Source of the DNA: Bradyrhizobium amphicarpaeae
GTDB lineage: Bacteria; Pseudomonadota; Alphaproteobacteria; Rhizobiales; Xanthobacteraceae
Length of the DNA stretch: 64,000 bases
NCBI RefSeq assembly: GCF_002266435.3
Contig: NZ_CP029426.2
Span: 3,812,001 to 3,876,000 of the forward strand
Reading direction: 5' to 3'
Both the position numbers and the translations under genes were made by a program. Below are positions 1 to 64,000 of the stretch, piece after piece. The number at the start of each line of letters is the position of its first letter. Position 1 is the first letter of the stretch. A model generated the notes under the pieces. That model did no database searches and was not told where the DNA came from. It saw nothing but the letters and a program-made list of their open reading frames with translations.

Positions 1-60
1 GGCGACACGCAAGCGAGAATGCGGCACATGTTAAATACGCTGCATCGCAAAATCGCGTGA
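1..60 (+). CDS. Possible C-terminal tail of a gene cut by the window edge
   Basis: Frame 1 is open from the first base to a TGA at 58-60 and gives 19 residues ending RHMLNTLHRKIA. The pattern T-x-x-R-x-x-H-x-x-x-x-x-x-R-K resembles the end of a LuxR-type helix-turn-helix, which would make this the tail of a transcriptional regulator. Nineteen codons are too few to prove coding, and frame 3 is also open over this stretch, so this is a weak call. Confidence 0.25.
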   Translation, partial: GDTQARMRHMLNTLHRKIA

Positions 61-157
61 GCCTTAATTAGCAGAAAACCAACGCATTTGTGTTGCGACC
101 TCGTCAACTGATTCTGCTTATGTTAGACTTAGGTCTCGAAGCAGGGAGGTCACCACG

Positions 158-376
158 ATGTCAGCAGTCGCTGAAGTGATGTCGACCGTAGCGCTAAGGC
201 GTGATCCGCGTTGCAGCGAGTTGCCGACCTGTCCCGTCTGCGCCGACTCCATGGTCGCCGCCGAAGCATCCGCCTATGTCTCGGACCACGTCATCAGCTA
301 TCTCTGGACCTGCGACAATTGCGGCTACGGCTTCGTCACCAAGCACGCCGTCAAGCAGCGGATCGTGTGCAATTGA
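158..376 (+). CDS. Small zinc-ribbon-like hypothetical protein
   Basis: This encodes 72 residues. Two CxxC knuckles (CPVC near residues 25-28 and CDNC near 52-55) are about 24 residues apart, the spacing of a zinc ribbon, so zinc binding is likely. There is no signal peptide or membrane segment. A strong ribosome binding site, GGGAGGT at 145-151, precedes the ATG. The gene converges on tgt with a 15 bp gap. I do not recognise a function. Short two-knuckle proteins of this kind are common in rhizobia and may bind RNA, DNA or a protein partner. Confidence 0.7.
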   Translation: MSAVAEVMSTVALRRDPRCSELPTCPVCADSMVAAEASAYVSDHVISYLWTCDNCGYGFVTKHAVKQRIVCN

Positions 377-391
377 GTCTGGACCATTGAT

Positions 392-1537
392 CTAGCGCGG
401 GGCGATATCGCCCCTCGCCCAGTCCGCGCGCGTCCGTTGATAGAACTCCTCGAACCTTCCCTGCGCGATCGCGTCCCTGATGCCCTGCATCAGGAACTGG
501 TAGTAGGCGATATTGATTTCGGACAGCAGCATCGCCCCGAGCGTCTCGCCCGCCTTGACGAGATGATGCAGATAGGCGCGCGCACAGGTGCGCGCCGACG
601 GCCATGAGCTCTCCTCATCGAGCGGACGGGGATCGTCGGCGTGGCGCGCATTGCGCAAATTCACCTGACCGAAGCGCGTGAAGGCGACGCCGTGCCTGCC
701 ATTGCGGGTCGGCATCACGCAATCGAACATGTCGATGCCGCGCTTGACGGCCTCGAGGATGTCGTCGGGCGTGCCGACGCCCATCAGATAACGCGGGCGC
801 TGTTTCGGCAGCAATGGTGCGGTCTCGTCGATCATCGCCAGCATCACCGCCTGCGGCTCGCCGACGGCGAGGCCGCCGATCGCATAACCATGGAAGCCGA
901 TCGCGACGAGGCCCTGCGCGCTCGCATGGCGAAGCTCTGGCACGTCGCCGCCCTGCACGATGCCGAACAGCATGTAACCGTCGGGCGCGCTCTCGAAGGC
1001 GCGCTTGCTGCGCTCGGCCCAGCGCAGCGACAATTGCATGGCGCGCTCGATGTCGGCGCGCTCCGCCGGCAACCGTACGCACTCGTCCATCTGCATCGCG
1101 ATGTCGGAGCCGAGCAGGCGCTGCACCTCGATCGAGCGCTCCGGCGACAGCTCTACCTTGGCGCCGTCGATATGCGAGCGGAAAGTGACGGCGTTCTCGG
1201 TGACCTTCCGCAGGTCCGACAGCGACATCACCTGGAAGCCGCCGGAATCCGTCAGCATCGGCCCGTTCCAGCCGGTGAATTTCTGCAGGCCCCCGAGCGC
1301 TGCGATCCGCTCGGCGCTCGGACGCAGCATCAAATGATAGGTGTTGCCGAGCACGATGTCGGCGCCGGCATCGCGCACCTCGCGCCAGTGCATGCCCTTC
1401 ATCGCACCGGCGGTACCGACCGGCATGAAGGCGGGCGTGCGCACCACGCCGTGAGGCGTGGTCAGGCGCCCGGTGCGCGCGGCGCCGTCGGTGCCGAGCA
1501 ATTCAAAGTGATTGGGAAGATCATGGTTCGGATTCAT
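392..1537 (-). CDS. tgt: Queuine tRNA-ribosyltransferase (tRNA-guanine transglycosylase)
   Basis: This 381-residue protein, of normal family length, exchanges guanine 34 of GUN-anticodon tRNAs for the queuosine precursor preQ1. Visible landmarks are DSGGFQ at 97-102 (general acid/base Asp97), MDEC at 150-153, GGLAVGE at 221-227 (the bacterial, preQ1-type pocket) and [10 protein letters not shown] at 271-280 with nucleophile Asp272. The C-terminal zinc site is abnormal. Where E. coli Tgt has CxCxxC and a later His, this protein has Ser310, Trp312, Ala315 and Ile341, so all four ligands are gone although the surrounding RAYLHHL is kept. The product works in the same pathway as queA at 6117-7184. 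It is divergent from the patatin gene, with 190 bp between the starts. Confidence 0.96.
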
Positions 1538-1649
1538 GGCCGTGCTTATTGCGTGTCAGAGGAAGCCGATCAACCCGCCCGGTCCGCGCTCTGGCACCCC
1601 GTGCCTCAGACTGGGACAGAACTGACGCAGTCATTTCGCGCCGCGGCCC

Positions 1650-1678
1650 TTGCTAAACAAAACGATACCGTGTAGTTT
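1650..1678 (+). promoter_or_regulatory. Candidate promoter of the patatin-TetR pair
   Basis: A -35-like TTGCTA (1650-1655) and a weak -10-like TAGTTT (1673-1678) are 17 bp apart, about 50 bp upstream of the patatin ATG. The palindromic operator at 1659-1679 fills the spacer and covers the -10, the arrangement expected for a repressor-blocked promoter. Confidence 0.45.
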
Positions 1679-1679
1679 T
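1659..1679. promoter_or_regulatory. Palindromic operator, copy 1 (probable TetR binding site)
   Basis: This is a 21 bp imperfect palindrome with arms AAAACGATAC and GTGTAGTTTT around a central C. Eight of ten arm positions pair. It matches the second copy at 3865-3885 at 17 of 21 positions. The two copies flank the patatin-TetR gene pair, which suggests that both are sites for the encoded TetR protein. Confidence 0.6.
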
Positions 1680-1727
1680 ACCGGTGGGGCTGGACGAGAT
1701 GCCGCGGCAAATTGCCGGCGGCGGTAG

Positions 1728-2936
1728 ATGCGTGATCGCCAGCCACCGACAATGCCCTTCCCTTCAGGTTCGACTGACAAGTCCGGCCGCTCGCCCGGCC
1801 GGAAAAGACAGGCAGGCGCACGCCTGACCGCATTTCAGCTTCTGACGTGCAGCCTGGCGCTCGGCGCCTGCACTTCCCTGCCCCGCACGCCCTACACAGC
1901 CGCGGAAGCCAGCACGTCGCGCGTGCTCGATATCGACGGCCTCCGGCGCTACGCCAACGACCCCGTCACCAAATTCAGCTACGAGAAGGACACCGGCACC
2001 GCAACGAAGTCCTATCTGGCGCTGTCCGGCGGCGGTGCCGATGGCGCTTACGGCGTCGGCGTTCTCAACGGCTGGAGCGCGGCCCGAACCCGCCCCACCT
2101 TCTCCGTCGTCTCGGGCGTGAGCACCGGCGGCCTGATCGCGCCGTTTGCGTATCTCGGCTCGCAATACGACGACACGCTGAAGGAGGTCTATACCAGCGG
2201 CATCGCCGAGAGCCTGTTGAGCGATCCGAGCATCATGCGCGTGCTGTTCGGATCCGGCCTGTTCGGCAACACGCGGCTGCGCGAGCTGGTGGCGCGCTAT
2301 GTCGGGCCGGAGGTCATGGCGCAAGTCGCGCGCGAGAATGCCAAGGGCCGGAAGCTGCTTGTGGTGACGACCGATCTCGACACCCAGCGCACCGCGATCT
2401 GGGACATGGGCAAGATCGCCGCGGTCGGCACGCCCCAGGCGCTCAAACTGTTTCGCGACGTGATGGCGGCCTCCGCCAGTATTCCCCTGGTATTTCCGCC
2501 GATCATGATCGACGCCGAGGGCGAGGGCCGCAAGTTTCAGGAGATGCATGTCGACGGCGGCGTGACCGCCCCGGTGCTGACGCTGCCGGAAGCCCTGCTG
2601 TTCCAAGGCAGCCGGCTGCCGGGCAGCGCGAAGATGGACATCTACATCCTCGTCAACAAGAAGATCGAACGCAATTTCGAGCTCGTCTCCAACGGCACCA
2701 TCGACGTCGCCTCGCGCAGCCTGTCAGCGATCACCCAGTCGCAGACGCGCTCGATCATCTTCTCGACCTATGATTTCGCCAAGCGCAACCGTCTCGGCTT
2801 CCACCTCTCCTACATCGCACGCGAGTACCCGGCGCCGCCCTCGGAAGGATTCGACACCGGCTACATGCGGGCGCTCTACCAATACGGATATGACAAGGCC
2901 GCTGCCGGTCAGGCCTGGAGCTCGACGGTGCCGTGA
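1728..2936 (+). CDS. Patatin-like phospholipase, lipoprotein
   Basis: This encodes 402 residues. A patatin/RssA-type serine lipid acyl hydrolase is indicated by the oxyanion loop GGGADG at 101-106, the nucleophile elbow GVSTG at 130-134 (Ser132) and the DGG of the catalytic Asp near residue 275. The N-terminus is basic, then hydrophobic, and ends in a lipobox (LGAC, Cys48), so the enzyme is probably anchored in the envelope as a lipoprotein. An alternative ATG at 1752 would still keep the signal peptide. The stop overlaps the in-frame GTG of the following TetR reading frame, so the two genes are probably co-transcribed. Substrate is unknown; a phospholipid or glyceride is most likely. Confidence 0.85.
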   Translation: MRDRQPPTMPFPSGSTDKSGRSPGRKRQAGARLTAFQLLTCSLALGACTSLPRTPYTAAEASTSRVLDIDGLRRYANDPVTKFSYEKDTGTATKSYLALSGGGADGAYGVGVLNGWSAARTRPTFSVVSGVSTGGLIAPFAYLGSQYDDTLKEVYTSGIAESLLSDPSIMRVLFGSGLFGNTRLRELVARYVGPEVMAQVARENAKGRKLLVVTTDLDTQRTAIWDMGKIAAVGTPQALKLFRDVMAASASIPLVFPPIMIDAEGEGRKFQEMHVDGGVTAPVLTLPEALLFQGSRLPGSAKMDIYILVNKKIERNFELVSNGTIDVASRSLSAITQSQTRSIIFSTYDFAKRNRLGFHLSYIAREYPAPPSEGFDTGYMRALYQYGYDKAAAGQAWSSTVP

Positions 2937-3058
2937 GACGGAACGAGGCGCCGGCCGAAACAGTTGACGATACGGCCAATTCGGCCAGATTCGCCATGAC
3001 GCCCCGGCTCCTGCGCGATATAGAAACGACTGTCAGAAACGCGCAGGAATCAGTGGGC

Positions 3059-3805
3059 ATGGGATTGACTGCGACCAGGACAAAACCGGCTGTGCCGCGG
3101 CGCGAGGTACCGAAATCCCGTGGCGGCCGGCCGACGAAATCCGCGGCCATCGAGCGCGACCAGCGGCTGATCGAGGTCGCCACCCGGCTATTCCTGGACC
3201 GCGGCTTCGATGCCACCTCGCTCGACGCGGTCGCGGAAGCGGCCCGGGTCAGCAAACCCACCGTCTATTCCCGCTATGGCGACAAGCGCGGCCTGTTTGC
3301 CGCCGTGCTGAGGCGCGAGATCGCACGCTGGCTTGCGCCGCTGTCGGCCGCCGCCGAGACGCAGCTCTCCAGCGCCTCCGACATCTCGGTCGAGCAGCGC
3401 CTGGTCGAGATCGGGCGCGAGATGCTGACGTTCACCTGCGGGCCCGACGCCGTCGCGTTCAGCCGCATGATGACGTCGCAGGCCATCAACTTCCCCGACG
3501 TCGCCAAGCTCGGCAAGGAGGAAGGCTGGCTCAAGGCGGTCGACACCACCGCGCGCTTCTTCGACCGTCTGGTGGCGCAGGGCGCGCTCGACGTCGAGGA
3601 CACCACCATTGCCGCCGAGGTGTTTCTCGACGTGGTCGTCGGTCACACCCACCGCTTGGCGACGTTCGGAACGGCGCTCGAGATGAAGCCCGCCGAGAAG
3701 CGCATGCGCGCGGCCATCAAGCTGTTCCTCGCCGGTGCGCTGGGACCTGCCGACCGCGTCCAGGACACCACCAAAGGCTCATCGCGGCGACGCCCCACGC
3801 GCTGA
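3059..3805 (+). CDS. TetR/AcrR-family transcriptional regulator
   Basis: This encodes 248 residues from the ATG at 3059, which has an AGGA about 10 bp upstream. The frame stays open back to a GTG at 2933, but the extra 42 residues look unlike the family. The N-terminal helix-turn-helix is typical: RLIEVATRLFLDRGFDATS followed by VAEAARVSKPTVYSRYGDK. The C-terminal ligand or dimerisation domain resembles the AcrR/YxaF type. It lies directly behind the patatin gene, and 21 bp palindromes occur on both sides of the pair, so it probably represses its own operon and the promoter at 3854-3882. The inducer is unknown. Confidence 0.88.
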   Translation: MGLTATRTKPAVPRREVPKSRGGRPTKSAAIERDQRLIEVATRLFLDRGFDATSLDAVAEAARVSKPTVYSRYGDKRGLFAAVLRREIARWLAPLSAAAETQLSSASDISVEQRLVEIGREMLTFTCGPDAVAFSRMMTSQAINFPDVAKLGKEEGWLKAVDTTARFFDRLVAQGALDVEDTTIAAEVFLDVVVGHTHRLATFGTALEMKPAEKRMRAAIKLFLAGALGPADRVQDTTKGSSRRRPTR

Positions 3806-3853
3806 CAATTCCGTGAGATTACCTGCTTTCCCCCCGTGGACCTGCCTGCGCCG

Positions 3854-3882
3854 TTGACCAAAATAAAACGATACGGTATGGT
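3854..3882 (+). promoter_or_regulatory. Candidate promoter upstream of the PepSY gene
   Basis: A -35 TTGACC (3854-3859) and a -10 TATGGT (3877-3882) are 17 bp apart and point at the PepSY gene starting at 4057. The operator at 3865-3885 covers the spacer and -10. If used, the transcript would have a leader of about 165 nt. Confidence 0.5.
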
Positions 3883-3885
3883 TTA
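3865..3885. promoter_or_regulatory. Palindromic operator, copy 2 (probable TetR binding site)
   Basis: Arms AAAACGATAC and GTATGGTTTA surround a central G, with eight of ten arm positions pairing. The left arm is identical to that of copy 1 at 1659-1679. A further half-site-like CGATACGG recurs 25 bp downstream (3894-3901), which may be a degenerate third site. Confidence 0.6.
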
Positions 3886-4056
3886 GTTACAAGCGATACG
3901 GACCGCTTTTTTCACCAGCCCCAAAGGTGGCCCGTACCGCTAGATCGCCGTGCCGGGTACAGCCCTGCCACGACGTTCCGCGGCCGGCCGACGCCCAAGG
4001 CCGGCCGCGAATTCTTTACGATCATCCGGCACACTCGCTGGCCGAGGGTTTCGAGC

Positions 4057-4665
4057 ATGACGACAGCCAGACGACATGTCTCGCAATTGCTTGCGACCGC
4101 CTTGTCCGCGCTCCTCATCGCCGCACCGGCCCGGGCAATCGTCTCCGCTGGCACGCCGACCGCCAACGCCTTTCACAGCGACACAGATGGTGATGCCGAG
4201 GCCGACCGCCGGGCCATCAGCCGCGAGATCGAGCGCTTCCGCAGTTCGTCGATCTCCATCAGCCAGGCGATGTCGATTGCCGAAGCCCGGCACGCCGGCG
4301 CCACCACGGCGGATGTGAGTTTCGACGGGGCCTCCGGAATGCCGGTGTATCGGGTGAAGACCCTGCACAACGACCGGATCTGGCGCCACACCATCAATGC
4401 GACGACCGGCGAACTCGTCGGCGGCGAAGCCGCACTTCCCCTCGCCGAGCTCGACCACGAGGACCGTGACAACCTCGCGGCGCTCGGTGCGATCAGGCAC
4501 CGCCTGGCCGAGGCCGTGCGCGTCGCCGAACGCGCCGCCTCGGGCAAGGCGATCAGCGGCGGGCTGGTGCGCGAACGCGGCCGGCTGAATTTTTCGATCG
4601 TCGTCGTCAGTGGCGACGATCTCAAGGAGGTCACCCTCGAACCGCCGGGCGCCAAGACGAAATAG
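4057..4665 (+). CDS. Secreted PepSY-domain protein
   Basis: This encodes 202 residues. The first 28 or so form a Sec signal peptide ending at ARA, so the mature protein is periplasmic. Two segments have the PepSY pattern: 'SISISQAMSIAEARH' followed by VYRVKTLHND and a GEL turn near residues 65-130, then a partial repeat ('HRLAEAVRVAERAASGKAI', then LNFSIVVVSGDD) near 145-195. PepSY domains usually inhibit peptidases or sit in membrane sensors; the real role here is unknown. The gene lies behind the operator-covered promoter at 3854-3882, so it may belong to the TetR regulon. No obvious partner follows, because the asd leader promoter starts about 65 bp downstream. Confidence 0.75.
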   Translation: MTTARRHVSQLLATALSALLIAAPARAIVSAGTPTANAFHSDTDGDAEADRRAISREIERFRSSSISISQAMSIAEARHAGATTADVSFDGASGMPVYRVKTLHNDRIWRHTINATTGELVGGEAALPLAELDHEDRDNLAALGAIRHRLAEAVRVAERAASGKAISGGLVRERGRLNFSIVVVSGDDLKEVTLEPPGAKTK

Positions 4666-4731
4666 CAGGTGCGAAATAGCGGTGCCCAATAGCGGAAGTC
4701 CGGCCCCGGCATCGACCGGGGTGAAAGGCCA

Positions 4732-4760
4732 TTGACGGGCGCAAAACTCTCCCGCATAAG
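4732..4760 (+). promoter_or_regulatory. Promoter of the asd leader
   Basis: The -35 TTGACG (4732-4737) and -10 CATAAG (4755-4760) are separated by 17 bp. The expected transcription start is near 4767, one or two bases before the leader-peptide ATG at 4769, so the leader mRNA would be leaderless or nearly so. Confidence 0.6.
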
Positions 4761-4768
4761 TCGCCGCC

Positions 4769-4840
4769 ATGTTCACGACCACCAAACGCACGACCAAAAC
4801 CACCACGGCCTCAGGGGCCCGGGGAGGCGTGCGCGCGTAG
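4769..4840 (+). CDS. Threonine-rich leader peptide of asd
   Basis: This is a 23-codon reading frame with eight threonine codons among codons 3-13 (runs of three, two and three, split by Lys and Lys/Arg), then a Gly/Arg/Ala-rich tail and a TAG stop at 4838. There is no good Shine-Dalgarno site, which fits initiation at the 5' end of the transcript. It is followed 31 nt later by a Rho-independent terminator and then by asd, whose product lies in the aspartate pathway to threonine. The arrangement matches a transcription attenuator in which ribosome stalling at Thr codons reports low charged tRNA-Thr. The segment 4804-4812 can pair with 4824-4831 (pause hairpin), and GGGGC at 4814-4818 can pair with the 5' arm of the terminator. 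Confidence 0.75.
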   Translation: MFTTTKRTTKTTTASGARGGVRA

Positions 4841-4870
4841 TCGTCGACTAGAACGCAATCCACTCTACCG

Positions 4871-4902
4871 AAGCCCCGCCCATGATGGTCCGGGGCTTTT
4901 TT
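4871..4902 (+). terminator. Attenuator terminator in front of asd
   Basis: The perfect stem AAGCCCCG (4871-4878) / CGGGGCTT (4891-4898) has a 12-nt loop and runs into six consecutive T residues (4897-4902). It sits between the leader peptide and the asd start, so it can only act as a conditional terminator for asd. Confidence 0.85.
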
Positions 4903-4935
4903 GTTGTCTAGATTTCAAACGCAATGGAGGACAAA

Positions 4936-5961
4936 GTGAGTAACGATCCCGTCGTCGCGATTGTCGGCGTCACCGGTGCGGTGGGCGCCGAATTCATCGC
5001 CACCATGGACAAGCGCGGCTTTCGCATCAGCAAGCTGAAGGCGCTGGCCAGCGCCCGCTCGGCCGGCAAGACGGTGTCGTTCCGGGGCAAGGACGTCGTC
5101 ATCGAGGAGCTGACCGAGCGCTCTTTCGAAGGCGTCGATATCGCGCTGTTCTCCGCCGGCGGCAGCATCTCGAAGAAGTTCGCACCCATCGCAGTCAAGT
5201 CCGGCGCGGTCGTGATCGACAATTCCTCCGCCTTCCGCATGGATCCGAACGTGCCGCTGGTGATCCCCGAGATCAACGCCAACCGCATACGCGACCACAA
5301 GGGCATCATCGCCAACCCGAATTGCGCCGCCATCACCGCCCTGGTGCCGCTGTGGCCGATCCACCAGAAGAACCGCATCAAGCGCGTCATCATCTCGACC
5401 TACCAGGCCGCGTCCGGCGCCGGCGCCGCCGCGATGGAGGAGCTGGTCGAGTCGACCCGCGCCAATCTCAACGGGCAGGTCTATGCGCCGAAGGTGATGC
5501 CGCATCCCTATGCCTTCAACCTCTTCAACCACAACACGGCGATCGATCCTGATACCGGCTACAACGACGAAGAGACCAAGGTCATCAAGGAGACCCGCAA
5601 GATCTTCGAGGACGACGAGATCGCCATCGGCGTCACCTGCGTACGCGTGCCGGTGCTGCGCGCCCATTGCGAGGCCATCACCTTCGAATGCGAGAAGCCG
5701 ATCGACGAGGACCAGGTCCGCGCCATCATGGCCCGGGCATCCGGCGTGAAGGTGGTCGACGACCGCGCCAGGAACTACTTCCCGATGCCGATCGACGCCT
5801 CGGGCCAGGACGACGTCCTGGTCGGCCGCATCCGCAAGGATCTGAGCGATCCCTCAGGGCATTCGATCTCGATGTTCGTGGCGGCGGATCAACTGCTCAA
5901 GGGCGCGGCGCTGAACGCAGTGCAGATCGCGGAGCTGCTGCCGCAGCGGGTGATGGCGTAA
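4936..5961 (+). CDS. asd: Aspartate-semialdehyde dehydrogenase
   Basis: This enzyme reduces aspartyl phosphate to aspartate semialdehyde with NADPH, the branch point to Lys/diaminopimelate, Met, Thr and Ile. I place the start at GTG 4936 because GGAGGA (4926-4931) lies 4 nt upstream; the ATG at 4924 overlaps that ribosome binding site. The 341-residue product has the nucleotide-binding GVTGAVG at 11-17 and the catalytic cysteine in ANPNC (Cys130), followed by the conserved substrate-binding region. Length is normal. It is preceded by a threonine-rich leader peptide and terminator (4769-4902), so expression is probably controlled by attenuation. No other aspartate-pathway gene is adjacent. Confidence 0.95.
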   Translation: MSNDPVVAIVGVTGAVGAEFIATMDKRGFRISKLKALASARSAGKTVSFRGKDVVIEELTERSFEGVDIALFSAGGSISKKFAPIAVKSGAVVIDNSSAFRMDPNVPLVIPEINANRIRDHKGIIANPNCAAITALVPLWPIHQKNRIKRVIISTYQAASGAGAAAMEELVESTRANLNGQVYAPKVMPHPYAFNLFNHNTAIDPDTGYNDEETKVIKETRKIFEDDEIAIGVTCVRVPVLRAHCEAITFECEKPIDEDQVRAIMARASGVKVVDDRARNYFPMPIDASGQDDVLVGRIRKDLSDPSGHSISMFVAADQLLKGAALNAVQIAELLPQRVMA

Positions 5962-5966
5962 CGCAC

Positions 5967-6106
5967 TCACCCGTCATCCTGAGGTGCGAGCCCAGCGCTG
6001 CAAAGCAGCGCTGGGGGAGCCTCGAAGGATGCACGGGCGGGACGCGGCAGCGTGGCCGTCGCCCTTCGAGGCTCGCCGAAGAGGCGAGCACCTCAGGGTG
6101 ACGGTG
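5967..6106. repeat. Long palindromic intergenic repeat between asd and queA
   Basis: The ends form an inverted repeat: CCGTCATCCTGAGGTGCGAG near 5971-5990 pairs with GAGCACCTCAGGGTGACGG near 6086-6104, with few mismatches. Nested inside are a smaller hairpin (CAGCGCTG / CAGCGCTG near 5993-6014) and a third pair, GCCTCGAAGG (6019-6028) with CCTTCGAGGC (6064-6073). This multi-hairpin layout resembles the dispersed palindromic units of Bradyrhizobium intergenic regions. It may also end transcription from both convergent genes. Confidence 0.7.
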
Positions 6107-6116
6107 ATCGATTGCG

Positions 6117-7184
6117 CTACGCCCGAAACAACAGGCACGCATCGCCGTACGAATAGAACCGGTATCCGCTCGCGATCGCATGCGCATAGGCATGCTGCAT
6201 CGTCTCCAGCCCAGAGAACGCCGACACCAGCATGAACAGCGTCGACTTCGGCAAATGGAAATTCGTCATCAGGACATCGACCGCACGGAAGCGATAGCCG
6301 GGCGTGATGAAGATCGAGGTCTCGGCCGCGAACGGCTGAATCGTGCCGTCCTCGCGCGTGGCGCTCTCGAGCAGCCGCAATGACGTGGTGCCGACGGCGA
6401 CGATGCGGCCGCCGTTCTTCCGTGCGCCGTTGAGGCGCTCCGCCGTCTCGGCGGAGATCGTGCCCCACTCGGCGTGCATCTTGTGGCCTTCGGTATCGTC
6501 GACTTTGACCGGCAGGAAGGTCCCTGCCCCGACATGCAGCGTCACGCGGTTGACGCCGACGCCGCGGTCGCGCAGCGCCTGCTCCAGCGCCGGAGTGAAA
6601 TGCAGGCCCGCGGTGGGTGCTGCCACCGCGCCTTCGTTAACCGCAAACATGGTCTGGTAGTCGGCGAGGTCCTGCTCGTCGGGCATGCGCTTGGAGGCGA
6701 TGTAGGGTGGCAGCGGCGGGTTGCCGAGATCGGCGATGGCCTGGTCCAGCGCCGGGCCGTGAAACGAGAACGACAGCGTCACCTCGCCGTCGCCGCCCTT
6801 GGCTTCAACCTCGGCATCGAGATGGCCGAGCAGGCAGACCTTGCCCTCATTGCCGAAGCGGATGCGGTCGCCGGCCGTGAGCTTCTTCGCCGGCTTCACC
6901 AGCGCCTGCCAGCGCGAGCCGTCGAGCCGTTTGATCAGCGTCGCCTCGATCTTCGGCTCGGTCTCGCGGCCGATGCGGCGGCCCTTCAATTGCGCCGCGA
7001 TCACCTTGGTGTCGTTGACGACGAGCTGGTCACCTGGCTTCAGCCATTGCGGGAGGTCGGCGATGGTCTGGTCGCGCAAGCCGCCGTTCTCCACGACCAG
7101 CATCCTGGCGGAGTCGCGCGGGCTCGCCGGGCGCAAGGCGATGCGCTCGGCGGGCAGGTCGAAATCGAACAGGTCGGTGCGCAT
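6117..7184 (-). CDS. queA: S-adenosylmethionine:tRNA ribosyltransferase-isomerase
   Basis: QueA transfers and isomerises the ribosyl part of SAM onto preQ1-modified tRNA to give epoxyqueuosine, the step after Tgt. The 355-residue protein starts [19 protein letters not shown], the standard family N-terminus, and has the hallmarks [28 protein letters not shown] and [10 protein letters not shown] in order. Length is normal. It lies just downstream of the ppi-coaD run on the same strand, with a repeat element between. Confidence 0.96.
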
Positions 7185-7200
7185 GTCCAGCTTCTGCTAT

Positions 7201-7308
7201 CGCCCGCCTTGTGCGCACTGCGCACTGGGGCGGGCGATCCAGTACTCACGATCGTAGTCGTCACCACCGCCGGTGATTACTGGATGCCCCGCCTGCGCGG
7301 GGCATGAC
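7201..7308. repeat. Two-hairpin intergenic repeat (CCAGTA/TACTGG family), copy 1
   Basis: One hairpin (GCCCGCC near 7203-7209 with GGCGGGC near 7229-7236) is followed by GATCCAGTA, a roughly 30 bp spacer, TACTGGATG, and a second perfect hairpin, ATGCCCCGC (7284-7292) / GCGGGGCAT (7297-7305), ending in GAC. The same architecture recurs at 47768-47869 in the other orientation and, in variant form, at 53317-53400. Confidence 0.65.
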
Positions 7309-7322
7309 AGCCGCAAAGGCGC

Positions 7323-7787
7323 TTACTCAGCATCAGCCGCCATCCGCGCCTTGACGATCTTGTCGGGGTTCTGCACGGGCTCGCCGCGCTTGATCTTGTC
7401 GACGTTCTCCATGCCCTCGGTGACCTTGCCCCACACCGTGTACTGGTTGTCGAGGAAGCGGGCGTCGTCGAAGCAGATGAAGAACTGGCTGTCGCCGGAA
7501 TCGGGACTGGCGGCGCGCGCCATCGACGTGGTGCCGCGTACATGCGGCTCCTTGTTGAACTCGGCCTTCAGCTTCTTGCCGGAGCCGCCGGTGCCGGTGC
7601 CCTGCGGGCAGCCGGTCTGCGCCATGAAGCCGTCGATCACGCGGTGGAACACGATGCCGTCGTAGAAGCCCTCACGGACCAGTTCCTTGATGCGCGCGAC
7701 ATGGCCGGGTGCGAGATCGGGCCGCATCTCGATGGTGACGGGGCCCTGCGTGGTCTCGAGGATCAGGGTGTTTTCGGTGGCGCTCAT
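7323..7787 (-). CDS. ppiB: Peptidyl-prolyl cis-trans isomerase, cytoplasmic cyclophilin
   Basis: This is a 154-residue cyclophilin without a signal peptide. The catalytic core is intact: FHRVIDGFMAQTG (with the active-site Arg), then SQFFICF and the LDNQYTVWGKV loop. It catalyses proline isomerisation during folding in the cytoplasm. Its ATG overlaps the stop of the upstream gene (7784-8209) in an ATGA, so the two are translationally coupled. A secreted paralogue lies at 8219-8782. The gene symbol follows the E. coli cytoplasmic enzyme by analogy. Confidence 0.92.
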   Translation of the reverse strand: MSATENTLILETTQGPVTIEMRPDLAPGHVARIKELVREGFYDGIVFHRVIDGFMAQTGCPQGTGTGGSGKKLKAEFNKEPHVRGTTSMARAASPDSGDSQFFICFDDARFLDNQYTVWGKVTEGMENVDKIKRGEPVQNPDKIVKARMAADAE

Positions 7788-8209
7788 GCTCGTCTCTCTT
7801 GCGTTTGAGGTGAAGTCTTGTCGGGTGACGTTTTGCGGCTACGGAACTGGATCGCGAATGGACGTCCCGCGGCAGCGCCCGCCATTGCCTCGGTAAATGG
7901 CATCGGCGTGCAGCGTTGCAACGCCTCCATCACCGCGATCCGGTATTGCAGCCGGTCATTGTCGGTAGCCTCCGCGGATTCATAGGAGATCCTCGGATGG
8001 CCCAGAATGTCGCCGGACCGGTTAAAGCTCACGACGACGGTGATGTCGAGCGGGCGGGCCTTGGAAGGCGGCGGCGGTCTCCAGCAAATCCGCAGATGCC
8101 GGAAGATGTCCTGGATGGTGTTGACCTGCCCATCCTCGGCGGCCGCACCGGACACGCCGAACAGCAGCAATGCAGCAACCAGCAGAAGCTTGTCGCCACA
8201 GTGCGCCAT
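7784..8209 (-). CDS. Small secreted protein of unknown function (TonB-C-like)
   Basis: This encodes 141 residues with a signal peptide cleaved near GAAAEDG. The mature part contains LDITVVVSFNRSGDILGHPRI followed by a helix with AVMEALQRCTPMPF and a PFAIQFR strand. That order of strands and helix (partner strand, YRIAVMEAL helix, final strand) is typical of the TonB C-terminal/TolA-like fold found in small periplasmic proteins. There is no transmembrane or proline-rich spacer, so it is not a full TonB. It sits between two cyclophilin genes and overlaps the cytoplasmic one by 4 bp. Confidence 0.7.
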   Translation of the reverse strand: MAHCGDKLLLVAALLLFGVSGAAAEDGQVNTIQDIFRHLRICWRPPPPSKARPLDITVVVSFNRSGDILGHPRISYESAEATDNDRLQYRIAVMEALQRCTPMPFTEAMAGAAAGRPFAIQFRSRKTSPDKTSPQTQERRA

Positions 8210-8218
8210 CGCGATCTC

Positions 8219-8782
8219 CTATTTGATGTCGGAGGCGACCTGCACCTTCACCATCTTGTCGGGATCGGTCACCGCGCCGCCGGCAGAGCCGGGAGGAGCC
8301 TTCTTCAGCTTGTCGACGACGTCCATGCCCTGCACGACCTCACCGATCACGGTGTACTGGTTATCGAGGCTGCCGCCGTCAGCGAACATGATGAAGAATT
8401 GCGAGTTGGCGGTGTCGACGCTGTCGCCGCGCCGGGCCATCCCGACGATGCCGCGGGCGAAATGCACCTTGGAGAATTCCTGCTTCAGGTTCGGATATTT
8501 CGATCCGCCGGTGCCGTTGAAGTTCTGTCCGTCGCCGGTCTGGGCCATGAAGCCGTCCATGACGCGATGGAACGGCACGTTGTTGTAGAAGCCCTCACGC
8601 GCCAGCTGCTTGATGCGCTCGGCATGGTGGGGCGCGATGTCGGTCCGCAGCTTGATGACGATGCGGCCCTTGGTCGTGTCGATGACGATGGCGTTGGCCT
8701 TGTCGAGGTTGGCCGGCAATTGCTGCGCCACCGCCGGCACCGCGAAGAGAAGCGCGGCAAGAACTGCGAGAATTCGGATCAT
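8219..8782 (-). CDS. Periplasmic peptidyl-prolyl cis-trans isomerase (cyclophilin)
   Basis: This 187-residue protein has an N-terminal Sec signal peptide cleaved after AVAQ. The cyclophilin core carries FHRVMDGFMAQTGDG, SQFFIMF and LDNQYTVIGEV, so the active site is preserved and the protein should isomerise prolines of envelope proteins. The paralogue at 7323-7787 is cytoplasmic, so the pair covers both compartments. It is 37 bp downstream of coaD on the same strand and probably in the same transcript. Confidence 0.92.
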   Translation of the reverse strand: MIRILAVLAALLFAVPAVAQQLPANLDKANAIVIDTTKGRIVIKLRTDIAPHHAERIKQLAREGFYNNVPFHRVMDGFMAQTGDGQNFNGTGGSKYPNLKQEFSKVHFARGIVGMARRGDSVDTANSQFFIMFADGGSLDNQYTVIGEVVQGMDVVDKLKKAPPGSAGGAVTDPDKMVKVQVASDIK

Positions 8783-8819
8783 GACAACTCCGGATCAGAG
8801 ATGAAGAGGAAGTGCGCCG

Positions 8820-9317
8820 CTACGCGGCGAATTTTGCCTTGAGCTGTGCCGCAACCTGCGGCGGGACGAAGGCCGAGACGTCCCCGCCCATGCCGGCGAT
8901 CTGACGCACCAAAGTGGCGGTGATCGGGCGGACCATGGGAGAGGCCGGCAGGAACACCGTATGCACCTCGGGCGCCATGGCCCCGTTCATGCCGGCGAGC
9001 TGCATTTCGTAGTCGAGATCGGTGCCGTCGCGCAGACCCCGGATCATGATAGTGGCACCGTGCTTGCGCGCCGCCGTGACCGCCAGATCATCGAACGTCA
9101 CCGCTTCGAGCACGCAGCCGGCCTGGGCCGCCAGCGGCCCGCAGACGTCATGGAGCATCTGCAGCCGCTCCTCGGTCGAGAACAGCGGCTTCTTGCCGGG
9201 GTGGACCCCGATCGCGACCACGAGCCGGTCGCACAGCGAAACGCTGTGCCGGACCACATCCAGATGGCCGTTGGTGATGGGGTCGAAGGAACCGGGATAG
9301 AAGGCAATGCGCGGCAT
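8820..9317 (-). CDS. coaD: Phosphopantetheine adenylyltransferase
   Basis: CoaD catalyses the penultimate step of coenzyme A synthesis, from 4'-phosphopantetheine and ATP to dephospho-CoA. I start it at the ATG at 9317 (165 residues, the usual size) because the protein then opens [18 protein letters not shown], the nucleotidyltransferase signature (T/HxGH), and a GGAGGA ribosome binding site lies 3-4 nt upstream. A longer in-frame start at 9446 would add 43 residues that do not fit the family. It heads the run coaD, ppi, small secreted protein, ppiB, queA. Confidence 0.96.
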
Positions 9318-9576
9318 GGCTCCTCCTACCGCGCCCGGCCCGGCCCGGCAAGCCGGGCGGGTTCCCCAGCCAATCCCACCGAAAAATCCCGCCGATCGCG
9401 CCGGCAATGGGCCCTTTGTTTCGTCCCTCGGGCGACCACGAAACAAAGGGGCGCGGACACGAAACCATTTTCCGTGCCGGCGAAGACGTCCGGAAACTGG
9501 CCATGGTTACTAATCCGGCCAACGAACGACGGGCCGCAAACTGGGCGTAGGCGGCCGCATCACAGGGGACTGTCAA

Positions 9577-9834
9577 ATGATCAAGGCTCTCTCAGCGATC
9601 GCTCTGTCTGCGTGTGTCGCCGCCGCCCTCACCCTCCTGCCGGGCTTTGCCCCCAGCGTCGAGGCCAGCGTGCCGCAGCCTCTGGCCAAAAGCGACCGGC
9701 TCGATATCCGCACCATCGGCAAGGATTGCTCGCAGCAGGCCTGGCCGAATTTCGAGGCCTCGTGCCTGCGCAAGGCCGGCACCAAGGCGAATGTTCGCGA
9801 GGCGCGTCTCGTGACCGCGAACCGGACCCCGTAG
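9577..9834 (+). CDS. Small exported hypothetical protein
   Basis: This encodes 85 residues: a clear signal peptide (MIKALSAIALSACVAAAL), then a mature part of about 50 residues with two cysteines (IGKDCSQQAWPNFEASCLR), probably a disulfide pair in the periplasm. I recognise no family with confidence; short rhizobial exported proteins with the pattern CSQQxWPNF-x-CL are familiar but uncharacterised. It is divergent from coaD and about 120 bp upstream of kup. Confidence 0.7.
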   Translation: MIKALSAIALSACVAAALTLLPGFAPSVEASVPQPLAKSDRLDIRTIGKDCSQQAWPNFEASCLRKAGTKANVREARLVTANRTP

Positions 9835-9958
9835 GCTGGCCTGTCAGCTTCACGTCACATAATCCCGATGGAGTTTTGCGACGTCCCGTCGCAGACTGCG
9901 TGATGCTCGCGCCCCGGCGGAATGGCCCGTCGGGCGCGATCCCATCGGGGGGTTGCGC

Positions 9959-11869
9959 TTGTCCAGTACGCCCGCTGTCGCTTCCGGCCATCCGCCCGCC
10001 CCGCTGCCGATAGCAATGACCATGGGCGCCCTCGGGGTGGTTTATGGCGATATCGGTACCAGCCCGCTCTATGCCCTGAAGGAAGCCGCCAAGGCGGCCG
10101 CCCACGGCGCAACGGTCACCCCCGAGGCTGTCCTGGGCGTTGCCTCGCTGATCTTCTGGGCCCTGCTGCTGATCATCTCGCTGAAATATGCGCTGCTGAT
10201 CCTTCGCGCGGACAACCGCGGCGAAGGCGGCATCGTCGCCCTGCTGGCGCTGCTGCATGCCCGCCACGCCCAGCCCGGGACCTGGCGCGCCCATCTGCTC
10301 GTCGTCGGGCTCGTCGGCGCCGCGCTGCTCTATGGCGACGGTGCGATCACGCCGGCCATCTCGGTGCTCTCAGCCATCGAGGGACTCAAGGTCGACGCCC
10401 CCTCGCTTGCGCCCGCCGTGGTGCCCGTGACCGTCGCCATCCTGATCGGCCTGTTCATGATGCAGAAGCAGGGCACCGGCTTCATCGGCCGCATCTTCGG
10501 ACCGGTGATGCTGGCCTGGTTCGTCGTGCTCGCGGCGCTCGGCATCCACGGCATCGTCAAGGCGCCGGCAGTGCTGGCGGCCCTGAGTCCGCTCTATGCC
10601 TTCGACTTCCTGATCCATCAGGATTTTCACGTCTCCTTCGCCATCCTCGGAGCGGCCTTCCTGGCGGTAACAGGCGGCGAGGCCATGTACGCCGACATGG
10701 GACATTTCGGCCGCTTCCCGATCCGGCTGGCCTGGTTCGCGATCTGCCTGCCGGCGCTGGTGCTGAACTATTTCGGGCAGGCCGCGCTGCTCATCACCGA
10801 TCCCACCATGATCGAGAACCCGTTCTTCCAGCTCTGCCCCGACGCCCTGCACTATCCGCTGGTCGCGTTCTCGGCCGTGGCGACCGTGATCGCCTCGCAG
10901 GCGATCATCTCCGGCGTGTTTTCGCTGACCCAGCAGTCGATCCAGCTCGGCTTCCTGCCGCGCATGCAGATCCGCCACACCCAGAGCGACGCCATCGGCC
11001 AGATCTACGTGCCGCTGGTGAACTGGCTGCTCGCCGCTGCGACGCTTGGCGCGGTCCTGAGCTTCGGCACCTCGGACGCGCTGGCCGGCGCCTACGGCAT
11101 CGCGGTGTCGCTGCTGATGGCGATCACCACCCTGCTGGCCGCGTTGCTCGCGATCCAGTGGGGGTTTTCGCCATGGCTCGTCGTTGCGGTCAACGGCTTC
11201 TTCTTCGTGATCGATTTGATCTTCTTCTCGGCCAACTCGATCAAGCTGTTCGAGGGCGGCTGGTTTCCGCTGCTGCTCGCGGCGATTGTCGCTTTCCTGA
11301 TGCTGACCTGGCGCGCCGGCGTGAAGCTGGTCGAGACGGCGCGCGCGAAGCTGCGCCAGCCGGAAGAGGATTTGATCGAGACCGCCGTCAACAAGTGCAG
11401 TGCGCGACTGCCCGGCACGGCCGCGTTCCTGGCGGCAGCGCCGAAGGGCGTGCCGCTGGCCCTGACGCAATTCGTCAAGCACAACCGCGTGCTGCACGAA
11501 CGCGTGCTGCTGGTCACCGTGCTGATCGAGGAGCTTCCGCACATCCCCGAGGAGGAGCGCGCCGAGGTGATCGAGATCATCCCCGGCATCACCCGCGTGA
11601 TCCTGCATTACGGCTTCATGCAGAACCCGACGATCTATGAGGGGCTGACGCTGACCTGCCGGCAGGGCAAGCTACCCGGCATCGACCTCTCCGACATCAC
11701 CTATTACGTCGGCCGTGAGACCATCATTCCGCGCGAGGACGTGCCGGGCATGTGGGTCTGGCGCGAAACGGTGTTCGCCTTCCTGCAGCGCAACGCCGAA
11801 CGCTCCGCCGCTTTCTTCGGCGTGCCGACCAAGCAGGTGGTGGAGTTCGGCACGGAGCTGGAGATCTGA
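9959..11869 (+). CDS. kup: Low-affinity potassium uptake protein
   Basis: This is a KUP/HAK/KT family K+:H+ symporter of the inner membrane, 636 residues from the TTG at 9959. That start is preferred over the TTG at 9953 because the GGGGGG ribosome binding site (9947-9952) would directly abut the latter. The hallmark GVVYGDIGTSPLYALKE is near residues 23-39, followed by about 12 hydrophobic segments and a cytosolic C-terminus ending in VEFGTELEI. Many rhizobia carry several kup copies. It is convergent with the DUF2254 gene. Confidence 0.95.
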   Translation: MSSTPAVASGHPPAPLPIAMTMGALGVVYGDIGTSPLYALKEAAKAAAHGATVTPEAVLGVASLIFWALLLIISLKYALLILRADNRGEGGIVALLALLHARHAQPGTWRAHLLVVGLVGAALLYGDGAITPAISVLSAIEGLKVDAPSLAPAVVPVTVAILIGLFMMQKQGTGFIGRIFGPVMLAWFVVLAALGIHGIVKAPAVLAALSPLYAFDFLIHQDFHVSFAILGAAFLAVTGGEAMYADMGHFGRFPIRLAWFAICLPALVLNYFGQAALLITDPTMIENPFFQLCPDALHYPLVAFSAVATVIASQAIISGVFSLTQQSIQLGFLPRMQIRHTQSDAIGQIYVPLVNWLLAAATLGAVLSFGTSDALAGAYGIAVSLLMAITTLLAALLAIQWGFSPWLVVAVNGFFFVIDLIFFSANSIKLFEGGWFPLLLAAIVAFLMLTWRAGVKLVETARAKLRQPEEDLIETAVNKCSARLPGTAAFLAAAPKGVPLALTQFVKHNRVLHERVLLVTVLIEELPHIPEEERAEVIEIIPGITRVILHYGFMQNPTIYEGLTLTCRQGKLPGIDLSDITYYVGRETIIPREDVPGMWVWRETVFAFLQRNAERSAAFFGVPTKQVVEFGTELEI

Positions 11870-11909
11870 TGCGTCGACTGCTGTCGCACCAGCCCTGGTC
11901 AAGCTTTGT

Positions 11910-13262
11910 TCATCTCTTGAGCTCGCCGAGCGGACCGCCATTCTGCGTTGCCAAAAAGGCGGCGTAGCGCCGCTCGACGTCTTGAACGTCGGACGGAGCG
12001 GTAATGTTGCGACGAGCGTCGCCGACGATCAGATCGGCATGAAGCTTGAGGCTCGCCATGCGGGAGCCGTCGCGTTCGGCGCTGACGACGGCGGTCAACA
12101 CATTCAGCATGCGAATGAGAACGGCGGCGTTGGCCGCGGCGTTCTGGCGGATCATGTGGAACATGGCATTGAGGAGGCCCTCATACTGTATGCTCGGCAC
12201 CACAAGGGTCGGCCGGTCGTCGCGGGTCACAACCCCGGTTGGCAGATGCAGCGGGACAAGCTGACAAAGGGCTCCACCAAGCCGGTCGAGCGCGCTCATT
12301 GCAGTATGAGGATCATTTATGCCCGGCGACAAAGCACGCACGGCGACTTCGACCAGCTGCCTGACTGCAAATTCGAGATCCGCCGAACTGACACGCTGTG
12401 GTCCCAGGGCTGTTGCGTCCTGGATCGCCGCGTCTGCCCCCTCGACCTGAGGCACGACAATTGCAATCGGCGCCCCCGGGAATACGTAGTGGCCCGGTCG
12501 CAGGAGAAGCCGTATCGCCGTGTTGTGGCTGGCTGCCCAATCCGCAAGCCCCTGATCGTCGATGTGCTGGAGGTAGCCTTGCCTCGAATCATTGATGGCA
12601 ACTCCGTGCCTCCAAAACTCAGTGGGAGGCGGCGCTGCAGGCTTCTTGTCCGTCGTCAGCCTCACAATGGCCGACTGAACCTCGTCGCTCACGAGTTCGA
12701 TGACCGTATCAACGTTGATGCGGCCAGCCATGTGTCCGACGAAATAAACCAGCGTCGCCACGCACACAAACGCCAGGATGATGGCGATGGTGAGCGAGAG
12801 ATGGGGGATGAAAGCCCCCTCGTCCTGGGTGCGCACGCTGCGAAGCACGATCAGCGAGTAGCAAAACGTCCCGAGGAAAATGCCGAGCGTAAGCTGATTG
12901 CCGCGATCCCTTGTGAAATTGCGCAGCAGTCGCGGGCCCATCTGCCCTGCGGCCAGAGAAAGCGCTGCGATAGTGATCGAGAACGAAGTGCCGGCAACCC
13001 CGATGGTCGAGGACGCTACCGCGCCGAGCAGAGTGCGGGCGCCGGTCGCCCCACCGTCATACAACCAACCTTCCAACAACCAGCGTGGGAGAATTCCGCT
13101 GCGGTCAAGCTGGACCAGACCTGCTGCGGATAACGCACCGATGAATACAATCAAGGCAGGAAGCAGCCAGAATGTTTCTGCCAGATCGTCCATCAGTTTG
13201 CGAAGTCGCGCAGTCAGCACCGTGTCTTTCCTGTCAGATCGACTTCGCTCGCCGAGCGGCAT
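11910..13262 (-). CDS. DUF2254 family membrane protein
   Basis: This encodes 450 residues. Four hydrophobic segments occupy the first 190 residues (near 30-50, 80-105, 120-140 and 160-180). A soluble C-terminal part follows, with the family's conserved motif VRALSPGINDPHTA near residue 300 and HIDDQGLADWA upstream of it. The N-terminus is cytoplasmic and basic. DUF2254 proteins are predicted inner-membrane proteins of unknown function. Codon use is a little less GC-rich than in gyrA and kup. It lies behind gyrA on the same strand, but a hairpin at 13325-13346 separates them. Confidence 0.8.
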   Translation of the reverse strand: MPLGERSRSDRKDTVLTARLRKLMDDLAETFWLLPALIVFIGALSAAGLVQLDRSGILPRWLLEGWLYDGGATGARTLLGAVASSTIGVAGTSFSITIAALSLAAGQMGPRLLRNFTRDRGNQLTLGIFLGTFCYSLIVLRSVRTQDEGAFIPHLSLTIAIILAFVCVATLVYFVGHMAGRINVDTVIELVSDEVQSAIVRLTTDKKPAAPPPTEFWRHGVAINDSRQGYLQHIDDQGLADWAASHNTAIRLLLRPGHYVFPGAPIAIVVPQVEGADAAIQDATALGPQRVSSADLEFAVRQLVEVAVRALSPGINDPHTAMSALDRLGGALCQLVPLHLPTGVVTRDDRPTLVVPSIQYEGLLNAMFHMIRQNAAANAAVLIRMLNVLTAVVSAERDGSRMASLKLHADLIVGDARRNITAPSDVQDVERRYAAFLATQNGGPLGELKR

Positions 13263-13324
13263 AGGAGACCCGCACCGCGGCTCTCCTATTCACAGCAAGC
13301 GGCGCCCGTACAACTGAGAAGCAC

Positions 13325-13346
13325 CGAGGCGGGCGAACCCGCCTCG
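13325..13346 (-). terminator. Hairpin after gyrA
   Basis: The perfect 9 bp stem CGAGGCGGG / CCCGCCTCG has a four-base loop (TTCG on the gyrA strand) and begins 8 bp after the gyrA stop. There is no strong T run, so it may act as a terminator or as an mRNA 3' end stabiliser. Confidence 0.55.
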
Positions 13347-13353
13347 ACAATCG

Positions 13354-16086
<2,733 letters not shown>

Positions 16087-16439
16087 GGGGAAATCCGTGA
16101 GGTTTTATCTGGGAATCATATAGCGCATCGAGCCCCTGATAACCACCCTCGCAAGGGTCTTGGGAAGCGCTTTTTCCGCTTATTCTTCCAATAGCTTACG
16201 GCGCTGCGGGGAGTATTTTTGATAGGCCCGGAACAGGCCTTCCGAAATCGCCCTCGAGCCCTCGTCGATCGCGCGGCAAGCGCGCTTCATGGACGGATTT
16301 GCGCGGGGGCTGTCCGAGTTCAAGCCGAACATGAAGCGGGCCCGGAAATCCCGAGCCCGTCCTGTCGATTAGCGAGATTTGCTGATCCGACGTGGAAGGC
16401 GCCGCATCGCCGGCAGCGCCCCGATCGTCCGTTCCGTTC
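16087..16439. other. Intergenic region between ssb and gyrA
   Basis: I find no supported gene in these 353 bp. On the minus strand it holds a GC-rich hairpin of about 9 bp with one mismatch (16337-16358), which could end the ssb transcript, and a small hairpin ACCCTTGCGAGGGT near 16145-16158 in what should be the gyrA leader. The gyrA promoter should lie here, but I cannot place it convincingly. Confidence 0.5.
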
Positions 16440-16450
16440 TCAGAACGGAA
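16432..16450 (-). terminator. Hairpin spanning the ssb stop codon
   Basis: Read on the minus strand, TTCCGTTC-TGA-GAACGGAA forms a perfect 8 bp stem whose three-base loop is the ssb stop codon. The left arm encodes the conserved C-terminal IPF residues, so the complementary sequence after the stop is what makes the hairpin. Confidence 0.5.
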
Positions 16451-16937
16451 TATCGTCGTCCATGTCGCTGTTGCGGCCACCGCCGCCGGCGGCCACGGGA
16501 CGGCGCGGTGCGCTGCTGACGGGGCCGGAGGAGCCGAAATCGCCGCCCGGCTCGTCGCCGAAGCTGCCGCCTCCGCCGCCGCCGCTGCGGCCGTCGAGCA
16601 TCGTCAGCGTCGAGTTGAAGCCCTGCAGCACGATCTCGGTCGAGTACTTCTCGACACCGCTCTGGTCGGTGTACTTGCGGGTCTGGAGCGCGCCCTCGAT
16701 GTAAACCTTGGCGCCCTTCTTCAGATACTGTTCGACGATCTTGCAAAGCGGCTCAGAGAAGATCACGACGCGATGCCACTCGGTCTTTTCCTTGCGCTCG
16801 CCGCTGTTCTTGTCGCGCCAGGTCTCCGACGTCGCGATGCTCAGATTCGCGATCGGCCGCCCGTCCTGGGTGCGTCGGATTTCAGGATCCTTGCCGAGAT
16901 TTCCAACCAGAATGACCTTGTTGACGCTTCCCGCCAT
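16440..16937 (-). CDS. ssb: Single-stranded DNA-binding protein
   Basis: This encodes 165 residues. The N-terminal OB fold (residues 1-110) starts [23 protein letters not shown] in standard form. A Gly-rich linker (SGGGGGG, near 134-141) follows, and the acidic tail ends DDDIPF, the peptide that binds repair and replication proteins. It coats single-stranded DNA in replication, repair and recombination. A LexA-type box at 17095-17109 lies 158 bp upstream on the same transcript side, which indicates SOS control. gyrA follows on the same strand. Confidence 0.97.
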
Positions 16938-17094
16938 CGCCGCTCTCCACTCCGAATGCCACTGAATTTCATAAGGCCGAGCGCGCTGCCCGCACTCCTC
17001 TGCGCCCTGTTTGAGGCGACCCTATACGCTTGCGGGCGCCGCTCAGCCCAGCACCCCCAAGGTTATCCCCACATATAGCACCAACCTTCATTCC

Positions 17095-17109
17095 GTTCCA
17101 GATTTGTTC
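17095..17109 (-). promoter_or_regulatory. LexA (SOS) box upstream of ssb
   Basis: The sequence GTTC-CAGATTT-GTTC is an exact match to the alphaproteobacterial LexA consensus GTTC-N7-GTTC. On the ssb strand a plausible -10 (CTATAT, 17078-17073) lies just downstream, with the box covering the -35 position, so LexA binding would block transcription of ssb. Confidence 0.75.
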
Positions 17110-17457
17110 TTCTGAAAATACACCAAATCGCAGGCTGATGGCGCAACCGCGGCCATGACCAACAGCGGAACGATATATCGTGGCCGGCCTCGCGTTCGAC
17201 CGGGAGAGCAAGCTCCATTGGGCCACGCACGGGCCGCCGACCGCGGACGGCATCGCTCTGATATTGTTCCAATAATGGAACCGGCCTGTTGCTCGGAAGC
17301 AATAAGTCAGTAACCATCACCTTTCGCACAACTGTGGCTTTCAGGAGACACAACTTCCGGCTTCAGTGGTGTAAGCACGCCTCAGTTGGGCCATCGAGTC
17401 CGCTGCCCTTCCGGTCAAGGAAGGCAACAACAGAAACTGGGACTGGGATTACTGAAA
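17110..17457. other. Regulatory region upstream of the outer-membrane protein gene
   Basis: These 348 bp contain no supported gene. Two short inverted repeats stand out: GTTCC/GGAAC around 17266-17281 and TTGCT/AGCAA around 17289-17302, in a locally AT-rich stretch (17260-17345) where the promoter of the barrel protein probably lies. I cannot assign a regulator. The transcript probably has a long leader before the ATG at 17458. Confidence 0.4.
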
Positions 17458-18147
17458 ATGAAAAAGGTTTTGTTGGCTTCGGCCGCTCTCTTCGCTCTGG
17501 CGGCTCCCGCTTCGGCTGCTGATCTCGCAGCTCGCCCCTACACCAAGGCGCCGATGGCCCCGATGGCCTCCGTCTACAACTGGACCGGCTTCTATCTCGG
17601 TCTCGTCGGTGGCGGCGCCTGGGAAGATACCTCGGGCAGCCCGAAGATGCAGGGTGGCTTCGTCGGCGGCACCGCCGGCTACAACTGGCAGACCGGTAAC
17701 GTGGTGTTCGGCCTTGAGACCGATGCTGCCTGGGCTGACGTCAGCGCTTCGGCCGCTGGTGTGGTTTTCGTTCCCGGCGTCGGTGGCATTCCCGCTTCGG
17801 TGAGCTCCAAGACCGACGCGATGGGCACCGTGCGCGGTCGCATCGGCTGGGCCGTGAACAACGTCCTGCTGTACGGCACCGGTGGTTACGCCTGGATCGA
17901 CAACAAGATCACTGCCACCCTGGGCGGTGCTTCGGTCTCCGACAGCAAGTTCCACTCCGGCTGGACCGTCGGTGCGGGCGTTGAAGCCTACATCGCTCCG
18001 CAGTGGTCGGTGAAGGGCGAGTATCTCTATCGCAGCCTCGGTGGCGAGACCTACTTCGGCGCCGTCAACACCGGTACGCTCAACCTCCACACCGTGCAGC
18101 TCGGCGTGAACTATCACTTCGGCGCCCCGGTCGTCGCCAAGTACTAA
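17458..18147 (+). CDS. Outer-membrane beta-barrel protein (Omp25/Omp31-like)
   Basis: This encodes 229 residues from the ATG at 17458. An in-frame upstream start exists, but only this one gives a clean signal peptide (MKKVLLASAALFALAAPASA). The mature protein opens ADLAARPYTKAP, followed by YNWTGFYLGLVGGGAWE. Alternating Gly/aromatic strands then run through to a final VNYHFGAPVVAKY, the pattern of the eight-stranded OmpW/Omp25-type barrels abundant in Bradyrhizobium. Codon use is strongly biased, suggesting high expression. A 12 bp tandem duplication includes the stop codon, and a strong terminator follows at 18187-18213. Confidence 0.9.
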   Translation: MKKVLLASAALFALAAPASAADLAARPYTKAPMAPMASVYNWTGFYLGLVGGGAWEDTSGSPKMQGGFVGGTAGYNWQTGNVVFGLETDAAWADVSASAAGVVFVPGVGGIPASVSSKTDAMGTVRGRIGWAVNNVLLYGTGGYAWIDNKITATLGGASVSDSKFHSGWTVGAGVEAYIAPQWSVKGEYLYRSLGGETYFGAVNTGTLNLHTVQLGVNYHFGAPVVAKY

Positions 18148-18159
18148 GCCAAGTACTAA
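18136..18159 (+). repeat. 12 bp perfect tandem duplication at the end of the barrel gene
   Basis: GCCAAGTACTAA occurs twice in succession (18136-18147 and 18148-18159). Each unit encodes Ala-Lys-Tyr-stop, so the reading frame ends at the first copy and the second is untranslated. Confidence 0.9.
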
Positions 18160-18186
18160 GCTACGCTTCAACGCCAACGCGTTACG

Positions 18187-18213
18187 AAAGGCCGGCCTCG
18201 CGCCGGCCTTTTT
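18187..18213 (+). terminator. Rho-independent terminator of the barrel gene
   Basis: The perfect 10 bp stem AAAGGCCGGC (18187-18196) / GCCGGCCTTT (18202-18211) has a 5-nt loop and is followed by a T run. Confidence 0.9.
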
Positions 18214-18323
18214 GTTTGGCGGGTAGCTTGCCGCGCCGTTCCGCAAGGCCCCCTGCTGCCAGATGCCGCCAGCGCGCCAACAATCCGTTGACGATTCGCA
18301 ACTGCCTCTGGAAATCCGCCCGC

Positions 18324-18338
18324 GTTCTTCCTACGTTC
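18324..18338 (+). promoter_or_regulatory. LexA (SOS) box upstream of uvrA
   Basis: GTTC-TTCCTAC-GTTC matches the alphaproteobacterial LexA consensus exactly. It lies 97 bp before the uvrA start, in a gap with no other gene. Confidence 0.75.
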
Positions 18339-18435
18339 GCTGACAACCCCATCGGCGCCGATCCCGGTTCCGGGCGAAGCGCGCCTTTTTATTGGCGCGG
18401 TCGCGCACCCATGGGATTCCCTAGGGGCAACTCGG

Positions 18436-21420
<2,985 letters not shown>

Positions 21421-21447
21421 TTTGCAGATAAGATTCCGAGGTATCTG

Positions 21448-23583
21448 ATGGCACGGTGGAGCAACAGGCAGGTAAAGAACTTTGCCGATGCAGCTCAATC
21501 CTTGAAGCTCTATAGGCGAGCAGAGCTGGTCGACGACGACACACAAAAGTCATTGATCGAGGATCTGTACGTAGACCCGCTCCCGGCCGACGGAATTCTC
21601 AACGCTCTTGTACGAGCGAACACTTCATTTTTGATCGGAAGAAAAGGCACCGGAAAATCAACAGTCTTCCAAAGGGCGCAGCACGAAATTCGTAAGCAAA
21701 AGGCGTCTATCTCAGCCTACCTCGACATTAAGACGATCTTCGAATCGTCTGACGTCGATCCGGTATTGTTGGACAAGCTCGGTCAACAACCATCCGCGTT
21801 ACCGCCCGAGACCGTAAAGCAGTTCTTGCTATACGAGTCTTTCGTTCGCGCCGTTCTGCTCGAAATCCGGGCCGAAATGAAGAAGCAGATTGACGCGACC
21901 TTTCTCTCGCGGCTGCGAGAGAAACTGCTATCATCATCTACGGAGATTTTTGAAGCCCTCGATGAGCTAATCGAGAATACGCGCCAAGTCGCGTTCGCCG
22001 ACATTACGGGCCAGCAGACCGTCACCGCAAAGAACGAACGACATCAAGAGGCTTCCAGCTCAACGAAGGCTAATGCAAAGCTCGCCGGAGGCATCAAGAA
22101 TCAACTCCCATCCATAGACGTTGAGGTCGGCGCCAGCGGCGAGACAGCCGAAAAAGCGACCAGCAAGGCAGACGAAGAGTTTTCTCGGGTCTTGCTGCGG
22201 ACATTTAACATCAAGGGCTTGATTGGAGAACTTGCCGACCTCCTCTCAGAGATCGGGATCACACGCCTCTATATCTTCATCGACGATTTTTCTGAATTGC
22301 CAGAAGATGCCATGGTCGTCTTTGTAGACTCCGTCTTGGCGCCTCTGAATAACTGGTCGAATGAGCTTATCAAATTCAAGGTTGCTGCGTATCCAGGTCG
22401 AATTTACTACGGTCAGATTGACAAGACCAAAATTGACGAACTCTACCTTGATCCCTTCAAGTTATACGGGACAAACGACGTCTCCAACATGGAGGAGAAG
22501 GCGATTGATTTTACTACACGGGTTGTAAACACGCGCCTCAAATATTTCTGCGATACGGACCTTGCTACCTTTTCCGATTCAGAGTTCCAGGAAATTACGA
22601 AGCATCTTTTCTTTGCGACCATGGGTAATCCCCGTAACCTTGGTCACATACTCTACAATCTGCACGAGTCCCACCTCGTCTATGACAAGGCTATCGGGAC
22701 ACGAGCTATTCGCGATGCTGCGCGGAAGTATTACGAAGAGAAGATCGAGCCATTCTTCGGAATCCAGAAATTCAGATTGGACACGTTTAAGGAACGATCA
22801 TCGATCTTCAGCCTCAAGGAGCTTTTGGAGAAAATCGTCGTCAGAGCGCGGGAGCTGAGATCCTATCGGGAATCCACGGTCATGAAGACGATCTCAGGGC
22901 GCCCTCCAACGAGTCATTTTCACGTTCTAACTGAGTTTGACGCGCTGCTCTCGACACTGGAATTGAACTTCTTTCTCACAAAGTATTTTGAAATGAAGGA
23001 CCGCGATGGCCGAAAGGTGTCAGTATTCGCACTGAACTTTGGACTCTGCGAGAAGCACTCGATTGAGTTTGGGCGCCCCGCTGGTAAGCGAGAGTATCGT
23101 CTGTACTTCGTTGAAAGGATCTTTGACGACACGTCGATCATCAAACAGTACCTCGAGCAAAACCAAGAAATAAAATGCCAGGATTGCGGAGCAATTTTTG
23201 GACTCGATAAGCTTGACGGCTTGAAACTTTATGGCATGTCTTGTCCTACCTGCCGAACTGGGACATGCGTAGTCACCAATCTTTCCAGGCGTTACGAAAC
23301 AATCTTGGAAAACGTTCAGACAGAGTTATTGCTACCTGCGACCGAGCTTGGGATTCTCGAAACACTTCACAGTGAGGACAGAGATCTGGCTGCCGCTGAA
23401 ATCGCCGCTGACCTAGATTGTTCCTACCAGCTCGTCGGTCGGCGAGGCAAGATTCTAGAAGAAAAAGGGCTAGTCGATCGACTAATGCAGCGCAATCGGA
23501 GACGCTTCCGCCTAACGGAGACCGCGAGAGGGGAATACTTCAGAGACAACGAATCCCGCGAGCTCGACCTGCCAGACGGCTAA
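21448..23583 (+). CDS. P-loop ATPase with zinc ribbon and winged helix, atypical composition
   Basis: This encodes 711 residues. Walker A GRKGTGKST is at 64-72 and a Walker B-like LYIFIDD at 274-280. GNPRNLGHIL near 393-402 looks like a sensor/arginine element of STAND or AAA+ type. A zinc ribbon has CQDC at 577-580 and CPTC at 599-602, and the C-terminus (about 630-695) reads as a winged helix (DLAAAEIAADLDCSYQLVGR, then KILEEKGLVDRL). No membrane segment is seen. G+C is near 50% (29 of 60 bases in 22441-22500), well below the flanking uvrA and HAD genes, and codon use differs, so it was probably acquired. The closest family I can name is the poorly characterised Sll1717-type P-loop ATPases, tentatively. 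No partner gene is adjacent. It starts 27 bp after uvrA. Confidence 0.75.
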   Translation: MARWSNRQVKNFADAAQSLKLYRRAELVDDDTQKSLIEDLYVDPLPADGILNALVRANTSFLIGRKGTGKSTVFQRAQHEIRKQKASISAYLDIKTIFESSDVDPVLLDKLGQQPSALPPETVKQFLLYESFVRAVLLEIRAEMKKQIDATFLSRLREKLLSSSTEIFEALDELIENTRQVAFADITGQQTVTAKNERHQEASSSTKANAKLAGGIKNQLPSIDVEVGASGETAEKATSKADEEFSRVLLRTFNIKGLIGELADLLSEIGITRLYIFIDDFSELPEDAMVVFVDSVLAPLNNWSNELIKFKVAAYPGRIYYGQIDKTKIDELYLDPFKLYGTNDVSNMEEKAIDFTTRVVNTRLKYFCDTDLATFSDSEFQEITKHLFFATMGNPRNLGHILYNLHESHLVYDKAIGTRAIRDAARKYYEEKIEPFFGIQKFRLDTFKERSSIFSLKELLEKIVVRARELRSYRESTVMKTISGRPPTSHFHVLTEFDALLSTLELNFFLTKYFEMKDRDGRKVSVFALNFGLCEKHSIEFGRPAGKREYRLYFVERIFDDTSIIKQYLEQNQEIKCQDCGAIFGLDKLDGLKLYGMSCPTCRTGTCVVTNLSRRYETILENVQTELLLPATELGILETLHSEDRDLAAAEIAADLDCSYQLVGRRGKILEEKGLVDRLMQRNRRRFRLTETARGEYFRDNESRELDLPDG

Positions 23584-23656
23584 TGACGCTATAGGCGAAC
23601 GAACGGGCTCGGTCGCATCGCAACATTCGGCCAATCCGCGAAATCGGATCAAGCGT

Positions 23657-24334
23657 TTGAAACCCTACTCCCTCGCCATCTTCGATCTCGACGGCACGCT
23701 GGCCGACAGCTTCCCCTGGTTCCTGCGTACCATCAACGACATCGCTGATCGCTTCAACTTTCGCCGGGTCGCCGATCAGGACATCGACGGGCTCCGGCAT
23801 GCCTCCACGCGGGAGATCCTCTCCCGGCTCGAAGTCCCCTTGTGGAAGCTGCCGGCGATCGCGCGGCATGCGCGGCGGCTGAAGGCGGAGGCGGCTTCCG
23901 AGATCGCGCTGTTTGCGGGCGTCGAGACGATGCTGCGGACGCTGGCTGACAGCGGCGTGCAGCTCGCGCTGGTGACGTCCGACAGCGAGGCCAATGCGCG
24001 GGAGAAGCTTGGCCATGCCGCAACGTTCTTCCAGCATTTCGATTGCGCAGCATCGATCTTCGGCAAGCCCGCGAAATTTCGTCGGATCATTCGCCGCGCG
24101 GGCGTGGCGCCGGATAAGGTGATCGCGATCGGCGACGAGATCCGCGACATCGAGGCGGCGCGGGCCGTGGGCATCACCTGCGGTGCGGTGTGCTGGGGAT
24201 ATGCGGCCCCGGCGGCGCTGCGGGCGCTGGGGCCGGATTATGTGTTCGAGCGGATGGAGGAGATCGCGCCGACGCTCTGCCCAGGTGCCGTAGCCCGGAT
24301 GAGCGCAGCGACATCCGGGAACGCCGGCGGGTGA
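23657..24334 (+). CDS. HAD-family phosphatase (phosphoglycolate phosphatase-like)
   Basis: This encodes 225 residues from a TTG start. HAD motif I is IFDLDGTLADS (Asp nucleophile and acid near residues 9-13). Motif II is LVTSDS, motif III has the Lys in FGKPAKF, and motif IV is IGDEIRDIEAA. The helical cap type and length fit the Gph/PGMB group, which removes phosphate from small metabolites; the substrate cannot be read from sequence. The last 14 residues (VARMSAATSGNAGG) are encoded inside an intergenic repeat arm at 24290-24376, so the original C-terminus has probably been replaced or extended by the repeat. Confidence 0.85.
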   Translation: MKPYSLAIFDLDGTLADSFPWFLRTINDIADRFNFRRVADQDIDGLRHASTREILSRLEVPLWKLPAIARHARRLKAEAASEIALFAGVETMLRTLADSGVQLALVTSDSEANAREKLGHAATFFQHFDCAASIFGKPAKFRRIIRRAGVAPDKVIAIGDEIRDIEAARAVGITCGAVCWGYAAPAALRALGPDYVFERMEEIAPTLCPGAVARMSAATSGNAGG

Positions 24335-24376
24335 GGATGGCGCTGCCCCGCATGTCGCTGCGCTCATGCGGGCTAC
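24290..24376. repeat. Palindromic repeat overlapping the end of the HAD gene
   Basis: The left arm (24290-24319, starting GTAGCCCGGATGAGCGCAGC) and right arm (24346-24376, ending GCGCTCATGCGGGCTAC) are inverted copies with about three mismatches in 30, around a 26 bp centre. This GTAGCCCG...CGGGCTAC unit is of the dispersed type I recall from many Bradyrhizobium genomes. Confidence 0.75.
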
Positions 24377-24386
24377 AAGGAAGGCC

Positions 24387-25352
24387 CTACTCCGTCTTCC
24401 GCAAAAACGCCCCGAACGCCCTTGGGCCGTCACCGGTCTTGACCTCACCGATCACCTTCAGCTCGGCTGCGTCGATCATCACAAGCGTGTTGCTCTCCCA
24501 GCACGCCACGATGACGCGTTTGCCGTCGGCGGTGGCCGCGATGCCTTCGGGATAGTCGCCGACATTGATGCGCTTGACCGGCTTCAGGCTCGCCAGATCG
24601 AACACACTGACGGTGCCGCCATATTGGTCGGTGACGAAGCCGCGGCCCATCGTCAACGCCACCGCATAGGGGCGCATGCCCACCTTCACGCGGCCGATCT
24701 CGCGGCCTTCCGCAATGTCGATCACGGAGACGTCGTCGGAGCCGACATTGGCGGTGTAGGCGCGTCTTCCCTCGGCGTCGATGGTGACACCAAACGGACG
24801 GGTGCCGACCTTGATGGTCGTCTTGCGCTGGCGCGTCGCGGTGTCCACCACCGAGATGCTGTCGTCGTCGCGGTCCGCCGAAAGCAGCAGCTTGCCGTCG
24901 GGCGTCACCGCAAGGCCGGACGGCGAGGCGCCGACCGCGATGCTGGCGGTGACGCTGCGGCTCGCGGCGTCGATCACGCGCACCGCCGCCGCATACCAAT
25001 CGGCGACATAGACCGTCTTGCCGTCGGGCGCCACGGCGATGCCGAGCGGCCCGCCGCCGACCTCGATGCGGCCGGCGATCTGCCGCGTTGCGGCGTTCAC
25101 CACCGTCACCGCCTTGGCGTCCGGGCTCGTCACATAGGCGAAACGGCCGTCCGCGCTGACGGCTATTCCGGCCGGCTTGCCGCCGATCGGGATGGTCGCG
25201 GCGCTGCGCAGGGTACCGAGATCCACCACCATCAGATCGTCGCTGAGCTGGTTGGTGACGAACGCCTCCTCGGCGCGCGCGCCGCCGAGCCCGGCATGGC
25301 AAAGGCCGGCGAGCGCCGCCACAACCAGCGCCCGCAACACCTGCACCCGCAC
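24387..25352 (-). CDS. Periplasmic YVTN-type beta-propeller protein
   Basis: This encodes 321 residues from the GTG at 25352, two bases after the stop of the SRPBCC gene. That start gives a proper signal peptide (VQVLRALVVAALAGLCHAGLG, cleaved near ARA). The mature protein is about seven blades, each with the pattern GxxPxGIAVxPDGKxxYVAD (YVTN/NHL-like), and has no catalytic motif. Such propellers are often encoded with PQQ-dependent dehydrogenases and cytochromes, but no such enzyme lies in this window. With the adjacent SRPBCC gene it forms a two-gene operon. Confidence 0.85.
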   Translation of the reverse strand: MRVQVLRALVVAALAGLCHAGLGGARAEEAFVTNQLSDDLMVVDLGTLRSAATIPIGGKPAGIAVSADGRFAYVTSPDAKAVTVVNAATRQIAGRIEVGGGPLGIAVAPDGKTVYVADWYAAAVRVIDAASRSVTASIAVGASPSGLAVTPDGKLLLSADRDDDSISVVDTATRQRKTTIKVGTRPFGVTIDAEGRRAYTANVGSDDVSVIDIAEGREIGRVKVGMRPYAVALTMGRGFVTDQYGGTVSVFDLASLKPVKRINVGDYPEGIAATADGKRVIVACWESNTLVMIDAAELKVIGEVKTGDGPRAFGAFLRKTE

Positions 25353-25354
25353 GA

Positions 25355-25930
25355 TCAGCTGCCGCTCTCGATCTTCTTCTTCAGCGCCTCGAGGCCAGTC
25401 TTGTAGAGCCCGATCACCGCGGTCTTGGCGGCTTCGTCGTTCAGTTCCGGCGGCGGATCGTTGTTGGGAAAGCCGCGGTAAAACGCGCCGGCCCATTCCA
25501 GCTTCGACTTGCCGTCGGGAGCCGGCGACACCGTCAGCGTCGAGGAATAATTGGTCACCGGCAACACCTTCACGTCGACCTTGGTGATCCGGTACGAATA
25601 ACTCAGCATGTCGGGCTCGTATTTGTAGAGTTCCTCCTCGACCGTCGCACCGCCCTGCAGCGTCAGCGTCCGCGTCGCGCCGACCTCATTGCCCTTCTCG
25701 CCACTGGTCTTGGTGACGGGCGGAAGCCAGCTCATGTCCTGGAAGTTGCGGATCGCGGCCCACACCTTGTCCTGCGGCGCGTTGATCTCGATGGATTCCC
25801 GCACCTTCTGACGGGTCGGCCCATGCGCCCAGGCCGGGGAAACAGCCGGCGCAAACGTCACCGTCAGAGCCGCTCCTGCCGCGGTCAGCACCGCAGCCAC
25901 GACCATGCGTCGTCCCATCGTCACCCTCAT
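25355..25930 (-). CDS. Secreted SRPBCC (MxaD-like) protein
   Basis: This encodes 191 residues. A signal peptide (cleaved near AWAHG) is followed by a START/SRPBCC domain: RESIEINAPQDKVWAAIRNFQDMSWLPPV at its beginning and a long C-terminal helix (AVIGLYKTGLEALKKKI). The nearest known relatives are MxaD-like periplasmic proteins of methylotrophs, which assist electron transfer from methanol dehydrogenase to its cytochrome; this role is an analogy. AGGAAACG before the ATG at 25930 supports the start. It is followed at once by the beta-propeller gene. Confidence 0.8.
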   Translation of the reverse strand: MRVTMGRRMVVAAVLTAAGAALTVTFAPAVSPAWAHGPTRQKVRESIEINAPQDKVWAAIRNFQDMSWLPPVTKTSGEKGNEVGATRTLTLQGGATVEEELYKYEPDMLSYSYRITKVDVKVLPVTNYSSTLTVSPAPDGKSKLEWAGAFYRGFPNNDPPPELNDEAAKTAVIGLYKTGLEALKKKIESGS

Positions 25931-26029
25931 CTCGTTTCCTCATACGTCCGTTGATCGTGCGCGGCTTGGTGCGCGCTGCGGTCATCCTATCGCATTTTGG
26001 GGCCGGGGGGAGACCGGTTCGTGGCTGGG

Positions 26030-26600
26030 TTGCGGCGGCCCGCGGCACGACCCACAACCCATTGCGCAGCCCGGTGGGCAAAACACCCATGGCAGGGTCA
26101 ACGCGCCGCCGCAAAAATATTTCTCTTTATCAGAACTTCGGATTATCATATACGACACCCATCCCGTCCCGGGCCGAGGGGCGCATCGCGATCGTCACGA
26201 ACGCGGGATGGGACGTGGTGGACGCGGGCTGCGTCGGCGCAAAGGGTGTTTGCAGGGCGGGTCACACCGTGAGCAGCAACCTATCGCGCACACGACCGGG
26301 GCAGCCTGCGTACGGCAAAATCGTGTGGTCCTGGCGCCCGCAGTCTGTGCGCCAAGTCTTGCGGTGATGTTGCGGCCCGACCGGGCGCGCGCATCAGCTA
26401 TCCGACAAGGCGACGGGGGCAATAGCGCAACGCTCCCCGAGGAGAGCCCGACATAAGCCGTAAACCCACTGCGCAGGGAAGGCCGGATGTTTGGCTACAC
26501 CTGTATGCCGCTGTGCAGCTTTTTAAGCACACGCTTTCGCACAGTGGACCGCGGGTGCCAGCCGGCACCCGGCCTTCCCTGCGCCCTCGGCACCTTTGAG
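26030..26600. repeat. Decayed dispersed repeat, no gene
   Basis: This forms most of a stretch of about 900 bp (25931-26835) without a credible gene. All frames are broken or show shadow-type composition. The segment from about 26120 (GAACTTCGGATTATCATATA) through CACGAACGCGGGATGGGACG to the hairpin region near 26480-26580 resembles a degenerate unit that I recall in many copies in Bradyrhizobium, Rhodopseudomonas and Nitrobacter genomes, often mis-annotated as short hypothetical proteins. The identification rests on memory and needs a search. Confidence 0.5.
26471..26584. repeat. 16 bp perfect inverted repeat
   Basis: GCGCAGGGAAGGCCGG (26471-26486) and its exact reverse complement (26569-26584) enclose 82 bp. 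That interval contains a further hairpin, GGGTGCC / GGCACCC (26553-26570). It lies at the downstream end of the decayed repeat. Confidence 0.85.
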
Positions 26601-26667
26601 GGCGGCGACGACAGCAAAGCTCGGGCACGATGTGCCGCGAGGATGGGAGCCTGTGTCAGACGTTCAA

Positions 26668-26808
26668 CACCAGTCTCGTGCCCCGGACGCAGCGCAGCAC
26701 GCAGTGATGCGCTGGAGAGCCGGGGCCCATGCAACAGCGCGACGTGCTGCCCCTGGGTCCCGGCTCTGCGCTGCAACGCTCGCGCATTGCAGCTTGTCCG
26801 GGACATGA
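26668..26808. repeat. Second dispersed palindromic repeat (GTGCCCCGGAC family)
   Basis: The ends GTGCCCCGGACGCAGC and GCAGCTTGTCCGGGACATGA are roughly inverse, and the middle has GAGAGCCGGGGCCCAT facing TGGGTCCCGGCTCT. The nested inverted layout is that of a dispersed intergenic palindrome. No gene is present. Confidence 0.6.
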
Positions 26809-26835
26809 CAGCGACGCGCCCTCAAACCGACTCCC

Positions 26836-27588
26836 CTACTCCGCCAAAGTCGCTTCCACGAATCCGCGCGGATCGGCGCAGAACTCGCGCATAACCCGGT
26901 AATGATCCGTCTCCTCCACTGTCACCGGCTCGAGGCCGTACTTGGTCAGCCGCAGCAGCCGTGCGTTGGGATAGGCCATCAGCATCGGCGAATGGGTCGC
27001 CATGATGACCTGGCAATTGCCGGCGGAGTCCATGCGATGCAGAAGCTTCAGAAACTCCATCTGGCGCGCCGGCGACAACGCCGATTCCGGTTCGTCGAAG
27101 ATGAAGATGCCTTGCTTCTGGCATCGCTCCTGGAAGAAGCGCAGAAAACCTTCGCCATGCGAGTAGGACAGAAAATCCGGCGGCATATTGGAGACTTCGT
27201 CGAGATATCTTGCAACGGAGAAGAAGGTCTCGGCGCGGAAGAACCAGCCGTTGGTGATCTTCGGCACCCAGCCGGCGCGAAGCGCGGCCGATAATTCGCC
27301 ACCCATGATCTCGCGCGCATTGGAATGATCGACCGGGCGATAACCCTTGCCGCCGCCGGCATCGTCATAACCGGCGAGCGCTGCGATACCCTCCAGGATG
27401 GTCGATTTGCCGGTGCCGTTCTCGCCGACGATGATCGTGATCGCGGTATCGAAGCTCAGGTCGAATTCTTCGCTGAAGATCGGAAGACAGTACGGGTAGG
27501 CTTCCCAGTCCGGAACCAACGCGCGGTCGAGCCAGACGCGCCGGAGATAGGGAGCAGGCAGCCTGATGTCGCGCTGTCGCCCTCTCAT
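26836..27588 (-). CDS. Predicted AAA/ABC-type ATPase (COG3910-like)
   Basis: This encodes 250 residues from the ATG at 27588, chosen because the longer frame to 27645 adds residues unlike the family. Walker A is GENGTGKST (near residues 54-62), an ABC signature-like YSHGEGF lies near 155, Walker B is IFIFDEPESALSP, and the switch histidine is in MATHSPMLMAYP. This is the single-module RecF/SMC-like ATPase fold of COG3910. No membrane domain or partner is next to it. Its biological role is unknown; similar ATPases occur in phage-defence and DNA-repair contexts as well as alone. Confidence 0.8.
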   Translation of the reverse strand: MRGRQRDIRLPAPYLRRVWLDRALVPDWEAYPYCLPIFSEEFDLSFDTAITIIVGENGTGKSTILEGIAALAGYDDAGGGKGYRPVDHSNAREIMGGELSAALRAGWVPKITNGWFFRAETFFSVARYLDEVSNMPPDFLSYSHGEGFLRFFQERCQKQGIFIFDEPESALSPARQMEFLKLLHRMDSAGNCQVIMATHSPMLMAYPNARLLRLTKYGLEPVTVEETDHYRVMREFCADPRGFVEATLAE

Positions 27589-27672
27589 CTCCACCGCTCC
27601 CTGCTCTGCCCAACAAACGCTTCCGAAAGAACGTATCAGGAACATTCTTTCGGAGGAAGGGATTTCTGTGAT

Positions 27673-28533
27673 CTAGTCCAGCGCCTCCAGCACCAGCTCC
27701 ATCGTCATCAGCACGGGATTGTCGCCGCGGACCAGGCGCCCCTCGGCGAGGCCGCCGGTGTAGTCGACCAGCGCGACGTCGAGCGCAGCTTCGAGCGCGC
27801 CGGAGGGCCCGGGCGCGATCAGACCGGCCGTCACCGCAAGCTCCGTCGCAAACGGCTCGGTCACGCCGCCATGGGTAAAGCGGGCTCCGATGGTCGAGCC
27901 GACGCCACCATGGATCTTCGCGCGCGCGACACCGTGCGCGCGGCAGAAGTCTTCGAGGCAACCGGCGAAATCCTGATTGGGACGCAGCCGCAGCGCGAAG
28001 GCGCGGCTCGTGGCGCGCGCGCCGGTGCGCGCAGCCGCCACCGGCCCGAACAGCTTGAAGTTGGTCTCAGGATCGGGCTCGGCGGTGAACATCGCGCCAT
28101 CGAGGCCGAAGGCCTCGACCTCGAACGGTTCGGCGACGACAGTCTCGTCCGGCAGCATGTGGCCGCCGCTTGCCTTGCCGCCGGCCTCCGTCCAAAGCCC
28201 ATGACAGTGAAAAAACGGCGCACCGTCGCGCGTGCCGAGCGTCATGCTGCCGAGCTTCGTTCGCGTCACGCCGCCCGGCCGATACGTATCGCTGTAGAAC
28301 GCGGCGTTCTCACCGGTCTTCGACAGCGCCGGCATGACATAGGCGAACGGCCCGAGCGCGCCGTGCCGGAAGTTGACTACGCCGCCGGAAAAACCCTCCG
28401 CCGCAAAGCCGCGCCGCGCGGCTTCCAGCAACGGCAAACCTGCCTGAAGCGTGAACCCGAAGGCGCGCCCCCTCGCCTCCACCCATTGGATGCGTTCCGC
28501 GATGGCCGCGCCCGGCTGCTTGATACTCCGCAT
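27673..28533 (-). CDS. PPC/DUF296-domain protein
   Basis: This encodes 286 residues and appears to hold two PPC (DUF296) domains. The first has PFFHCHGLW, with the HxH metal-site pattern, near residue 107, and the second, weaker, spans about 185-275 with the order FCRAHGVARAKIHGGVGSTIG. PPC domains form trimers and occur in plant AT-hook proteins and in bacterial proteins of unknown function; there is no AT-hook here. It follows the acyl-CoA synthetase gene with a 9 bp gap, so the two are co-transcribed and may act in one pathway, perhaps on an acyl or aromatic acid. Confidence 0.75.
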   Translation of the reverse strand: MRSIKQPGAAIAERIQWVEARGRAFGFTLQAGLPLLEAARRGFAAEGFSGGVVNFRHGALGPFAYVMPALSKTGENAAFYSDTYRPGGVTRTKLGSMTLGTRDGAPFFHCHGLWTEAGGKASGGHMLPDETVVAEPFEVEAFGLDGAMFTAEPDPETNFKLFGPVAAARTGARATSRAFALRLRPNQDFAGCLEDFCRAHGVARAKIHGGVGSTIGARFTHGGVTEPFATELAVTAGLIAPGPSGALEAALDVALVDYTGGLAEGRLVRGDNPVLMTMELVLEALD

Positions 28534-28542
28534 CGCCTGCGC

Positions 28543-30150
28543 TCAGCCCGTCTTCGTCTTGTCGAGATCGAGCAGACCGCGCGCCTCGAGTTCGTCGCGC
28601 ACCATGCGTTTGGGGATCTTGCCATAGCCCGACTTCGGCAAAGCCTCCCAGAAAAAGAACCGCTTCGGCATCTTGTAGCGCGGCACCTTCGGCGACAGGA
28701 ACGCCGCCATCTCGGCCTCGCTCACCGGCTTCGTACCTTCCCGCGCAACGCAAACCGCGACGCCGACCTCCCCCCAGGTCGCATCGGGTACGCCGAGCAC
28801 GGCAACCTCGCCCACCGCGGGATGGGTCAGGATCTTCTCCTCGATCTCGCGCGGATAGATGTTGGAGCCGCCGGAGATGTACATGTCCGACGCGCGCCCC
28901 GTGATGTAGATGAACCCCTCCTCGTCCATGTGGCCGAGGTCGCCGGTGCGAAACCAGCCGTTGCGGAACGCCTTCGCATTGGCTTCGGGATTGTCGTAAT
29001 AGCCTGCGAGCACCGCCGGCCCGATCACGCAGATCTCGCCGCTCTGGTTGGCCGCGAGCTCGCGGCCCTCGTCGTCCTGGATCGAGACCTGCATGCCGGT
29101 GCGCTCGAAGCCGCAGGTGCCGATCTTCGCGTGCGGGCCGTCCTCGGGATCGTGCAGCGCCGCCGGCAGCACCGTGATGTTGCCGGTGACCTCGCCGAGG
29201 CCGAAATACTGCACGATGACCTTGCCGAGCTTTTTCAGCGCGGTCTTCTGGTCCTCACGATACATCGGCGCGCCCGCATAGATCACGTGACGCAGCGAGG
29301 AATGATCGAATTTGTCGACGGCGGGGTGCTCGACCATCATCTTCAGGATCGTCGGCACGGTAAACAGATTGGCGACGCGATGCTTCTCGATCAGGCGGAA
29401 CGCCTCGTTGATGTCGAACTTTTCGCTCGGCAGCAACACGGTGCAGACGCCGCGCGCGGTCTGCACCAGCTGATGCACGCCCGCGCCATGCGACAGCGGC
29501 GCCACCACCAGCGAGGCGTCGTCCTCGGTGACGCCTGGCGTCAGATCGGCGAGATGGTTGGTGACGACAAAACCCATCTGGCCGTGGGTCAGCACCGCGG
29601 CCTTGGAGCGGCCGGTGGTGCCCGAGGTGAAGAAGAACCAGCAGGGATCGTCGTGTTCGACATCGACGTTCGCGACGTTGGCGCCAGCCTGCGAGGCAAT
29701 GGCATCGGCAACCGAGCGCTCGCCGAACGAAGCCTTGCCGTCGACGCTCCAGGTGAACTCCAGCGCGCCGCCCTTCACGGCTGCCGCGTGCTCGGGAAAA
29801 TCGACATGGCACAGGAACGCCTTGGCGCCGGAAGCCTCTGCGAGATAGGTGACCTCATCCGGCATCAGGCGAAAATTGGTGGGCACCCAGACCGCGCCGA
29901 GCCGGAACGCCGCGAACATCGAGACAAACATCTCGTCGCCATTCTTGGAATGAACCAGGATGCGATCGCCCTTGGCGATGCCGCGCGCGGCGAGCGCCGC
30001 CGCCAGCGCCGAGACCTGCGCATCGATCTCGCGCCAGCTCCAGGATCTGTCACCCCAGACGAAACCGGGACGCGCGCCATGCCGCCGCGCGTTCTGGGTC
30101 AGCATGTAAGCGAGATTCATGACGCGGCGGGACATGCGCAGGGGCTGCAT
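28543..30150 (-). CDS. AMP-dependent acyl-CoA synthetase
   Basis: This 535-residue ANL-superfamily enzyme activates a carboxylic acid with ATP and joins it to CoA. Motifs in order are FFFTSGTTGRSKAAVLTH (P-loop, near residue 170), YFGLGEVTGN (A5), GWFRTGDLGHMDEEGFIYI (hinge region) and the C-terminal PKRFFFWEALPKSGYGKIPKR with the catalytic Lys. The length fits medium-chain or aromatic acid CoA ligases. Substrate is not determinable from sequence. It heads an operon with the PPC-domain gene. Confidence 0.9.
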   Translation of the reverse strand: MQPLRMSRRVMNLAYMLTQNARRHGARPGFVWGDRSWSWREIDAQVSALAAALAARGIAKGDRILVHSKNGDEMFVSMFAAFRLGAVWVPTNFRLMPDEVTYLAEASGAKAFLCHVDFPEHAAAVKGGALEFTWSVDGKASFGERSVADAIASQAGANVANVDVEHDDPCWFFFTSGTTGRSKAAVLTHGQMGFVVTNHLADLTPGVTEDDASLVVAPLSHGAGVHQLVQTARGVCTVLLPSEKFDINEAFRLIEKHRVANLFTVPTILKMMVEHPAVDKFDHSSLRHVIYAGAPMYREDQKTALKKLGKVIVQYFGLGEVTGNITVLPAALHDPEDGPHAKIGTCGFERTGMQVSIQDDEGRELAANQSGEICVIGPAVLAGYYDNPEANAKAFRNGWFRTGDLGHMDEEGFIYITGRASDMYISGGSNIYPREIEEKILTHPAVGEVAVLGVPDATWGEVGVAVCVAREGTKPVSEAEMAAFLSPKVPRYKMPKRFFFWEALPKSGYGKIPKRMVRDELEARGLLDLDKTKTG

Positions 30151-30255
30151 CGGGCTTCCTCTTGGGGGGCGGACGGCGCGCTGGCCGCCGGCTCATTGCA
30201 GCCCATTTATCGCCATCGCCCGCGCCCCTGCAAGTCTGCCGGATGCACGGCTCCC

Positions 30256-30753
30256 CTACGGCTGCCTGAACGCAAACGGCGTCGCTGTGATCGTCTGCTT
30301 CTTGACGCAGGCCTGCGCGCCAAAACCGCCGCAAAGACTGCCGTGCAGATCGAACCGGATAATACGCGCGGCCCCGCGCTTCACCGACGGCGGCATGATC
30401 TTGTAGCTGCGGACATGGCCGTCGAACACCTCGCGAGCGCTGCCATCGGGCAACGTCACCACGATCTTGATGACGCAGCCCCCGGTTCCGCAATAAGTGG
30501 TCTCGCGGTCTCCACATTTGGTGTCCCGGAAATCGACGATGTAGTCGTCGCGGCCGTCACCGGTGAGATCGATCCTGCGTACCGTATCGGGCGCAAAGGT
30601 CACCTCGCCACCGTCCTGGCCGGTGCATTCGTCATTGGCGTAGCGCAGCGCCTTCTGCACGCCCGGCGGATAGTCGGACGGATTGAACGGCTTGGCATCC
30701 TCCGCACGCGCGGCGGAGACGAACAGAGCGAGCAGAAACATCAAATAGCGCAT
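30256..30753 (-). CDS. Secreted hypothetical protein with Asp-rich loop
   Basis: This encodes 165 residues from the ATG at 30753, which gives a clean signal peptide (MRYLMFLLALFVSAARA). The mature part contains RIDLTGDGRDDYIVDF, an FG-GAP or EF-like D-x-D-x-R-D-D calcium loop, and six cysteines suggesting disulfides (CTGQDG, CGDRETTYCGTGGC, CGGFGAQAC). I do not know a function; secreted proteins with this 'DLTGDGRDD...C' pattern recur in Bradyrhizobium. It is divergent from the lipoprotein gene at 30848. Confidence 0.75.
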   Translation of the reverse strand: MRYLMFLLALFVSAARAEDAKPFNPSDYPPGVQKALRYANDECTGQDGGEVTFAPDTVRRIDLTGDGRDDYIVDFRDTKCGDRETTYCGTGGCVIKIVVTLPDGSAREVFDGHVRSYKIMPPSVKRGAARIIRFDLHGSLCGGFGAQACVKKQTITATPFAFRQP

Positions 30754-30847
30754 GCGCGTTTGTCGCCGGCGCGGTCGCCATCGTTCAGGGAATTTTAAGC
30801 ACGATCGGCGCACCCTCGCCCAATTCTCGCGTACAGAGTGCCGCATC

Positions 30848-31207
30848 ATGGTCAAAGCGCCCGCCTTCCTTCTGTTGTCGCTGGCGCTCGCCGGATGTGC
30901 CGTGGCGCCGCATGCGCATCTAGCCTCCGATCCCGCCTTCAAGCCTGCACGTTATGCCTGGGATGGCGCGGGCGAGGATCCCAATCGGCCGCGCGCAGCC
31001 TCACGACCAACACGGGCCGCGGCCCGATCCGAGCCCGATAGATCGCAAGCCGGGCTGCAGCCCCGTTCGAAGGAATGGTGGCAGGCGCAGGACGCCAGCG
31101 AGGCCGAGCAGGACGCCAGGGTCAACCGCTCCCTGGTCATCTGCCGGGGATGCCTGCGCGCGCCGCAGCAGCCCGACGATTCCAGGCTCGCCAAAGCAGC
31201 CGATTGA
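30848..31207 (+). CDS. Small lipoprotein, hypothetical
   Basis: This encodes 119 residues from the ATG at 30848. The signal sequence MVKAPAFLLLSLALAGC ends in a lipobox (LAGC, Cys17). The rest is polar, low in predicted structure, and carries a CRGC pair near residue 98. I recognise no domain. It is convergent with the TPR gene, 10 bp between the stops. Confidence 0.65.
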   Translation: MVKAPAFLLLSLALAGCAVAPHAHLASDPAFKPARYAWDGAGEDPNRPRAASRPTRAAARSEPDRSQAGLQPRSKEWWQAQDASEAEQDARVNRSLVICRGCLRAPQQPDDSRLAKAAD

Positions 31208-31217
31208 GCAGACGGCC

Positions 31218-32150
31218 TTATTGCAGCGCTCCGAGCTTCCGCAACGAGTGTTGCGCGGACGCCAGGCCGGGCTTCAGCTCCAGCGCCTTCCTGAAATCGG
31301 CGATCGCGCCCTGCTTGTCGCCCAGCCGCAAACGGGCCTGCCCGCGATTGTTCCAGGAATAAACGTCGGAGGGATCGTACAACAGCGCCTTGTCGTAGTC
31401 GGACAGGCCGCCCCTGTTGTCGCCCTGGTAGAGGCGGATCATGCCGCGATTGCGCCAGCCGCGCGCGTCGGTCGGCGCGACGCGGATCGCCTCGCCATAG
31501 TCCGCGGCGGCACGGTCGAGCTGCTCGCTGTCCCGGTAGACGTTGCCGCGATCGATGTAAGCGAGCAGATCGGGCGCGAGCTTGATCCGCGTCGTATAGT
31601 CGGCGAGCGCATGGACCATGTCGCGCTTGCGGTAATAGACGAGGCCGCGATTGCTGTAGGCCATTGCGTAGTTCGGGTCGCGCTTGATCGCCGAATCGAA
31701 ATCGGCCAAGGCGCCGTCGAGGTCGCCCTTGTTGAAGCGGGACTCGCCGCGATTGCTGTAGGCCAGCGCCAGCGACGGATCGAGCTTGATGGCCTGGTCG
31801 TAATCGGCAATGGCGCGATCATAATCGCGCTTGAAGCTGTAGACGCGACCGCGATTATTGTAGGCGCAGGCATAGTCTGGATCGAGCCTGACGGCTTCGT
31901 CGAGATCGGACAGCGCAGCATCGAGCTCGCGCTTCTCGGTGAGACCATGCCCCCGATTGCAATAGGCACCGGCGAGCCGCTTGCCGATCTCGCTCCCGGT
32001 GTCGATCACGGTGGAGCATGCCTTGACCCGCTGGTCCGGCGTGCTGGTCAGCCCCACGCAGGCCTCCCAGGCCGGACCGCCCTCGGCCGCAGCCGGCACC
32101 GTCGCGGTCAGCGCGGCGAGCAGCACCATGAGACTGAGCCGGGCACGCAT
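31218..32150 (-). CDS. Secreted TPR-repeat protein
   Basis: This encodes 310 residues. A signal peptide (cleaved near AAAEGG) is followed by about seven tetratricopeptide repeats of the form AYxNRGxxxxxKxDxDxAIADYDxAIKLDP, spanning residues 60-300. TPR solenoids bind peptides and scaffold complexes; the partner is unknown. Two cysteines (CVGL, ACSTVID) before the repeats may form a disulfide. Many rhizobial periplasmic TPR proteins share this layout. Confidence 0.85.
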   Translation of the reverse strand: MRARLSLMVLLAALTATVPAAAEGGPAWEACVGLTSTPDQRVKACSTVIDTGSEIGKRLAGAYCNRGHGLTEKRELDAALSDLDEAVRLDPDYACAYNNRGRVYSFKRDYDRAIADYDQAIKLDPSLALAYSNRGESRFNKGDLDGALADFDSAIKRDPNYAMAYSNRGLVYYRKRDMVHALADYTTRIKLAPDLLAYIDRGNVYRDSEQLDRAAADYGEAIRVAPTDARGWRNRGMIRLYQGDNRGGLSDYDKALLYDPSDVYSWNNRGQARLRLGDKQGAIADFRKALELKPGLASAQHSLRKLGALQ

Positions 32151-32253
32151 TTTGCGGATATCTCCCCTGCAGCAACCTTCCTTGGTCGCACCTTGGCAAT
32201 GGCCGGTTCAGGCGCCTAGATCAGAGCAACGCAGCACGTCGGAAGGATCTTGC

Positions 32254-32529
32254 ATGGTGGCATCGGTACGCGACAACAAGGACAGCAGCCGCTTCGAGCT
32301 CGATGTCGGCGGCGACGTCGCCTTCGCCAATTACCGGCTGACCCCGACGGCGGTCATCATCACCCATACCGAAACGCCGCGTGCGCTACGCGGTCGCGGC
32401 ATCGGCTCCGAGCTGGTGAAAGGCGCGCTGGAGCTAATCCGCCGCGACGGCAAGAAGGTGATCGCGGGATGCGGCTTCGTGGTCGACTATCTCGAGCGGC
32501 ATCCGGAGGATGCGGATCTCGTCGCCTGA
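32254..32529 (+). CDS. Small GNAT-like N-acetyltransferase (YjdJ/NATD1 type)
   Basis: This encodes 91 residues from the ATG at 32254, preceded by GGAAGGA. It is the minimal Gcn5-related fold: FANYRLTPTAVIITHTETP (beta strands), RGRGIGSELVKGAL (the acetyl-CoA loop, Q/RxxGxG/A) and a C-terminal FVVDYLERHPE. Proteins of this size acetylate small molecules or proteins in vitro only occasionally; the substrate is unknown. A terminator follows at once. Confidence 0.85.
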   Translation: MVASVRDNKDSSRFELDVGGDVAFANYRLTPTAVIITHTETPRALRGRGIGSELVKGALELIRRDGKKVIAGCGFVVDYLERHPEDADLVA

Positions 32530-32535
32530 AAGCAA

Positions 32536-32562
32536 AAGGGCCCGCGACAGGCGCGGGCCCTT
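32536..32562 (-). terminator. Bidirectional terminator
   Basis: The perfect 11 bp stem AAGGGCCCGCG (32536-32546) / CGCGGGCCCTT (32552-32562) lies between two convergent genes. The T run is on the minus strand, so it chiefly serves the DUF3597 gene. Confidence 0.85.
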
Positions 32563-32588
32563 GCGATCGCTTCGCAGCGACCGATCTG

Positions 32589-32981
32589 TCAGTGCTTGAT
32601 CTCCGGCGGCAGCTTGCCGCCATTGGCGGCGAGCTTGGACATCACCTGCTTGTGCAGCCAGACGTTCATGCTGGCCGAGTCGTTCATGTCGCCGGTGTAG
32701 CCGAGCTCCTTGGCAAGGTCCTTGCGCGCAGCGAGGCTGGAATCGATGTCGAGCGCCTTCATGAGGTCGACGATCGAGGTACGCCATTCCAGCTTCTCGC
32801 CCTTGTGCGCGGCCACCGCCTTGTCGACGATAGCCGCCACGTCGACCGCGGCCATGGGCGCGCCGCCCGGTGCCGAAGCGTCCGGCGCGGCTCCAGCGGG
32901 CGACGCTGCGCCACCGGCGGGCGCGGCGGAAGCCGGCTGGGTACCAAAGATCGCGCTCATGATTTTCCCGAAAATGCTCAT
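32589..32981 (-). CDS. DUF3597 domain-containing protein
   Basis: This encodes 130 residues from the ATG at 32981. The N-terminal MSIFGKIMSAIFG helix and Ala/Pro-rich linker are followed by the DUF3597 fold (VDVAAIVDKAVAAHKGEKLEWRTSIVDLMKALDID, then ARKDLAKELGYTGDMNDSASMNVWLHKQVM), a small helical domain resembling LysM-associated or phage-tail proteins. Function is unknown. There is no signal peptide in the strict sense. Confidence 0.85.
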   Translation of the reverse strand: MSIFGKIMSAIFGTQPASAAPAGGAASPAGAAPDASAPGGAPMAAVDVAAIVDKAVAAHKGEKLEWRTSIVDLMKALDIDSSLAARKDLAKELGYTGDMNDSASMNVWLHKQVMSKLAANGGKLPPEIKH

Positions 32982-33316
32982 ATCTGCTCCCCGAAAAGGA
33001 TCCGTTGGAAGGGCCTTGAGTGGCACTTATAGACGAAGTTCCTGCGTTGCGCCCGCGCGTTCTGCGAACCATCGACCAGCATCAGCTTATGTGCGGCGAA
33101 ATGACGGCCGAATGACATCGTCGAGGTTGCGATGCGGCATCGAATCTCACCCAAGCGTGAGGGACAGGACTCGGAAATCGGCGTACGCTTCGGCTTCAGC
33201 TCGCGATGCCATCCGGAATTCGCGTCTGGTTGGGATCGCGGGACTTCAGAGAATGGCGGCTGCTCGCGCCGTTTGCCGGCGCCGGATTCGGCCGCTCGGC
33301 AAGGGAGCTAGCGACC
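32982..33316. other. Intergenic region without recognised features
   Basis: I see no supported gene, repeat or operator in this 335 bp gap between the divergent DUF3597 and DUF2189 genes. It should contain both promoters. The ribosome binding site AAGGGAG (33301-33307) of the DUF2189 gene lies at its end. Confidence 0.4.
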
Positions 33317-34225
33317 ATGGCCACACTCTACCAGGGCAATGTCCCCACGATGGCCCAGACCACGGATGCGTCTGGACCGGTAATCCGAACCATCCAGCTG
33401 TCCGACCTGCACGATGCGCTTAGGCGCGGCTGGGAAGATTTCAAGGCCGTGCCGAGCCACGCCATCATCCTCTGCGTGATCTATCCGGTGCTCGGCCTCG
33501 TGCTCGCCCGCATGGTGTTGGGCTATTCGGTGCTGCCGCTGCTGTTTCCGCTCGCCGCCGGCTTCGCGCTGATCGGCCCCTTCGCAGCGCTCGGTCTCTA
33601 CGAACTCTCCAGCCGGCGTGAACGCTACGAGGAAGCCAGCGCCTGGGACGCGATGGAGGTACTGCGCTCGCCTTCGTTCGGGGCGATGCTCGGCCTCGGC
33701 GCATTGCTGCTCGCTCTGTTCGTGACCTGGGTTGCAACCGCGCAGGCGATCTATGTCGCGGCGTTCGGCTACGAGGGCGTCACCGGGATCTCGGACTTCA
33801 CGACGCGCGTGCTGACGACGCAGCAGGGCTGGTGGCTGATCGTGGTCGGCTGCGGCGCCGGCTTCCTGTTCGCGCTCGCTGCGCTCTGCATCAGCGCCGT
33901 ATCGTTCCCGTTGATGCTGGACCGCCATGCCGGCGCGTTCGAGGCGATGATCACCTCGTTGCGCGTGGTCGCGAGGAACCCGGTGCCGATGGCCGCGTGG
34001 GGCGTGATCGTGGCGTTACTGCTTGCGCTCGGCACGATCCCGGCCTTCCTCGGCCTTGCTGTGGTGATCCCCTTGCTCGGCCATGCCACCTGGCATCTCT
34101 ACCGCAAGGTGATCGTCTCGGAGCCCGGGGCACGCCCGGTGCCGCCGCCGCCGCATCGTCCGCGCAAGCCGGCGGCCGACTTCCCGGCGAACCTCTTCCC
34201 CTGGCGTAACCGAACGGACGCCTGA
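33317..34225 (+). CDS. DUF2189 family integral membrane protein
   Basis: This encodes 302 residues from the ATG at 33317. The longer frame to 33206 lacks the AAGGGAG site that serves this start. The cytoplasmic N-terminus has IRTIQLSDLHDALRRGWEDF, the family's opening. About six hydrophobic segments follow (near residues 50-95, 125-150, 170-205 and 225-250), and a Pro/Arg-rich C-terminal tail ends the protein. Function of DUF2189 is unknown; the genes often sit near cytochrome oxidase or respiratory genes elsewhere, but not here. Confidence 0.85.
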   Translation: MATLYQGNVPTMAQTTDASGPVIRTIQLSDLHDALRRGWEDFKAVPSHAIILCVIYPVLGLVLARMVLGYSVLPLLFPLAAGFALIGPFAALGLYELSSRRERYEEASAWDAMEVLRSPSFGAMLGLGALLLALFVTWVATAQAIYVAAFGYEGVTGISDFTTRVLTTQQGWWLIVVGCGAGFLFALAALCISAVSFPLMLDRHAGAFEAMITSLRVVARNPVPMAAWGVIVALLLALGTIPAFLGLAVVIPLLGHATWHLYRKVIVSEPGARPVPPPPHRPRKPAADFPANLFPWRNRTDA

Positions 34226-34238
34226 CGATCTCGTGACA

Positions 34239-34270
34239 TGCGATCCTGCCCATGCTTCGGCAGGATCGCA
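34239..34270 (+). terminator. Hairpin after the DUF2189 gene
   Basis: The perfect 12 bp stem TGCGATCCTGCC (34239-34250) / GGCAGGATCGCA (34259-34270) has an 8-nt loop and begins 13 bp after the stop. The following T content is modest. Confidence 0.65.
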
Positions 34271-34340
34271 CGCCTTGCTTTGGCCGCGGTTCCGACCGAG
34301 ATTGCGCGCGCCGATCATCTCACGGAATTCATTACCTCGA

Positions 34341-35165
34341 ATGACCTCGACGATTTCTCGTCTCGCACTCGCAGCCTTCGCCCTTTTCGCGTCCATCCTG
34401 TCCGCCCAGCCGGCGTTCGCCGCGGTTGCCTGCGGCTCGGGCAATTTCGATGCCTGGCTTGCGGAGTTCAAAACCGACGCTGCGGCCAAGGGGATCTCAC
34501 AACAGGCCATCGCGTCGGGGCTCGCCGGCGTGACGCTCGATCAGAGCGTGCTTAACCGCGACCGCTCGCAAAAGGTCTTCAGCCAGACCTTCGAGGAATT
34601 TTCCGGCCGCATGGTGCCACCGCGCCTGGAGCGCGGCTCCAACAGGATGAAGCAATACGGTTCCGTGCTGTCGCGCATCGAGCAGGCCTATGGCGTTCCG
34701 GGCGAGGTCCTGGTCGCGATCTGGGGCCTGGAGACCGATTTCGGCGTCAACACCGGCAAGTTCGCCACGATCCGCTCGCTCGCAACACTGGCCTATGACT
34801 GCCGGCGCGCCGAGCAGTTTCGCGCCGAGCTGATGGATGCGCTGCGCATCGTCCAGCGCGGCGATCTCGCGCCGGCCGAGATGAAGGGCGCTTGGGCCGG
34901 CGAACTCGGCCAGACCCAGTTCATGCCGTCGTCCTGGATGAAATACGCCGTCGATTTCGACGGCAACGGCAAGCGCGACCTGCTGCACAACGCGCCCGAC
35001 GTGCTCGCCTCCACCGCCAATTATCTCGCCGGCTACGGCTGGCAGAAAGGCAAGGATTGGCAGCCGGGCAGTCCGAATTTCGCGGTGCTGCAGCAGTGGA
35101 ACAAGAGCGAGGTCTATTCCAGGACTGTCGCCTATTTCGCCACCCAGCTGGCGCGCGCCCCTTAA
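34341..35165 (+). CDS. Lytic murein transglycosylase (MltB-like)
   Basis: This encodes 274 residues from the ATG at 34341, which begins a signal peptide (MTSTISRLALAAFALFASILSAQPAFA). The catalytic glutamate lies in IWGLETDFG (near residue 131), and the MltB/SltB-family motifs GELGQTQFMPSS and ANYLAGYGW follow in order. The enzyme cleaves the glycan backbone of peptidoglycan to 1,6-anhydro products in the periplasm. There is no lipobox, so it is soluble rather than anchored, and no peptidoglycan-binding domain follows. Confidence 0.93.
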   Translation: MTSTISRLALAAFALFASILSAQPAFAAVACGSGNFDAWLAEFKTDAAAKGISQQAIASGLAGVTLDQSVLNRDRSQKVFSQTFEEFSGRMVPPRLERGSNRMKQYGSVLSRIEQAYGVPGEVLVAIWGLETDFGVNTGKFATIRSLATLAYDCRRAEQFRAELMDALRIVQRGDLAPAEMKGAWAGELGQTQFMPSSWMKYAVDFDGNGKRDLLHNAPDVLASTANYLAGYGWQKGKDWQPGSPNFAVLQQWNKSEVYSRTVAYFATQLARAP

Positions 35166-35185
35166 AGGCTCATCAAAAAGCGCGT

Positions 35186-35212
35186 AGGGCCGATCGCCTG
35201 GCGACCGGCCCT
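35186..35212. terminator. Bidirectional hairpin between convergent genes
   Basis: The stem AGGGCCG-a-TCGC / GCGA-c-CGGCCCT has 11 pairs, one mismatch and a 3-nt loop. It sits between the transglycosylase gene and the small secreted-protein gene. Confidence 0.6.
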
Positions 35213-35235
35213 CTCTCGTGCGTTTGCCTACCCGT

Positions 35236-35499
35236 TTACTTGCCCATGGTGGCGTGCATCGCCTTGTTCAAGTGCATGCTGCACGCACCCATCTTGCCGT
35301 TGAGCATCGAATCCTGCGCGGAAGCGATCTCCTTCTGCGCGACGAGCTTGCCGTCACCGTCGGCCATGTTCTCGATCGCGGTCTCGGTCTTCTCCAGGTT
35401 GGCGGAGCTGCAACCGCCCGTGGCGTGCTTGGCGGCTTCGGCCGGCGCGACGGCGAACGCGACGGCGGCAATTGCGATAACCCCGAGTAACTTCGTCAT
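35236..35499 (-). CDS. Small secreted hypothetical protein
   Basis: This encodes 87 residues from the ATG at 35499, which gives a signal peptide (MTKLLGVIAIAAVAFAVAPAEA). The mature 63 residues are helical and acidic/basic mixed, with cysteines in GGCSSANL and GACSMHLNKAMHATM, probably one disulfide linking two helices. I recognise this as a type of small rhizobial periplasmic protein but know no function. Confidence 0.75.
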   Translation of the reverse strand: MTKLLGVIAIAAVAFAVAPAEAAKHATGGCSSANLEKTETAIENMADGDGKLVAQKEIASAQDSMLNGKMGACSMHLNKAMHATMGK

Positions 35500-36159
35500 G
35501 ACGTTACTTTCCTTCTCTTCTTCTTGAGCAGGACCGACGACATTGCCGGCTTCTGCAACATGACCTTCCTCGGGCGCGGCAACTTGTCGCAATCAATTCA
35601 CTGCGAGAACGGCGTGATGTTGCGCGCCACGCAGAGCCGCATGCGAAATTTCTGATTTTCATTACATCCCGGTAATCATCGCCACACGCTTGGCGTGCGC
35701 GCTTCATTAACGTGCCTGCGAGGCCCAGATGCATGCCGCCGGCCACCTCTGCTGCGGCGAAGCCACGGCGCCTTCCGCGAGGCCTGCACCCCATCAAGTA
35801 TTGAATCTTTGTTCAGAACAGCAACCTTCACACTATGCGAATCACGCATGCCCGAATTGGGTGCACAAGCTAGGTGAGCGCCTTGCGGATGATCAACGCG
35901 CAACTTATTTCGGCGCTGACCGCGATCAATCGCTCGTCGTTAAGCCCGTGATTTCACGGACGTTTATGGACAGATTCGCGCCATAGAGCCCAAGCCTTGG
36001 GCGGGGCTGGCAAGAGGTTAAGCGTCCCTTACTTGCGGTATGCGCTACTCGCTTAGCTGCATCGCAACATCGGAACTTTCGCAGTGCACCACTCTCACGT
36101 ATATTCATTTCAACGATGAGGCTCGGGCAAGAGCTGAATCGAACTACAGGAGACTACCA
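35500..36159. other. Long intergenic region with two palindromes
   Basis: No supported gene lies in these 660 bp; the longest open frames have atypical composition and no ribosome binding site. Two palindromes stand out: CCGTGA-TT-TCACGG (35946-35959) and GCCCAAGCCTTGGGC near 35988-36002. The stretch 35780-36150 is AT-richer than its surroundings, so it may hold a promoter region or a small RNA upstream of the DUF1127 gene. Confidence 0.4.
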
Positions 36160-36312
36160 ATGCTGCTCTCGCTCATCCGCATGATCCAGGCCTTCCGGGA
36201 CTATCAGCGCAATGTCGCCGAACTGTCCCAGCTCAGCGATCGCGAACTGGCCGATATCGGTCTCGATCGCTCGGACATCCCGCGCGTTGCCGCCGGTCAG
36301 TATCAGGGCTGA
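36160..36312 (+). CDS. DUF1127 small protein
   Basis: This encodes 50 residues, with ACAGGAGAC ending 6 nt before the ATG. The C-terminal half has the DUF1127 signature ELSQLSDRELADIGLDRSDIPRVA. Small proteins of this family in rhizobia and Rhodobacter act in RNA turnover and in phosphate, carbon or stress responses by binding RNA or regulators; the specific role of this one is unknown. Confidence 0.9.
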   Translation: MLLSLIRMIQAFRDYQRNVAELSQLSDRELADIGLDRSDIPRVAAGQYQG

Positions 36313-36439
36313 TATCGTTCAGCCCTTCACCGGAACGGACCGATAGCGCCCGCCTCGTGCGGGCGTTGTCGCATCTGGTGGCAGAAAACTCGATCTCGGC
36401 GATTCCACTCCCCGCCGAAAAGCGCTACCTGTCCGCCCC

Positions 36440-37867
36440 ATGACAGGACCCCATTCCAACATCGTGCACGTCGTCGGCGCCGGCCTTGCCGGCTCCGAAG
36501 CCGCCTGGCAGGTGGCGAAAGCCGGCGTGCCCGTGGTGCTGCACGAGATGCGGCCGGCCCGCATGACTGAGGCGCACCGCACCGACGGGCTCGCGGAACT
36601 CGTCTGCTCCAATTCGTTCCGATCGGACGATGCCGCCAACAACGCCGTCGGCCTGCTGCATGCGGAGATGCGCCGGCTCGATTCGCTGGTCATGCGCGCG
36701 GCCGACGCCAACCAGGTGCCCGCCGGCGGCGCGCTCGCCGTCGACCGTGACGGCTTCTCGGCGGCCGTCACCAAGGCGCTGAACGACCATCCCCTGATCG
36801 AGATCGCCCGCGGCGAGGTTGCAGGCCTGCCGCCGGCCGATTGGAGCAACGTCATCGTTGCCACCGGCCCCCTCACCTCCACAGCCCTCGCCGAGGCCAT
36901 CCGCGAACTGACGGACGAGAACGCGCTCGCATTCTTCGACGCGATCGCGCCGATCGTGCACCGCGAATCCATCGACATGTCGGTGGCCTGGTTCCAGTCG
37001 CGCTACGACAAGGTCGGCCCCGGCGGCACCGGCGCGGACTACATCAACTGCCCGATGACCAAGGAGCAGTATGACGGCTTCGTCGCCGCGCTGATGTCAG
37101 GCGAGAAGACCGAATTCAAGGAGTGGGAGACCAACACGCCCTATTTCGACGGCTGCCTGCCGATCGAGGTGATGGCGGAGCGCGGTCCCGAGACCTTGCG
37201 CCACGGCCCAATGAAGCCGGTCGGCCTGACCAATCCGCACGACCCCACGACCAAGGCCTACGCGATCGTGCAGCTGCGCCAGGACAACAAGCTCGGCACG
37301 CTCTACAATATCGTCGGCTTCCAGACGAAGCTGAAATACGGCGAGCAACAGCGCATCTTCCGCACCATCCCCGGGCTGGAGAAAGCGGAGTTCGCCCGTC
37401 TCGGCGGCCTGCATCGCAACACCTTCCTGAACTCGCCGAAGCTGCTCGACGGCCAGCTGCGCCTGCGCGCGCAGCCGCGTCTTCGCTTCGCCGGGCAGAT
37501 GACGGGCTGCGAGGGCTATGTTGAATCCGCCAGCGTCGGCCTGATCGCCGGCCTCTATGCAGCCGCGGATGCGCGCGGCGAGACGCTTGTCAGCCCGCCG
37601 GGCACGACCGCGCTCGGATCGCTGCTCGGCCACATCACCGGCGGCCATATCGAGACCATCGAGCCCGGCACACGGTCGTTCCAGCCGATGAACATCAATT
37701 TCGGTCTGTTCCCACCGCTTGCGACCCCGCCGACGAAGAAGCCCGACGGTACACGCCTGCGCGGCAACGAGAAGACGGTGGCCAAGAAGCAGGCGATGAG
37801 CGCCCTGGCACTCGCCGATCTCGATCGCTGGATCGCCGATCATCTGCGCATGGCCGCAGCCGCGTGA
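36440..37867 (+). CDS. trmFO: Methylenetetrahydrofolate-tRNA-(uracil-54-C5)-methyltransferase
   Basis: This encodes 475 residues. The N-terminal FAD-binding Rossmann motif is [18 protein letters not shown] (residues 9-26), then HEMRP and [26 protein letters not shown]. The catalytic cysteines are in the YINCPM and GCEGY contexts, and [14 protein letters not shown] follows near the C-terminus. TrmFO uses folate and FADH2 to make m5U54 in the T-loop of tRNAs, in place of the SAM-dependent TrmA. The length is normal. The kinase-like gene starts 7 bp downstream. Confidence 0.96.
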
Positions 37868-37874
37868 GTTTGTA

Positions 37875-38969
37875 ATGAGCCTCCCAAAAGACGACGCCGC
37901 GACGCTCTCGGCGCGCTGGACCGAGGGCGTGCTGCTCAAGCGCGATGTGTTCTCGACCGTCGAGCGCGGGCGCTTCCGCGGCGAGAGCGGCGAGGTCGAT
38001 GCCGTGCTACGCCGGCTCGACGAGGTGCCGTGGTGGTCGTTCCCTCTGGCGCGCCATCTGTTCGCCCGCGAGAAGCACGCCCTGGCGCTCGCCAAGGGGC
38101 TGAATGTCGGACCTGAGCTGCTGTGGGCCGGACGCCGTGCGCTGGTGCGCGGCTTCGTCGACGGCGCAGCTCTGCATCTGGCAAAGCCGCATGGCGACCT
38201 CGCCTATTTCCGCTCGGCCAAGGCGGCGCTGCGTCGGCTGCGCCGCGCCGGTATCTGCCACAACGATCTGGCCAAGGAGCAGAACTGGCTGGTCGGCCGC
38301 GACGGCCTCGCCTATGTCACCGACTTCCAGCTCGCCGCCTGCTTCAACCGGCGCGGCCGGCTCTATCGCATCCTCGCCTATGAAGACCTCAGGCACCTGC
38401 TCAAGCACAAGCGCTCCTATGCGCCCGATGCACTGACGCCGCGCGAGCGAAAGATCCTCGCCAAGAAATCCTTCGCTGCGAGCCTGTGGCTCGCCACCGG
38501 CAAGAAAGTGTATCGCGCCATCACGCGCGGGCTGTTCAACTTCACCGACCGCGAGGGCGGCGGCCGCAGGCTGGTCAATGACGCACCGGTGCTGACCGAA
38601 CTGATCCGCAAGAATCCGGCCGTGCGCGACACCGCCATCGTCGCTTTTGCCGACCGTCGCTCCGGCGTCGGGCTTTACGCCTTCGTCGAAGCCGATCAAG
38701 CCATCCTCGAAGGCCAGCTGCGGAACGAGCTTTCGGCAGCCAAGGGCCCGAAACCGCCGGAGCACATCCAGGTGGTGCACGCGCTGCCACGCGACGCCAG
38801 CGGCAAACCGCGCACCGAGATCCTGCAGCTGGTCGCCATGAACCAGCTCGACCTGATCGAGCCCATGATGAAGAACGACCAGGACCGCGCGTTCCTCAAG
38901 GACATCCTGGAACAGCGGAAAAACCTGCGCGACCGCTTCAATTTCGAGGCGGATCTGCCGACGAGCTGA
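37875..38969 (+). CDS. Kinase-like protein fused to an ANL (acyl-adenylate) C-terminal subdomain
   Basis: This encodes 364 residues. The first 230 look like an aminoglycoside/RIO-type kinase-like fold: the catalytic loop is HNDLAKEQNWL (129-139, HxDxxxxN) and the metal-binding TDF is at 149-151. Residues 246-325 match the C-terminal subdomain of AMP-binding enzymes: NPAVRDTAIVAFADRRSG, then a YAFVEAD strand, then LPRDASGKPRTEIL, the A10 motif with the lysine (Lys311) that catalyses adenylation in full-length ANL enzymes. No ANL N-terminal core is present. I know of no named family with this combination. It follows trmFO by 7 bp and is probably co-transcribed. Confidence 0.8.
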   Translation: MSLPKDDAATLSARWTEGVLLKRDVFSTVERGRFRGESGEVDAVLRRLDEVPWWSFPLARHLFAREKHALALAKGLNVGPELLWAGRRALVRGFVDGAALHLAKPHGDLAYFRSAKAALRRLRRAGICHNDLAKEQNWLVGRDGLAYVTDFQLAACFNRRGRLYRILAYEDLRHLLKHKRSYAPDALTPRERKILAKKSFAASLWLATGKKVYRAITRGLFNFTDREGGGRRLVNDAPVLTELIRKNPAVRDTAIVAFADRRSGVGLYAFVEADQAILEGQLRNELSAAKGPKPPEHIQVVHALPRDASGKPRTEILQLVAMNQLDLIEPMMKNDQDRAFLKDILEQRKNLRDRFNFEADLPTS

Positions 38970-39039
38970 CGGGCCGCCGCGCCTTGAAGCGTCCACATTG
39001 GCGATAGAGAAGCATCGGATCATTTGGGCTGGACGGAAC

Positions 39040-39621
39040 ATGGGCACTCGGGGGACGATGACGCAACCTGTGGTTGGCGGCCTGATGGCCGGCCTTCTGC
39101 TCCTGCCGGCCGCGCCCGCCATGGCCGAGACCCCGGCCGAGCTGATCTCGAGCTTCCGCCTCAAGCACGGTGAAGTCCGCGTCGTCCGCGATTCAACGCT
39201 CGACCGCATCGCCATGGATCAGGCCCGCGCGATGGCGGCGAAGGACGACCTCAGCCACGACGCGCTCGGCCCCTTCAATCGTCGTGTCGCGCCCGCCGGC
39301 GCGGGCCGCGCCGCCGAGAACATCGCCTACGGCTACGACAATTTCGAGAAGACGCTGGGCCAGTGGATCGACTCGTCCGGGCATCGCAAGAACCTGTTGC
39401 TGCACAACGCCTCCCGCGTCGGCATCGCAAGTGCCAGGAATGCCAGCGGCAAGCGCACCTATTGGGCCATGGTGATCGCCGGCGATTACGAGCCGAAGGG
39501 CAAAGGCAAGAGGAACAAGGACAAGGAGCCGCTGGTTGCCGTCAAACGCGAGGCTGCACCGGCCGCCAGCAAGCCGAAGTCCAGCAACTGCCACGTCAAG
39601 CTGCTTGGCCTCTGCATCTGA
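39040..39621 (+). CDS. Secreted CAP-domain (SCP/PR-1-like) protein
   Basis: This encodes 193 residues from the ATG at 39040; an ATG at 39058 behind GGGGG is a fair alternative. Both give a signal peptide (MAGLLLLPAAPAMA). The CAP domain shows AMDQARAMAAKDDLSHDALGP, RAAENIAYG and SGHRKNLLLHNASRVGIA, with the His and Glu of the cavity preserved. A Lys-rich linker (KGKGKRNKDKEP) and a C-terminal pair of cysteines follow. CAP proteins bind lipids or cell-wall fragments in the envelope; the role here is not known. Confidence 0.87.
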   Translation: MGTRGTMTQPVVGGLMAGLLLLPAAPAMAETPAELISSFRLKHGEVRVVRDSTLDRIAMDQARAMAAKDDLSHDALGPFNRRVAPAGAGRAAENIAYGYDNFEKTLGQWIDSSGHRKNLLLHNASRVGIASARNASGKRTYWAMVIAGDYEPKGKGKRNKDKEPLVAVKREAAPAASKPKSSNCHVKLLGLCI

Positions 39622-39713
39622 GATCCGGCGAGCATCTCCGGCCTGACGTCTTGCCCGGCTCCTTCGGCGCATCTAGTTCATGCGGCATGGGATCGCGAGA
39701 AATGGAGGAGTTG

Positions 39714-40892
39714 GTGATCGACATCGACCAAATTCGGTCTGACACGCCGGCCACCAGCCGGCTCGCATACCTTCACAACGCAGGCGCCGCGCTGATGCCG
39801 ACCTCCGTCGTTTCGGCGATGAAGCAGCATATCGACCTGGAAAGCGAGATCGGAGGCTATGCCGCCGCCGATCGCGAGGCCGGCCGGCTCGATGCGGTCT
39901 ATGGCTCGGTGGCGCGTCTGCTCAACGCCGCGCCCGACGAGATCGCGCTGGTGGAGAATGCGACGGTCGCCTGGCAGATGGCGTTCTATTCACTGCCGTT
40001 TCGCAAGGGTGATCGCATCCTGACCGCCGAGGCGGAATACGCAGCGAACTATGTCGCCTTCCTTCAGGTCGCCAAACGCACCGGCGCGACCGTCGAGGTG
40101 GTGCCGAGCGATGCCAGCGGCGAGCTCGACATCGGCGCGCTCGAACGCATGATCGACGAGCGCGTCAAGCTGATCGCGATCACCTGGGTCCCGACCAATG
40201 GCGGGCTGGTCAATCCGGCGGCCGCGGTCGGCAAGATCGCGCGGGCGCATGGCGTTCCCTATCTGCTCGACGCCTGCCAGGCGGTCGGCCAGATGGCGGT
40301 CGACGTCGAGGCCCTCGGCTGCGACATGCTGTCGGCCACGGGACGCAAATTCCTGCGCGGCCCGCGCGGTACCGGATTTCTCTACGTTCGCCGTGCGACG
40401 CTGCAACGGCTCGAACCGCCGATGATCGATCACTTCGGGGCGCCCTGGGTCTCACGCGATGAATATCGGCTTCGCGACGATGCCCGTCGTTTCGAGACCT
40501 GGGAGAACAACTACGCGGCACGGCTTGGCCTCGGCGCTGCCGTTGATTACGCCCTGGAGATCGGCATCTCCCCGATCGAGCAACGGTGCCGAATGCTTGC
40601 CGGCCGCCTTCGCAGCGGCCTCGCAGCCCTTCCCGGCATCACCATTCGCGACCTCGGACGCGCGCCGGGCGCCATCGTCAGCTTCACACTGGACGGGCAC
40701 GACGCCGACGCAATTGTCGCCAGCGCCGCGGCAGCCGGCATCACCATCGGTGCTTCGGATCCGTCGAGTACGCGTATCGACGCCGAGCTTCGCTCGTTGC
40801 CGCATGTCGTGCGGGCATCACCGCATTATTACAACACGGATGCAGAGATAGACCGGCTAATCGGCCACGTCGCGAGCCTGGCGCCGCGATAG
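39714..40892 (+). CDS. Class V aminotransferase-fold PLP enzyme (cysteine desulfurase-like)
   Basis: This encodes 392 residues from the GTG at 39714, chosen because GGAGGAG (39704-39710) lies just upstream and homologues begin near IDIDQIRSDTPA; ATGs at 39687 and 39702 are alternatives. The fold-type I pattern is clear: LHNAGAALMP at the start, YLLDACQAVGQ with the PLP-binding Asp, and ATGRKFLRGPRGTGFLY with the Schiff-base Lys. It resembles the isopenicillin-N epimerase/NifS-like subgroup. There is no active-site Cys loop for certain desulfurase activity. Substrate is unknown. Confidence 0.87.
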   Translation: MIDIDQIRSDTPATSRLAYLHNAGAALMPTSVVSAMKQHIDLESEIGGYAAADREAGRLDAVYGSVARLLNAAPDEIALVENATVAWQMAFYSLPFRKGDRILTAEAEYAANYVAFLQVAKRTGATVEVVPSDASGELDIGALERMIDERVKLIAITWVPTNGGLVNPAAAVGKIARAHGVPYLLDACQAVGQMAVDVEALGCDMLSATGRKFLRGPRGTGFLYVRRATLQRLEPPMIDHFGAPWVSRDEYRLRDDARRFETWENNYAARLGLGAAVDYALEIGISPIEQRCRMLAGRLRSGLAALPGITIRDLGRAPGAIVSFTLDGHDADAIVASAAAAGITIGASDPSSTRIDAELRSLPHVVRASPHYYNTDAEIDRLIGHVASLAPR

Positions 40893-40903
40893 AAGCACCC
40901 CGA

Positions 40904-42148
40904 TCAGGTGCAGCGCGCGCTCAGTCCGGATGCACTGAGCTTCGCCATCACCTCGTCAAGATGGGCGCTGTCGCGGGTCTCGATGACGAGTTGCAGCAGC
41001 GTGGCCTTGGCCGGCAGGTCGGAGAAAGTCCGCTGGTGCGAGACCTCGATGATGTTGGCGCCGGCCTCGGCGAGCAGCGCGGCCACCGCGGCCAGCTGCC
41101 CGGGCCGGTCGGGGATGTCGAGCGAGAGCTGGGTCAGCCGCCCCTCGCGCGCGAGCTCACGCGTGAGGACCGATGCGATCAGCCGCGTGTCGATATTGCC
41201 GCCGCTCAGGACGAGCCCGACCTTCTGGCCGGCGAAGCGGGAGGGATCGGACATCAGCGCGGCGAGGCCTGCGGCGCCGGCGCCCTCGACCACGGTCTTC
41301 TCGATCGAGATCAGGGTCGCGACCGCGCGCTCGAGCTCGGCTTCGTTGACGAGCGCAATGTCGTCGACGAGGCGGCGCACGATCTCGGTCGTGATCTTGC
41401 CGGGTGATTTCACCGCGATGCCTTCGGCCAGCGTATCGCCGCGCGCTGGCAGATTGCCGGCGTGGATGGCATTGTACATCGAGGGATAGAGCCAGGCCTC
41501 GACGCCCAGGATTCGCAGCGACGGCTTGATCGATTTCGCCGCGATGCCGATGCCGCTGATCAAGCCGCCACCGCCGATCGGCACGACCAGCGTGTCGAGC
41601 TCCGGCACGGCCCTCATCATCTCCAGCCCGATTGTACCCTGCCCCGCGATGACAAGCGGGTCGTCGTAGGGGTGGACGAAGATCATGCTTCTGGCTTCGC
41701 CGTGGTTGCGCGCGAACGCGGCCGCCTCCTCCAGCGTCGCGCCGGTGACGACCACTTCAGCGCCGTGATGCCGGGTGTTCTCGACCTTCACCATGGGCGT
41801 GCCGACCGGCATGACGATGGTGGCGGGAATGCCGAGCCGTTTGGCGTGATAGGCCACCCCCTGCGCGTGGTTGCCCGCCGACATCGCGATCACGCCCCGC
41901 GCGCGCTCCTCCGGCGTCAGCGCAGTGAGGCGGTTGAGCGCGCCCCGCTCCTTGAACGAGGAGGTGAACTGGAGGTTCTCGAATTTGAGCCAGATCTCGC
42001 AGCCGCAGATGCTGCTCAGCGTGCGGCTGTAGCTGCAGGGCGTCTCGACGACGGCGCCCTTGATCGTCTCGGCGGCGGCAGCGATATCGCTTGGCGCGAC
42101 CGGCAGACCGCTGAGATCGAAGGGCGAGGTTGGGGACAATTCAGCCAT
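40904..42148 (-). CDS. ilvA: Threonine ammonia-lyase (threonine dehydratase)
   Basis: This PLP enzyme converts L-threonine to 2-oxobutanoate, the first step to isoleucine or in threonine breakdown. It has 414 residues: FTSSFKERGALNRL with the PLP-Lys near residue 68, the phosphate-binding GGGGLISG and the conserved SGGNID. A single C-terminal ACT domain (QLSLDIPDRPGQLAAVAALLAEAGANIIEVSH) follows. One ACT domain puts it nearer the short catabolic/biosynthetic type than E. coli IlvA with two. It is convergent with the aminotransferase gene. Confidence 0.92.
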   Translation of the reverse strand: MAELSPTSPFDLSGLPVAPSDIAAAAETIKGAVVETPCSYSRTLSSICGCEIWLKFENLQFTSSFKERGALNRLTALTPEERARGVIAMSAGNHAQGVAYHAKRLGIPATIVMPVGTPMVKVENTRHHGAEVVVTGATLEEAAAFARNHGEARSMIFVHPYDDPLVIAGQGTIGLEMMRAVPELDTLVVPIGGGGLISGIGIAAKSIKPSLRILGVEAWLYPSMYNAIHAGNLPARGDTLAEGIAVKSPGKITTEIVRRLVDDIALVNEAELERAVATLISIEKTVVEGAGAAGLAALMSDPSRFAGQKVGLVLSGGNIDTRLIASVLTRELAREGRLTQLSLDIPDRPGQLAAVAALLAEAGANIIEVSHQRTFSDLPAKATLLQLVIETRDSAHLDEVMAKLSASGLSARCT

Positions 42149-42193
42149 AGGACAGCATAGGGTATTTGGCCGGCTCAGGCGATAAGCCAGCCG

Positions 42194-43057
42194 CTATTTG
42201 GTAAACTCGCGCGACCGCGAAGCCCGCCACAGCGTCCACAGCGTGCGCAGCCGGGACGATTGCCTCGGCGCAAATGGATTGCGCCCGGGTCGTGACAGGA
42301 GCTTGAGGTCGGCCCGCACCTGTCCGAGTGGCAGAAATGCTGCTCGACCCGCTGCCGGCGCCTCCGCCAGCAACGATACGGCCGTAGCCAAATGCTGCCT
42401 CGCTTCGCCAGCGAGTTGCTCCAGCACGGCGCGCAAATTCGGCGTCTCCTTGCCCGCGAACACGTCCTCCATGTCGCAATCGTGGCTCGCCAGCAGCTGC
42501 TGCGGCAGGAACAGCTGCCGGTGCGCGGCATCACGCGGCAGGTTCATGATGATTTGCACGATGCCCTGCGCAAGCCCGGCATGACGGGCGATATGTTCAA
42601 CGGCCTCCGATGGCGGCGCCATGATACGGGCTGCGAGATCGAACAGCGCCGATGAGGTTGCCGCCAGATAACCTTCCAGCGCCGCCATCGTCGGCATCGG
42701 ATCGTTATAGAGGTCGAACTGGTGCTCTTCGACCAGCAGTGACAGCGGCTCGACCGGCAAGTCGAAATCACGGATCGCGCGCAGCAGCTCGGCCGCGACC
42801 GGATTGCCCTCGGCACTGCCGTGCACCAGGCCCGAGAACAGATCGGTCCACCATTGAAAGCGTATCTCGCCGGGCAAAGGCTGGCTCACCTGGTCGCGGA
42901 CGCGGACGATCTCGACATTGAAGGCGTAGAGCGCCAGCAGCGCGCGGCGCTCGGCAACTGGCGCGAACAGCGTCGCAACATAGCGCGGGAAGTCGTGGCT
43001 GCGCACCAGATCGGCGCAGAAGGACAAATTGTCGGGCGGAGCTGCGGCGGCGTTCAT
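42194..43057 (-). CDS. Squalene/phytoene synthase-family protein (NDUFAF6-like)
   Basis: This encodes 287 residues from the ATG at 43057, which overlaps the preceding stop by 4 bp. The trans-isoprenyl diphosphate synthase fold is recognisable (LYAFNVEIVRVRDQVSQ, and QGIVQIIMNLPRDAAHRQLFLPQ), but the two Asp-rich motifs of true squalene synthases (DxxxD) are altered: the first is NVEIVRVRD and the second lacks the usual spacing. That matches the NDUFAF6 group, an assembly factor for respiratory complex I, rather than a terpene enzyme. It is paired with the Mth938-domain gene, as in other alphaproteobacteria. Confidence 0.85.
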   Translation of the reverse strand: MNAAAAPPDNLSFCADLVRSHDFPRYVATLFAPVAERRALLALYAFNVEIVRVRDQVSQPLPGEIRFQWWTDLFSGLVHGSAEGNPVAAELLRAIRDFDLPVEPLSLLVEEHQFDLYNDPMPTMAALEGYLAATSSALFDLAARIMAPPSEAVEHIARHAGLAQGIVQIIMNLPRDAAHRQLFLPQQLLASHDCDMEDVFAGKETPNLRAVLEQLAGEARQHLATAVSLLAEAPAAGRAAFLPLGQVRADLKLLSRPGRNPFAPRQSSRLRTLWTLWRASRSREFTK

Positions 43058-43437
43058 GGCACGGCGATCAAGGCGGCGGCGACCCGCCGCCGTTCGCCGA
43101 TCATGATGTTGTAGGTGCGCACGGCGGGGCCGGTCTGCATCGTGTCCAGCACCACCCTCACCGCCTTGAGCGCCTGCCGCAGCGCCGGCGGCGGCAGCCA
43201 GACCCCGGTGCCGGTGCCGATCAGGAGCGTGTCGATGTTGTTGGCGGCTGCGAACACCCGGTCCAGCGAATAGCGGTCGATCTTCGCGGGATCCGTCACG
43301 TCCCACGCCCAGATCGCGTCGGGCAGGCACAGCAGCGAGCCCCGATGCGACATGCCTGCAAACGCGAAACCACCCTTGCCATAGGCATCGATCGGCGCCG
43401 AGCGCGGGAAGTGCGGTGCGTTGGGATCGCCGGCCAT
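43054..43437 (-). CDS. Mth938-like domain protein (NDUFAF3-like)
   Basis: This encodes 127 residues. The DUF498/Mth938 fold is visible: HFPRSAPIDAYGKGGFAFAGMSHRGSLLCLP, LLIGTGTGVWLPP and a final VRTYNIMIGERRRVAAALIAV. The mitochondrial homologue NDUFAF3 is a complex I assembly factor. It overlaps the NDUFAF6-like gene by 4 bp and follows secF by 60 bp, so all may lie in one transcript. Confidence 0.88.
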   Translation of the reverse strand: MAGDPNAPHFPRSAPIDAYGKGGFAFAGMSHRGSLLCLPDAIWAWDVTDPAKIDRYSLDRVFAAANNIDTLLIGTGTGVWLPPPALRQALKAVRVVLDTMQTGPAVRTYNIMIGERRRVAAALIAVP

Positions 43438-43497
43438 GTGCTTCGTCCGAATGAGCCTATTGCCCTCGCAAACGCCTGCGAGGACATGCGGTTCGGA

Positions 43498-44517
43498 TCA
43501 TGCCTTGCTTTTCTTCGCTGGCGGAGCCTCGTCTTTCGTATCCTCGCGATGCTCGCCCACGCCGAGATAGATCAGGATCGGCGCCGCGATGAAGATCGAG
43601 GTATAGGTGCCGACCAGCACCACGCCGAACATCATCACCGCGGTGAAGCTGTGGATCGCGTGCCCGCCGAACAGCAGCAGCGCCAGCAACGCCAGCGTCA
43701 CCGTGAAGTGGGTGATGATCGAGCGCGACAGCGTCGAGTTGATGGACTCGTTGAGCAGCTGCGGCATCGGCATCTTCTTGTACCGCCGCAGCATTTCACG
43801 GATACGGTCGTAGATGACGACGGTGTCGTTGAGCGAATAGCCCAGGATGGTCAAAAGCGCGGCGATGCTGGTCAGATCGAAATCCACCTGGCTGATCGAC
43901 ATGAACCCGATCGTGAGCACGATGTCGTGCACGTTGGCGATCATGGCGCCGAGCGCGAACTGCCACTCGAAGCGGAACCAGAGATAGATCAGGATCGAGA
44001 CGATCGCGAGCATCAGGCCGAGCATGCCGTAGGCCAAAAGCTCGCCGGCGACGCGCGGACCGAGCACCTCGACGCGGCGATATTCGATGGAATCACCGAG
44101 CGCGGTACGCACCTTTTGCACGGCATCCTGCTGCGCCTTGTCGCCGCCGGGCTGTTCGGCAACGCGGATCAGGACGTTCTCGGGGCCGCCGAACTGCTGC
44201 AGCTGGACTTCGCCGAGCCGCAAGCCATCCAGCGTCGTGCGCATCGCCGCGATATCGGCAGCGCCGGACTTGGCCCGCACTTCAAGCAGCGTGCCGCCCT
44301 TGAAGTCGATACCGAGGTTGAGGCCGTGGGTGAAGAACAGCGTGATGGCGAGGATCGAGAGCGCCGCCGAGATCGGGAAGCTGATCCGGCGGAAGCGCGT
44401 GAAGTCGAAATGCGTGTCGTCAGGGACGATGCGCAACGACGGCAGCCAGCCCATGGCCGCGACCACGGTGAGAATGGCGATGAGGACGCCGAGCCCGATG
44501 AGAACGGTGTGAGTCAC
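43498..44517 (-). CDS. secF: Protein translocase subunit SecF
   Basis: This encodes 339 residues. Six membrane segments are predicted from hydrophobicity. The SecF signature is LGIDFKGGTLLEVR, with the periplasmic domain behind it, then YSLNDTVVIYDRIREM and STLSRSIITHFTVTLALLALLLFGG. With SecD it uses the proton-motive force to complete export through SecYEG. It follows secD by 10 bp and precedes the two complex I assembly-factor homologues. Confidence 0.95.
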   Translation of the reverse strand: MTHTVLIGLGVLIAILTVVAAMGWLPSLRIVPDDTHFDFTRFRRISFPISAALSILAITLFFTHGLNLGIDFKGGTLLEVRAKSGAADIAAMRTTLDGLRLGEVQLQQFGGPENVLIRVAEQPGGDKAQQDAVQKVRTALGDSIEYRRVEVLGPRVAGELLAYGMLGLMLAIVSILIYLWFRFEWQFALGAMIANVHDIVLTIGFMSISQVDFDLTSIAALLTILGYSLNDTVVIYDRIREMLRRYKKMPMPQLLNESINSTLSRSIITHFTVTLALLALLLFGGHAIHSFTAVMMFGVVLVGTYTSIFIAAPILIYLGVGEHREDTKDEAPPAKKSKA

Positions 44518-44527
44518 GATCAGGCTC

Positions 44528-46129
44528 CTAGATCGGCACGCTCTGCGGCCGCTTCCAACGCACCCACCAGGCGACGATCAGCCGGGTCATGGTGAAGGCG
44601 GTGAACACCGTGGTGATGATGCCTATGCCGAGCGTCACGGCAAAGCCGCGCACCGGGCCGGTGCCGATGTAGAACAGCACCGCGGCGGCAATGAAAGTGG
44701 TGATGTTGGAATCGAGGATGGTCGCCAGCGCCCGCTTGAAGCCGGCGTCGATCGCCGAGATCGCGTTGCGCCCGCCCCGCAATTCCTCACGGATACGCTC
44801 GTAGATCAGCACGTTGGAATCGACCGCGATGCCGACGGTGAGCACGATACCGGCGATGCCGGGCAGCGTCAGCGTGGCGTTGAGCAGCGACAACAGGCCG
44901 AAGATCATGGCGACGTTGATGGCCACCGCGATGTTGGCGAACACTCCGAACAGCCGGTAGGTCAAGAGCATGAAGACGATGACGAGGATCGAGCCGACAT
45001 AGGCCGCCAGCTCACCCTTCTCGATGGAGTCCTGGCCGAGGCCCGGGCCGACGGTACGCTCCTCGACCACCGTGAGGGGCGCCGGCAGCGCGCCGGCGCG
45101 CATCAGGATCGCGAGATCGTTGGCGGACTGGACCGTAAAGCTGCCCGAGATCTGTCCCTGCCCGCCCGTGATCGGCTCGTTGATCCGGGGCGCGGAGATC
45201 ACCTTGTTGTCGAGCACGATCGCAAAGGGCAACCCGACATTCTCTTGCGTAGCCTGCGCGAATTTGCGCGCGCCCGATGTATTGAACTTGAAGCTGACGA
45301 CCGGCTCACTCGTACGCTGATCGAAGGTCGCCTGGGCATCGATCAGATCGCCGCCGGCAACCAGCACCTGCTTCTTGACCACATAGGGCGTCGGCGGGGG
45401 CGAGGCGCTCATCAGCAACTCGGAGTCCGGCGGCAGCTTGCCCTGCTGCGCCTGGTCCGGCGACACGGTCGTGTCGACCATGCGGAATTCCATCTTCGCG
45501 GTCTCGCCGAGCAGCTTCTTCAGGCGCGTCGGGTCCTGAAGGCCGGGGACCTGCACCAGGATGCGGTCGTTGCCTTGGCGCTGGATCACGGGCTCGACGG
45601 TGCCGAGCTCGTTGACGCGCTTCTCGACGATCTGGATCGATTGCTCGATCGTCTTGCGCATGCGGTCGAGCATCGCAGCCTGCGGGATAGTCAGGCGGAT
45701 CACGCCGCCAGCCTCGCTCACCTCGAGGTCGCGCTGACCGCTGGATCCCATCAGGCCGCCCAGTGGCTGGGACAGCTCGCGCAGCTTGGCGAGCGCGGCC
45801 TGAACGTCGGTCTCCTTGGTGATGCGAACCTCGGCCGCGTCGTTGCGGACGACCACACCGCCGGTGAAGCCGATCTTGGCATCGCGCAGCGTGCGGCGAA
45901 CGTCGTCGCGAACCTGGTCGAGCCGTTCCTTCTTCACATAGGCGGAATCGACTTCGAGCAGCAGGTAAGAGCCACCCTGAAGGTCGAGGCCAAGCACGAG
46001 CCGGCGCTGCGCCCAGGCTGGCCAGGTCTTGACCTGCGCCTCGGGGAAGAAGTTCGGGACCGCGCAGAGGCACACGATCAGCGCCGTCAGGATGATCCCG
46101 AGCGCCTTCCACCGCGTGAAATACAACAT
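44528..46129 (-). CDS. secD: Protein translocase subunit SecD
   Basis: This encodes 533 residues. The first membrane segment at 5-30 is followed by LGLDLQGGSYLLLEVD, the large periplasmic P1 domain, then VGPGLGQDSIEKG and a five-segment membrane half with DSNVLIYERIREEL and AITTVFTAFTMTRL-type closing. It acts in the inner membrane with SecF and YajC. It lies 47 bp downstream of yajC. Confidence 0.96.
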   Translation of the reverse strand: MLYFTRWKALGIILTALIVCLCAVPNFFPEAQVKTWPAWAQRRLVLGLDLQGGSYLLLEVDSAYVKKERLDQVRDDVRRTLRDAKIGFTGGVVVRNDAAEVRITKETDVQAALAKLRELSQPLGGLMGSSGQRDLEVSEAGGVIRLTIPQAAMLDRMRKTIEQSIQIVEKRVNELGTVEPVIQRQGNDRILVQVPGLQDPTRLKKLLGETAKMEFRMVDTTVSPDQAQQGKLPPDSELLMSASPPPTPYVVKKQVLVAGGDLIDAQATFDQRTSEPVVSFKFNTSGARKFAQATQENVGLPFAIVLDNKVISAPRINEPITGGQGQISGSFTVQSANDLAILMRAGALPAPLTVVEERTVGPGLGQDSIEKGELAAYVGSILVIVFMLLTYRLFGVFANIAVAINVAMIFGLLSLLNATLTLPGIAGIVLTVGIAVDSNVLIYERIREELRGGRNAISAIDAGFKRALATILDSNITTFIAAAVLFYIGTGPVRGFAVTLGIGIITTVFTAFTMTRLIVAWWVRWKRPQSVPI

Positions 46130-46176
46130 CGACTGGACCTGTCAGATCAGGAGACTTGAGATGCTCGCGGACGCGC

Positions 46177-46554
46177 TCACTTCGATGCGGCGTCGTCCTT
46201 GGCGGCTTCCTTGGCGCTTTCCTTGGATTCCTTGGCCGGCTCGCCCTTGGCGCGCACGCCGGAGACCATCGAGCGCATCTGCCGCACGCGCACGCCGTCG
46301 GCGATCTCGAACTCGATCTGGTCGTCGTCGACGACCTTGGTGACCTTGCCGACGAGGCCGCCCGAGGTCACGACGGTGTCGCCGCGGCGGATGTTCTTCA
46401 CGAGGTCGGCGTGGTCACGGACCTTCTTCTGCTGCGGACGCAGAATCAGGAAGTACATGATCACGAAGATCAGGGCGAACGGCAGCAGCGACATCAACAT
46501 GCTGTTGGTGTCGCCGGCGCCCGCGGCCTGGGCATACGCAGGGGTAATCAGCAT
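46177..46554 (-). CDS. yajC: Preprotein translocase subunit YajC
   Basis: This encodes 125 residues: a short N-terminal part, one membrane segment (SLLPFALIFVIMYFLILRP, near residues 23-41), then the cytosolic YajC domain with KVRDHADLVKNIRRGDTVVTSGGLVGKV. The C-terminal tail is Lys/Glu/Ala-rich. It is the first gene of the yajC-secD-secF run; a structured leader and promoter lie upstream (46583-46658). Confidence 0.94.
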   Translation of the reverse strand: MLITPAYAQAAGAGDTNSMLMSLLPFALIFVIMYFLILRPQQKKVRDHADLVKNIRRGDTVVTSGGLVGKVTKVVDDDQIEFEIADGVRVRQMRSMVSGVRAKGEPAKESKESAKEAAKDDAASK

Positions 46555-46582
46555 TCGGACGATCCTCGTGAGAACGGGGGAA

Positions 46583-46613
46583 AGCCGGTCAGGCCCTCAA
46601 AGGGCGACCGGCT
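46583..46613 (-). promoter_or_regulatory. Hairpin in the yajC leader
   Basis: AGCCGGTC (46583-46590) pairs with GACCGGCT (46606-46613), and inside these GCCC (46593-46596) pairs with GGGC (46602-46605) around a TCAAA loop. It starts about 11 nt after the predicted transcription start and ends about 30 nt before the ATG, so it is a 5' untranslated element and not a simple terminator for a known upstream gene. Confidence 0.6.
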
Positions 46614-46630
46614 CGGTCAAATTCGCGCGG

Positions 46631-46658
46631 ACTATAGCGGCCATTGTCCCAATTGCAA
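46631..46658 (-). promoter_or_regulatory. Candidate promoter of yajC-secDF
   Basis: On the minus strand, TTGCAA (46658-46653) and TATAGT (46636-46631) are 16 bp apart. The -10 matches TATAAT at five of six positions. Transcription would start near 46624. Confidence 0.55.
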
Positions 46659-46736
46659 CGCTGCCAGACCGCTCATTTAGCCACCTTGCGGCGCGCCGTC
46701 AGGCCCGATAAGGCTGCATTCTCAGGAACTTCGGAC

Positions 46737-47741
46737 ATGCCCAGAAAACCCAGCAAAAGCCCGGCCGGCAAAGGCCCCCGCACCCCTGCCCGCAGGCCCG
46801 CGCCCGTCGCGGCAAAACGCCCCAAGGGGACTTCCACGGCGACGACCAAGCGGACCGCCAAGGCATCCCCGGACCTCTCCCAGGACCGCATCGTCCGCGC
46901 GCTGGAGACCATTGCGGCGCACCTCGCCGCCCAGGGAAAGCCGGCCCCCGAACGCGAGTCGTTCAAGCAGGCCGATGCCTATGTCTGGCACCCCGACGGC
47001 CGCCTTGCGCCGGTGCCGCGGGTCAGCCGCGTGGAGTTGTTCCTGCTCAAGGGCGTCGACCGGATGCGCGACATTCTGATGGAGAACACCGAGCGCTTCG
47101 CCAATGGCCTGCCCGCCAACAACGCACTGCTCTGGGGAGCGCGCGGCATGGGCAAGTCGTCGCTGGTGAAGGCGGCGCACGCCAGCATCAATGCGGAGCG
47201 CAAGCCGGCCGACAGGCTGAAGCTGATCGAGATCCACCGCGAGGACATCGAGAGCCTGCCGATGCTGATGGAGAAGCTGCGGGACGCCAGCTTCCACTTC
47301 ATCGTGTTCATCGACGACCTCTCCTTCGACGGCAATGACGCGTCCTACAAATCGCTGAAGGCGGTGCTCGAAGGCGGCATCGAGGGCCGGCCCGAGAATG
47401 TGATCCTCTACGCCACTTCCAACCGCCGCCATCTGCTGGCGCGCGACATGATCGAAAACGAGCGCTCGACTGCGATCAATCCCGGCGAAGCCGTCGAGGA
47501 GAAGGTGTCGCTGTCCGATCGCTTCGGCCTCTGGCTCGGCTTCCATCGCTGCAGCCAGGACGAATATCTCGCGATGGTGCGCGGCTATTGCAGCCATTTC
47601 GGCGTCGAGGTCGACGACGAGGCGCTCGAGCGCGAGGCGCTGGAATGGTCGACCACGCGCGGCTCCCGCTCGGGCCGCGTCGCCTGGCAGTTCGTGCAGG
47701 AGCTGGCGGGACGACTGGGCGTGAAGCTGACGGCGACGTAG
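46737..47741 (+). CDS. DUF815-family AAA ATPase
   Basis: This encodes 334 residues from the ATG at 46737. A basic, Pro/Ala/Lys-rich N-terminal tail of about 45 residues is followed by a helix and the ATPase core: Walker A GARGMGKSS (near 138-146), Walker B FHFIVFIDDLSF (about 190-200) and NVILYATSNRRHL (sensor 1). DUF815 ATPases are widespread in proteobacteria with no defined function. It is divergent from yajC. Confidence 0.87.
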   Translation: MPRKPSKSPAGKGPRTPARRPAPVAAKRPKGTSTATTKRTAKASPDLSQDRIVRALETIAAHLAAQGKPAPERESFKQADAYVWHPDGRLAPVPRVSRVELFLLKGVDRMRDILMENTERFANGLPANNALLWGARGMGKSSLVKAAHASINAERKPADRLKLIEIHREDIESLPMLMEKLRDASFHFIVFIDDLSFDGNDASYKSLKAVLEGGIEGRPENVILYATSNRRHLLARDMIENERSTAINPGEAVEEKVSLSDRFGLWLGFHRCSQDEYLAMVRGYCSHFGVEVDDEALEREALEWSTTRGSRSGRVAWQFVQELAGRLGVKLTAT

Positions 47742-47767
47742 CGGGCGGTCAAACTCCACCCCCAACT

Positions 47768-47869
47768 GTCATTCCCCGCGCAGGCGGGGAATCCAGTACG
47801 CTGCGGCTTATCGGCTCGCCAATGACTATGTCTGGATACTGGATCGCCCGGTCGAAGCCGGGCGATGAT
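47768..47869. repeat. Two-hairpin intergenic repeat (CCAGTA/TACTGG family), copy 2
   Basis: GTCATTCCCCGC with GCGGGGAAT forms the first hairpin (47768-47792). ATCCAGTA, a spacer of about 35 bp, and TACTGGATC lead to the second hairpin, CGCCCGG/CCGGGCG (47845-47864). Same architecture as 7201-7308, inverted. Confidence 0.65.
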
Positions 47870-47910
47870 AGTGTGCTTGTCGTGATCGCGCGCGCTACTC
47901 TGCGTAGGCC

Positions 47911-49308
47911 TCACGCCCCGTTCAAAAATTGAAGCGGGTCAACCGGGCTCGATCCCTTGCGGATTTCGAAGTGGAGCTGCGGCGACGCCACCTCCCCGGA
48001 TTGACCCGACTTGGCAATGACCTGACCGCGCTTGATGGTATCGCCGCGCTTCACCAACAGCTCACTCGCATGGGCATATGCGGTGACGTAGCCGTTGGAG
48101 TGCCGAACCAGGACCAGATTGCCGTAACCCTTCAGCTCGTTGCCGGAGTAAGCGACGACGCCGTCTTCGGCCGCCTTGACCGGCGTTCCCTCGGGCACCG
48201 CGAGATTGATGCCGTCGTTGGACTTGCCGTTGGTCTTGGCGCCGTAGCTGGTGACCACCTTGCCGCGCACCGGCCAGCGGAAGGTCGGCAGCGCACTGGT
48301 GGTTTCCGCAGCCTTCGCCGGAGCTTCAGCAGCAGGCTTTTCTTCGACGTTGGCCGTGGCCTGGGCGAGGCGCGCGCTCTGCACCGGCGCGGCGACGGCC
48401 GCCATCCTGGTGGCGGGCGCGGGAGCAGCCGCAACCGGCTGGAGCGTCCCCGCAACCGGAGCAGCTCCGACCGGAGCCGCAGCAACCGGCGCCGCCAGCG
48501 CAGCGGTCCTGGCGCCGGGCACGGTCAGCTTGGTGCCGAGCTTGAGCTTGGCCGAGGGATCGAGGCCGTTGGCGCGGGCCAGCTCAGCCGACGAGATGTG
48601 GTTCTTGCGGGCGATGCTAGCGAGCGTGTCGCCGCGGTTGACGAAGTGCATGCTCGACGGCGCGGCGACGGCCGCAACCGGCTTGGCTGCAGGCGCCATG
48701 ACGGGAGCCGCCGCGACGGGTGCCATCAGCGGCGCGGGCGCTGCGGCCGTTGCCGGATGCGGGATGATCAACTGCTGGCCGGGCGAGAGCGCGCGCGGAC
48801 CCTTGTAGCCGTTGGCGGCGGCGATCGCCTGCGGCGTGACGTGATAACGCTTGGCCAGCACATCGAGCGTGTCGCTGGTGCCGACGATGATCTTGGTGCC
48901 TCCGGCGGGCTGGGCCGCGGCAAGGGAACGCAGCGGCACGGTGGCCGTGGTCTCGAGATGCGGCTGCGTCGGGGGCGCGTAGGAACTGACGCCGCGCCCG
49001 CCTCCGGACACGCCACCACCCGCAACGGGATAGGACTGCGGTGCGGACACTGCCGGCGGCGGCAAGGGCTGCGACTGATAATAACCGGTCTGCGTCTGCG
49101 GCCGCGAATATTGCGGCAGCTCGCGCTGCGGCGGCGGCGCGTGCTGCACCGAGCCGGTCTGCTCCGAGGAGAAGGGGTTGGAGAAGTTCGACTGGGACAG
49201 CCGCGACGACATGTCGGCGCTGCACCCTGCGAAGCTGAAGGAGATCAGCGCCAGCACCGCGACCTGCGGTACGCGGCGCGAGTAAAGCAACTCGGCGACA
49301 GCGGACAT
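47911..49308 (-). CDS. LysM/M23 peptidase lipoprotein (NlpD-like murein hydrolase activator)
   Basis: This encodes 465 residues. The signal peptide ends in a lipobox (FAGC, near residue 29). Two LysM domains follow (VGTSDTLDVLAKRYHVTPQAIAAANG and VNRGDTLASIARKNHISSAELARANG), then an Ala/Pro-rich linker and a C-terminal M23 domain (VTSYGAKTNGKSNDGINLAVPEGTPV through HFEIRKG). The zinc ligands of active M23 enzymes appear altered: the HxxxD motif reads N-x-x-x-D (NGKSND), as in the NlpD/EnvC activators that stimulate amidases. Its position next to pcm and surE is the classic nlpD neighbourhood. Confidence 0.88.
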   Translation of the reverse strand: MSAVAELLYSRRVPQVAVLALISFSFAGCSADMSSRLSQSNFSNPFSSEQTGSVQHAPPPQRELPQYSRPQTQTGYYQSQPLPPPAVSAPQSYPVAGGGVSGGGRGVSSYAPPTQPHLETTATVPLRSLAAAQPAGGTKIIVGTSDTLDVLAKRYHVTPQAIAAANGYKGPRALSPGQQLIIPHPATAAAPAPLMAPVAAAPVMAPAAKPVAAVAAPSSMHFVNRGDTLASIARKNHISSAELARANGLDPSAKLKLGTKLTVPGARTAALAAPVAAAPVGAAPVAGTLQPVAAAPAPATRMAAVAAPVQSARLAQATANVEEKPAAEAPAKAAETTSALPTFRWPVRGKVVTSYGAKTNGKSNDGINLAVPEGTPVKAAEDGVVAYSGNELKGYGNLVLVRHSNGYVTAYAHASELLVKRGDTIKRGQVIAKSGQSGEVASPQLHFEIRKGSSPVDPLQFLNGA

Positions 49309-49417
49309 GGTTACTCACTCGTACGCGACACAACTGGTGTTTTAAGTAAACACGCGCCGAGTAAATAACGGCTTAACCCTCCCAATAAGACGTTGGCGGC
49401 ACAGCCGATCCGAAAAT

Positions 49418-50068
49418 CTACAGCTCCCGTGCCACTCCGGGCAGCGCCGGCACGAAGCGGACATCGACGAGTTCCTTGCGCTCGATCCCGGCCTCGGTGC
49501 GGGTCAGGCGGATCAGCGTCTGCACGCCCTGATGCGGGCCGACCGGCGCGATCAGGATGCCGCCGACCTCGAGCCGCTCGACCAGATTGTCCGGAAGCTG
49601 CTCCACTGCGGCGGTGACGATGATGCGGTCGAACGGGCCGATATTTGGCGGCAGGTTGAGACCGTCGCCTAGCATCACCTCGACATTGTGACATTCGAGC
49701 TTTTCGAGCCTGGCGCGTGCCGTGTCGGCAAGCTTGCGATAGCGCTCGACCGTCAGGACCTGGCCGGCGAGCCGCGACAGCACGGCGGCCTGATAGCCGG
49801 AACCTGTCCCGATCTCCAGCACGCGGTGCCGCTTCTGAAGCTGGAGCTGCTCGGTCATGTAGGCCACGACGAAGGGCTGGCTGATGGTCTGCCCGCAGGC
49901 GATCGGCAGCGCGCTGTCCCGATAGGCGCCGTCGCGATCGGCCTGATCGACGAAAAGCTCGCGCGGCACCGCCTCCATGGTTCGCAGCACCGCCTGGTCG
50001 CTGATGCCCCGACGCCTCAGCGTGAGCTGAAACATCATCTTTTCCGGCGGATTCTGATCGGAGGTCAT
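49418..50068 (-). CDS. pcm: Protein-L-isoaspartate O-methyltransferase
   Basis: This encodes 216 residues. It methylates L-isoaspartyl residues of aged proteins with SAM, starting their repair. Motifs are [19 protein letters not shown], the SAM-binding [25 protein letters not shown] and [18 protein letters not shown] in order. The length fits the bacterial family. It lies downstream of surE on the same strand, with a small response-regulator gene inserted between them on the opposite strand. Confidence 0.95.
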
Positions 50069-50296
50069 TGCCTGCTTGTGCCGTCTTGCCGGGCGCGGTG
50101 GAGACTCAACCCGGGCGCAAGAATCGTGTTCCTGCTCAGGAACCCATGATATCCTTCGCCGGGAGCATTAGACCATAAATTGGCTTGCCTTGGGCGAGCT
50201 GCGATGACCATTTGAAGGCAACCGTGCGTCGCAACGTGCATTGCGTCAATCCGTGTTATCTGCGAACGTTTTTGGCAATGGGCAAGGGACTCAACT

Positions 50297-50668
50297 ATGA
50301 CCGCGACAGGGCTTTCAGGCCGCTCTGTATTCCTCGTCGAAGACGAGGTGATGATCAGGATGATGGTCGCGGACATGCTCGAAGAGCTCGGCTACAAGGT
50401 CGCAGCTGAGGCGGGCGACATCAGCGAGGCCATGCGGCTCGCCCAGGCGACCGAATTCGACATCGCCATTCTCGACGTCAACGTCAACGGCAAGGTGATC
50501 TCGCCGGTCGCCGACGTGATCAAGGCGAAAGGCCGCCCGTTCATCTTCGCCACCGGCTACGGCTCCTCCGGCCTGCCCGAGCAGTATCGCGACCGGCCGG
50601 CGCTCCAGAAGCCGTTCCAGCTCGACGCGCTCGGCAAGACCATCGAAGCCGCACTTCGCGGCGGATAG
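50297..50668 (+). CDS. Stand-alone response-regulator receiver protein
   Basis: This encodes 123 residues, a CheY-like receiver with no output domain. The acidic pair is at Glu15-Asp16, the phospho-acceptor is Asp60 in AILDVNVNG, Thr86 lies in FATGYG, and Lys105 in QKPF. AAGGGA precedes the ATG. The FATGYG-type loop is the version common in rhizobial single-domain regulators, which usually shuttle phosphate or titrate a kinase; the cognate kinase is not identifiable here. It lies between pcm and surE on the opposite strand. Confidence 0.9.
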   Translation: MTATGLSGRSVFLVEDEVMIRMMVADMLEELGYKVAAEAGDISEAMRLAQATEFDIAILDVNVNGKVISPVADVIKAKGRPFIFATGYGSSGLPEQYRDRPALQKPFQLDALGKTIEAALRGG

Positions 50669-50671
50669 GCG

Positions 50672-51439
50672 CTATTTCAGCGTGGCGCTGAGCTCTTCCG
50701 AAAACGCTTCGTTGGTGCGGTCGAGCCTGAGCGGCGTGACCGAAACATAGCGCTCGCGCAGTGCCGCCAGATCGGTGCCGTCCGCAGGCGTGTCCAGCAT
50801 CGCAGAGCGCTCGAAGCCGATCCAGAAATACGGATTGTTGCGACCATCCCGGCGCTCGTCGATCCTGAGGAAGCCGAGATTGCGCTTGCCCTGGCGCGTG
50901 ACGCGGATGCCGAGCACTTCCTCCGGCGTGCAGGAGGGGAAGTTGACGTTGATGACGGTGTCCTTCGGAATGCCTGCGGCGATCACCTTGCGCAGGATGT
51001 CGGGCCCGAATTTGCGCGCAGTGTCCCATGGCGGGCGCTCGCGGGTCTCGACGCTGAATTCCTGCGACAGCGCGAATGACGGCAACCCCAGGATGGTGCC
51101 CTCCAGCGCGCCGGCGATAGTGCCGGAATAGACCACGTCCTCGGCGACGTTGCGGCCCTTGTTGACCCCGGACAGCACGATATCCGGCAGCTTGGCCCCG
51201 AGGATATGGCGCGCGCCCATGATGACGCAGTCGGTCGGCGTGCCGCGCACGGCAAAGTGCCGCGGCCCGACTTCGCGCAGGCGCAAGGGATCGTTCAGCG
51301 ACAGCGAATGCGATACGCCGGACTGGTCGAGCTCGGGCGCCACCACCCAGACATCGTCGGACAGAGCGCGCGCGATCTCCTCGACCACCTTGAGGCCGGG
51401 GGCGTGAATGCCATCGTCATTGGTGCAGAGAATGCGCAT
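50672..51439 (-). CDS. surE: 5'/3'-nucleotidase SurE
   Basis: This encodes 255 residues. SurE hydrolyses nucleoside monophosphates and is linked to stationary-phase survival. The N-terminus MRILCTNDDGIHAPGL carries the DD metal site, followed by SGVSHSLSL, GTPTDCV, LSGVNKGRN and the Asn/Ser metal ligands in order. The 3' ends of surE and the receiver gene are only 3 bp apart. Confidence 0.95.
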   Translation of the reverse strand: MRILCTNDDGIHAPGLKVVEEIARALSDDVWVVAPELDQSGVSHSLSLNDPLRLREVGPRHFAVRGTPTDCVIMGARHILGAKLPDIVLSGVNKGRNVAEDVVYSGTIAGALEGTILGLPSFALSQEFSVETRERPPWDTARKFGPDILRKVIAAGIPKDTVINVNFPSCTPEEVLGIRVTRQGKRNLGFLRIDERRDGRNNPYFWIGFERSAMLDTPADGTDLAALRERYVSVTPLRLDRTNEAFSEELSATLK

Positions 51440-51533
51440 GCGAGGGTCGATTCCAAAAAGCGGGTTTGAGCCGTCTTATCCGGCTCCGGCCGATCAGGCA
51501 AACCGGCTGATCAGGAGAGCCGGCCTGAACCCT

Positions 51534-51896
51534 TTAGCGGCGGATGCGCCATTGCGGCAGGAAGCGCGCCAGCCGGCCCTCCGCATGCAGCTTCATCGCC
51601 GGTACCGCCGGACTGACGATCGGCGCCTCGATCACGCGGAGCGCCTCCAATTCGGCAACGAGCGCGTTCGGCTCCGGCGTCTGCGGAAAGCGTTCGCGGG
51701 CCAGCGTCAGCGCGTTGTCGAAGTCGGCGGCATTCACACCGGGCTTGGCCCGCCGGCTCTGCACGAGATCCTCGTCCCAGAGCCGCGCGATCTCGATGTC
51801 GAGCAAGCCGCGCAGGCGCTGATCGACGGCCTGGATTCCGGCCCCCGTCACCGCCCATTGTCGGCCGACCCAGAAGATGTCGCGATGCAAGGCCAT
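51534..51896 (-). CDS. Conserved small hypothetical protein
   Basis: This encodes 120 residues from the ATG at 51896, beginning MALHRDIFWVGRQWAVTGAG. No signal peptide or membrane segment is present. The middle is helical (RLRGLLDIEIARLWDEDLVQ), and the C-terminus ends PQWRIRR. I recognise it as a gene that often lies between surE and serS in Bradyrhizobium but know no function. It is transcribed with serS, 76 bp upstream. Confidence 0.75.
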   Translation of the reverse strand: MALHRDIFWVGRQWAVTGAGIQAVDQRLRGLLDIEIARLWDEDLVQSRRAKPGVNAADFDNALTLARERFPQTPEPNALVAELEALRVIEAPIVSPAVPAMKLHAEGRLARFLPQWRIRR

Positions 51897-51972
51897 GAAC
51901 GGTCGGTTCGCATTGACGGATGGCCGGCAGGATAGCCGGCCGCCCGATCCGCGCAACCGATCGTTTGCAGCG

Positions 51973-53304
51973 TTAGTCCCGCCCGATCACCTTTACGCCG
52001 CCCATATAGGGCTGCAGCACGTCGGGGACCGCGATCGAGCCGTCCTCCTGCTGATAGGTCTCCATTACGGCGATCAGCGCGCGGCCGAGCGCGGTGCCGG
52101 AGCCGTTCAGCGTGTGGACGAAACGCGGCTTGCCGTCCGGACCGCGCGAGCGCGCATCCATGCGGCGCGCCTGGAAATCGCCGCAGACCGAGCAGCTCGA
52201 GATCTCGCGGAATGCCCCGCCCTCGCCCTGGCCCGGCATCCAGACCTCGATGTCATAGGTTTTTTGCGACGAAAAACCCATATCCCCTGCGCACAGCGTC
52301 ATCACGCGATAATGCAGGTCGAGCCGCCGCAGCACCTCCTCGGCACAGGCGAGCATGCGTTCGTGTTCGTCCCTGCTGCTCTCGGGCGTCGTGATCGAGA
52401 CCAGCTCGACCTTGGTGAACTGGTGCTGGCGGATCATGCCGCGGGTGTCGCGCCCGGCGGCGCCCGCCTCGGCACGGAAGCACGGCGTCAGCGCGGTGAG
52501 CCGCATCGGCAGCTGCTTTTCGTCGAGGATGGATTCGCGCGCGAGGTTGGTGAGCGAGACTTCCGCGGTCGGGATGAGGCCGAGGCGCTCCGTCCTCAGC
52601 CGCTCCTGGTCGGGCGACGCAAGGAGTTCGCCCTTGATCGCCCAGAACTGATCGTCCTCGAATTTCGGCAATTGTCCGGTGCCGAACATGATCTCGTTGC
52701 GCACCAGCAGCGGCGGATTGATCTCGGTATAGCCGTGCTCGTCGACGTGCAGATTCAGCATGAACTGGCCGAGCGCGCGCTCGAGCCGCGCCAACCCCTT
52801 CTTCAGCACGACGAAGCGCGCGCCGGAGAGTTTTGCCGCCGCCTCGAAATCCATGTCGCCGAGCGCGGTGCCGAGGTCGTCATGCAGCTTAGGCGCAAAG
52901 CCGTAGTTGCGCTTGTTGCCGAACACGTGGTGCTGCACGTTGCCGTGCTCGTCGACACCGTCCGGCACGTCGTCGAACGGAATGTTCGGGATCGCGGACA
53001 GCTCTTTCGTCAGCTCATCGTCGGCGGTCTTCGCGGCAGCCTCGAGCTGCGGCATCGTGGTCTTGAGCTCGGCCACTTCGGCCATCAGCTTGGCCGCGCG
53101 CGCCTCGTCCTTCGCTTTCTTGGCGTCGCCGATTTCCTTCGAGGCTGCATTGCGCCGTGCCTGCGCCTGCTCGGAGGCCAGGATCGCCGCCCGCCGCGTC
53201 TCATCGATCGCGAGCAGCGAGGCCGACAACGGCTTCAGACCCCGCCGTGCGAGACCGGCGTCGAAGGCTTGCGGATTGTCGCGGATCGATTTGATGTCGT
53301 GCAT
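51973..53304 (-). CDS. serS: Seryl-tRNA synthetase
   Basis: This encodes 443 residues from the ATG at 53304. The N-terminal coiled-coil arm (about 30-105) precedes the class II core: motif 2 is [24 protein letters not shown], followed by [16 protein letters not shown] and motif 3 [20 protein letters not shown]. It charges tRNA-Ser (and supplies tRNA-Sec where present). The start at 53304 matches the family opening [21 protein letters not shown]. Confidence 0.96.
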
Positions 53305-53316
53305 GGCTGTCTTCCC

Positions 53317-53400
53317 GTCATGGCCGGGTTCATCCCGGCCATCCACGTGTCTGCCGCCTTAGATCAAGTCGTGGATGCCCGGGTCAAGCCCGGGCATGAC
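53317..53400. repeat. Two-hairpin intergenic repeat, variant copy
   Basis: GTCATGGCCGGG with CCCGGCCAT forms the first hairpin (53317-53342). CCACG and CGTGG then face each other across a spacer, and ATGCCCGGG with CCCGGGCATGAC makes the second (53374-53400). The layout is that of 7201-7308 and 47768-47869, with a different core pair. It separates tatC from serS. Confidence 0.6.
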
Positions 53401-53441
53401 GATTCATGGGCTGAACAGCGCTATGTTAGAGACAAAGCGCC

Positions 53442-54254
53442 CTACTCCGCCGGATTGGCCGGCGTGGACACGTCGGTGCCGGTCGACGCCTGCGTCGCCG
53501 CCATCTTCTTCTCCACCATCGCGACCGCGATGATCGAGCCCTCATAGAGCAGCAGCAAGGGGATCGCGAGCGAGCACTGGCTGAGCACGTCCGGCGGGGT
53601 CAGCACGGCGGCGATGACGAAGGCGATGACGATGAAATAGCGGCGCTTCTCGCGCAGCATCTTCGCGGTGACGATGCCGATACGGCCGAGCAGAGTCAGG
53701 ATCACCGGGAGCTGGAAGGCGATTCCGAAGGCGAAGATCAGCGACATCATCAGTGAAAGGTATTCGCCGACCTTGGGCAGGAGCTGGATCTGCGCGGTTT
53801 CGTCGCTGCCGGCCTGCTGCATGCCGAGCGAGAATCGCACCAGCATCGGCAGCACGACGAAATAGACCAGGGCGGACCCCAGCACGAAAAAGAAGGGAGT
53901 CGCGACCAGATACGGCAGGAAGGCCTGCTTCTCGTGCTTGTACAGTCCGGGCGCCACAAATCCGTAGATCTGCGTCGCAATGACCGGGAACGAGATGAAG
54001 CCGGCGCCGAACAGCGCGAGCTTGAGCTGGGTGATGAAATATTCCAGCAGCGCCGTGTAGATGAACTTGGAATTCTCCGGACCCGCGACCCACACGAACG
54101 GCCAGACCAGCACGTTGTAGATCTGCTTGGCGAAGAAGAAGCAGAAGATGAACGCAATGCCGAAGCCGAGCAGCGCCTTGATGAGCCGCGAGCGCAGCTC
54201 GATCAGATGGTCCATCAGCGGGGCTTTGCTGGCCTCGATATCGGCGTCGCTCAT
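53442..54254 (-). CDS. tatC: Sec-independent translocase subunit TatC
   Basis: This encodes 270 residues with six hydrophobic segments. The family N-terminus [21 protein letters not shown] and the signature FGxAFQLPV (here [16 protein letters not shown]) are clear, as is the Glu of the receptor site. TatC recognises twin-arginine signals of folded substrates. Its ATG overlaps the tatB stop in an ATGA. Confidence 0.96.
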
Positions 54255-54754
54255 GACGCTTTGGCGTCCTTGATCGCTTCGGATGGCGCGGTGTCCTGTG
54301 CAACCTGCGCCTGCTCGACTTCACGGGTGATCACAAGCGGCTCGTTGGCAGCCGCATGCGCCTCGGCTTCCATGAAGGTCGCGGGCGTCGGCGCCTCCGG
54401 CGTCGTGGGCGTCGTCGGCGGCTCCACAGCCGCGATCGCGGGCGTCTCGGCCGGCTTGTCCAGCGCATCGACGCGCAGCGCGTCGCTGACGTCCTTCTGC
54501 AGCGAGGTCAGCGGATTGTTGTTGGTGAAGCCGGTCGCAGCTTCCTTGACCTCGTCAAAGCTCTTCTTGAGGTCGGCCATTTCGGCCTCGCGCATCGCTT
54601 CCTGGAACTGGCCCTGGAATTCGGCGGCCATCTTGCGCGCCTTGCCCATCCACTGCCCGACCATGCGCAGCACGCCCGGCAGCTCTTTCGGGCCGATGGC
54701 GACCAGGGCCACGACCCCGATCAGGACCAGTTCACTCCACCCGATGTCGAACAT
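54251..54754 (-). CDS. tatB: Sec-independent translocase subunit TatB
   Basis: This encodes 167 residues. One N-terminal membrane helix ([30 protein letters not shown]) carries the TatB start, with the family's Gly-Pro hinge and an amphipathic helix, and is followed by a long Ala/Pro/Thr/Glu-rich C-terminal tail. It pairs with TatC in substrate binding. It lies between tatA and tatC. Confidence 0.94.
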
Positions 54755-54842
54755 GAGGTCTTCCGTTCACGCGAAGCCGCAGCCGGCCCAATCCCTTGCG
54801 CGCAGGATCGGGCCGCACCCCGCGTCTCGCGTGCTTTCCGGC

Positions 54843-55076
54843 TCAGACGGCCTTGCTGCCGACGTCGGACCGCGCCGCGGTCGGCGCATTGTTGTGCTCG
54901 ATGGACTTGGCCGGCTCGGGCTTCTCGGCGGGCTTGTCGTCGTCCTGCATGCCCTTCTTGAACGCCTTGATGCCCTGCGCCACGTCGCCCATCAGGTCCG
55001 AAATCTTGCCGCGGCCGAACAGAAGCAGGACCACTGCGATCACCAGGATCCAGTGCCAAATGCTGAGTGAACCCAT
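54843..55076 (-). CDS. tatA: Sec-independent translocase subunit TatA
   Basis: This encodes 77 residues from the ATG at 55076, with GGAGGGTTGCAGG upstream. It has the TatA layout: a short membrane helix ([18 protein letters not shown]), the [24 protein letters not shown] hinge and amphipathic helix, and a charged tail. It forms the pore part of the Tat system. The overlapping frame to 55091 adds only five residues. Confidence 0.94.
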
Positions 55077-55243
55077 CCTGCAACCCTCCAAACGCGCATG
55101 GCCGGGGACCCGGCCGATCTTCTCCGAAACCTAGGCTTGGCAGGTGTCAAAAACAAGGACCTAGGCAGCGCCAATTCGCTGTTGGCACTACGTAATCTTG
55201 CTAGTGTTAACCGGTCGCAGGGCGCCGGTAAAACGCCGGGGCT

Positions 55244-56008
55244 CTACTCTTCGGTGCCGCTTTCACCGCCACCCTCATGGCCGCCTTCGGCCGCCTCGTC
55301 CGGGGCCTCGGGCTCGACCGCGGGTGCCAGCGCCAGATCGAGGTCCTCGCCCGGTTCCAGGGGATCCTCGTCCTCGCGAAGCTGCGGGTCGTCCGACGGC
55401 GTCGGCACGCTGAATCCGGTCGGCAGACGCGAATCCAGCAGACCAGTACCTTTCAGCTCCTCGAGGCCCGGCAGATCGCCGAGCTGTTCCAGAGTGAACT
55501 GCGACAGGAAGTCCTCGGTGGTTCCGAAAGTCAGCGGTCGGCCGGGCGTCTTGCGGCGGCCGCGCGGCTTGATCCAGCCGGTCTCCAAGAGCACATCGAG
55601 CGTACCCTTCGAGGTGACGACGCCGCGAATCTCCTCGATCTCGGCGCGCGTCACAGGCTGGTGGTAGGCAATGATCGCCAGCACCTCGATCGCCGCACGC
55701 GACAGGCGGCGGGTTTCGGTGCTCTCCCGCGTCATCAGCCAGGCGAGATCGCCCGCGGTGCGGAAGGTCCATTTGTTGGCGACGCGAACGAGATTCACTC
55801 CGCGCAACGAATAGTCGGCCTGCAATTGCTCGAGCGCAGCCTTGACGTCGACGCCCTCGGGCATGCGCTTGGCCAGCGTCGCGGTATCCAGCGGTTCACT
55901 CGAAGCGAACAGCAGCGCTTCCAGCAGCCGCAATTCCTCGGGACGCGCCTGGGTCTCGTTCTCCATCGGCTCGGCCTCTTCCACCCGCACTTCAGCCAGG
56001 CTTGCCAT
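55244..56008 (-). CDS. scpB: Segregation and condensation protein B
   Basis: This encodes 254 residues from the ATG at 56008, which follows AAGGAGA. Two winged-helix domains are recognisable: ELRLLEALLFASSEPLDTATLAKRMP... and LSRAAIEVLAIIAYHQPVTRAEIEEIRGV. It is followed by an acidic tail (Glu/Asp/Pro/Ala-rich), longer than in firmicutes. ScpB binds ScpA and SMC in the condensin complex. It lies 21 bp after scpA. Confidence 0.93.
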   Translation of the reverse strand: MASLAEVRVEEAEPMENETQARPEELRLLEALLFASSEPLDTATLAKRMPEGVDVKAALEQLQADYSLRGVNLVRVANKWTFRTAGDLAWLMTRESTETRRLSRAAIEVLAIIAYHQPVTRAEIEEIRGVVTSKGTLDVLLETGWIKPRGRRKTPGRPLTFGTTEDFLSQFTLEQLGDLPGLEELKGTGLLDSRLPTGFSVPTPSDDPQLREDEDPLEPGEDLDLALAPAVEPEAPDEAAEGGHEGGGESGTEE

Positions 56009-56029
56009 GGTAGCTTCTCCTTCTTGCAC

Positions 56030-56869
56030 TTAGGCGACCGGCGCATCAGGCGCAGGAGCTGCGTCCGGCACCGGCTTGGGGCGCCCCTTCCGGAAATAGA
56101 TCGGCGCAAACGCCTCTTTCTGGTTCAGCTCCAGCTGACCTTCGCGAACCAGCTCCAGCGCGGCGGCGAAGCTGGAGGCGAACACCGTCGCACGCTGCGT
56201 CGGATCGGCGACGTGGCGGACCAGGAAGTCGTCGAGCACGCCCCAATCGTCCTGCTCGCTGATGCTGCCGACCAGCCGCTCCAGCGTGGCACGCGCCTCG
56301 GCAAGCGACCACACCGTGCGCTTGGCCAGATGCACGCTCGCCAGCACGCGCGACTGGCGCTGCGAGGCGTAGGCGGTGAGCAGATCGTACAGCGTCGCCG
56401 TGTATTTCGGATGCTTGATCTCGGCGATCTGCTCGGGCTCGCCGCGCGGGAAGATGTCGCGCAGCAATTGCTGCCTGTTCATCAGCCGGTTGGCGGCCTC
56501 GCGAATGGCCTCCAGCCGGCGCAGGCGGTTGGCGAGCGCGGTCGCCATCTGCTCGGCGCTCGGGCCTTCCGCGCTCGGCGGCTCCGGCAGCAGCAGGCGC
56601 GACTTCAGGAAGGCGAGCCAGGCGGCCATGACCAGATAGTCGGCGGCGAGTTCGAGCCTGATCTTCCGCGCGGCCTCGATGAAGTGGAGATATTGGTCGG
56701 CCAGCGCCAGGATCGAGATCTTGGCAAGATCGACCTTTTGCTGCCGCGCCAATGCGAGCAGCAGGTCGAGCGGGCCCTCATAGCCCTCGACGTCCACCAC
56801 CAACGCCGGCTCACCCTCGGCAAGCTCTGCGGGCCGCCCGGTTTCGAAAGATAGAATTTCTGCGGTCAT
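56030..56869 (-). CDS. scpA: Segregation and condensation protein A
   Basis: This kleisin of the SMC condensin has 279 residues from the ATG at 56869, which overlaps the nagZ stop (ATGA). The N-terminus carries the kleisin helix VDVEGYEGPLDLLLALARQQKVDLAKISILALADQYL. The C-terminal winged helix binding the SMC head is in the last 80 residues. The longer frame to 57049 would run into nagZ and is not used. Confidence 0.93.
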   Translation of the reverse strand: MTAEILSFETGRPAELAEGEPALVVDVEGYEGPLDLLLALARQQKVDLAKISILALADQYLHFIEAARKIRLELAADYLVMAAWLAFLKSRLLLPEPPSAEGPSAEQMATALANRLRRLEAIREAANRLMNRQQLLRDIFPRGEPEQIAEIKHPKYTATLYDLLTAYASQRQSRVLASVHLAKRTVWSLAEARATLERLVGSISEQDDWGVLDDFLVRHVADPTQRATVFASSFAAALELVREGQLELNQKEAFAPIYFRKGRPKPVPDAAPAPDAPVA

Positions 56870-57894
56870 GCGGATGCCGTGTTTGCCCGTGCGATCAATG
56901 CGTCCAGCTCCATGCGTGCGGCGACGCGGTCGAGCGGTTGCGGCGCCTTGCGCGCGGCGAGCGCAGCGCTCGCCCGCTCCAGCGCCCGGCCCGCCAGCTC
57001 CGGTGTCTGGCCGGCGACCTCGCGCATCTCCTCGATATTGCCGTTGCAATGCAGGGCCATGTCGCAGCCGGCCGCGAAGATGGCGCGGGTCCGTTCGGCG
57101 ATATTCCCCGAAAGCGCGTTCATCGACACGTCATCACTCATTAACAAACCCTGGAACCCGATTGCGCCGCGAATCACGTCAGCAATCATTGTCGCAGATG
57201 TCGTCGCCGGATGGGCGGGGTCGACCGCGCTAAACACAACATGTGCAGTCATGGCCATCGGCAGGTCGGACAGCGGCTTGAAGGCGGCGAAGTCGGTCCG
57301 TTCCAGCTCATTCCTCGGCGTGTCGACCGTTGGCAGCTTGAAATGGGTATCCGCGGTGGCCCGGCCATGGCCGGGGATGTGCTTGAGCACCGGCAGCACG
57401 CCGCCTTGCTCCAGACCCTCGGTGACCGCGCGGGCAATCGCCGCAACCTTGCCGGGCTCGGTGCCATAGGCCCTGTTGCCGATCACGGCGTCGGCGCCCG
57501 GCACCGGCACGTCAGCCAGCGGCAGGCAATCAACGGTGATGCCGAGATCGGCGAGATCGGCGGCGATCAGGCGGGCCGACAGGCGCGCCGCGGTAAGTCC
57601 GAGCGCCGAATCAGTGTCGTACAGGGTCGAGAAGACGGCGCCCGGCGGATAGACCGGCCAGTGCGGCGGTCCGAGGCGCTGCACCCGTCCGCCCTCCTGG
57701 TCAATCAGGACAGGCGCGTCGGCGGCACCCGCCGCCGTCCGCAATTCTGCAACCAATGTAGCGACTTGAGCTGGCGTTGCGACATTGCGCTTGAAGAGAA
57801 TGAAGCCCCATGGGCGCTGGTCGCGGATAAACTCCCGCTCGACGGCGGTCAGTTCCGTTCCGGATACACCGGTAATGAAGGCCCGCGTGCTCAT
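56866..57894 (-). CDS. nagZ: Beta-N-acetylhexosaminidase
   Basis: This encodes 342 residues. Family 3 glycoside hydrolase motifs are visible: LIDQEGGRVQRLGPP near residue 63, KHIPGHGRATADTHFKLPTVD (substrate and acid-base loop with His), and MSDDVSMNALSG with the Asp nucleophile. It removes GlcNAc from muropeptides in the cytoplasm during peptidoglycan recycling. scpA and scpB follow on the same strand. Confidence 0.95.
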   Translation of the reverse strand: MSTRAFITGVSGTELTAVEREFIRDQRPWGFILFKRNVATPAQVATLVAELRTAAGAADAPVLIDQEGGRVQRLGPPHWPVYPPGAVFSTLYDTDSALGLTAARLSARLIAADLADLGITVDCLPLADVPVPGADAVIGNRAYGTEPGKVAAIARAVTEGLEQGGVLPVLKHIPGHGRATADTHFKLPTVDTPRNELERTDFAAFKPLSDLPMAMTAHVVFSAVDPAHPATTSATMIADVIRGAIGFQGLLMSDDVSMNALSGNIAERTRAIFAAGCDMALHCNGNIEEMREVAGQTPELAGRALERASAALAARKAPQPLDRVAARMELDALIARANTASA

Positions 57895-57940
57895 AACGGC
57901 CGATTAACCCTGACCCGCGAGGGGGTCAAGGAAACGGCCG

Positions 57941-59503
57941 TTAATTCCTCTGGACGAAGCAGGCCGATAGGCCTGCGGACTTCAGGCTGTTGCAGGCGTG
58001 CGTCGCCTCCTCGGCCGAAGCGTAGGGCCCAGCGAAGGCGCGGTAGACGACGCCCTTGCCCTTGTCGGTGAGGTCGACGCGCTTGATCACCGGCGAACGG
58101 GAACCAAGCACGCTGCCGTACTTGCCCTGAAGCACGCGGTACGACGCGGCGGCGCTATCCTCGCTCTGCTGCGAGGAGACCTGCACGATGTAGCCGCCAC
58201 CGCCGCTGCTGGCGGGCGCGATCTGGGTCGGGGCGGTCGCAGCCATCCGCTGCGGCGGTTCGGCCGCCGGGACCGATTGTGGCGCCAGCGACATTGGCTG
58301 ATTGGCGCTGGCATTGGCCGAGGTCGGCGGATTGCGCGGCGCGGCCGGTGCAGCAACAGGCTTCGGTGCAGCGGTGGGCCTGGCGGCAGCGGCCGATTGC
58401 GGCGCGGCGCTGTCGGTCTGATCGCCCTTCACGGCGACGGTCCTGATCGGGCGCGGCGAATTGTTCGGCATCGTGCCGTTGCTCGCGGTCGCCCCCGTGC
58501 TCGGCGGCGGCAGCGCAGACGGCGACACGCTCGCCACCGACGGCGGATTCGCATTCTGGTTCAACGGCGGGAACACCACACGGGGACCTCCCGCCTTGGC
58601 GTTGACGTCGACCGGCGCCTCTTCGCGAGGCACGATCTTCTCGGTGCCGTCGCCGCTCACCATGCGATCCGGCACCTTGGACGAGGAATCCGACGGCGCC
58701 GGCACGATCTTGGTCGGAGTGTTGTCGGCCCTGATGATCGGCGGCTCACCGCTGCGGGGCGAGCCGACATAGGTCTTGTAGGCGAAGGCAGCACCGGTGC
58801 CGACCACGGCAAGCGCGAGGATCGCAGCGACCGTCATCATGCCGCCGCGCTTCTTGGGCTCGTCGAGCTCGGCCTCCGGATAGTCGCTCTGATACGCGTA
58901 GGGATCGTCCGGATAGGCCGGCTCGCGCTGATAGTCCTGCTCGCCTGCCTCCAGCCGGCCGTAGAGCGCATCGTCGTAACGCGCCGGATCAGGCTGCTGA
59001 TACGGCTCCTGATAGGCCTGCTGCTGGTAAGCTTGATCCTGCTGCGGGTAAGCCTGCCCCGGATAGGCGTGATCCTGATAGGCCTGCGGCTGATGAACAT
59101 CAGGCTCGGGCGCAGCGGGCTGAGCCGAATAGCGATGCAGCGGATGAACCGGATTGACGGCTACCTGGTAGTCGGGCTCGGGAGCCGGCGCCGGCTGCAC
59201 ATTGGCGCGGCGCATCCATGAGGGAGGCCCGGGCGGCGGCGGCGCGGCCGGCTCGGCGTAGTCCTGCTGATAGTCGTCTTGCCGATAATCGCCCTGCCGA
59301 TAGTCATCGTCCTGATAGGCCTGCGCGGGCGCAGGGGCTGCCGGCGGATGAGCGCCGGGCCGCGATTGCGCAGCAAATGGATCGGTCTGTCCGATCAGGC
59401 GGGCGAGCTCGGCCAAGGGATCGCTGTCCACCTTGCCATGCTGGGCGCCACCGCGACCATAGTCATCGGAGGGAAACGGTCTGTCCTGATATCGTTCGGC
59501 CAT
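57941..59503 (-). CDS. SPOR-domain cell-division/peptidoglycan protein
   Basis: This encodes 520 residues from the ATG at 59503. The N-terminal 220 residues are polar, Tyr/Gln/Asp/Pro-rich and presumably cytosolic. A membrane segment (GGMMTVAAILALAVVGTGAAFAYKTYVG, near 250-275) follows, then a Pro/Ala-rich periplasmic linker and a C-terminal SPOR domain (GGYIVQVSSQQSEDSAAASYRVLQGKYGSVLG to YASAEEATHACNSLKSAGLSACFVQ). SPOR domains bind denuded glycan at the septum, so a role in cell envelope constriction is likely. Confidence 0.88.
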   Translation of the reverse strand: MAERYQDRPFPSDDYGRGGAQHGKVDSDPLAELARLIGQTDPFAAQSRPGAHPPAAPAPAQAYQDDDYRQGDYRQDDYQQDYAEPAAPPPPGPPSWMRRANVQPAPAPEPDYQVAVNPVHPLHRYSAQPAAPEPDVHQPQAYQDHAYPGQAYPQQDQAYQQQAYQEPYQQPDPARYDDALYGRLEAGEQDYQREPAYPDDPYAYQSDYPEAELDEPKKRGGMMTVAAILALAVVGTGAAFAYKTYVGSPRSGEPPIIRADNTPTKIVPAPSDSSSKVPDRMVSGDGTEKIVPREEAPVDVNAKAGGPRVVFPPLNQNANPPSVASVSPSALPPPSTGATASNGTMPNNSPRPIRTVAVKGDQTDSAAPQSAAAARPTAAPKPVAAPAAPRNPPTSANASANQPMSLAPQSVPAAEPPQRMAATAPTQIAPASSGGGGYIVQVSSQQSEDSAAASYRVLQGKYGSVLGSRSPVIKRVDLTDKGKGVVYRAFAGPYASAEEATHACNSLKSAGLSACFVQRN

Positions 59504-59644
59504 CGTGATGATGCGTCCCTTCGGGAAAGCCGCGCGCCCCTCGACCAAGGCACGGCCTTCGACCCACAAGGCTTTCAACCAAGTCTAAGCGATCCGGCTT
59601 CTGCCGGTTACCCCCAATATTCCCCTTAAGTAGTTCGCCCCAAA

Positions 59645-61435
59645 CTACCGCATCTCGTTCGGAGCATGGACGCCGAGGATGGCGAGGCCCGATGCCAGAA
59701 CCGAGACGACGCCCTGGACCATGGCCAGCCGCGCCTTCGTAAGCTCTGCATCATTATTGATAATGAAGCGTAAATAGGGCAAATCGCGCCCCTTCGTCCA
59801 AAGTGCATGAAATTCGCTGGCTAAATCATAGAGATAAAAGGCAATTCGGTGCGGCTCATGGGCCGCGGCGGCGGCCTCCAGCATGCGCGGAAATATTGCG
59901 AGGCGCTTGAGCAGGTCGAGCTCGACGGGGTCTGACAGCCGTTCCACCGCCGACTCAGCGAGCCAGGCGATCCGCTCGCCGGGATCCTCGGGGAGTTCCG
60001 GGAACACCTCTGTCCGCGCGTTGCGGAAGATCGAGTGGCCACGGGCGTGACCATACTGGACATAGAACACCGGGTTGTCGCGCGACTGTTCCATGACCTT
60101 GGCAAGGTCGAAGTCGAGCACCGCGTCGTTCTTGCGATAGATCATCATGAAGCGGACGGCGTCCTGGCCGACCTCATCCACCACCTCACGCAAGGTGACG
60201 AAGTCCCCGCTCCGCTTGGACATTTTCACCGGCTCGCCGTTGCGGAGCAACTTCACGAGCTGGACGATCTTGACGTCGAGCGCGCCCTTGCCCGACGTCG
60301 TCGCCTTCACCGCCGCCTGCATGCGCTTGATATAGCCGCCATGGTCGGCGCCCCAGACGTCGATCATCTCGGCGAAACCACGGTCGAACTTGTTCTTGTG
60401 GTAGGCGATGTCGGAGGCGAAGTAGGTGTAGGAATTGTCCGACTTGATCAGCGGACGATCGACGTCGTCGCCGTAAGCGGTCGCCTTGAACAGCAGTTGC
60501 TCGCGGTCTTCCCAATCCTCGACCGGCGCGCCCTTCGGCGGCGGCAGGCGGCCTTCGTAGATGTCGCCCTTGGCCTTGAGGAAATCGATGGTCTCGGCGA
60601 CCTTGTTGTTGCCGCCCTCGATCAGCGAGCGCTCCGAGAAGAACACGTCGTGTCGGATGTTGAGGGCGGCGAGATCGTCCTTGATCTCGTCCATCATCAT
60701 CGCGATCGCCTTGGCGCGTACCGCCGGCAGCCACTCGGTTTCGTTCTTCGCGAGCAGCTTGTCGCCGTGCTCCTTCGCCAGCGCCTGTCCCACCGGCTTC
60801 AGATAGTCGCCGGGATAGAGTCCTTCCGGGATCGCGCCGATGTCCTCGCCGAGCGCCTCGCGATACCTAAGGAACGCGGAGCGCGCGAGCACGTCGACCT
60901 GGGCGCCCGCGTCGTTGATGTAATATTCGCGGGTGACGTCGTGGCCGGCGAACTGGAGCAGGCTCGCCAGTGCGTCGCCGAACACGGCGCCGCGGCAATG
61001 GCCGACATGCATCGGCCCGGTCGGATTGGCCGAGACGTATTCGACATTGACCTTGGAGCCGCCGCGCACGCGGCCGTAATCGGCGGCCTCGCGCAGCACG
61101 GTTCGCAGCGCCTCGGCCCACGCGGCGGGCTTCAGGGTCAGATTGATGAAGCCGGGACCGGCGACGTCGACCTTGGCGATCAGGGCGTCGGCGCGCAGCC
61201 GCTCGGCGATCTGCTCGGCGAGATCGCGCGGCTTGGCCTTGGCCTCTTTCGCCAGCACCATGGCGGCGTTTGTCGCCATGTCGCCATGGGAGGGGTCGCG
61301 CGGCGGCTCGACCACCACGCGCGACACATCGATGCCCTCGGGCCAGTTGGCTTCCACGGCCAGCGTACGGCAGGCGGCGTGCACGCGTGCAAGCACGTCG
61401 GCGAACAAATGCGGTGCTGAGGATGTGTCGGGCAT
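59645..61435 (-). CDS. argS: Arginyl-tRNA synthetase
   Basis: This encodes 596 residues. The HIGH-type motif is [19 protein letters not shown] (near residue 133) and the KMSKS-type is [13 protein letters not shown]. The additional N-terminal domain and the anticodon-binding helical C-terminus (...SALVERLSD region through [14 protein letters not shown]) are in place. It charges tRNA-Arg. It is flanked by dgt 9 bp upstream and the SPOR gene downstream. Confidence 0.96.
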
Positions 61436-61444
61436 GGCCGCCGC

Positions 61445-62641
61445 CTAACGCAAATCCGGGGTCGAGTCAAAAAGCCGCTGGTGCTCGGTCAGGGCGAAAC
61501 GGTCGGTCATTCCGGCAATGAAATTGCCGATCCGGCGGGCCCGGTCCCCCTCATTGTCGGCCTCCGCACCCAGCAACCATTCCGGCGGCAGCTCACGCGG
61601 GGATTTCAGGTATTTCGCGAACAGGTCGAACAGGATCTGCTCCGCCTCCCCCATCACCCGCATCACCCGCTTGTGACGGTACATGTGCAGGTAGAGGAAG
61701 CTCTTGATGGCGGCCTCTTCCTCGGCGACCTCGGCCGGAAATGCGATCAGCGCCCGGTTCTGCCGACGGACGTCCTGGGCCGATTGCGGCTTCACCGCGG
61801 CGAGGTTCTTCTCGGCTTCCGCGAACACCGCGCCGATCAGGTGCGAGATCAGTTCGCGCACCAGCTCGGCGCCGCGCCTGAGGTCTTCGAGATCGGGATA
61901 GTGCGCCGAGGTCTCGGCGATGATCTCGGCCGTGAGCGGCATCACCTTGAGATCGTCGAGATGGAACAGGCCCGCGCGCAGGCCATCGTCGATGTCGTGG
62001 GCGTCATAGGCGATGTCGTCGGCGATAGCGGCGACCTGCGCCTCCAGCGAGGCGAAGCTCCATAATTCGAGGTCGTAAGTCTTGATGTACTCGGCGATGC
62101 CGACGGGAATGCCGTGCTCGCGATAGCGACCGACCGGCGCGCCGCTGCGGTCGGTCAGCGGACCGTTGTGCTTGACGATGCCTTCGAGCGACTCCCAGGT
62201 TAGGTTCAGCCCGTCGAACTCGGGATAGCGATGCTCCAGCGAGGCGACGACGCGGAGCGTCTGGGCGTTGTGGTCGAAGCCGCCGAAGTCCTTCAGGCAG
62301 GCGTCCAGCGCCCGCTCGCCGGCATGGCCGAACGGGGGGTGACCGAGATCATGGGCGAGCGCCAGGGTTTCGGTGAGGTCCTCGTCCAGACCGAGCTGCC
62401 GGGCCAGCGCGCGGGCGATCTGCGCCACCTCCAGGGAATGGGTCAGCCTCGTGCGGTAATGGTCACCCTCATGGAACACGAACACCTGGGTCTTGTACTT
62501 CAGGCGGCGAAAGGCGGTGGAATGGATCACCCGGTCGCAATCCCGGCGGAATGGGCTGCGGGTCCGGCTCGGCGGCTCCGCGACCAGCCGGCCACGGCTG
62601 CGGTCGGGATCGCAGGCATAGGGCGCATGGGGGGCAGCCAT
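61445..62641 (-). CDS. dgt: Deoxyguanosinetriphosphate triphosphohydrolase-like protein
   Basis: This encodes 398 residues from the ATG at 62641 (a GTG at 62653 would add four residues). HD-domain motifs are in order: [16 protein letters not shown] (H), [15 protein letters not shown] (HD), and later [26 protein letters not shown] (D). It hydrolyses dNTPs to deoxynucleoside and triphosphate, adjusting nucleotide pools. The length fits the Dgt type-2 proteins of alphaproteobacteria. It is divergent from erpA. Confidence 0.93.
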
Positions 62642-62763
62642 TCCGACGGACACGACGAATTTAGTCCCTATCCATTTGATTCTGCGTATCCTTGCACTTA
62701 ACTATGCCGGGCGCGGGATACCAAATGAATTGGATATGACCGCGGGACTATCGGAGACGAGCC

Positions 62764-63093
62764 ATGACGACCGACGTGACCATCAGTGACCGCGCCGCAC
62801 GCCGGATTGGGGAGATCCTCAAGGGCGAAGGCACAGGCGCGATGCTGCGGATCTCGGTCGAGGGCGGTGGTTGCTCGGGTTTCCAGTACAAGTTCGATAT
62901 CGACCGTGCCCGAACCGACGACGATCTCGTAATCGAACAGGACAATGCGGTGGTGCTGGTCGATTCCGCCTCGCAGCCGTTCCTGGCGGGCTCGCAGGTC
63001 GATTTCGTCGATGATCTGATCGGCGCCTCGTTCCGCGTCAACAACCCCAACGCGACGGCGTCCTGCGGCTGCGGGACGAGCTTTTCGATCTGA
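62764..63093 (+). CDS. erpA: Iron-sulfur cluster insertion protein (ErpA/IscA type)
   Basis: This encodes 109 residues of the A-type carrier fold. The three cluster ligands are visible: Cys in GGGCSGFQYKF (near residue 37) and the pair in SCGCGTSF (101 and 103). It starts MTTDVTISDRAARRIGEIL. A-type carriers take 2Fe-2S or 4Fe-4S clusters from a scaffold and pass them to target enzymes. It is convergent with the histidine kinase gene. Confidence 0.93.
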   Translation: MTTDVTISDRAARRIGEILKGEGTGAMLRISVEGGGCSGFQYKFDIDRARTDDDLVIEQDNAVVLVDSASQPFLAGSQVDFVDDLIGASFRVNNPNATASCGCGTSFSI

Positions 63094-63101
63094 GCCGCGG
63101 C

Positions 63102-64000
63102 CTACGCGCCCGTCGTCTGCCTTTCCTCGTCCGTCCATTCCACATCGGCTGGCATCAGCTCCGGTTGGAGCGGTGCCTCCCCCCGCATGGTGTAGCCGTC
63201 GAGCGCGCGCAGCAGCGCTGTGACCAGCGCCGGCTTGCGCAGCGGCTTGGCGAGGAAGTCCGACATGCCGGCCTCGCGGCAGATTCTGACGTCGTCCTGG
63301 AAGGCATTGGCCGTCAGCGCGACGATGGGCAGGGCCGCGAAGCGCCCGCCTTGCGCGCGGATCGCGCGGGTGGCTGCAAGCCCGTCCATATCAGGCATGC
63401 GCACGTCCATCAGCACGACATCGTAGTCGCCCGCCGAGGCCGCCTCGACGGCCTGGACGCCGTCCGTGACGACGCGCAGCTCGACGTCGAAGGCCCCCAG
63501 CATCTTGCTCACGACCATGCGGTTGACCGCGTCGTCCTCCGCGACCAGCACCTTCAACGGCCGATCGAGGCCGGCGATACGGGCCTTGAGCTCCTCGGCC
63601 TCGTCGTGGCCGGCCGTCGGCTCGGAGACCTGTGTCTGGCTCCACGGCAGCACCAGCGTGAAACGGAAGGTGGAGCCCTCGCCCGGCGTCGAGGTGACGC
63701 CGATGGTGCCGCCCATTTGCTCGATGATGCGACGGGAGATCGCCAGCCCAAGCCCAGTGCCGCCGAAGCGGCGGCTGATCGAGGCATCGGCCTGTGCGAA
63801 ATCGCTGAAGAGCCGGCCGAGTTTTTCGGGAGCGATACCGATGCCGCTGTCGGTCACCGTCCATTCGACGGTCGCCAGCAGGTCGCGGCGGGCCTGGCAG
63901 GTCGCGGAAATCGTCACCTCGCCTTCATCGGTGAACTTCACCGCGTTGGACGCAAGGTTGAGCAGTACCTGCCGGATCCGCGCGACGTCGCCGCGCAGCG
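63102..64000 (-). CDS. Hybrid sensor histidine kinase/response regulator, 5' end outside window
   Basis: About 299 codons of the C-terminal part are present and the frame remains open to the last base. The ATPase domain shows RIRQVLLNLASNAVKFT (N box), VTDSGIGIAP (G1), FADFAQ-like F box and GTGLGLAISRRI (G2). A receiver domain follows: VLVAEDDAVNRMVV, VLMDVRMPDMDG with the phospho-Asp, and FLAKPLRK with the Lys. The sensor and H-box lie beyond the window. It probably phosphorylates its own receiver and passes the phosphate to an unlinked Hpt protein. Confidence 0.9.
   Translation of the reverse strand, partial: LRGDVARIRQVLLNLASNAVKFTDEGEVTISATCQARRDLLATVEWTVTDSGIGIAPEKLGRLFSDFAQADASISRRFGGTGLGLAISRRIIEQMGGTIGVTSTPGEGSTFRFTLVLPWSQTQVSEPTAGHDEAEELKARIAGLDRPLKVLVAEDDAVNRMVVSKMLGAFDVELRVVTDGVQAVEAASAGDYDVVLMDVRMPDMDGLAATRAIRAQGGRFAALPIVALTANAFQDDVRICREAGMSDFLAKPLRKPALVTALLRALDGYTMRGEAPLQPELMPADVEWTDEERQTTGA

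Follow-up and report, generated by a model that had tools for sequence, protein, structure and literature searches.

Which amino acids does the short threonine-rich reading frame ahead of an aspartate-semialdehyde dehydrogenase gene (asd) of Bradyrhizobium amphicarpaeae sense, by what mechanism, and which asd does it govern? The locus lies in the window, by which we mean the whole stretch of 64,000 nt that was analysed (NZ_CP029426.2, positions 3,812,001 to 3,876,000, forward strand), and a first-pass annotation had described it as a threonine-responsive attenuator of asd. The attenuator in front of asd is real and conserved. It is very probably a classical ribosome-mediated transcription attenuator controlling asd1 by charged tRNA-Thr and, probably jointly, tRNA-Lys, the sensing itself being a prediction. 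Of the earlier description, the ribosome-mediated mode and the sensing of Thr hold up, as linkage, phylogeny and stalled-ribosome geometry fit them, whereas the asd concerned turned out to be accessory and Lys equally conserved at the decisive codons.

The leader and the isozyme gene behind it

Reading the sequence located each element named before at, or within 1-2 bases of, its proposed coordinates. On the plus strand, TTGACG (4732-4737) and CATAAG (4755-4760), separated by a 17-nt spacer, form a predicted promoter whose transcription start would fall at about 4767-4769, at or adjoining the leader ATG; a promoter here had already been claimed by the first-pass annotation, and both hexamers recur in the genus, each in 103 of 104 unique leaders. 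The leader ORF, which had been given 23 codons with eight Thr, occupies 4769-4840 on the same strand (MFTTTKRTTKTTTASGARGGVRA, stop TAG) and carries Thr at codons 3, 4, 5, 8, 9, 11, 12 and 13 together with two Lys codons, namely Lys6 (AAA, 4784-4786) and Lys10 (AAA), the latter forming with Thr11 (ACC) the pair at 4796-4801. The intrinsic terminator, earlier set at 4871-4902 with six T, likewise stands: a GC hairpin at 4872-4897 runs into T6 at 4897-4902 on the plus strand, and T6 follows the hairpin in 104 of 104 unique genus leaders. A promoter and terminator consensus scan, under its own rules, listed neither the promoter nor the terminator site.

Since the leader ATG lies only 8 nt past CATAAG, the mRNA of the leader ORF is probably leaderless or nearly so. 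Start mapping in B. japonicum, in the available text of that study, placed 320 starts within 0-10 nt ahead of a start codon, with 192 of them directly on it (PMC4842269). When a filter for Thr/Lys-rich short ORFs was run over both strands of the window, only 3 of 1158 overlapping 330-nt regions passed, and all three contain the leader ORF. The leader ORF plus a T5 tract precedes asd1 at all 80 of the best loci (the best 80 of 474 relatives, by title 78 Bradyrhizobium, one Bradyrhizobiaceae and one 'Frankia'), and the leader ORF is also found at 20 of 20 divergent loci. At 13 of the 80 loci (L010, L019, L024, L029, L032, L039, L050, L052, L060, L065, L066, L067, L068) the leader is placed about 40-60 nt further from asd1, and in the six of these that were inspected the extra stretch between terminator and asd1 resembles a palindromic dispersed repeat (GCATGATCCGGAAAAG...GATCATGC).

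The gene behind the terminator, asd1, extends over 4936-5961 on the plus strand. Its product scores 411 bits against TIGR01296 (asd_B), above the cutoff of 324.2, and is by this model a true asd_B enzyme. The start codon is probably GTG 4936 rather than the alternative ATG 4924: GGAGGA (4926-4931) lies 4 nt ahead of the GTG, which is kept at 80/80 loci, and the ATG is kept at 72/80. Another asd, asd2, about 45% identical, is present elsewhere in all 60 sampled genus genomes (in pieces in two of them) and lies at G000:C1:346648 in the genome of the window; four of the 60 carry asd2 only. The Thr/Lys leader filter found nothing upstream of nine asd2 genes of the genus. The asd behind the attenuator is an accessory isozyme, which stands beside a housekeeping asd2 without such a leader.

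Linkage between element and gene is close. A covariance model built from 35 leaders and searched against the genus genomes located the element in 186 of 195 Bradyrhizobium genomes and the asd1 protein was found in 185, so distributed that 185 genomes hold both, nine hold neither and a single one (G286, in 620 contigs) holds the element only. Wherever a genome has two asd1 matches (five cases), it also has two or more elements, and two other genomes (G320, G333) have two elements and one asd1 match. Across a family sample of 119 genomes from 47 genera, asd1 occurred only in five genomes of the genus and in one of another genus (G133; 82% identity, leader MITTTQRATTKTPFRAEESARV), the next best asd matches reaching 52% and 47%. 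As only Bradyrhizobium and this one genome of another genus have asd1 in the family sample, comparison across neighbouring genera is mostly impossible on orthologues. At E <1e-20, the covariance model matched 198 family genomes 11 times within Bradyrhizobium, once per genome, and once in G133. Plasmid records returned one 51.7% asd match only, and a degenerate DNA pattern search for the leader gave chance matches too frequent to use.

Decisive codons and alternative folds

Parsing of 129 genus loci yielded 104 unique leaders, 100 of them with 23 codons. Within these 100, Lys6 (AAA) and Thr11 (ACC) are invariant and Lys10 (AAA) is kept in 99, in line with a first pass over 94 leaders (Lys6 94/94, Lys10 93/94, Thr11 94/94). 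The other Thr codons vary (first pass, n=94: codon 3 in 82, 4 in 66, 5 in 88, 8 in 89, 9 in 80, 12 in 78, 13 in 65) and are often lost, as in the leader of L125 (MTTNAKRNAKTAKPCRASGDLRA), which has only three Thr; Gly19 (GGA), inside an RNA arm, is found in all 100. Judged from these sequences, conservation of Lys at the decisive codons equals that of Thr, and a joint Thr and Lys sensor is likely. Furthermore, Lys6 and Lys10 are nearly always AAA although in the compared asd genes AAA serves for 71 of 1520 Lys codons, so that the codon itself, or its bases, is selected. A codon-position test was discarded as proof of leader translation, since the substitutions at Thr and Lys codons of 96 loci with 23-codon leaders (2.5, 2.7 and 3.6 changes per site at codon positions 1, 2 and 3) have too weak a three-base periodicity.

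Three structures on the plus strand would make up the switch. A protector hairpin 1:2 is predicted in the window between 4807-4811 and 4815-4819 (overall 4807-4819), overlapping the end of the control codons; its register differs between lineages, and shuffles do as well. An antiterminator 2:3 (4814-4877), which spans the stop codon, is predicted to join GGGGC 4814-4818 to GCCCC 4873-4877 and to be extended by 4820-4826 and an inner stem. Folding and conserved complementarity both indicate that it and the 3:4 terminator are mutually exclusive, as they share segment 3. The first-pass annotation had proposed the GGGGC/GCCCC pairing by itself, which is indeed predicted and conserved in complementarity but represents only the core of the longer antiterminator. 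Its pause hairpin (4804-4812/4824-4831) fared less well: it pairs in 75.7% of cells among 34 distinct leaders, which is no better than shuffles (84/500 as high) and includes one double-changed cell, and in the window the hairpin 4807-4811 with 4815-4819 is predicted to compete with it.

Pair counts for these four structures, from the same 34 distinct leaders against 500 column shuffles, favour the terminator most, which pairs in 95.8% of cells, above all 500 shuffles, with an invariant core. The antiterminator pairs in 86.3% of cells vs 40-53% when slid, and does not exceed column shuffles (493/500 as high). The paired cells of 1:2 stand out from column shuffles (2/500 as high), and as a group its hairpins are no better than their own shuffles (median p 0.27, 2 of 26 below 0.1). 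Taken as a whole, the region has only a slight folding advantage over its shuffles (z -1.24). Double-changed pairs were absent from 1:2, 2:3 and 3:4 in the 34 distinct leaders, and the sole both-sides change in an RNAalifold consensus, column 53/62 (CG 24, GC 8), may be one event. The core arms hardly vary in Bradyrhizobium and so offer next to no covariation; the covariation check proposed earlier for both pairings was run and left them unproven. We rejected covariation as proof of pairing, with 1:2, 2:3 and 3:4 free of double changes and the 4804-4831 hairpin holding its single cell.

The RNA downstream of a ribosome was folded at each codon of the first 98 unique leaders, with the leading edge 13 nt from the A-site codon, at equilibrium and ignoring the RNA behind the ribosome. 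The mean predicted terminator probability is 0.95 with no ribosome, 0.65-0.84 with A-site codons 3-9, 0.37 at codons 10-11 and at least 0.96 from codon 12 onwards. The minimum at codons 10-11 means that the near-invariant Lys10-Thr11 sits where stalling should matter most. When the footprint was varied from +10 to +16 nt on every second leader (49), the dip remained within codons 9-12, and in nascent RNA lacking segment 4 the predicted 2:3 pairing exceeds 0.5 in every leader with the ribosome at codons 3-11 and has vanished by codon 16. The dip is not universal, as three of six Bradyrhizobium-type examples (L118, L121, G133) have little or none of it and it is absent also in many class-set leaders, and L038 and L125 have a weak predicted terminator even when the ribosome is placed further upstream.

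These elements suggest the following course of events. Transcription would begin at or adjoining the leader AUG. When Thr and Lys are plentiful, the ribosome would reach the stop after 23 codons and there cover the greater part of the antiterminator's 5' side (about 4821-4850), GGGGC 4814-4818 could refold with segment 1, and the 3:4 hairpin with U6 would then form and stop transcription near 4902. When Thr or Lys is scarce, the ribosome would instead stall on one of codons 3-11, with the strongest effect at Lys10-Thr11. Its front would cover segment 1 and leave segment 2 (GGGGC) free to pair with GCCCC of segment 3; the terminator would thus be blocked and asd1 made, the product of which would feed Lys, Thr, Met and Ile synthesis.

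Leaders outside the genus and at housekeeping asd

Relatives of asd1 were present in 28 of 385 genomes of a class sample (two of these Bradyrhizobium), in one genome of another family in an order sample (G469) and in others of a phylum sample. Altogether 29 asd1 loci lie outside the genus and G133, of which 28 are readable once L292, a partial asd match, is left out. A Thr/Lys leader precedes asd1 at 20 of these 28, in 14 families (for instance MMRFATKTTTTKTTTFGGPARTCA, MSTIKTSTTTKTTASAGRSLVRAG and MSKRTQTTTTMTKKTTLRGGLFVMRAA); 19 of the 28 were recognized by the filter for Thr/Lys-rich ATG leaders alone, and the degenerate leader of L284 was added by eye. Among control stretches from the flanks, 3 of 416 passed, two being asd1 leaders on the other strand, and with a looser filter 1 of 318 and 1 of 312 passed. 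All 20 class-set leaders have a Lys next to a Thr, with both codons in use (AAG 29, AAA 24), and in 25 of 26 leaders compared the last such Lys codon precedes GGGG or GGGC by 11-19 nt, a distance close to what a stalled ribosome is presumed to span. With that last Lys codon in the A-site, the predicted nascent 2:3 pairing averages 0.92 over 20 sequences, vs 0.17 three codons on (L293 was left out of this folding of divergent lineages). Five or more T follow the hairpin in only 5 of the 20, so that some of these leaders may act on translation. In some asd1 leaders (L270, L283, L293, L296, L297) a Met lies inside the Thr/Lys run (MTKK), Met being another end product of the pathway.

In a tree of 60 rows (midpoint root; L271 and L270 on long branches; the short asd2_L352 and L292 left out), asd1 and asd2 separate (100/99), and all 23 leader-bearing asd1 rows fall into a single subclade (88/99), 20 of them coming from the class set, two from the genus and one from G133. 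This arrangement suggests that the leader was gained once. Orthologous asd loci lacking the leader, which the first-pass annotation had regarded as contrary evidence, do exist, but the eight leaderless alphaproteobacterial asd1 rows all fall outside the leader-bearing subclade. As in the genus, asd2 accompanies asd1 in the class, being found in 28 of 28 asd1-bearing genomes tested, and the leader filter passed none of these 28 asd2 genes.

Housekeeping asd genes bear leaders elsewhere. In other families of the same order, a Thr/Lys leader was found at 15 of 30 housekeeping asd loci, vs 1 of 21 in the family of the window (L220, L221 and L226 left out of the count). In several, the control codons end the peptide (e.g. 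..SSKTTAKKTTTKTV), and by eye a CUCUCCC beyond the stop could form a stem with GGAGAGG close to the start codon. Several asd2 loci (L311, L313, L316, L317, L318 and others) combine Thr/Lys leaders with an apparent stem hiding the ribosome-binding site and no U-tract terminator, an arrangement that suggests translational control of these asd2 leaders.

The closest precedent is SEP5 of Sinorhizobium meliloti, a small ORF which according to the available text of its report contains six Thr codons and three Lys codons, lies in the 5'-UTR of a gene named there as aspartate dehydrogenase, is translated as judged by Ribo-seq and a Western blot of a tagged fusion, was proposed as a possible leader peptide, and is described as conserved only in Sinorhizobium (PMC10117765). 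Compared by description, it shares with the leader of the window a place in the 5'-UTR of an asd gene and a cluster of Thr plus Lys codons, but the text available mentions no RNA switch or terminator, and the leader of the window belongs to another asd clade and has a terminator (PMC10117765). By the same description SEP5 appears to resemble the housekeeping asd leaders (e.g. L311, L313), with control codons at the peptide end and no U tract. The novelty claimed for an attenuator of asd in the first-pass annotation is therefore narrowed, as a Thr/Lys leader at an aspartate-pathway dehydrogenase gene had already been suggested for Sinorhizobium, as far as the available text goes (PMC10117765). 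In the open-access literature, taken without supplements, an attenuator of asd1, the Thr plus Lys pair and the wide distribution were not described beyond the SEP5 remark; the kind of attenuator itself is old.

Competing readings, known systems and wider meaning

The reading most in need of weighing is that Thr alone is sensed and the Lys codons are retained for their base composition, which gives A-rich, unstructured RNA, or because they are decoded slowly. We consider this possible, though doubtful. Thr outnumbers Lys in most leaders (8 vs 2 in the window), the sole replacement of Lys10 (L115/G037) is Thr, and the AAA bias, which covers 199 of the 200 Lys6 and Lys10 codons of the genus, is what a nucleotide constraint would give. 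Sensing of Thr alone sits poorly with the class-set leaders, all of which keep the Thr-adjacent Lys in either codon, and with the housekeeping asd leaders of other families, where Lys likewise accompanies Thr (both being counted by the filter); Lys is, moreover, an end product of the pathway. It is rather unlikely that the hairpin is not mainly a terminator and that a stalled ribosome instead alters a pairing by which the ribosome-binding site of asd is masked. The lack of a five-T tract behind 15 of 20 class-set hairpins points that way, as do the CUCUCCC/GGAGAGG complementarity of housekeeping asd leaders in other families and stems such as GUCUCC/GGAGAC or GACCCUGU/ACAGGGUC, which cover the binding site in several loci. 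The latter stems are suggestive only, being significant at 6 of 22 leader-bearing vs 2 of 8 leaderless loci (p 0.14 in the window), and the constancy of T6 behind the hairpin throughout the genus argues against translational control there.

We give little credence to a trans-acting leader product, be it a leaderless small mRNA, a peptide or an sRNA like rnTrpL/peTrpL, to which control of asd would be secondary. The predicted RNA does start at or near the AUG and end at the terminator, much as rnTrpL starts with the trpL AUG in the available text on that system (PMC7298713), yet class-wide the peptides share little except the control codons, and the element accompanies asd1. Least probable is a metabolite-binding riboswitch or a His-type leader in another frame. 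In the window an overlapping frame is rich in His (HDHQTHDQNHHG), and 87 of 100 leaders have 3-5 His in it, but its opening codon in the window is a distant upstream TTG, and the remaining 13 leaders have 0-2 His while Lys6 and Thr11 persist, on which grounds the His leader was rejected. For a riboswitch, Rfam over 4000-6500 at E up to 10 gave two sub-threshold matches only, and no lysine riboswitch, T-box or other cis-element.

Ribosome-mediated transcription attenuation with joint Thr and Lys sensing, which we prefer to these alternatives, places the leader in a well-known class. It has a short ORF with control codons for an end product of the pathway of the downstream gene and, in the window and the genus, an intrinsic terminator with a U tract. 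The leader of the enterobacterial thr operon similarly combines a Thr-rich leader peptide, alternative hairpins and a terminator before aspartate-pathway genes, but it senses Thr and Ile and controls thrABC, whereas the leader of the window has Thr plus Lys and precedes asd; the enterobacterial thr leader family in Rfam, Pfam and NCBIfam had no match at the leader of the window. The rhizobial trpL attenuator (peTrpL) is, in the available texts, leaderless, with consecutive control codons and ribosome-dependent attenuation, and Bradyrhizobium japonicum has its own peTrpL; it differs in its Trp codons, in its target trpE(G) and in having been shown by experiment (PMC7298713, PMC10117765).

On a wider scale, we see about even chances that Alphaproteobacteria as a class place asd under joint Thr and Lys control by the ribosome, in at least two architectures: a single-origin attenuator on the accessory asd1 (in the 15 families where it was found) and a leader of different build ahead of the housekeeping asd in several families of the order of the window. 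If so, this would constitute a ribosome-based lysine sensor, with one of two isozymes carrying the end-product control, and would explain how many Alphaproteobacteria tune the branch point that leads to Lys, Thr, Met and Ile: behind a standing housekeeping asd there would be a second asd, opened only on shortage of Thr or Lys. SEP5, noted in one genus, would become part of a wider pattern, and two near-invariant decisive codons would offer a clean system for the dissection of a two-amino-acid attenuator.

A further rhizobial case, the DUF1127 uORF attenuator of S. meliloti, depends on uORF translation and probably on Rho and responds to tetracycline, no intrinsic terminator having been found according to the available text; it shares uORF-dependent attenuation with the leader of the window, which has an intrinsic terminator (PMC12218461). 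Sixteen matches of our covariance model were read individually, one being that of G133 asd1, four lying before dapA-like genes, five before DUF1127-like genes and six without assignment, some of which resemble gene-end terminators. The genes of the third group (G000:C1:4936677-4936801 (L200), L203, L204, L210 and L213, in Bradyrhizobium and one other genus) are presumably small DUF1127-type genes, a 90-residue piece having no NCBIfam match, and are preceded by a strong terminator and by a conserved short ORF whose end reads MTRFGWAVGGVVR or nearly so. The matches before dapA-like genes (L202:757-887, L206, L208, L215) come from three genera of the same family; the product of L202 matches TIGR00674 (208.2 bits vs 206.15) and the other three are dapA-like by eye. 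Their leaders comprise a short ORF, a GCCCC..GGGG hairpin and, in some, GUCUCC..GGAGAC by the start codon, with peptides that are not Thr/Lys-rich, and possibly represent a related switch on the Lys branch.
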